From positions 1-22,750 of the IMG/VR virus record IMGVR_UViG_3300030329_004043: a stretch of DNA of 22,750 nucleotides. One strand, 5' to 3'. Position numbers and translations under genes: made by a program. Source of the DNA: a virus. Positions 1 through 22,750 of the stretch are shown here, piece after piece; the stretch's first letter is position 1, and each line of letters begins with the position of its first letter. Under the pieces are notes generated by a model, which had not been told where the DNA came from, did not search any database, and was given only the letters and a program-made list of their open reading frames with translations.

Positions 1-654
1 TTTGAAGAAACCAAATTCCTCAAGTCCTGTACTGGGGTTAAGCGAAGCAATGCCGACGCCCACCACCGCTTTTTCTGGGTTGATGTCGAGATCGTTAAAT
101 TTGTTCTCCACCACCGCTTCAAACACTGGGTCATCAAACGCTTCAGGTGGCAGCACAACTTCACCCGCTCGCAAATGCGCCATCGTAGAGTCATCACCTC
201 TGCCCATATTTGCCAGCATAGCTGCTTGGTCGGCAAAAGGCGCATTCATTGCCGTCTGCAAGCCTTCCTGCAAATGCCCAATTTGCCGCTTCTCGACTGG
301 ATCATCGGCCATCGTCTGAGCGTTCATCAGGGCTTCCATTTGCTCCCGTATTTTTTGATTCACAAAAACTCTTTCATTTTCGCTTACAGCCCCAACGCCT
401 CGTTCCGGTAAAACTATATTTATTCGCGGGTCAGGATTTGCATTAAAGGGATCGCGAACAAGAGTTGAAGGAGCGGCACTCGGCAGAGGCGCGTCATAAT
501 CCGTGCCTTCATAATAACGCTCTGCAAACTCAGGATCTGTTTGAAGTCGCTCGCGTGTGGTGTCAAGTTGTCCTTGCGACATATCGCCGGGGTACATAGT
601 TTCAAGGCTAGAGCCAAGAAGGTTCTCAATTCTGCTTTTCAGGATAGGATTCAT
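1..654 (-). CDS. Probable virion protein, partial (runs off left edge)
   Basis: An open frame of 218 codons starts at an ATG that overlaps the stop of the upstream gene by 4 nt (ATGA) and continues past position 1 without a stop. The N-terminus (MNPILKSRIENLL) is charged. Further on are a helical Gln/Met-rich stretch and, near the edge, the segment MAHLRAGEVVLPPEAFDD followed by ASLNPSTGLEEFGFF. I recall that last pattern from large tail or internal virion proteins of marine phages, where it lies in the N-terminal part of a longer polypeptide. Its place after the tail-hub gene supports a late structural role. The exact function (fibre, internal virion or injection protein) cannot be told from this fragment. 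Confidence 0.8.
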   Translation of the reverse strand, partial: MNPILKSRIENLLGSSLETMYPGDMSQGQLDTTRERLQTDPEFAERYYEGTDYDAPLPSAAPSTLVRDPFNANPDPRINIVLPERGVGAVSENERVFVNQKIREQMEALMNAQTMADDPVEKRQIGHLQEGLQTAMNAPFADQAAMLANMGRGDDSTMAHLRAGEVVLPPEAFDDPVFEAVVENKFNDLDINPEKAVVGVGIASLNPSTGLEEFGFFK

Positions 655-959
655 ACGGTCACCGAAATGCTGCCCAGAGCCGAAGTGACACTGAAGCTGC
701 TTAGAGTTGTTTGATGCTCATACAAATTACGCATTGTTTTTCCGTCAAATGCTTGATGAACTTCGGTCGTTGAATTGAATATTATAGCGCCAGTGGCAAA
801 TTGTAAACTGTCAACTTGGTTTTGCGTGAAATGTGGGCTAATCGATATATCGATTGCGCCTAAGTTTAGCTCTAATATTCGAACCAAGCGATTGTAAATG
901 TCAGGCGTTACCTCGTCACCTGTAGCAAGCGGCAGTTGCGTTTCAAGCAACTTGCTCAT
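651..959 (-). CDS. Small structural protein of the tail module, unknown function
   Basis: The gene encodes 102 aa and starts inside the last codons of the tail-hub gene (4-nt overlap). It overlaps the next gene by 4 nt as well, so it belongs to a tightly coupled tail operon. There is no signal peptide or membrane segment. The N-terminal half is helical and acidic; the C-terminal half (residues about 55-102) is rich in Ser, Thr and Val and looks like beta strands, ending in SALGSISVTV. The position suggests a small tail-associated protein such as a fibre connector or decoration subunit. That is inference from context only; I do not recognise a named family. Confidence 0.8.
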   Translation of the reverse strand: MSKLLETQLPLATGDEVTPDIYNRLVRILELNLGAIDISISPHFTQNQVDSLQFATGAIIFNSTTEVHQAFDGKTMRNLYEHQTTLSSFSVTSALGSISVTV

Positions 960-2845
960 CGTCTTCCGCTTGGTTGAATCTCAATTCGCGAGTCGCCCAA
1001 ACGCCATTTGTAGCCGAGCGCGTCGGTCGCATCCTCATCGGACTCGAACCGAAAAACAAGTTGACGCGCGCGAGTCCTCAAATTTGTAAAAGGCGCGCTT
1101 GCTTTGACTTGTGTCGTGGTATCGGTTGTCAGGCTTTCCAGAGGCTCATTGCGTCGTTTTAGCACAATGTTTAGAGCTGCATCTGCCGAAACGCCATCCT
1201 CCAACACAAAGCGAACATCAGGGATAATTTTCTTCACAAAAGAAAACTGCTCACCATCGCCAATATCCATGTCGCCCGATTCCACAAACACGTCTGTCAT
1301 GACAGACGTGTCATCGTCATAACCGTCTTCGTGTTCAAATATACAGAATGATCCACTAATATCTGCACCCGCTCGGGGGTGATCTTCAACGCCCTGATCG
1401 GTCCAGAAGTATCGTTTCAATTTTCCAATAGACCAGACCCCTGATTCATAATTGTATGTGACAAAGCGGGATATCTCGCCAGTGTCGTCCTCAATGGACG
1501 GGTAAAAGAACCAGAATTCGCTGTACTCTGAATTAAGACCTATGTGGCATTTAAAAGCCTGAGAGAGGTCAATGTCCTGAAAAACATACTCTTGTACGGT
1601 GCAAGGGAGCCGCCTGACACTACCCGCGTAAAGGTAAAACGCGCTTTTGCTCGCAAAAAATACGCCTACGGGACTACTTACTGCGGCCTTTGGACCGATC
1701 AATCCCGCGCCCTCATTGATAAGGTTGACAGCAAAGGTCAAAGGCGCGCCAATAAAAGCCATGTTGTATAAAGCGGTATCAGTCCAAATCAATATTTCTT
1801 GTCGGCTTTTTATGCCGCCAATGATCAAAGATCCAGCGCTCAGGCGCACGCTGCCTGCCGTGTTAGTTGATTTTGATTCGAACTCAAGCTCATTTTCGCT
1901 GTCAGAAAACGCAATCAACATGGGATCAAGCGTGCCCGTCCGAGATCCACTGCTCAGGGTATCAGCTCCAAGCACAATCAAATGCCTATCTCTTTCACTC
2001 GTAAGGACTTGCAGAGCTCGCGTGGGAACCTGATTTGCCGTTGCTATAGTGGATAACTGGACCGCTCGCTGACTGGTGCCGCTACTTTCGAGCCATCTGA
2101 AAAGATCTCCGCCACGCGGATTGATAATAAGGTTTTCACCAAAATTGTCATGCGTCCACAGGCGAAGTTGGTTTTTATCGGTGATTGCGTTCGCAGAACC
2201 CCACGCGCCTGCACCCCAAGCGTTCACCCCCCAGCCTGTTGACGAGACAAATGTGTTAGTGCCTGTATTAGTTTGATAAGCGCCAACGGTGCTTGACCCG
2301 CCGTTGCCAGAGTCTGAGCTGTTGGCTGTAACAGTTGCGCCCGACGTATCTTTGGCAACAATCGTGTAAGCGTTTGCACTCGTCACCAAAACAATTTGAT
2401 ATTCTTGGTTGAGCACAGCCGCTGTTACATTGCCGCCTAATGAAGCAGCACCGCTGAAAGTAACAAAGTCATTGTTTTCAGCGCCGTGGCTAGTGTCGGT
2501 CACAGTGATCGTGGATGAGCCATTGGTCGCTGCAAAAGTCACATCGCCTGCGCTTGTCGTTGAGCGAATTGGCGTCACGTCAAAATAAGAGTCACCCTGC
2601 TCGATATAGTATTTTAGATTTGTACCTACACCAAAATATTTTGTGCCATCAAGCGCTATCCAAGCATGGCCTGCTCGCGGAGTGCCGAGAAAGTTTGAAG
2701 TGCCTAATTTTTTCCATCCGCCAATTTTTTCAACGCGGTTTTTTCGAAATCTGACAAGATTGCCGTCGGTCCAACCGCCGCCTTCCGCATAATCCGTGGC
2801 TTCCTTTACAATGCCCGGTTTGAAAATAAGTTTTTCGAGCGGCAT
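956..2845 (-). CDS. Tail hub / DNA stabilisation protein, P22 gp10-like
   Basis: This 629-aa protein has the look of the P22 gp10 / T7 gp12 type tail proteins of short-tailed phages, which form the tube below the portal and close the head after DNA packaging. The start (MPLEKLIFKPGI, then GGWTDGNLVRFRKNRVEKIGGW) is a pattern I associate with marine-phage gp10-like proteins. The rest is beta-rich with many Trp/Gly segments (GWGVNAWGAGAWG near residue 207) and a Ser/Thr-rich insert at about residues 95-190 that may be a separate immunoglobulin-like domain. No enzyme motif is visible. It sits downstream of the gp4-like and adaptor genes, as expected for a podovirus tail module. The start codon is 3 nt after the previous stop and has no strong ribosome binding site. 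Confidence 0.8.
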   Translation of the reverse strand: MPLEKLIFKPGIVKEATDYAEGGGWTDGNLVRFRKNRVEKIGGWKKLGTSNFLGTPRAGHAWIALDGTKYFGVGTNLKYYIEQGDSYFDVTPIRSTTSAGDVTFAATNGSSTITVTDTSHGAENNDFVTFSGAASLGGNVTAAVLNQEYQIVLVTSANAYTIVAKDTSGATVTANSSDSGNGGSSTVGAYQTNTGTNTFVSSTGWGVNAWGAGAWGSANAITDKNQLRLWTHDNFGENLIINPRGGDLFRWLESSGTSQRAVQLSTIATANQVPTRALQVLTSERDRHLIVLGADTLSSGSRTGTLDPMLIAFSDSENELEFESKSTNTAGSVRLSAGSLIIGGIKSRQEILIWTDTALYNMAFIGAPLTFAVNLINEGAGLIGPKAAVSSPVGVFFASKSAFYLYAGSVRRLPCTVQEYVFQDIDLSQAFKCHIGLNSEYSEFWFFYPSIEDDTGEISRFVTYNYESGVWSIGKLKRYFWTDQGVEDHPRAGADISGSFCIFEHEDGYDDDTSVMTDVFVESGDMDIGDGEQFSFVKKIIPDVRFVLEDGVSADAALNIVLKRRNEPLESLTTDTTTQVKASAPFTNLRTRARQLVFRFESDEDATDALGYKWRLGDSRIEIQPSGRR

Positions 2846-2848
2846 AAT

Positions 2849-3277
2849 TCAAGCCAAGCGAATGATCGCCCCAGTCGCCGTAGCCGCAGGAAACACGATG
2901 GTGAAGTCGCCACTTGAGCTTGACTTATCAGCACCAAAATCAGCTACAAAAACTGCTTTGTTACTGTTTGTATCGTTGTAACACATGCAGCCTCTCGCTG
3001 TAATCGTGCTTGACCCAAATGTCAAATCCGAAAAGTCGCAAACAGCGGTTGTGCCAGATGCAACAGGAGTGACGCTTGTCAGAGCCGACCCACCCGAGCT
3101 GTAACCTGTCCCGCTTGCTTGATTGGTCGTTGTGAATGCGGTTGCTGTCGCTCCAAGCGTGGCACTTGAAGTATACAAAGCGAGCTTGAATGTGTTGCCA
3201 CTGCTGGCGGTAAAATTATGAGTTCCCTTCAAAACTTCTGTCTTGAAGGAGGTAACAATCGCAGATGTGATCGCCAT
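2849..3277 (-). CDS. Probable tail or decoration protein, beta-rich
   Basis: A 142-aa protein rich in Ser, Thr, Ala and Gly (MAITSAIVTSFKTEVLKGTH at the start, FKLALYTSSATLGATATAF after it) without charged clusters, membrane segments or a signal peptide. That composition fits an exposed virion protein made of beta strands. Similar short proteins are common in marine phage tail modules and usually precede the large tail-hub gene, as here. An AAGGAGGT-like ribosome binding site would lie inside the previous gene's last codons but is not clear. The function beyond a probable structural role is unknown. Confidence 0.78.
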   Translation of the reverse strand: MAITSAIVTSFKTEVLKGTHNFTASSGNTFKLALYTSSATLGATATAFTTTNQASGTGYSSGGSALTSVTPVASGTTAVCDFSDLTFGSSTITARGCMCYNDTNSNKAVFVADFGADKSSSSGDFTIVFPAATATGAIIRLA

Positions 3278-3278
3278 G

Positions 3279-3569
3279 TTAGATCTCCGAAATTATTTTA
3301 GCAATGTCATCGTGTCCTTGATTTTTCATCAAGTTTGACAATGTGGTGCGATCGCTTTTTATAGCGTTTCGCACATTCAGCAATATTATATGATAAATTG
3401 CATTTTTGAAAGCATGAGCTTGCTGACGCACATGCTCAGGCGCGGAATCGCTGATCGAGCAAATTTTGTCTGCTGTTTGCTGCGCCCAAAATTCAGGTGT
3501 ATGGCCCGAGTTTTGCGTAGTTGCAACACCAATTTGCCCTAATGAAAAATCTCCAACCGTGTCTAACAT
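3279..3569 (-). CDS. Conserved small phage protein, unknown function
   Basis: I place the start at 3569, giving 96 aa. This ATG is one base after the TGA of the preceding gene and is preceded by GGGGGTGAG, a good ribosome binding site. The frame is open upstream to 3641, but that extension would overlap the preceding gene by 71 nt. The protein is mostly helical. It contains TPEFWAQQTADKICSISDSAPEHVRQQAHAF split over residues about 24-54, then a central hydrophobic helix (YHIILLNVRNAI) and a polar C-terminus. I recall related proteins in marine phage tail modules, none with a proven role. An assembly or adaptor protein is possible. Confidence 0.78.
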   Translation of the reverse strand: MLDTVGDFSLGQIGVATTQNSGHTPEFWAQQTADKICSISDSAPEHVRQQAHAFKNAIYHIILLNVRNAIKSDRTTLSNLMKNQGHDDIAKIISEI

Positions 3570-3570
3570 C

Positions 3571-4296
3571 TCACCCCCGATATGGCTCTGGCGCAGTCGG
3601 CGCTTCATCAAATTGCAGCTCATGTTGCTTGACCGCTTCATTCAACTGACTCTTCGGGCAAATCAACCATCGACTGTCATTATCCATAATCGCAACCAGA
3701 GGGTCATGAAGGCGATGATAACCGTAAAGTTTTTGGTCCAGCTCTACATTGTTATCCATGAGAGAGCTGCTTGATGGAGCCCCAATCATGATACCTTCGC
3801 TCATACACTTGCTTATCCAAAATTCGCAACAAGCTCTACCCGCCTCCGCAAAGTGCAAGTTGTGTTTATAACTGAAGTCTATGCCGTAGAAGTCGATATG
3901 ACCGACTCGGCACCAAAGCGCAAACGCAATAGCGTAAGAAACTGTATTATTAAAATAGACGGTTGCAAACTCTCCAGCGATCTCAGCAAGCGGGTATTCA
4001 ACGATTGCTGGCACGCGCTCATCCTTCACGCAAGAATAAATTGGTATTTCAGCGGGGATATCGGGCAAAACTCGACGCATTACTTCGGTTTGCAGACCAG
4101 CGTCTTCAGTGTCTAAATAGCGACTCGCGGGGTCCATCATAAACATTCTATCGGCATGATAAACCGAAACTGCGCTGTTAATTACCCAAACTTCGTCCCA
4201 CGTTTTCGAATTTTGTACGTTGATTGCAAAATCAACTTGACTACCGCCCAAACCAATTATGGCGATCCTTGCGCCCTTCAGTTCAGGTTTTGTCAC
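3571..4296 (-). CDS. Rossmann-like protein, possible MptE/DUF115-type or glycosyltransferase-like
   Basis: This 241-aa protein starts with a nucleotide-binding-like strand and loop (GARIAIIGLGGSQVDF, residues 8-23). It is followed by WDEVWVINSAV and ADRMFMMDP, a layout similar to the Rossmann folds of MptE-like/DUF115 proteins and some glycosyltransferases. A second conserved-looking block, HIDFYGIDFSYKHN then EAGRACCEFW, lies near residues 133-158. The gene overlaps the adaptor gene upstream by 4 nt and abuts the next gene, so it is part of the tail operon, yet its sequence looks enzymatic rather than structural. It might modify a virion or cell-surface component. The family assignment is tentative. 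Confidence 0.75.
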   Translation of the reverse strand: MTKPELKGARIAIIGLGGSQVDFAINVQNSKTWDEVWVINSAVSVYHADRMFMMDPASRYLDTEDAGLQTEVMRRVLPDIPAEIPIYSCVKDERVPAIVEYPLAEIAGEFATVYFNNTVSYAIAFALWCRVGHIDFYGIDFSYKHNLHFAEAGRACCEFWISKCMSEGIMIGAPSSSSLMDNNVELDQKLYGYHRLHDPLVAIMDNDSRWLICPKSQLNEAVKQHELQFDEAPTAPEPYRG

Positions 4297-4943
4297 GTCA
4301 CATTGACTCGCAACTGGTCATATCGATATTCTTGTTTTGTCTGCCTACCCTCTGCCAGATTCTTCATGCGCGCGATTTGCTCTTTGAACCGCTGATCAAA
4401 GTTTACAATCACATCGCTTGGCTCTTTCAAAAAAACCGCAGCTTCGACTAATGCGCCAAAAAATAACGCATCTGGATAATCAGTTGACAGCAGCGTTGTG
4501 CCACTATCAATGCCTGATGTCAGGGACGTTGGCTTGTTCAGGTAATGAATTTCCACTGTGATGTTTGAATCGGGTATCGGTGCGAGTTCAAAAGCCGTGT
4601 CATCAAAAATACTGTAGTAGCGAGGTTGTCCCGTCGTCGTCGTAGTCGGGCTAAATTCTTTTAGAAAAGATACATGCTTCAGTTCTAAATAATGATACTT
4701 GTTGCTGCTGTCAATAACCGCCAGTGAAAACGGCGCATAAAAATCTTCTGGTATTTTCAGAAATCGTAACCCGCTCGTTGCTGTTCCAGTGACGTTTTTT
4801 CTTTGTTGAGGCAATTGAACCAGTTGAAAGATTCTGCTTTCAGATGTTCTGATGAATTCATCAAGATTGTTATTGAAGGTTGTTTCATTCACTTGCATGT
4901 AATCTTGGATCGTGCTTTTCAAAGTCGCTAATGTGAAGCTCAT
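4293..4943 (-). CDS. Head-tail adaptor-like protein
   Basis: A 216-aa protein beginning MSFTLATLKSTIQDYMQ, then FNNNLDEFIRTSESRIFQ, a helical N-terminus typical of the phage adaptor proteins that sit beside gp4-like connectors in marine podoviruses. The middle is beta-rich (RFLKIPEDFYAP, YYSIFDDTAFELAPIPD) and the C-terminus is a charged helix (FDQRFKEQIARMKNLAEGRQTKQEYRYD). It overlaps its neighbours by 4 nt on both sides. The likely role is joining the portal or connector to the tail. This rests on recalled family pattern and context; no search was done. Confidence 0.75.
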   Translation of the reverse strand: MSFTLATLKSTIQDYMQVNETTFNNNLDEFIRTSESRIFQLVQLPQQRKNVTGTATSGLRFLKIPEDFYAPFSLAVIDSSNKYHYLELKHVSFLKEFSPTTTTTGQPRYYSIFDDTAFELAPIPDSNITVEIHYLNKPTSLTSGIDSGTTLLSTDYPDALFFGALVEAAVFLKEPSDVIVNFDQRFKEQIARMKNLAEGRQTKQEYRYDQLRVNVT

Positions 4944-5254
4944 GATGTCGTCACCGTTATCTCACCGAGGCTTGTTGTCACCTCATATGTGTCAAGTTGC
5001 TTGCCAAGAATTCCATCTCCGACGTTTGTATAGACCTGAAAAAAGTTGTTGTCATCCGCAGTATCTGGCCTTGCGTCTTTAATGGCTTGTGGATCAGGCG
5101 GGGCTTTCCTTGGGAAAAGCTGTGGATGCTTTGCGTCAAATTGGTCGGGCCCAACTACAAAACCCTGCCACGTTTTCTTCATGTCTTTGCGCCGATACCG
5201 AAAACCAGTAATATCGCAGATCCCGTAAGCGTATTTGTCGCTGGCGTATGGCAT
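4940..5254 (-). CDS. Conserved small tail-module protein with degenerate zinc-ribbon-like start
   Basis: The gene encodes 104 aa and shares one base with the end of the gp4-like gene. Residues 9-45 read YGICDITGFRYRRKDMKK, then WQGFVVGPDQFDAKHPQL. The spacing resembles a small treble-clef or zinc-ribbon domain, but only one cysteine (in ICDITG) is present, so metal binding is unlikely in this copy. The C-terminus (YEVTTSLGEITVTTS) is strand-like. I recall marine phage relatives of the same layout beside adaptor genes, of unknown function. It is probably a connector or tail accessory subunit. Confidence 0.78.
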   Translation of the reverse strand: MPYASDKYAYGICDITGFRYRRKDMKKTWQGFVVGPDQFDAKHPQLFPRKAPPDPQAIKDARPDTADDNNFFQVYTNVGDGILGKQLDTYEVTTSLGEITVTTS

Positions 5255-5943
5255 CAGGGCGTATCCGAGTAAGTGCCGGGCGTGATGTAAAACGATGTTT
5301 TAGCACGGTCTTGGTCCATGGCTCGTTGAAACTCTTCATCGTAAACTTGTTTAAGAATTGGCATACGCTCTGGCGCGCGTTTCATCGCTAAATAGTAGGC
5401 AAGTCCTGCGGCTAAACACGGATAAAACCGAAAAGGGATATCGAGCGTGTCAACGGCTGCGTCTGCATCATCCATTCGGCTAAGCACGTTTAGATGCACT
5501 GAATAACCAGCTTTATCTGGACTGGGCCATACCGTAATCGTTGGTGAAATCTGCTTGTCAACGAAGAATTGGGTTGGCTTGCCAGTGCTTGTCTTTGTCG
5601 CCAAATGAGAATATTCGGCACGACTCATGCGTGTCATCGTAAGATCATTGTCGGTGGAGTTGATCGTTTCGCGGTTGAAGGCATCGAGCACATCGATTGT
5701 GGCTGTGGGATTGACCGAATCTATCGTGTAGCTAACCGTGCCGACGGACAAACTGATGATTTTTTGCTTAACAGTCCACTGGTTGAGACCACGATTGGCC
5801 CATTCTGCGAGCATAAGATTGAGACTGCGGGTGGCTGTTTTGAGATCATAACCAGTTCGAAGTTCAAGGCCAACGCGCTCAAACGCTTCCTCGACATAGT
5901 CTGCAACATCTAGTTCAAAGTTTTTACTACCGCTCGTCGCCAT
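5254..5943 (-). CDS. Head completion / tail accessory protein, P22 gp4-like
   Basis: I set the start at 5943 (229 aa). The frame is open to 6210, but that extension would overlap the upstream gene by 284 nt, and only from MATSGSKNFELDVADYVEEA onward does the protein match the typical N-terminus of this family. The helical block EEAFERVGLELRTGYD, TATRSLNLMLAEWANRGLN (residues about 18-53) is the pattern I associate with marine-phage gp4-like connectors. These proteins bind under the portal as the first ring of a short tail. The C-terminal part has a hydrophobic helix (FYPCLAAGLAYYLAMKRA) and a basic tail. The gene overlaps its neighbour upstream by 17 nt and the next by 1 nt. Confidence 0.82.
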   Translation of the reverse strand: MATSGSKNFELDVADYVEEAFERVGLELRTGYDLKTATRSLNLMLAEWANRGLNQWTVKQKIISLSVGTVSYTIDSVNPTATIDVLDAFNRETINSTDNDLTMTRMSRAEYSHLATKTSTGKPTQFFVDKQISPTITVWPSPDKAGYSVHLNVLSRMDDADAAVDTLDIPFRFYPCLAAGLAYYLAMKRAPERMPILKQVYDEEFQRAMDQDRAKTSFYITPGTYSDTP

Positions 5944-6622
5944 CCTGCCCACCCTTAGCATAAAGATTGTCGAAAGTATAGCCTGCGTCGAGGTAGCTGT
6001 CATCACTTTCTGCGTTGATAACCCACTGCGACGGCTTAAAGTCAGGCGCCCCTTCGCCTCTTTGCCACAACGCAGGATTAGTGCAGCGAACTCGGTTGTT
6101 TGGCAAGGCAATGATATTCCCAGTCCACGGTCCAGCATCTGTGAGCTCAAGAACGTGGCTTTGTTTATGCTGTGCTGGATCATCCGCGATTGAGTGATCG
6201 GTGTAGTCAACCGTAAAATAATACTTTGCGGTGTGAAATTCTCCCGCTATTTTGCAGATCCAAGGGGAGCTGCTCACACGGTCGAGCACGATGACATCGT
6301 GATGTCGCGAGCTACAATCCCATGGCTGCACTAAGTGAGCCATCATCGGCTCGGGCCAGTCTTCAAGCGGCACGTCAGCAACCAAAGCGTTGATTGGCAT
6401 CCGTGCCCACATCGCTCCGCCGTGGACATTTGGCTCGCTGTCGTCATCATAAGTTTCAGCGCCCGTGAAGACTACTTGAAAACTGAGGGATCGATCAGGA
6501 ATTGTGGTCACCGCAATAGCAAGGGCATGCAAAAACTCACCATGGTATTGCTGGTGATTATGGGTGTATTCGCGGCGAACGAAGCAGGGGAAGTGGGGAA
6601 TATTGCTTTGCAGATAACTCAT
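5927..6622 (-). CDS. Conserved phage protein, probably structural
   Basis: A 231-aa protein with a clear ribosome binding site (AGGAG, 7 nt before the ATG). It begins MSYLQSNIPHFPCFVRREYT, an N-terminus I recall from many uncultured marine phage genomes, always near tail genes. The body is mixed alpha/beta and rich in His, Asp and Trp (GGAMWARMPINALV, QPWDCSSRHHDV, GEFHTAKYYFTVDYTDHS). No membrane helix or signal is present and no catalytic motif is recognised. It sits directly before the gp4-like gene. A role in head-tail joining or as a tail component is plausible, but the biochemical function is unknown. Confidence 0.8.
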   Translation of the reverse strand: MSYLQSNIPHFPCFVRREYTHNHQQYHGEFLHALAIAVTTIPDRSLSFQVVFTGAETYDDDSEPNVHGGAMWARMPINALVADVPLEDWPEPMMAHLVQPWDCSSRHHDVIVLDRVSSSPWICKIAGEFHTAKYYFTVDYTDHSIADDPAQHKQSHVLELTDAGPWTGNIIALPNNRVRCTNPALWQRGEGAPDFKPSQWVINAESDDSYLDAGYTFDNLYAKGGQDGDER

Positions 6623-6674
6623 GTGCGCTCCTGTGCATCAAATTGGACATGATTGCACAAAAGCGCAAATTTAT

Positions 6675-7220
6675 CTACCCAAATAGACCTCTATTCGATG
6701 ATTTTGGTGCGCGAAAGTTTTTAGCAACTCCAGTGGCTTTTTTGCGAGCACCGTTTTTGGCAGACATCTTCCCACCTTTCGCCATCATTTTGCCACCTTT
6801 CGCCATCATTTTACCGCCTTTCTTCATGTTTGGCGGGACGCCGGGCATGTCACCATTCTTTTTCATGTTGCCGCCCTTCATCATCATTTTACCGCCCTTT
6901 GCCATCATTTTACCGCCTTTCTTCATCATTTTTGCGCGTTTCACAATTGTACCTCCGTCTGCTGCAAAAGTTTTTACATTAGTTGGTTTACCACCTACGC
7001 CCTGCGGTTTTGCACGCTTGCGCTTGACCGCAGAGGCTATTTCTTTCTTCGTCATGCTTGCTGCTTTTGCGGCAGGCACACACTTCGGATAAGCTCTTTT
7101 TGAATCCTTCGCTGACTTCCTACCACATTTTTCGAAGCCGCCCCCTTTTTTAGGTGCTCCGATGTCAACCCAGTTTTCTGAGCCGAACCATTCTTTAAGC
7201 CCCCTCTTCTTTTTAGCCAC
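6675..7220 (-). CDS. Lysine-rich repeat protein with conserved N-terminal domain
   Basis: The 181-aa protein has two parts. Residues 1-80 hold WVDIGAPKKGGGFEKCGR, YPKCVPAAKAASMTKKE and KRKRAKPQGVGGKPTNV, a compact domain with two cysteines like the small phage domain I know as DUF6321. Residues 95-155 are built from a 7-residue unit, KGGKMMA, in two runs (about 97-118 and 132-153) separated by NGDMPGVPPNMK. The protein is extremely basic. It may bind DNA or acidic surfaces inside the virion. The repeat runs correspond to 21-bp DNA repeats. The start is preceded by the end of the previous gene (8-nt overlap). Confidence 0.8.
   Translation of the reverse strand: MAKKKRGLKEWFGSENWVDIGAPKKGGGFEKCGRKSAKDSKRAYPKCVPAAKAASMTKKEIASAVKRKRAKPQGVGGKPTNVKTFAADGGTIVKRAKMMKKGGKMMAKGGKMMMKGGNMKKNGDMPGVPPNMKKGGKMMAKGGKMMAKGGKMSAKNGARKKATGVAKNFRAPKSSNRGLFG
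6771..6935. repeat. 21-bp coding repeats (KGGKMMA units)
   Basis: Two clusters of near-identical 21-nt units (plus-strand core CCTTTCGCCATCATTTT with small changes) lie at about 6771-6830 and 6871-6935. Each unit encodes KGGKMMA or a variant (KGGKMMM, KGGNMKK) on the minus strand. The units keep the reading frame, so copy number can change without breaking the gene. Confidence 0.75.
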
Positions 7221-7572
7221 GGGGAACCCGAGTTGTTTTGCGCTTGTTGTTCATGATAGCACCGCACCCGCGAGCCTGTAGCTCTACGCTGCCGCCTTGG
7301 TTCATGTTACGCGCTATGGCCTCACCGCGTTTGCGCTCATAACGGCTAATCTTGCCATCCTTGTTCAAATCAGACTTTTTGGCGTCAAAACCTTTTACTT
7401 CGCCGCCTTCAGCTTTTTTTGCACCTTTATATTTTCCACCCATGCGCTTGTACTCTTGCACCATCCAACCATTGGAATATGCACTGGGATAAACATCAAA
7501 CTTGGCTTTTGCCTTAGCCTTTGCTTTTTTATAAAGCGCGGGATTTGCAACATTCTTTGGCACTTCACTCAT
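7213..7572 (-). CDS. Basic phage protein with an EF-hand loop
   Basis: A 119-aa protein overlapping both neighbours (4 nt and 8 nt). Residues 9-48 (ANPALYKKAKAKAKAKFD, then YPSAYSNGWMVQEYKRMGG) form a conserved-looking block I recall from marine phages. Residues 68-79 (DLNKDGKISRYE) fit the 12-residue EF-hand calcium loop, with acidic or polar ligands at positions 1, 3, 5 and 12, Gly at 6 and Ile at 8. The C-terminus is Arg/Lys-rich. The role is unknown. It lies among low-complexity late proteins and may be packaged in the virion. Confidence 0.8.
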   Translation of the reverse strand: MSEVPKNVANPALYKKAKAKAKAKFDVYPSAYSNGWMVQEYKRMGGKYKGAKKAEGGEVKGFDAKKSDLNKDGKISRYERKRGEAIARNMNQGGSVELQARGCGAIMNNKRKTTRVPRG

Positions 7573-9074
7573 CGTCCTCGCCCCCTTCCTAGCAGTCTTC
7601 CAACATTTTGCATACGTTCTGCAAGCGCTCTTCTCACCATTTCCTGCTTGTCTGTATTTACTGGAATCTGACGACGTGCTGGTTTTAGTGGAGGAACGGT
7701 CGGCACTCTTCTCGGCATAGGCAACTGCGGCGCTCTTCTTAGATTTCTTGTGTCGGCTGGTCTGAGGCTGTCTCTCACTTCGCTTGCTCTCCCCAAAATG
7801 TCGCGCAATTTATTAAAGCCGTTTTTGTTTTGCAGCACATCGAGGGGTGGCGGCGACACAACAGGCACAGAGGTGTACACAAGTCTGCCATCTGGTCTAG
7901 GTCCACCAGCGACAATGCCTTGCGGTAATCTTGAAAGGTCTTCTGAAATCGCATCTTCAGGAATAGTTCTAGGAGCGCCTGCTGGTAGTTCTATCATGGG
8001 CGTTGGCGGAGGCGTTCTCATTTCGTCCACCCTTTTCCGCAAATTTTCAATGGCTTCTCTCGACATCAAACCGCGTCTGCCGCCCATTGGAAATTGACGT
8101 TTTGCCTCAACGCGCTGTCGATCTTCTTCGTCCATGTCGGGCATCGTTATTGTATCTGAGACTGCCTGATTTGCATTTGCCTGCGCTCTTGCAGCGTTTA
8201 TTCTGTCTTGCATATCTTGCGTTACTGTCAACCCACCGCCAAATGGCAAAGGTATGGTTGTTCCAACTGGCGGCAAACTTGGCATAGTAGGCGTTGCCAC
8301 TGGTGGTGGCGTTGTGCCTGCTTGTGCCGCTTTTGCAGCGTCAATTCTTTCTTGAATGTCGTCAGGAATTGTGAAAGAGCCGCCATAGGGCAAACGAATG
8401 ACAGTGCCCGGCGCTGGCATATTTGTCGGAGGCGTTCCAACTGGTATCGTTTCCCCAACTGGCGGCGTTGGCGGCAATGTTCCAACTGGTGGCATTGTTC
8501 CATCTGGCTGCGTTGAATCTAAAGGTGGATCTTCAAAACCAGTCATGTCAATTGGAGCATCAGGTGGAAGCGCAATACCGTACTGTTTCGCCAGATCTCT
8601 CAATCGATCTTGATCCGTGTACATCGTATTACGAATTGGGCTTGTATCTTCATTTTTGATCCACTTATAACCCAACATCGCCTCCAACTCAGCTAACGTA
8701 GTGGGCGTTTTTTTGGTGTCAATAATTGGGTCAGGCCGTTCAGGTTGCATTGGATCAGAAACTGGAACGGTTGGATCAAAAGCCTCTGGTGTGACTGGCA
8801 TTGGGTCGGGTCTGGGCGTTGGATCTGTTTGCATGGGTGGTGTAGCAGGCGGAGGCTGAGTCGCAACAGGCGGAGGCTGAGTCGCAACAGGATCACTCGG
8901 CATCGGCTGAGTTGGCATCGGCGCTGGTGCTGGTTGAGCTGGCGCTCGATCACGAACCGATGGTGGCTGCAACAAATAACTAAACGCTTCATAAGGACTG
9001 CGCCGAGGGGGTAAAGACGCCAGCGTTTCTTCATAAGAAACTGGCTTAACTAGACTTGTAATTCCATCTGACAT
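7569..9074 (-). CDS. Proline-rich protein with an internal duplication
   Basis: This 501-aa protein is dominated by Pro, Thr, Gln and Met. Residues 45-110 are a PAPAP/TQPPP-type linker. A short folded-looking block follows at 124-170 (TTLAELEAMLGYKWIKNED). A duplicated module lies at about 222-252 (GTVIRLPYGGSFTIPDDI, then QERIDAAKAAQA) and 270-299 (GTTIPLPFGGGLTVTQDM, then QDRINAARAQA). The C-terminus is Arg-rich and ends GRGRGR. There are no membrane or signal segments. The duplicated module may be a small repeated binding domain on a flexible stalk. The family is not recognised; a virion-associated role is inferred from its place in the late operon. Confidence 0.78.
   Translation of the reverse strand: MSDGITSLVKPVSYEETLASLPPRRSPYEAFSYLLQPPSVRDRAPAQPAPAPMPTQPMPSDPVATQPPPVATQPPPATPPMQTDPTPRPDPMPVTPEAFDPTVPVSDPMQPERPDPIIDTKKTPTTLAELEAMLGYKWIKNEDTSPIRNTMYTDQDRLRDLAKQYGIALPPDAPIDMTGFEDPPLDSTQPDGTMPPVGTLPPTPPVGETIPVGTPPTNMPAPGTVIRLPYGGSFTIPDDIQERIDAAKAAQAGTTPPPVATPTMPSLPPVGTTIPLPFGGGLTVTQDMQDRINAARAQANANQAVSDTITMPDMDEEDRQRVEAKRQFPMGGRRGLMSREAIENLRKRVDEMRTPPPTPMIELPAGAPRTIPEDAISEDLSRLPQGIVAGGPRPDGRLVYTSVPVVSPPPLDVLQNKNGFNKLRDILGRASEVRDSLRPADTRNLRRAPQLPMPRRVPTVPPLKPARRQIPVNTDKQEMVRRALAERMQNVGRLLGRGRGR
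8846..8887. repeat. Two 21-bp direct repeats in the proline-rich gene
   Basis: The unit starting CAGGCGGAGGCTGAGTCGCA occurs twice in tandem at 8846-8866 and 8867-8887 and encodes the ATQPPPV repeats of the flexible linker on the minus strand. The copies are exact, which points to a recent slippage event. Confidence 0.8.
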
Positions 9075-9079
9075 TTAAA

Positions 9080-9373
9080 TCACCAATTTTTGCAGGACCA
9101 ATAAGACGCAGCAAATACATCTTTTTTCTTCTCGACCGCATCGCAATTATGGCGCGCTCGAAAAGATTTTCTGCGGTCTGGTTGATCTTTTTTGATTGAC
9201 ATATTGGGGTCGCCATATCGGACAACTTTAACTTGGTCGCCTTTTTTGGCAAGTACCTTGAACTTTTTCTTCTCGCCCTTGGTCCTTACCTGTTGATTGA
9301 AGCCGGGGAAGGTCTGGCCTCGATAGCTCAACCTTCCCGATTTCAATCTTTTGACTTGTTTAACATCAGCCAT
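9080..9373 (-). CDS. Small conserved virion-type protein, RHNC/YWSC motif
   Basis: A 97-aa, very basic protein overlapping the upstream gene by 8 nt. Residues 36-60 (KKFKVLAKKGDQVKVVRYG, then DPNMSI) and the C-terminal block (KKDQPDRRKSFRARHNCD near 61-78, YWSCKNW at 91-97) match a family I know as widespread in marine phage genomes and always near capsid or decoration genes. His75, Cys77 and Cys94 could bind metal, but a fourth ligand is not obvious. The function is unknown; a capsid-associated or DNA-binding role is inferred. Confidence 0.8.
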   Translation of the reverse strand: MADVKQVKRLKSGRLSYRGQTFPGFNQQVRTKGEKKKFKVLAKKGDQVKVVRYGDPNMSIKKDQPDRRKSFRARHNCDAVEKKKDVFAASYWSCKNW

Positions 9374-9770
9374 ACGCTTTGATCAGTTCTAGGATGATCA
9401 TGTAAGTGTCGCCTGAGTCGGCACCCGTGGTAGTAAAATCGAGATCACCAGTCTTGCCACTTCCAGCGTTATTCGGAATGCCGCTAAAGTTACTGTAGTC
9501 GTGATAACCATTCGAGTCGGGCGATAAACCAATTGCCAAGACATTGCTCGTTGCATCAAAATCAATTTTGACGGACATCCCTACGCATTGCCACCAGATT
9601 TTGTTGATGGCAACCGATGAGCACGCCTCGCCTCGAAGATTTGCGCCAAGCTCTGACACATCAACTTTTTTGACTGCGGATTCCCCCGTGCCGTCGCTGA
9701 CGTTGGTAAACTTCAAGACAGCTTTTCGCTCACCATCCTGAATCGTTTGGCTAGAAACTGCATCAGCCAT
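9366..9770 (-). CDS. Probable head decoration / structural protein
   Basis: A 134-aa protein with a strong ribosome binding site (GGAGGTGA 5 nt before the ATG), as expected for an abundant virion protein. The sequence is beta-rich (AVLKFTNVSDGTGESAVKKV, INKIWWQCVGMSVKIDFDA, GDTYMIILELIKAYG) and lacks charged coils, membrane helices or catalytic motifs. Similar proteins follow capsid genes in marine phages. A decoration or tail-surface role fits both the composition and the position in the second late operon. Confidence 0.8.
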   Translation of the reverse strand: MADAVSSQTIQDGERKAVLKFTNVSDGTGESAVKKVDVSELGANLRGEACSSVAINKIWWQCVGMSVKIDFDATSNVLAIGLSPDSNGYHDYSNFSGIPNNAGSGKTGDLDFTTTGADSGDTYMIILELIKAYG

Positions 9771-9785
9771 GTGTCACCTCCGTTT

Positions 9786-10496
9786 TTATAGCTCGCCGTC
9801 TGCTGTGCGCTCTTTCATCGCCGTGATGTAGTCAACTGTCAAGACTTTCGCAGCCGCTGCACCGTTTTGTATTCCAAACGATACGGTCATTTCCTCATCA
9901 TCTGGGGCATTGGTGTTGACCACCGTGCCTGCCAAGACATTGTTTTGAAAAACATGAAACTTCTGATCTTTTGGCGAATAAACAAAACCGACGGTAGTGA
10001 AAGTGTCATCCTCTATTGCGGTTGGCAAATCAAGAGTGCTTTGAGTGCTATCTTTCTCCACAATAAATTGCAAAGTGGTCGAGCCGTCGGTCAGCAAAAA
10101 GAACATGCCATCCGTCACATTTAGCGGAGACGTATCTGTTAGCTGCAAGCCCATCACTACATCGCTCGCGTCTGCATCGCTGGTTTTGAAACGAGCTTTA
10201 AACGCGATCTGTTTGCCTGCCTCATATTTAAAGCCTTCTTTGACAAGCTGGAAGAAATCATGATCGTTGTCACCAGCCGCGTTCGTGATGACAAGCAAGC
10301 CGCCGTCGCCGTCGCCTAACGCTTCGGTTGCAGAGCCTGTGCCGTCTTCAGTGGTGGTAATGGTGAAATCTGCAGCCGCGTAGGTGTTGAAGTCTTCATG
10401 ATAAACATGGTATTTGGTTGGATCTGGCGCTTTAATTTTACCAAAAGTGCCATCGGCGCTCACATTCGTTACGCCTGAAGTAAAATGCGTCGTCAT
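9786..10496 (-). CDS. Virion surface protein with lectin-like beta-sandwich pattern
   Basis: The first gene of the second minus-strand operon encodes 236 aa and has an excellent ribosome binding site (AAGGAGGAC). Alternating strands such as YHVYHEDFNTYAAADFTITT, FFQLVKEGFKYEAGKQIAF, KARFKTSD, MGLQLTDTSPLN and FHVFQNNVLAGTVV resemble concanavalin-A-like sandwich domains seen in phage surface proteins. It is acidic overall, with no signal or membrane helix. Its own promoter and strong translation start suggest high late expression. The carbohydrate-binding idea is an inference from strand pattern only. Confidence 0.78.
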   Translation of the reverse strand: MTTHFTSGVTNVSADGTFGKIKAPDPTKYHVYHEDFNTYAAADFTITTTEDGTGSATEALGDGDGGLLVITNAAGDNDHDFFQLVKEGFKYEAGKQIAFKARFKTSDADASDVVMGLQLTDTSPLNVTDGMFFLLTDGSTTLQFIVEKDSTQSTLDLPTAIEDDTFTTVGFVYSPKDQKFHVFQNNVLAGTVVNTNAPDDEEMTVSFGIQNGAAAAKVLTVDYITAMKERTADGEL

Positions 10497-10552
10497 AATA
10501 AAGTCCTCCTTAGACCAGTGACTCTTTGTGAATCACCATATTTGACTTGTGT

Positions 10553-10580
10553 AGTGTACGATAAACCACAAATAACTCAA
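10553..10580 (-). promoter_or_regulatory. Possible promoter for the second late operon
   Basis: On the minus strand TTGAGT (10580-10575) and TACACT (10558-10553) are separated by 16 nt, a moderate sigma70-like pair (4/6 matches each). They lie about 57 nt upstream of the ATG at 10496. Because a terminator lies between the capsid gene and this operon, a new promoter is needed here. The true site could use a phage-specific factor instead. Confidence 0.45.
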
Positions 10581-10628
10581 CTTTTTTTAAAAAATGTGAT
10601 GTTTTTTGCATTTTCTTGTTATAAATAG

Positions 10629-10657
10629 TTGCACACTGACACGGAATTTGGTATATT
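10629..10657 (+). promoter_or_regulatory. Sigma70-like promoter of the plus-strand cassette
   Basis: TTGCAC (10629-10634) and TATATT (10652-10657) are spaced by exactly 17 nt, with the expected start of transcription near 10664 and the first ATG at 10696. An AGGAGAG ribosome binding site precedes that ATG. This is the best bacterial-type promoter seen in the window. It implies recognition by unmodified host RNA polymerase. Confidence 0.65.
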
Positions 10658-10695
10658 AACAGTGTGAGAAATGATTTGAAAACAGGAGAGAGAAG

Positions 10696-11082
10696 ATGAA
10701 AAGACTTAGCTGGGAATTACCAAAGGAAAAGCCAATGGTGCCACAGGTCAAATTTGGCATCCGGTTCACCCTCAATCAATATGCCTACAGTGAGATCGAT
10801 AATTTTGTTGAATGTGCAAAAGGGATCGAGGCAGACGACGTGGACAACATGTTAGAGCAGCGTTACATCGACTTTCTTGTTGCCTTGTCATCTGGGAAAG
10901 TGAAGCCCTCTACCCTAGTTGATGTCGATGTTTTGGCAGTGTTTGCAGACGATTTGCACAATCGAGCTTCCATTGATTTTTTGGAAGGCAACTGGGATGA
11001 CGATGCGGACATTAAAGCCGGGGGAAAAATGTTTCTGGGCCGCTATAACAAGCTCAAGGAAGTTCACCCTAAGTTGATCTAA
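10696..11082 (+). CDS. Unknown protein of the opposite-strand cassette
   Basis: This 128-aa protein is encoded on the strand opposite to the virion genes and follows a good promoter and an AGGAGAG ribosome binding site. It is acidic in its middle (AKGIEADDVDNMLEQRYIDF, then NWDDDADIKAG), with mixed helix and no membrane, signal or zinc motif. The C-terminus (MFLGRYNKLKEVHPKLI) is basic. I do not recognise the family. The two-gene unit with an OB-fold-like partner suggests an early or DNA-metabolism role rather than a structural one; this is inference from context. A short GC hairpin (GCCCC TCCG GGGGC, 11097-11110) separates it from the next gene. Confidence 0.8.
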   Translation: MKRLSWELPKEKPMVPQVKFGIRFTLNQYAYSEIDNFVECAKGIEADDVDNMLEQRYIDFLVALSSGKVKPSTLVDVDVLAVFADDLHNRASIDFLEGNWDDDADIKAGGKMFLGRYNKLKEVHPKLI

Positions 11083-11125
11083 TAATTAACTGAACCGCCC
11101 CTCCGGGGGCATAAGGAGAGAGAGT

Positions 11126-11980
11126 ATGGAAACAATTCAAGAATTAGCCACCTCAATTCAAGTTGCAGTCGAGAAGCTGAATGAGCGTATGCGTAAGGCT
11201 GATGAAACGCGCATGAAAAAGTTCATTGAAGCAGGCGAAAAGTGGAACGAAGGACTGTCGCCGACTATTGGCAAAAGCGGCATGACAATCCACGCGCCCT
11301 GCGATTTTTATGTTTGGGAGTACCGCGAGGGTGGTGAGCTTGTTGACGGAGAGTTTATGGCGGGTGAGTTTTTACCCATCGGCTCACAATTTGGTTTAGG
11401 CATGGGCGGCGGCGACAAAAAAGTGCGCGCGGAGTATGTGCCTGAGTGGGTGTTTTTGCATTTGAAAGAAGCGCTTAACTTAAATCGGACAGCGCCTAAT
11501 TTCGACCGAAACCGCATGGGTATGGAGCAAGGTGCGACATTTGAATATGACGGAGAACTTTGCTCGCACGTCTATTGCCGAAGCAAAGTTGTCGCTGATT
11601 TGCTTGAAGAGTTTGTTGATGCGCCTCGCAAAGTGAAGAGAGAAGAAGAAGCCAAGCGCAGAGAGGAAGAGCTCAAGCGCCGAGAGGAAGAGTTAGCTGC
11701 GGCAGAACCTGTACCATATGGTCGTATTGACGTATGCGGTGAGGTGTTAAGCGTTAAGTCGCAGGAGTCTATGTACGGTTGGACATTAAAGATGCTTGTC
11801 AAGGACAGGCGCGGTTTCAAACTGTGGGGATCTGTTCCGAGCGCCATCGATGATGTTAGTCGAGGCGATAAAATCAAGTTTACTGCTGCTGTCGAGCGAT
11901 CCAAAGATGACGAAAAGTTTGGGTTTTACAAGCGTCCCACAAAGGCAGCTTATGTTGAAAGCTTCGAAGACGTAGCATAA
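11126..11980 (+). CDS. OB-fold-like protein, possibly single-stranded nucleic-acid binding
   Basis: The gene encodes 284 aa, starting 8 nt after an AAGGAGAG site. Residues 1-45 are helical; residues 50-165 form an unrecognised domain (GMTIHAPCDFYVWEYREGG, EYVPEWVFLHLKEALNLN). Residues 168-192 are a charged helix with a 7-residue repeat (KRREEEL). Residues about 196-275 read as an OB-fold: DVCGEVLSVKSQES, YGWTLKMLVKDRRGFKLWG, RGDKIKFTAAVERSKDD, FGFYKRPTKA. That last pattern recurs in phage DNA-metabolism proteins as I remember them. It may bind DNA or RNA through the C-terminal domain. Its stop codon lies at the edge of the shared terminator hairpin. Confidence 0.8.
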   Translation: METIQELATSIQVAVEKLNERMRKADETRMKKFIEAGEKWNEGLSPTIGKSGMTIHAPCDFYVWEYREGGELVDGEFMAGEFLPIGSQFGLGMGGGDKKVRAEYVPEWVFLHLKEALNLNRTAPNFDRNRMGMEQGATFEYDGELCSHVYCRSKVVADLLEEFVDAPRKVKREEEAKRREEELKRREEELAAAEPVPYGRIDVCGEVLSVKSQESMYGWTLKMLVKDRRGFKLWGSVPSAIDDVSRGDKIKFTAAVERSKDDEKFGFYKRPTKAAYVESFEDVA

Positions 11981-12007
11981 AAAAAGGGGGTGCAAGCACC
12001 CCCCTTC
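11978..12007 (-). terminator. Rho-independent terminator after the capsid gene
   Basis: A perfect 7-bp G/C-rich stem (GGGGGTG at 11986-11992, loop CAAG, CACCCCC at 11997-12003) is followed on the minus strand by a run of seven T (complement of the A run 11979-11985). It lies 38 nt beyond the capsid stop codon at 12045. On the plus strand the same hairpin follows the OB-fold gene, but its downstream tract (CTTC) is poor in T, so termination there should be weaker. Confidence 0.88.
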
Positions 12008-12044
12008 AAACCCAATGCCTTTCGGCAGGGAGAGAGAAAACTCT

Positions 12045-12696
12045 CTAAGCGCCTTGTGACCCGAAGATACCTCTGAAGTCAGAGTGTCCAAACGAGTACC
12101 GCTCTCTCGACTTATATCGGAGATTGCCAGTGCTGAAATCTGGCTCCATGGTTGTTTCCATAGCAGTTCGTTGGAACATCTTCAAACCTTCACCAGCGTC
12201 GGTGACGCTTGTCAGGATGAAATAAGCATCAGGATCTGTCAGGAAGTGATTGACGGTATAACCACCCGGCAATACGCCCGTGTTACGAATAGCGTTGATA
12301 TCGTTATCCGCTGTTCCTGATCTTAGGGTCGAGTTGAGGATTCGATCAGCAACAAAAACGAGCTGTGGCGGAACCACAAGTTTTGTCGCACGAACGCTGA
12401 TAGTCAATCCACGGTCGTCCGTAAACGTCGAAATATCAATCAGATTATCCTCAAGCGATGTTTCATTAAGGTCAGCCATAGTAGTGGCACGGTTTGCCAA
12501 TGTGCCGCCTCCCGCAAGCGGGTGGTCAGTTGCAATCAAAGGCTTGCCATCACCGCCAGCAAAACTCGTCGAGAAAGCATTGTTCAGAACGCTGGCGCCC
12601 TTCACTTCCTTCGTGTTTTGCATGCTTTTAGCCAACGCTTTGACGTACCGACGCCCAAGGGAGTCATACAAATTATCTTCCAAAGCCTCTTCCGTT
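12045..12696 (-). CDS. Major capsid protein, exon 2 (C-terminal part)
   Basis: The second exon of the split capsid gene encodes residues 90-305 plus one base of codon 89. It starts after the intron's terminal G at 12697. Read from there it gives TEEALEDNLYDSLGRRYVKA, the middle of the capsid core, then NTKEVKGASVLNNAF, PLIATDHPLAGGG and the conserved C-terminus YFILTSVTDAGEGLKMFQ, ending FRGIFGSQGA. Without splicing the only start would be a TTG at 12683 with no ribosome binding site, which argues against a separate gene. The joined protein would form the HK97-type head shell. The terminator hairpin follows 38 nt beyond the stop. Confidence 0.9.
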
Positions 12697-12981
12697 CATA
12701 AGTCATCAGTTATAATGACTTTTTTGTTCAGATCGATTCGCTACTTTCGATCCCGCTCCCTTTTCAGGGAGCCGCTGCATGTCACCATGCAGATCAGACT
12801 ATATCTTCAACCGTTCTGGTTGGATGGCGCTTCCACTCGCTTGAGTGTACTCCTTTGCAGGATAGTCGTTGCACCTTCCTCTTTCGAGGCTTGGCTCAGT
12901 ATTGTCTCTTTTGAGATGTTCACTGAATTCACCATCTTATGTCCTGCGTATTCCTACGCAGCGCACCCACGGAAATTATCA
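12697..12981 (-). ncRNA. Group I intron (subgroup IA type), ORF-less, in the capsid gene
   Basis: The 285 nt fold into a full group I core on the minus strand. P1: exon C12987-U12982 pairs with G12962-G12967, with the required U·G at the splice site. P2: 12961-12955/12950-12944, GGAA loop. P3: GATGGTG 12936-12930 with CGCCATC 12829-12823. P4: 12927-12922/12900-12895. P5: 12916-12913/12908-12905. P6: 12895-12893/12875-12873 (G12895 also drawn in P4). P6a: 12889-12886/12881-12878, GAAA loop. P7: GACTAT 12867-12862 with ATAGTC 12802-12797. P7.1 (12861-12859/12854-12852, GCAA loop) and P7.2 (12847-12843/12838-12834), which mark subgroup IA. P8: 12822-12818/12812-12808. P9: 12792-12786/12781-12775, GTGA loop. 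P9.1: 12772-12767/12760-12755. P9.2: 12752-12747/12736-12731. P10: 12975-12969 with 3' exon 12689-12695. The conserved stretches GCAACGACTAT and AAGATATAGTC are typical of phage group I introns. The last base is G (12697). No endonuclease gene is inside. Splicing would be self-catalysed with guanosine. Confidence 0.94.
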
Positions 12982-13247
12982 AGCGCGAATGCTAACGCAA
13001 CAGTATCGTGCGTATAGCGGGCAGTGTAACCTTCATTTGCGTTGTCGAAAGCCACTGATTGACCTTCAGTTTTTGTTGGTGCATTACCAAAGCCAGTAAT
13101 TAACACCTCCTCCTCGAATGCTCGCTGCGAATCCTCGATTGCAAAAATCTCCTCATACTCATTAACGTATGAATCGTAGGACTGCCCAAACAAAGCATTG
13201 AGGCCGGGTTCCAACTCTTTTGCGAGCTGTGCTCTTGAAATAGCCAT
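12982..13247 (-). CDS. Major capsid protein, exon 1 (N-terminal part)
   Basis: The first exon encodes residues 1-88 and two bases of codon 89 of the major head protein. AGGAGG lies 12 nt before the ATG. The protein starts MAISRAQLAKELEPGLNALF and continues with EYEEIFAIEDSQRAFEEE, TKTEGQSVAFDNANEGYTAR and THDTVALAFAL, a pattern typical of marine-phage capsid proteins distantly like Mu gpT. The frame continues into the intron for eight more codons and stops at 12956-12954. Joining at U12982/A12696 gives CTA-ACG-GAA, that is ALAFAL-TEEALEDNLYD, the expected uninterrupted core. The spliced product is 305 aa (266 + 652 nt). It follows the decoration gene by 16 nt and is probably the most highly expressed virion gene. 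Confidence 0.9.
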
Positions 13248-13263
13248 TGTCTAAAGCCTCCTG

Positions 13264-13848
13264 TTATGCTAATCCAGCGCCTTTGACGCCAAATACGTGG
13301 TTTTGAATCACACAGAGAACATTAGTCGCGTCAGCCGACACGTCAGAATTTTCTGGATCTTCCGAAATGTCGATAACTTTCACCGACAGCGTAGTGCCCG
13401 TTCCACCATCGGCAACATTCAACTCAGCACCTGAAATACCAGTGCTTGTGCTTCCAGCGGTAGTGTAGACAATATCGAAGTTTCCGAACAAGTCTGCGAT
13501 CGGGAATGCAGCGTTACACTGAATCTCGAACACAACCGACGGATCATCGATTATAAATGCGATTATATCGCTTGCGTTTGTGGACGCGGGATAGAAATTA
13601 CTAAACACTTGCTCCGACGTTGTCGGATCTGTGTACATGCACCCATTAAAAACTCCTACGATTGGGACGGTGCCACCGTCGGCATGTACTTCTACAGTAC
13701 CTCCAGTGACCTGAGCTACCATATCGCCTTGAAAAATTGATGTTCCATAGTTCGCGGCAATGCGGTATCGGGATTGTCCACCCGTGTAGGGAGCGCCACC
13801 GATCATGCGGATCGGCTTCATGCCAAATGCAGCATCTTGATTAGCCAT
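13264..13848 (-). CDS. Probable head decoration protein
   Basis: A 194-aa protein whose ATG directly follows the previous stop codon, with a strong AAGGAGG site inside the preceding gene. The sequence (MANQDAAFGMKPIRMIGG, then YRIAANYGTSIFQGDMVAQV) and its beta-rich, Gly/Thr-rich body without long helices are typical of proteins encoded just before the major capsid protein in marine phages. These are assumed to be head decoration or minor head proteins. The acidic segment IDISEDPENSDVSADA is near residue 160. No protease or other catalytic motif is seen. The function is inferred from position and composition. Confidence 0.8.
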   Translation of the reverse strand: MANQDAAFGMKPIRMIGGAPYTGGQSRYRIAANYGTSIFQGDMVAQVTGGTVEVHADGGTVPIVGVFNGCMYTDPTTSEQVFSNFYPASTNASDIIAFIIDDPSVVFEIQCNAAFPIADLFGNFDIVYTTAGSTSTGISGAELNVADGGTGTTLSVKVIDISEDPENSDVSADATNVLCVIQNHVFGVKGAGLA

Positions 13849-14322
13849 TTAGGGCCTCCTTCCAAAAGTAACATTTGTTTGTCGCTGCGGTTCATACTTG
13901 ACATATTTGCGATCACCACGCTGCTCGTTGAACATGTTGTTGTCCAGAGCATCATCTGCTTGCTGAGTCATATTTTCGTAGTAAGCAGATCGCTGATCAA
14001 CCAATTCTTCAGGTATCTTCGCCAGCAACAAACCCTCATTGTAAACGACCCCCGCGTGCCTGCCACTGCCGTCCATGGTTGGGAGAACCCATTCTGGCGG
14101 CAGCTCTTCGCCCCGCACAAGCTCAAATCCTTCCCTCACTCTTCGGCTGACATTTGCGCGGTCTTCGCTCCCCAGCATAGATTCCCGTATCCACCGATAA
14201 ACATAACCTTCTGGTGGTGGAGGGGTATCTAGCTGACGAACAGGTCGCCACGGTTGTCTACGAACTTGTTTATCGTGCTGTTCTGCATCACGGCCACTGC
14301 GCTCAAGTGTTCTCTTCGTCAT
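13849..14322 (-). CDS. Conserved head-module protein, unknown function
   Basis: The gene encodes 157 aa and overlaps the scaffold gene by 4 nt. The N-terminus is very basic and Arg-rich (MTKRTLERSGRDAEQHDKQ). Residues about 38-60 (PPEGYVYRWIRESMLGSED) and 64-85 (RVREGFELVRGEELPPEW) resemble a conserved marine phage protein found between scaffold and decoration genes. The C-terminus (DDALDNNMFNEQRGDRKYV) is polar. It has no membrane or catalytic features. A role in head assembly is likely from context, but I cannot name one. Confidence 0.82.
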   Translation of the reverse strand: MTKRTLERSGRDAEQHDKQVRRQPWRPVRQLDTPPPPEGYVYRWIRESMLGSEDRANVSRRVREGFELVRGEELPPEWVLPTMDGSGRHAGVVYNEGLLLAKIPEELVDQRSAYYENMTQQADDALDNNMFNEQRGDRKYVKYEPQRQTNVTFGRRP

Positions 14323-15227
14323 CCTGTTTGCCTCATCTCTATCTTCTGCTTTTCACGGGCGACTTTTTGCAACCATGCTTTGTCGTCCTCGCCATGCGGT
14401 TTTAGAGCCAAAGCTCTTTCCATTTCCGACTGAGTGAACTTCACGCCGTTTTTTCCCTGTGTTTTTTGTCGCCCCGAGGGGGCGGAGGCAACTCTTTGCA
14501 CCGAGGGTTGCTTTTCCGATTGCTCGACAGGTTGTTCATTCACTAAATTAGGATACTTACTTTTTATCGATTGGTCCAGTTTTTCGTAATATTCTTCAGA
14601 ATCTACTTCAACACCTTGCGCTGCGAGCATGTTGTGATTGAATAACGCCCACATAGATGCCTCATTATGTTCTTCTGAGTCGCTGTTTCCTGTGGCGTCA
14701 AACCAAGCGTTCCGCTCTGCCCATTCGACAGCCTGATCAGAAGGTTTTATTTGTTTAGGTGCTTGCGGTTGAGCTTGCGGTTGCGCCTGCGGCTGTTCTA
14801 CGACCTGCGATTGCGCTTGTTGTGCGCCTTGTCCAGCTCGCATCTTCGCAACACGCAATCTTTCTTTTTGAATGCTCACGTCATTTTTCAAAGTAGTGGC
14901 TTTGCTCATCAAATCTGGGTCACCTGACTCAAAAGCTTTTCGATAAATATCATCTACTTGAGCCTCTTTGCTGGTCAGAGCTTCCTCTTCTTTCTCAAGA
15001 ACAGTGCTCTGTTGCGAAACGGCATATTGTTTGTATTGCTGCAACTCAGCATCTTTCTGCTTTGCAAGTTGCTCAAGGTAGGATGCCCGTTCTTCGGCGT
15101 CCCGAGCTTTTTTCTTTTCTTTGTTGACGCGCTGGCTTACCTCGCGCGTATAGCTGTCCAGCTCATCTTTCGGATCTGAATCCTGAACGTGGATTTCAAG
15201 TTCTTGCTGCTGCTCTTCTTCACTCAT
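14319..15227 (-). CDS. Putative scaffolding protein
   Basis: A 302-aa, strongly charged protein between the co-chaperonin and the capsid genes, where scaffolds usually lie. Residues 1-20 are acidic. Residues about 24-130 are a long Lys/Glu/Gln-rich coiled coil. Residues 134-160 are a Gln/Pro linker (QAQPQAQPQAPK). A folded-looking block follows (AVEWAERNAWFDATGNSD, residues 166-183, up to about 230). The basic C-terminus (FTQSEMERALALKPHGEDD, WLQKVAREKQKIEMRQTG) would suit binding to the capsid protein. The layout (acidic start, coil, basic helical end) is typical of scaffolds, which guide head assembly and then leave the head. No protease domain is seen. It overlaps the GroES-like gene by 4 nt. 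Confidence 0.78.
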   Translation of the reverse strand: MSEEEQQQELEIHVQDSDPKDELDSYTREVSQRVNKEKKKARDAEERASYLEQLAKQKDAELQQYKQYAVSQQSTVLEKEEEALTSKEAQVDDIYRKAFESGDPDLMSKATTLKNDVSIQKERLRVAKMRAGQGAQQAQSQVVEQPQAQPQAQPQAPKQIKPSDQAVEWAERNAWFDATGNSDSEEHNEASMWALFNHNMLAAQGVEVDSEEYYEKLDQSIKSKYPNLVNEQPVEQSEKQPSVQRVASAPSGRQKTQGKNGVKFTQSEMERALALKPHGEDDKAWLQKVAREKQKIEMRQTG

Positions 15228-15664
15228 CGAAAACTCACTATGTCAGTCGGTTCAAGTAACGTGGCAATCACTTCATCGTCATTTATGATGCGTGCCTCCA
15301 TAAATTCTGTCTTGTCGCCTTCTTCGATGGGGACTTTAAAACGAGCCCCAGCATATCGACCTATGGCAATCCAGTCGCCTTCGGCGCACCATGGTGTTGT
15401 CCCATACTTTTTCTCGTCATCGTAGCACGTCGGACCCATACGAATAACCTTGGCAACGACAGAGGCAAGCTGCTCCCGCTCGCGTGTCTCCTTTGTGAGC
15501 GCAATACCGCCAGCCGATTTGCTTTCACCAAAAAAGGGAATGACCAAAAGCCGCCAACCTGTGGGTTGAGGCAGACGATCAATTGCATTTTTGTCTAGAA
15601 GTGAAGGATCAAGAACTCTTTCTTTTTCCGCCACGTAAGGCGTTTTTAATTTGAGTTTGCTCAT
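15224..15664 (-). CDS. GroES-like co-chaperonin
   Basis: This 146-aa protein carries the co-chaperonin fold pattern: LPQPTGWRLLVIPF (residues 31-44), then a mobile-loop sequence KSAGGIALTKETRER (49-63), a strand LASVVAKVIRMG (66-77), and WCAEGDWIAIGRYAGARFK (92-110). GroES proteins bind GroEL through a hydrophobic tripeptide in this loop (IVL in E. coli); here it is IAL at residues 54-56, so GroEL contact is plausible. The protein is longer than cellular GroES (about 97 aa), with extra residues at the start and an insert at 80-91. No GroEL gene is in the window, so it would act with the host's. Lying next to scaffold and capsid genes, it probably assists capsid protein folding, as T4 gp31 does. 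Confidence 0.87.
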   Translation of the reverse strand: MSKLKLKTPYVAEKERVLDPSLLDKNAIDRLPQPTGWRLLVIPFFGESKSAGGIALTKETREREQLASVVAKVIRMGPTCYDDEKKYGTTPWCAEGDWIAIGRYAGARFKVPIEEGDKTEFMEARIINDDEVIATLLEPTDIVSFR

Positions 15665-15849
15665 TAGTGTTCCATTTTGTAAAAATCTGCAATATTTTGC
15701 TCCATTTCTTTGAGAACTTCAAGCCTCCCTTGCAAATCTTTATAATGGGCCATGTCGGCTAACAAACCGTCGAGCATCGTTTCTGCGATGCGTTGACGAT
15801 CTTCGTGAATTTTTTTAAGCAAAAAGGAACGTAGATCGAGATCATCCAT
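15664..15849 (-). CDS. Small helical protein, unknown function
   Basis: The gene encodes 61 aa whose stop codon shares one base with the GroES-like start (TAATG), so the two are probably translationally coupled. The sequence is almost wholly helical and charged (LLKKIHEDRQRIAETMLDGL, then LQGRLEVLKEMEQNIADFY), consistent with a small coiled coil. A second ATG lies 4 nt downstream in another frame; the one used here gives the longer product. I recall comparable small proteins at this place in marine phages. The function is unknown. Confidence 0.75.
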   Translation of the reverse strand: MDDLDLRSFLLKKIHEDRQRIAETMLDGLLADMAHYKDLQGRLEVLKEMEQNIADFYKMEH

Positions 15850-15861
15850 TTTTTTACGATT

Positions 15862-16011
15862 TTATTTTTTTGTGCGCGAGCGTTTATTTGTGTGGCCTTT
15901 AGCCTGATCTTTTTTTATTTTTTCAAGCTCTTTTGCCTGCCCCGCATGAAGTTTGGATGCTTTTTTAAGACCTTTAATAACCTTGTCTAAATCTTCAGTG
16001 TAGTGAGGCAT
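15862..16011 (-). CDS. Very small basic protein (49 aa)
   Basis: An ATG at 16011 opens a 49-codon frame ending in TAA at 15862, preceded by AAGGTGA at a good distance. The product reads MPHYTEDLDKVIKGLKKASK, a helix, then a strongly basic C-terminus (GHTNKRSRTKK). It fills the gap between two other small genes exactly (4 nt after one, 12 nt before the next), which supports it as real. It could bind DNA or a structural partner. The function is unknown. Confidence 0.7.
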   Translation of the reverse strand: MPHYTEDLDKVIKGLKKASKLHAGQAKELEKIKKDQAKGHTNKRSRTKK

Positions 16012-16015
16012 GTTT

Positions 16016-16318
16016 TCACCTTTTTTCTGTCATTTTTTTGGTTTGTTTTTTGCCGGGTTTTTTTCTGCTGACCTTTTTTGCAGGCTCAGATTTTTTTGCT
16101 TCTGTTACGGCGGGAGACGCGGTTTCTTTCGCAGCAAGTGGAGTTTTTTCTCCACTCGCAATTCTTGCTTCTTTCGCCGCTATCTCTTTCATTCGAGCAT
16201 CGTGCGCGCGTGCTTTTTGTTTTTGCTGCGCGATTAATGTTTCCTGCTCGTGCAATCGGGCAAGTTCTTTTGCTTTTTTGAGCTCCTTAACCGCTGCTGC
16301 TTGATACGAGTTAACCAT
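16016..16318 (-). CDS. Lysine/alanine-rich helical protein
   Basis: A 100-aa protein with a GAGGGA site before the ATG. Residues 1-52 form one long charged helix (AVKELKKAKELARLHEQE, then AQQKQKARAHDARMKEIAAK). Residues 55-75 are Ala/Pro/Thr-rich. The last 25 residues are highly basic (KKVSRKKPGKKQTKKMTEK), like a histone tail. It may bind DNA or help portal assembly. It sits in a run of small genes between portal and co-chaperonin. The family is not recognised. Confidence 0.75.
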   Translation of the reverse strand: MVNSYQAAAVKELKKAKELARLHEQETLIAQQKQKARAHDARMKEIAAKEARIASGEKTPLAAKETASPAVTEAKKSEPAKKVSRKKPGKKQTKKMTEKR

Positions 16319-16327
16319 AATAATCCC

Positions 16328-16456
16328 TCAAGTTTTGTCGTAGTACATCAGTCCTTTTGTCGCGGCACCTGTGCCACGAGTTTTTTTCTTCGTTGCCTTT
16401 TTTTTCACAAAAGGCACATCCATTTTTTTTATCTTACTCAAATCTTTGACTTTCAT
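16328..16456 (-). CDS. Very small basic protein (42 aa) coupled to portal
   Basis: The ATG at 16456 shares its first base with the portal stop (TGATG), and the frame ends in TGA at 16328. The product starts MKVKDLSKIKKMDVPFVKKK and ends RGTGAATKGLMYYDKT. A Lys-rich start with a Gly/Ala/Thr-rich end is a pattern I recall for mini-proteins directly after portal genes in marine phages. The overlap and tight packing support translation. The function is unknown. Confidence 0.72.
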   Translation of the reverse strand: MKVKDLSKIKKMDVPFVKKKATKKKTRGTGAATKGLMYYDKT

Positions 16457-18948
16457 CATGCTGCTCCTCGTTTGTTTTGCAAATCAAGCAGTTTCAAATT
16501 TGCTTGCTGATCAAGCCGAGCTATCGCAACATCAAGTTTGTCTTTGGCAATATCCCGACTAGTGTCGATTCGTTCTTTCTCCAAAACATTTTTGGCCTCT
16601 TGCTCCGCTGCTCTTTGCCCTTGTTTGGCAGCAAACTGGTCGTTGTCCAATTCAATTTGTTTCTCACGCAGATCAAGTTCTCTCTGCCTAATTTCAACCA
16701 ATGGGTCGGTTTCGTTGTCCTGACCAAGCGAGGTTATCAGAGAACCGCTCATTTCTGCAAGAATCGGAGCAGCAATTTGAGCTTGCGCTTGCTGACCTAA
16801 TTGCACCACCGCTTGAATGAGGTCTGGGGGCACCGCTTGCCCCGACTCAATGAGAGCCTGCAGCTCGGTCTGCTGCGCGACTATTTCTTCAGGCATGCGC
16901 TCGACCGCAATTTGTTCTGCCAAAAACTGTAAATGCTGCATCATGTGTGCAATCAACTGACCTTGCAAAGCAGGGTTTTCCGTTACAACTTTCGTCATAA
17001 ACAGAGATCGATGCGCGTTGATGTGGGCAATATGATCCTGCTCTGGGAAAGCCTGTGCAGGCTGACCCAGAATCAATGCAGCATTTTCCAATCCCGCTTC
17101 CACAGGTTGTGGCGGTTGAGGTTCTGCGGGGGGCTGCAAAAGCGACTCTACGTCATCAACGCCAAGCGCTGCATACATGCGGCGGTATGCTTCGTAAATG
17201 CCGTTTGGCCCATGTATCTCGGGATTGCTCTGCACCATGGCGAGCAGTTCCTGCGCCATCGTAATTCTTTGGCTCTGCGAAAATATGTTGGGATCAGAAA
17301 CTGGCACCACGTCCACACGATCATCAAAGTCAAGTGATTTAATTTCTTGTGGCGCGCTACCCGTCACATAGGGATACACGGGTGGCAAATATTCCTGAAA
17401 GACTCTTGCGAGCAGTTGGAACTCAAGTTTTTGAGCATAGTGCAACCGTTTGTGAATAGCGCTCATCACCTTTGTGCCGCGTTCCAACAGCGCAACAGTT
17501 GTGCCAACGGGCATGGCTTGATTCATATCGCCTACGTTCATGTCTGCAATCGACGCAAAGCGTTTGCCGCTTTCAACGAGCAAGCCGAGTAAGGACATTA
17601 AAACATTTGAGGGTTCTTTGATCGGAAGGGGAATAAGATTTTCTCGTAGACTAGATCCAGTGGTGTCAATATCTCGGAACTCGCCGGGCTGGAGCGGTTC
17701 ATCTTCATCGCGAATCCGCATGCCGCGTGCTTTGAAGCCTGCGGGTAGATTTGCCAAAGTCCCAGCGTCGATGAGCTGACGCAATATCGAAGTGCTGGCT
17801 TTCGACAAGCCGCCGATCATGTGGCTCAAGCCAAGTCCGTAAAAACCAAGCCCCGGCAAGAACTTGTATTGCACGAAATAATTAATTTTGTTTTTCAAAG
17901 GATCATCAGGTCGGTAGTTGCGACGAATTGATAACACTTTCTGTGACGGCTCATCAATTGTCACGATGTAGGGCAGCTTCAAACCCGTTGTTTTACCTGA
18001 CTCATCCGTGTCCTCAAAATTTGGCAGATCAAGAACAGTATGCACTTCGAACACCGTGCGATCCCGCTCTTCCATGTAAGTCGGCGAGGTGCCTTCGATG
18101 TCATCAATTGTTTTCTCTATTTCATCTTGCGTGATGTTGCCGCCATCACCGGTCAGTTCAATATTCGCGTAGAAACCGCTTAACTGCTGTTTCTTGATTT
18201 CGTTTTTGCTCATCGAAAGAACATGAGTTACACGCTCTGCGCCACTCAAATCTGCAGCGTCATAGGGCACAATTAAATTTTCTGGCTCAATAAATTTAGA
18301 TATTGCTCGATTTTGGCTTACGTCGTAATAAACTTTTTTGAAAGCACTGCCAGCTATCGGAAGATAGAACAAGAGCATGTCCAGTTCGGGGTCATAATCT
18401 TGCATCACGTTCATGATGTAAAAATTCATGAACTGCTGCACACGCTCGGCTTGTGCATCCACTTCTGCGGTGCGAGCTCCAATGACTTCGGTTTTGACTG
18501 GACCAGTGGCAGGCAACAACTCTTTGTATGCCTGAGCTTGAAACTGCGTCACACTTTCCGCCAAGATTGGGTGAATAACACCGCTTGATCCCTCAAACGG
18601 CTGCGAACGCATTTTCTCGAATTTCATGCCGAGATATTTAAGTCCGTCAATGTACGTTTCTTCCCAGTCTTTGCGGGATTCTTTGTCTGCCTTAATTGAT
18701 CGAACGACGGAGCTTGCTAGATTAAGCAGTTCAGATGAAGTCAGTTCATCAACAAGATTCGCATCAAAATCTATTTGGGGAAGCTCCTCAACCTCATCGT
18801 CGAGAACAAGTTCTGACTCGGTAACTAGTATTTCAGCGGCATTTCTAAGTAGCTCTGCATCGGTGGGTTCAATTTCAACCTCGGTAATGCTGCCTGTGTC
18901 GATTACATCAGGATTGTTCTCAGTGCCTGTAATTGTATCAATTGCCAT
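16456..18948 (-). CDS. Portal protein
   Basis: This 830-aa protein directly follows the terminase (shared base TGATG) and has the size of podovirus portal proteins, which form the DNA entry ring at one head vertex. Residues 1-60 are acidic. The core begins near residue 85 (KADKESRKDWEETYIDGLKY), with FEGSSGVIHPILAESVTQFQ and KELLPATGPVKTEV, typical of portals of this group. Later come KINYFVQYKFLPGLGFYGLG and GGLSKASTSILRQLIDAG (wing and stem region), then TTVALLERGTKVMSAIHKRL. The C-terminus (from about 620) is a Pro/Gln-rich segment and a long charged helix (EIRQRELDLREKQIELDND) that may form the barrel. Confidence is high from order and pattern. Confidence 0.93.
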   Translation of the reverse strand: MAIDTITGTENNPDVIDTGSITEVEIEPTDAELLRNAAEILVTESELVLDDEVEELPQIDFDANLVDELTSSELLNLASSVVRSIKADKESRKDWEETYIDGLKYLGMKFEKMRSQPFEGSSGVIHPILAESVTQFQAQAYKELLPATGPVKTEVIGARTAEVDAQAERVQQFMNFYIMNVMQDYDPELDMLLFYLPIAGSAFKKVYYDVSQNRAISKFIEPENLIVPYDAADLSGAERVTHVLSMSKNEIKKQQLSGFYANIELTGDGGNITQDEIEKTIDDIEGTSPTYMEERDRTVFEVHTVLDLPNFEDTDESGKTTGLKLPYIVTIDEPSQKVLSIRRNYRPDDPLKNKINYFVQYKFLPGLGFYGLGLSHMIGGLSKASTSILRQLIDAGTLANLPAGFKARGMRIRDEDEPLQPGEFRDIDTTGSSLRENLIPLPIKEPSNVLMSLLGLLVESGKRFASIADMNVGDMNQAMPVGTTVALLERGTKVMSAIHKRLHYAQKLEFQLLARVFQEYLPPVYPYVTGSAPQEIKSLDFDDRVDVVPVSDPNIFSQSQRITMAQELLAMVQSNPEIHGPNGIYEAYRRMYAALGVDDVESLLQPPAEPQPPQPVEAGLENAALILGQPAQAFPEQDHIAHINAHRSLFMTKVVTENPALQGQLIAHMMQHLQFLAEQIAVERMPEEIVAQQTELQALIESGQAVPPDLIQAVVQLGQQAQAQIAAPILAEMSGSLITSLGQDNETDPLVEIRQRELDLREKQIELDNDQFAAKQGQRAAEQEAKNVLEKERIDTSRDIAKDKLDVAIARLDQQANLKLLDLQNKRGAA

Positions 18949-20393
18949 CAGTAATATACTCGTCTGTCTTTTCTGAGAAACTGAATTTCATCGGGATAAT
19001 CAGTATCAAGCTGCAAAAACCCGCCCTGCCTAAACCGCATCAGCGCCATGGTCGCGCTATCGCAATAATCATCATGGTCGCCGAACGGGAAGCTCGCCAT
19101 CTCTTCGACAACTTCTTCGGCAAACTGATCGTCCGTCGCCCACACCATACCAGATTCGAAAATTGGCGCAACTGAATTCATTCGAGCTACTTTATCTTGT
19201 CCTCGACTCGGCGCATAGCTTGTGACGGGGATACCCATTCTTCTCAATTCCTGCGTAAGCGGCGTGCCACTCGCTTTGGCTTCAATTAGAACGCAGTCAG
19301 GCTCCCAATATTTGTATTCGTCCCAAGCAAGTCTTTTCAGCTCTGGAAAGTCAAGTCGCAACCGTTTTGCGTCAAGTAAGATGATTTGATCTGTGCCGCC
19401 TTCCTCTGGCTGAAAAACCGCCCAAGTTGTAATTGCTGAATAATCAGCCGTTTCTTTTTTGCTGAAAGCCGTGTCATATGATTGAATGATGTAGCTATAG
19501 GGCGGTATGTCAGGAGACTCCCACATTTGCCACCACTCTCGCTTGACGATCGACCCTGACTCCGCCGTCGGTGTCTGCAGCCACTGGGCGTTCCATTTTG
19601 AAATCGGCAGAGACGCTTTTACTGACAAAAGCTCTTCTTTTTTCCAGAACTCAGGCCACAGCGGGTTGTCGGTTTCAGGCATGATCGCAGGGAACTCGAT
19701 TAGATCCCATTGATCCGCGTGCTCTTCGCCTTGTCTTTTGATGACCTTGCCAACCAAATCTTTTGTGGACCATCGTGTCATGACGATGATGATGATCCCG
19801 CCCGGCTGCAATCGTTGTCGGGGTCCACTGGTGTACCACTCATACGCGGCATCCATCGCGGTCGGAGACATGGCATCTTGTTCACTGTGCGGGTCATCGA
19901 TAATCAAAAGATCGGCTCCGCGCCCAGTGATTGCACCACCAACCCCTGCGTAGAAACTTTCGCCATCTTGATTGGTGGTCCATCTTCCCGCGCTTTTGTT
20001 GTCGGCTTGCAGATACAAATCTGGGAATATTTCTTTGTATTTTTCACTATCAATTAAATTTCTGACCCGCCTGCCGAAGCGAACCGCAAGTTCTGCCGTA
20101 TGCGTCGTCTGGATGATTTTTGAGTTACCTTTTAGCCCCATGTACCAAGCGGGAAAGAAGGTAGAGGCAAATTCCGATTTTGTGTGCCTCGGGGGCAAGC
20201 AAACAATCAACCGCTTCAGTTTGCCTTGGGCAATTTTGTTAAATTTCTCTGCGATGACTTTGTGGTGCCGACCTTGCACAAAGTCAGGCCACATATGGTT
20301 AATAAAAGCCATGAAGTCTTTTTGACATTTGTCACGCTTGACGAGCTCGTCATATTTATTCAGTAGAATGACAGCTTCAGATCTTTCTTGCAT
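18948..20393 (-). CDS. terL: Terminase large subunit
   Basis: The ATPase-nuclease motor that packs DNA into the head through the portal. I set the start at 20393 (481 aa, MQERSEAVILLNKYDELV). The frame is open to 20555, but that would overlap the lysozyme gene by 137 nt. Motifs by the short numbering: a deviant Walker A PPRHTKS at 67-73; Walker B LLIIDDP at 162-168; coupling motif region IIIIVMTRWS near 190-199; nuclease acidic residues Asp307 (QSYDTAF), Glu371 (VLIEAKASG) and the cluster GDHDDYCDS at 438-446. All key residues seem present. There is no strong ribosome binding site before 20393. No small terminase gene is visible in the window. Confidence 0.93.
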   Translation of the reverse strand: MQERSEAVILLNKYDELVKRDKCQKDFMAFINHMWPDFVQGRHHKVIAEKFNKIAQGKLKRLIVCLPPRHTKSEFASTFFPAWYMGLKGNSKIIQTTHTAELAVRFGRRVRNLIDSEKYKEIFPDLYLQADNKSAGRWTTNQDGESFYAGVGGAITGRGADLLIIDDPHSEQDAMSPTAMDAAYEWYTSGPRQRLQPGGIIIIVMTRWSTKDLVGKVIKRQGEEHADQWDLIEFPAIMPETDNPLWPEFWKKEELLSVKASLPISKWNAQWLQTPTAESGSIVKREWWQMWESPDIPPYSYIIQSYDTAFSKKETADYSAITTWAVFQPEEGGTDQIILLDAKRLRLDFPELKRLAWDEYKYWEPDCVLIEAKASGTPLTQELRRMGIPVTSYAPSRGQDKVARMNSVAPIFESGMVWATDDQFAEEVVEEMASFPFGDHDDYCDSATMALMRFRQGGFLQLDTDYPDEIQFLRKDRRVYY

Positions 20394-20418
20394 CGAAAGA
20401 ACGTCAAGATCTTTCAAC

Positions 20419-20862
20419 TCAAATGTGCTCCCACTCTTTGCCTTGCCATAGCAGAGCTTCTGCCGCGCGTCTTCTGACAAGCCCCTGCACCACTTCACCG
20501 CTCGCCCGATTCCATCTTCGCATTTCGGTTGGCACGTCTGAGAATTGCCTGTCATTAATTCTTTTCAAAAGCGTTGATTCTTTCAAATTGGTTGGTCCTA
20601 AATTGAAAGTCCAAGCTACTAAGGCATCAAATTGATTTTGATCAAGAGGCACGTTCACATATTTATGCACATATTTTTCGAACTCAAACAAGTCCTCCAC
20701 AAGCGTCTCCTCCGCCTGCTCTTGCGTGCAAGAATCACCCTCTTTCACGCCACGAGTGTGCCCAAATCCAAGCGTCCACACGTCAGCGCTGCACAAGTAG
20801 GATTCCAGTTTGCAGCCTTCAAATTTTTTTATAAGCGCAACACCTTCGGCACTAGTTTTCAT
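20419..20862 (-). CDS. Endolysin, GH24 lysozyme (phage type)
   Basis: A 147-aa lysozyme that cuts the glycan strands of peptidoglycan. The GH24 signature Glu-x8-Asp/Cys-x5-Thr is exact: Glu15, Cys24 and Thr30 in FEGCKLESYLCSADVW, followed by TLGFGHT. Further family blocks are NQFDALVAWTFNLG (residues 77-90), LLKRIN and the C-terminal RRWNRASGEVVQGLVRRRAAE (split at 114-134). There is no signal peptide or anchor helix, so release depends on a holin; holin-like genes are just upstream. The start overlaps the previous stop by 4 nt. The length is normal for the T4/P22 type. Confidence 0.93.
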   Translation of the reverse strand: MKTSAEGVALIKKFEGCKLESYLCSADVWTLGFGHTRGVKEGDSCTQEQAEETLVEDLFEFEKYVHKYVNVPLDQNQFDALVAWTFNLGPTNLKESTLLKRINDRQFSDVPTEMRRWNRASGEVVQGLVRRRAAEALLWQGKEWEHI

Positions 20863-21101
20863 GATTGAAGATCTCGAAGATAGCGTTTATTAACCTTCCA
20901 TTTCCAATCAACACAAGTCGTGCTAACAACATATTTTTCCATCTCCGCCCAAAGCCTGCCGTTTTCTTTTTCATGCTCAACAAGCCAGATATGGCATTGT
21001 AACTCACTGTCAAAAGCGGCAACGCTAGTCTCTGTCATGCACACTGGTTTTTCGCCGTCTAGGTAACTGCAAATCAAAAATACTGCCGAATAAAAATTCA
21101 T
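20859..21101 (-). CDS. Small protein of the lysis cassette, unknown
   Basis: An 80-aa protein overlapping both neighbours by 4 nt. It starts with a weakly hydrophobic stretch (MNFYSAVFLICSYLDGEK) and has five cysteines; the second half is charged and aromatic (VEHEKENGRLWAEMEKYV, CVDWKWKVNKRYL). The start could be a short membrane or export signal, but it lacks the basic residues expected. Its place between holin-like gene and lysozyme would fit a lysis accessory role, yet no spanin hallmark (lipobox or long coiled coil) is convincing. Confidence 0.75.
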   Translation of the reverse strand: MNFYSAVFLICSYLDGEKPVCMTETSVAAFDSELQCHIWLVEHEKENGRLWAEMEKYVVSTTCVDWKWKVNKRYLRDLQS

Positions 21102-21283
21102 TGCGCTTCTTTTTTTATCTGGTCAGCGTTGAGCGCTGCAGACACGTTTACATACGCTTCGTTCTTGTCTGGCGTAGATTTGTCATCTGCTACATAACGT
21201 CCTTTGCTGTCTCGCGCACGAACACGTTTAAACTCGCGCCCAAAAAATAGTTTTAAATGTTTTTCATATAGCCAACTAATCAT
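21098..21283 (-). CDS. Small protein, unknown function
   Basis: The gene encodes 61 aa, overlapping the holin-like gene and the next gene by 4 nt each. The product starts MISWLYEKHLKLFFGREFKR and has the segment ARDSKGRYVADDKSTPDKNE, which I recall as common in small marine phage proteins. Another recurring place for it is beside lysis genes. No membrane helix is evident although the first 15 residues are amphipathic. The function is unknown. Confidence 0.75.
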   Translation of the reverse strand: MISWLYEKHLKLFFGREFKRVRARDSKGRYVADDKSTPDKNEAYVNVSAALNADQIKKEAQ

Positions 21284-21654
21284 CCTTTGCCAACTCCTCT
21301 CACGCGCTCGTAACTCCTACCGCCAGCCAATCCCAACATCCCAAGCAAAATTGGCATCATCACACCAGCGTCTGCTTGTGGTATGATTATTCCAAACCCT
21401 GCTGCAATTGGAGAAATTAAAAAATTGACCGCAAGAGCAAAAACACAAATATAACCGCACAGCGGTCTCCAGCTTGATTGAAACCAATTTCCCTTGGCAT
21501 CAGCTTTCAAAACTTCTATTTGAGACATCATAATTTCCTGATGATGTCGCTCAGATAATGTAGCTATGTCATGAGCCAGCTTTGCTTTTTCATCGGCATC
21601 AGGGATAAACTTGTCAAGTAACCCTGCAACAGGTCCAATCAATGCTTGTAACAT
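21280..21654 (-). CDS. Holin-like protein, 3TM / GTA-release type
   Basis: A 124-aa protein with the pattern of the small holin family described for gene-transfer-agent release. An amphipathic N-terminus (LIGPVAGLLDKFIPDADEKA) is followed by a charged helix, then the hallmark NWFQSSWRPLCGYICVFAL starting at residue 56. Two membrane helices follow at about 65-90 and 97-112, and a basic end (GGRSYERVRGVGKG). It would open the inner membrane for the lysozyme encoded three genes downstream. The start lies one nt after the preceding stop. Confidence 0.82.
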   Translation of the reverse strand: MLQALIGPVAGLLDKFIPDADEKAKLAHDIATLSERHHQEIMMSQIEVLKADAKGNWFQSSWRPLCGYICVFALAVNFLISPIAAGFGIIIPQADAGVMMPILLGMLGLAGGRSYERVRGVGKG

Positions 21655-21655
21655 C

Positions 21656-22099
21656 CTATTCTCCTTTTCCCGCGTTCAAAAATTCCATGACCGCCATGAG
21701 CATGCTAAAAATAGAAGCAGTTGCTGTCATCATGTATTTAAACCATCGCACTACTTGCGACATTGTAGCATTTTCAAGTTGTTTCTTTTTTCTCTCCTGC
21801 CTAATTCTTTCCCGTTTACATTGTTTTTGGAATTCTAAAAAATCTTCCCAAAGTCCCGGCCTTCCAGCCAGTTTCATTGTTGTTCTTAGTTCTGCTTCTT
21901 TCTCTCTAAGTTTCTCCAACTCCATAAAATTTTGGAGAGCAGATCCCCGGCCTTTCTTATTTGATCGTCGAGCAAGAATCGACTTATTATTAAAATAATT
22001 TGCACACGAATCGGCACAAGCAGAAAGGTCTTTGCCATGCTTGACCGACTGAAGCATGACATCAATTGCTTTGTTTGCTGCTGCAATTTCTTCAAGCAC
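21656..22099 (-). CDS. Protein with C-terminal membrane helix, lysis cassette
   Basis: A 147-aa protein. Residues 1-50 hold LEEIAAANKAIDVMLQSVKH, then three cysteines; residues 58-110 form a highly charged coiled-coil-like segment (NFMELEKLREKEAELRT, KQCKRERIRQERKKKQLE). Residues 117-141 are one hydrophobic helix that likely spans the membrane, ending in a short tail (NAGKGE). The layout (cytoplasmic coil plus C-terminal anchor) recurs in marine phage proteins next to holins, as I recall. The role in lysis is inferred from neighbours only. Confidence 0.78.
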   Translation of the reverse strand: MLEEIAAANKAIDVMLQSVKHGKDLSACADSCANYFNNKSILARRSNKKGRGSALQNFMELEKLREKEAELRTTMKLAGRPGLWEDFLEFQKQCKRERIRQERKKKQLENATMSQVVRWFKYMMTATASIFSMLMAVMEFLNAGKGE

Positions 22100-22100
22100 A

Positions 22101-22418
22101 CTATCGTCTACTCATAAACGCGGTTGCCCCAAAATACGCCGCTACTATAGAGGCTTGTGCGATATAAAACAAACCAAGCAGATCAGACAGGGCTTTGACT
22201 CTGCTATCGGGCATCATGGGGAGCATGAGAAAAATAGAAAACATGACCATGCTAATCATGGCAACCCAAGCCATGTTTCTTTGTGAATCTGCTTTTTCTT
22301 CGCGTAGTTCAAGCTCAACCATTTCCTGATGACGGCTCAACTCCTCATCAGTAACTTCGCCGTCCCCATCGAGGTCATACTTTGCATACTTACTGGTTTT
22401 TTGTAGTTTTTTTGGCAT
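22101..22418 (-). CDS. Two-helix membrane protein with EF-hand loop
   Basis: A 105-aa protein. Residues 15-26 (DLDGDGEVTDEE) exactly fit the 12-residue EF-hand calcium loop. A charged helix leads to two membrane helices at about 49-69 and 80-101. With the holin-like gene nearby it could be a holin or a regulator of lysis timing sensitive to calcium; that is speculation from domain content. It overlaps the upstream gene by 29 nt. The single EF-hand would need pairing, for example by dimerisation. Confidence 0.82.
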   Translation of the reverse strand: MPKKLQKTSKYAKYDLDGDGEVTDEELSRHQEMVELELREEKADSQRNMAWVAMISMVMFSIFLMLPMMPDSRVKALSDLLGLFYIAQASIVAAYFGATAFMSRR

Positions 22419-22614
22419 AACCCTGAATCTCGTTTTTCATCGGATCAACAAAAGCTGGTTTACAATACGCTAACACACTTTTGTAATTCTCTTCACGGCT
22501 CGACAAAACACGGGCTACATGAACACATTGTTTTTGATTAACCCAGTAGCTTGCGACCCTCTCGTCTTGTTCTGGTGCAAGTTGCACCATCAACGCAAAT
22601 ACGATGATTTCCAT
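22390..22614 (-). CDS. Small protein with hydrophobic N-terminus, unknown
   Basis: A 74-aa protein beginning MEIIVFALMVQLAPEQ, a short hydrophobic start that could be a membrane or export signal, then a soluble polar part (YWVNQKQCVHVARVLSSREE, with Cys30 and Cys51). It overlaps the next gene by 29 nt and starts 3 nt after the stop of the upstream gene, so it is part of the same lysis-region operon. The pattern is one I recall for small secreted-looking marine phage proteins. The function is unknown. Confidence 0.72.
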   Translation of the reverse strand: MEIIVFALMVQLAPEQDERVASYWVNQKQCVHVARVLSSREENYKSVLAYCKPAFVDPMKNEIQGYAKKTTKNQ

Positions 22615-22617
22615 TAA

Positions 22618-22750
22618 TTACCCAATCCATTTGAAAGCTGCCGTCACAGTGATAATGAAGGGATACATTGACCAGAGCATAAGTTCTAATTTATCGAATC
22701 TTTTAGAACCAGACTCAAGTCGTTGTTCTATCGCAGAATATCGAAGCGCA
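22618..22750 (-). CDS. XhlA-like membrane protein, partial (runs off right edge)
   Basis: The open frame enters from the right edge and ends in TAA at 22620-22618 (about 44 codons seen). The visible part is a charged coil (IEQRLESGSKRFDKLE) followed by one hydrophobic helix (MLWSMYPFIITVTAAFKWIG) at the very C-terminus. This coil-plus-anchor form resembles haemolysin XhlA-type small lysis proteins. The start codon lies outside the window, so the length and identity are uncertain. Confidence 0.6.
   Translation of the reverse strand, partial: ALRYSAIEQRLESGSKRFDKLELMLWSMYPFIITVTAAFKWIG

Follow-up and report, generated by a model that had tools for sequence, protein, structure and literature searches.

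A predicted group I intron lineage without its own endonuclease in the major capsid gene of related uncultured phages

We analysed a 22,750-nt stretch of viral DNA (the window) in which the major capsid gene is interrupted by a 285-nt insert. Taken together, the evidence best fits a group I intron that is spliced and belongs to a capsid-resident lineage without an endonuclease, gained and lost repeatedly and with an internal guide that changes along with the exon; we regard this reading as almost certain. The identity of the intron, its boundaries, the empty site, covariation in its helices, a scattered distribution and one co-conversion-like tract can all be read from the sequences compared below.

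The capsid gene lies on the minus strand of the window within a block of virion genes that also includes the terminase large subunit, the portal and virion proteins (Table 1). When its exons are joined without 12981–12697, translation yields 305 aa with no stop, reading ALAFALTEEALEDNLYD across the junction; the unspliced frame from 13247 runs into a stop after DNFRGCAA, 8 residues beyond residue 89. Both Phage_capsid_4 of Pfam and phrog_371 (major head protein) match the joined protein, and the first-pass annotation was thus right to place the insert in a major capsid gene. The junction it had proposed, 12982/12696, is correct to the base: in blastn against the window, the blocks of an uninterrupted relative (L001) break exactly at 12982 and 12696, positions that are contiguous (724/725) in L001.

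Table 1. Coordinates of the capsid gene, neighbouring virion genes, the intron and its helices in the window
Feature	Position	Strand	Remarks
Major capsid gene, exon 1	12982..13247	-	88 codons plus 2 nt; ends CGCGCT
Major capsid gene, exon 2	12045..12696	-	including stop codon; begins AACGGA at 12696
Terminase large subunit	18948-20555	-	
Portal	16456-18948	-	
Group I intron (predicted), 285 nt	12697..12981	-	RF00028; preceded by exon U, terminal G, no internal gene
P1	12962..12987	-	exon 12987-12982 with internal guide 12967-12962; U·G at 5′ splice site
P10, intron strand	12969..12975	-	pairs with 3′ exon 12695-12689; 7 pairs, one U·G
P3	12823..12936	-	12936-12930 with 12829-12823; encloses P4-P6a, P7 5′ strand, P7.1, P7.2
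P7, guanosine-binding helix	12797..12867	-	12867-12862 with 12802-12797; six pairs
P9, P9.1, P9.2 and terminal hairpin	12700..12792	-	hairpin 12721-12715 with 12706-12700; from fold and alignment

Among the matches listed, the capsid is uninterrupted across the site in 80 of 80 relatives, none of which aligns across the insert as protein. Of these, 76 are read from residue 1 and four enter at a contig edge before residue 89; four other relatives, which end early at a contig end, are outside the 80. Searching the whole records of the 80 for the Rfam intron gave no match (0/80), a value that we rejected as an intron frequency because the listed relatives lacked intron carriers with as much as 87% identity in exon 2, and one with 100%. 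The gene is also in one piece across the site in 21/21 phage records. The named phages nearest by capsid are DSL-LC04 (65.5%) and then 023Pt_psg01 (61.9%), and further matches are to Pelagibacter phages HTVC023P and HTVC027P (~60%) and Roseobacter phages CRP-902 and CRP-901 (57–59%).

Several other features of the window were recorded. A GC-rich hairpin with A/T runs at 11979–12023, terminator-like on sight and with a chance-level Rfam match, sits between the capsid gene and a convergent plus-strand gene ending at 11980. On the minus strand, 15224–15664 encodes a Cpn10-like protein (22.3 bits against a Pfam cut-off of 21.1), possibly a phage co-chaperonin near the capsid gene, and 5927–6622, within the virion gene block, matches phrog_3704 ‘ferredoxin’ (E 2.7e-28).

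The insert had been described as a complete group I intron, and covariance search agrees: Rfam RF00028 (Intron_gpI) matches 12991–12775 with 90.9 bits (gathering score 50, E 2e-22) over model positions 1–253 of 253, and is the sole gathering-level Rfam RNA in the window. The fold of the insert has a calculated energy of –99.9 kcal/mol, compared with –68.7 (sd 5.1) in 200 shuffles (z –6.1). Helices P1, P2, P3, P4-P6a, P7, P7.1, P7.2, P8, P9 and P10 could all be written out on the window sequence, as the proposed P1–P10 fold with IA-type layout implied. Between the strands of P7 lie P7.1, P7.2, the 3′ strand of P3 and P8; P7.1 and P7.2 follow the 5′ strand of P7 and precede the 3′ strand of P3, a placement that marks subgroup IA. 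P7.1 and P7.2 are named as class features in PMC3984707. The other details given for the fold are likewise present, namely a six-pair P7, a U·G pair at the 5′ splice site, a terminal G, a 7-pair P10 (one pair being U·G) and, judged by eye from the sequence, GNRA loops on P2, P6a, P7.1 and P9. The only correction concerns P3, which has the seven pairs claimed for it but is not perfect, one of them being U·G. On the grounds of sequence and predicted structure, 12697–12981 is confirmed as a group I intron with an IA-type layout. No endonuclease frame is found inside the 285 nt, which leave no room for one.

A 22-nt segment of the intron core occurs in 99 viral contig stretches, 25 of which hold the window's capsid gene at the core, and a second pattern search added two intron-bearing capsid loci (L184 and L185). 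One of the 99, L151, was rejected as a capsid locus and not counted, its match being remote (29%) and away from the core. The second pattern, ‘exon-2 start not preceded by T’, returned 11 loci (5 with intron, 5 intronless capsids and one unclear, L182), and another search returned 49 loci, in which the only window-type capsid among the new ones (L215–L245) was L229, which covers the exon-2 side on the L087 contig. An Rfam intron match above the cut-off was obtained in 26 of the 28 records tested; the two misses are L132, where the intron is cut by the contig end, and L182, which has no clear capsid.

Both exons are readable in 26 loci including the window (25 other viral contigs), which represent 19 distinct sequences over the intron plus 14–16 nt of exon; one of them, L202, is identical to the window over exons and intron. 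The insertion site is the same in 24 of the 26 (the window and 23 others), with the exon ending in U and the intron in G. In the remaining two, L196 and L197, the ends as read by eye fit a site 7 nt upstream under the same U/G rules. Across these 26 loci intron length is 257–288 nt, and the terminal hairpin is absent in L201, L196 and L197. In blastn comparisons 27 capsid loci match the window intron at 84–100% over 206–290 nt, some being cut by contig or locus ends; among the matches listed, the best one outside the capsid loci is at 83% over 138 nt, and the longest is at 73% over 161 nt. From these comparisons the intron is not a singleton and appears as a lineage in one capsid gene across related phages, carrying no endonuclease of its own.

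Some loci showed peculiarities. In L203, from the record of L184, nine bases are missing downstream of the 5′ splice site, which makes the P1 loop very short; its intron is possibly a degenerating or minimal copy. The intronless capsid L187 has a frame break near residue 79, and two bacterial MAG contigs (L246 and L247) contain the same 22-nt intron core. In L184 an Rfam Mu-gpT-DE RNA (8043–8096, 58.6 bits) lies ~100 nt downstream of the capsid gene; a search for this RNA at E 1 in window positions 11800–13400 gave no match.

To count pairs we used 16 distinct copies of the intron; L196, L197 and L203 were dropped, as their P1/P10 columns were not alignable. In these copies 97.9% of 1375 cells are paired. 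Two-sided changes affect 21 of 89 pairs, whereas shuffled data average 8.1 (none of 500 shuffles reached 21) and slid controls give 1 to 4. Further pair types were no more numerous than in shuffles (374/500 as high). P7 is unchanged in 16/16 copies, P7.1 and P7.2 both contain two-sided changes, and 77.5% of P9.1 is paired. The notion that an assembly artefact joined an intron from a foreign phage into the capsid gene, to which the origin of the sequence from a virus contig and not from a known complete genome would lend itself, is vanishingly improbable: the same insertion is present in other contigs, identical in L202 and in others diverged, their exon and intron bases having changed together, and the diverged copies at the same site rule it out.

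The helices that involve the exons vary in a similarly coordinated way. All six pairs of P1 are formed in 16/16 rows, including the splice-site U·G (16/16), and two of them carry two-sided changes: the third base before the splice site takes part in a G-C, A-U or G·U pair, and the second in C-G or U-A. P10 has 5 to 7 pairs across the 16 rows, with 92.9% of cells paired and one pair appearing as C-G, U-A or G-C; one outer pair fails in 6/16 rows. The covarying exon positions change no amino acid (Ala GCG/GCA, Leu CTN/TTR, Thr ACN); it is RNA pairing and not the protein that explains the choice of bases. Each of the 16 guides pairs 6/6 with its own exon. The fit is not very exclusive: the window guide also pairs 6/6 with 35 of the 80 intronless exon ends among the relatives listed, and 98 of 174 guide swaps between intron rows with different exon ends still pair 6/6.

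Based on this structure, we infer that the intron is spliced out of the capsid transcript. The transcript would fold, and a P7-bound guanosine would attack past CGCGCU, at the 5′ splice site marked by the U·G pair in P1; the freed exon would then attack after the terminal G of the intron, guided by P10, and CGCGCU would be joined to AACGGA in an intact message for the 305-aa capsid. L203 demonstrates that losses at the 5′ end do arise in the lineage, and one might picture a decayed, non-splicing remnant, its fold inherited but inactive, in a phage that either is itself defective or makes do with a truncated piece of the capsid. We consider this very improbable, given that P7 is invariant and every P1 pair is formed in 16/16 copies, which also show compensatory changes, that exon 2 is open and alignable to relatives along its full length, and that translation of an unspliced message would end 8 residues into the insert. 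A domesticated intron that regulates capsid expression depending on conditions, instead of being a neutral passenger, also seems improbable, if a little less so. Capsid genes are usually highly expressed, and residence in one, like a guide that changes with the exon, would suit such a role, but its presence and absence among close relatives (L193 and L024) argue against a needed function, and the window holds no other gathering-level Rfam family.

We examined the distribution of the intron on a tree built from the exon-2 protein only, for which 105 of 111 loci gave at least 200 aligned residues; after merging 19 identical proteins, 86 rows remained, 15 of them with intron. Intron presence requires 9 changes on this tree, of which supported branches force 8. 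Changes are undercounted, because the intronless L024 was merged with the intron-bearing L199. The scatter of presence among close relatives points to repeated gain or loss of the intron, with at least 8 changes. Presence is at the same time more clustered than expected by chance (shuffled mean 14.1 changes, 0/500 as low), and the distances between introns follow those between exons (r 0.81, 17 loci), indicating that part of the inheritance is vertical. The mean distance between introns (0.093) is lower than that between exons (0.260).

The pair L193 (with intron) and L024 (without) is especially informative, as their capsids differ at 0/302 residues. At the nucleotide level, 54 of 300 positions within 150 nt of the insertion are mismatched (18%), compared with 8 of 564 beyond (1.4%; Fisher p 1e-18), the 150-nt limit having been picked after viewing the mismatch profile. 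On the 5′ side there are 39/150 mismatches and then 6/114 (~5%), with scattered differences continuing beyond the gene start; on the 3′ side there are 15/150 and then 2/450, with none from 125 to 535. The tract resembles what would be left by an intron copied in together with flanking exon, and we call it co-conversion-like. L199 shares the event seen in L193, and between these two intron carriers, too, differences are denser near the site (0.060 vs 0.023). Another pair with and without intron, L191/L020, shows no tract (p 0.21). Among intronless control pairs, 2/21 have p below 0.001, both with clusters weaker than that of L193/L024. Only pairs with flanks of 264 and 600 nt, one or more mismatches and no more than 10% mismatch outside the tract entered this test. 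Co-conversion has been described for phage introns in PMC2988022.

No match to HNH_3, GIY-YIG, HNH, phrog_59 or LAGLIDADG_1 was found in 12/12 contigs including the window, some of 43, 49 and 56 kb and possibly partial; the count rests on these five families, whose controls matched, and Endonuclease_7 was left out as its control was silent. Transfer would thus be through recombination, either with an endonuclease supplied in trans or by plain recombination of co-infecting phages. The second route, with the intron as a passenger and no endonuclease involved, is compatible with the overall reading and has, in our view, somewhat less than an even chance. The five families without a match, the mismatch clusters in 2/21 intronless pairs and the tractless pair L191/L020 fit it well, but the insertion sits at the middle of the L193/L024 tract, none of the 21 control pairs has a cluster as strong, a minimum of 8 changes on a single tree is a large number for passive spread, and an endonuclease located elsewhere could have been missed if contigs are partial. 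Collaborative or trans homing is described in PMC2988022. A more elaborate proposal, which we hold to be rather unlikely, is that the lineage is specialised on the phage capsid gene and kept there by such collaborative homing: an unlinked or competitor endonuclease would cut intronless alleles, repair would copy the intron with ~150 nt of exon on each side, the guide would re-adapt to synonymous drift, and the two sites 7 nt apart would reflect a site-shifting step.

Our literature searches, mostly outside subscription journals, listed no report of an intron in the window's capsid family. As far as these searches show, the capsid family, the two insertion sites, the guide co-variation and the natural tract are new. 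The lineage offers a clear comparative setting in which a predicted self-splicing intron endures in a gene usually expressed strongly by phages; its hosts are uncultured phages with capsids similar to those of Pelagibacter and Roseobacter phages. Alleles with and without intron encode the same protein, making intron gain, exon co-conversion and guide–exon co-evolution directly testable. The case is also a warning that automatic annotation may split capsid genes.

A second type of capsid gene (DUF5309 by annotation of some matches) carries introns with the same core. In L130, an intron of 257 nt lies in the region 1018–1361 after codon 29 (sites read by eye), at a position that fits where the capsid of the related MW202879 continues. 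Exon 2 of this capsid is matched by 29 of the other 74 core loci, namely L130 and 28 more, 26 at 83–100% (one of these matches spans only 21 residues) and 3 at ~32%; it starts 79 nt after the core in 25 loci and 84 nt after it in 3, L140 being irregular. A major head protein family, phrog_1328, is matched by 24/71 frames downstream of the core. Among the matches listed, relatives of L130 show ~72–74% identity to the window intron over 124–125 nt, L130 itself not being one of them. The L130 type shares with the window the 22-nt core, an interrupted major capsid gene and an intron too short for an endonuclease gene, while its capsid family and insertion site are different. As a second capsid type also carries introns with this core, capsid genes are a recurrent home for the window's intron type.

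At the DNA level, other phage group I introns have the same core, with ~70–81% identity over 48–65% of the window intron in the best 30 of 1254 matches; unlike in the window, some of those 30 are annotated in other host genes, namely DNA polymerase, DnaB-like helicase or terminase. None of the 1254 covers 80% of the intron. In Roseobacter phage CRP-7 (MK613349), positions 36990–37160 are 72.7% identical to the window intron (E 1e-18) and bear no annotated feature; by this similarity the segment is probably an unannotated intron. The first-pass annotation had considered an intron in a capsid gene unusual, which holds only weakly, since, besides the second capsid type above, published cases exist in LittleE, Tuc2009 and crAss-like phages. 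The major capsid gene of mycobacteriophage LittleE contains an intron, most likely group I, for which PMC3706429 reports splicing by RT-PCR and N-terminal protein sequence and cites Tuc2009 as a capsid intron case. Compared by that description, LittleE and the window both have an intron in the major capsid gene, an exon ending in U, an intron ending in G, and close relatives lacking it; the LittleE intron differs in being ~820 nt long, in having a frame for an HNH endonuclease on its other strand, and in belonging to another host group. Group I introns also occur in MCP genes of crAss-like phages, according to PMC7886860; these resemble the window in host gene, but were found mainly via endonuclease domains, number up to 14 per genome and come from gut phages. 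Viewed beside these systems, the window's intron is a real, probably mobile element of an already known kind.
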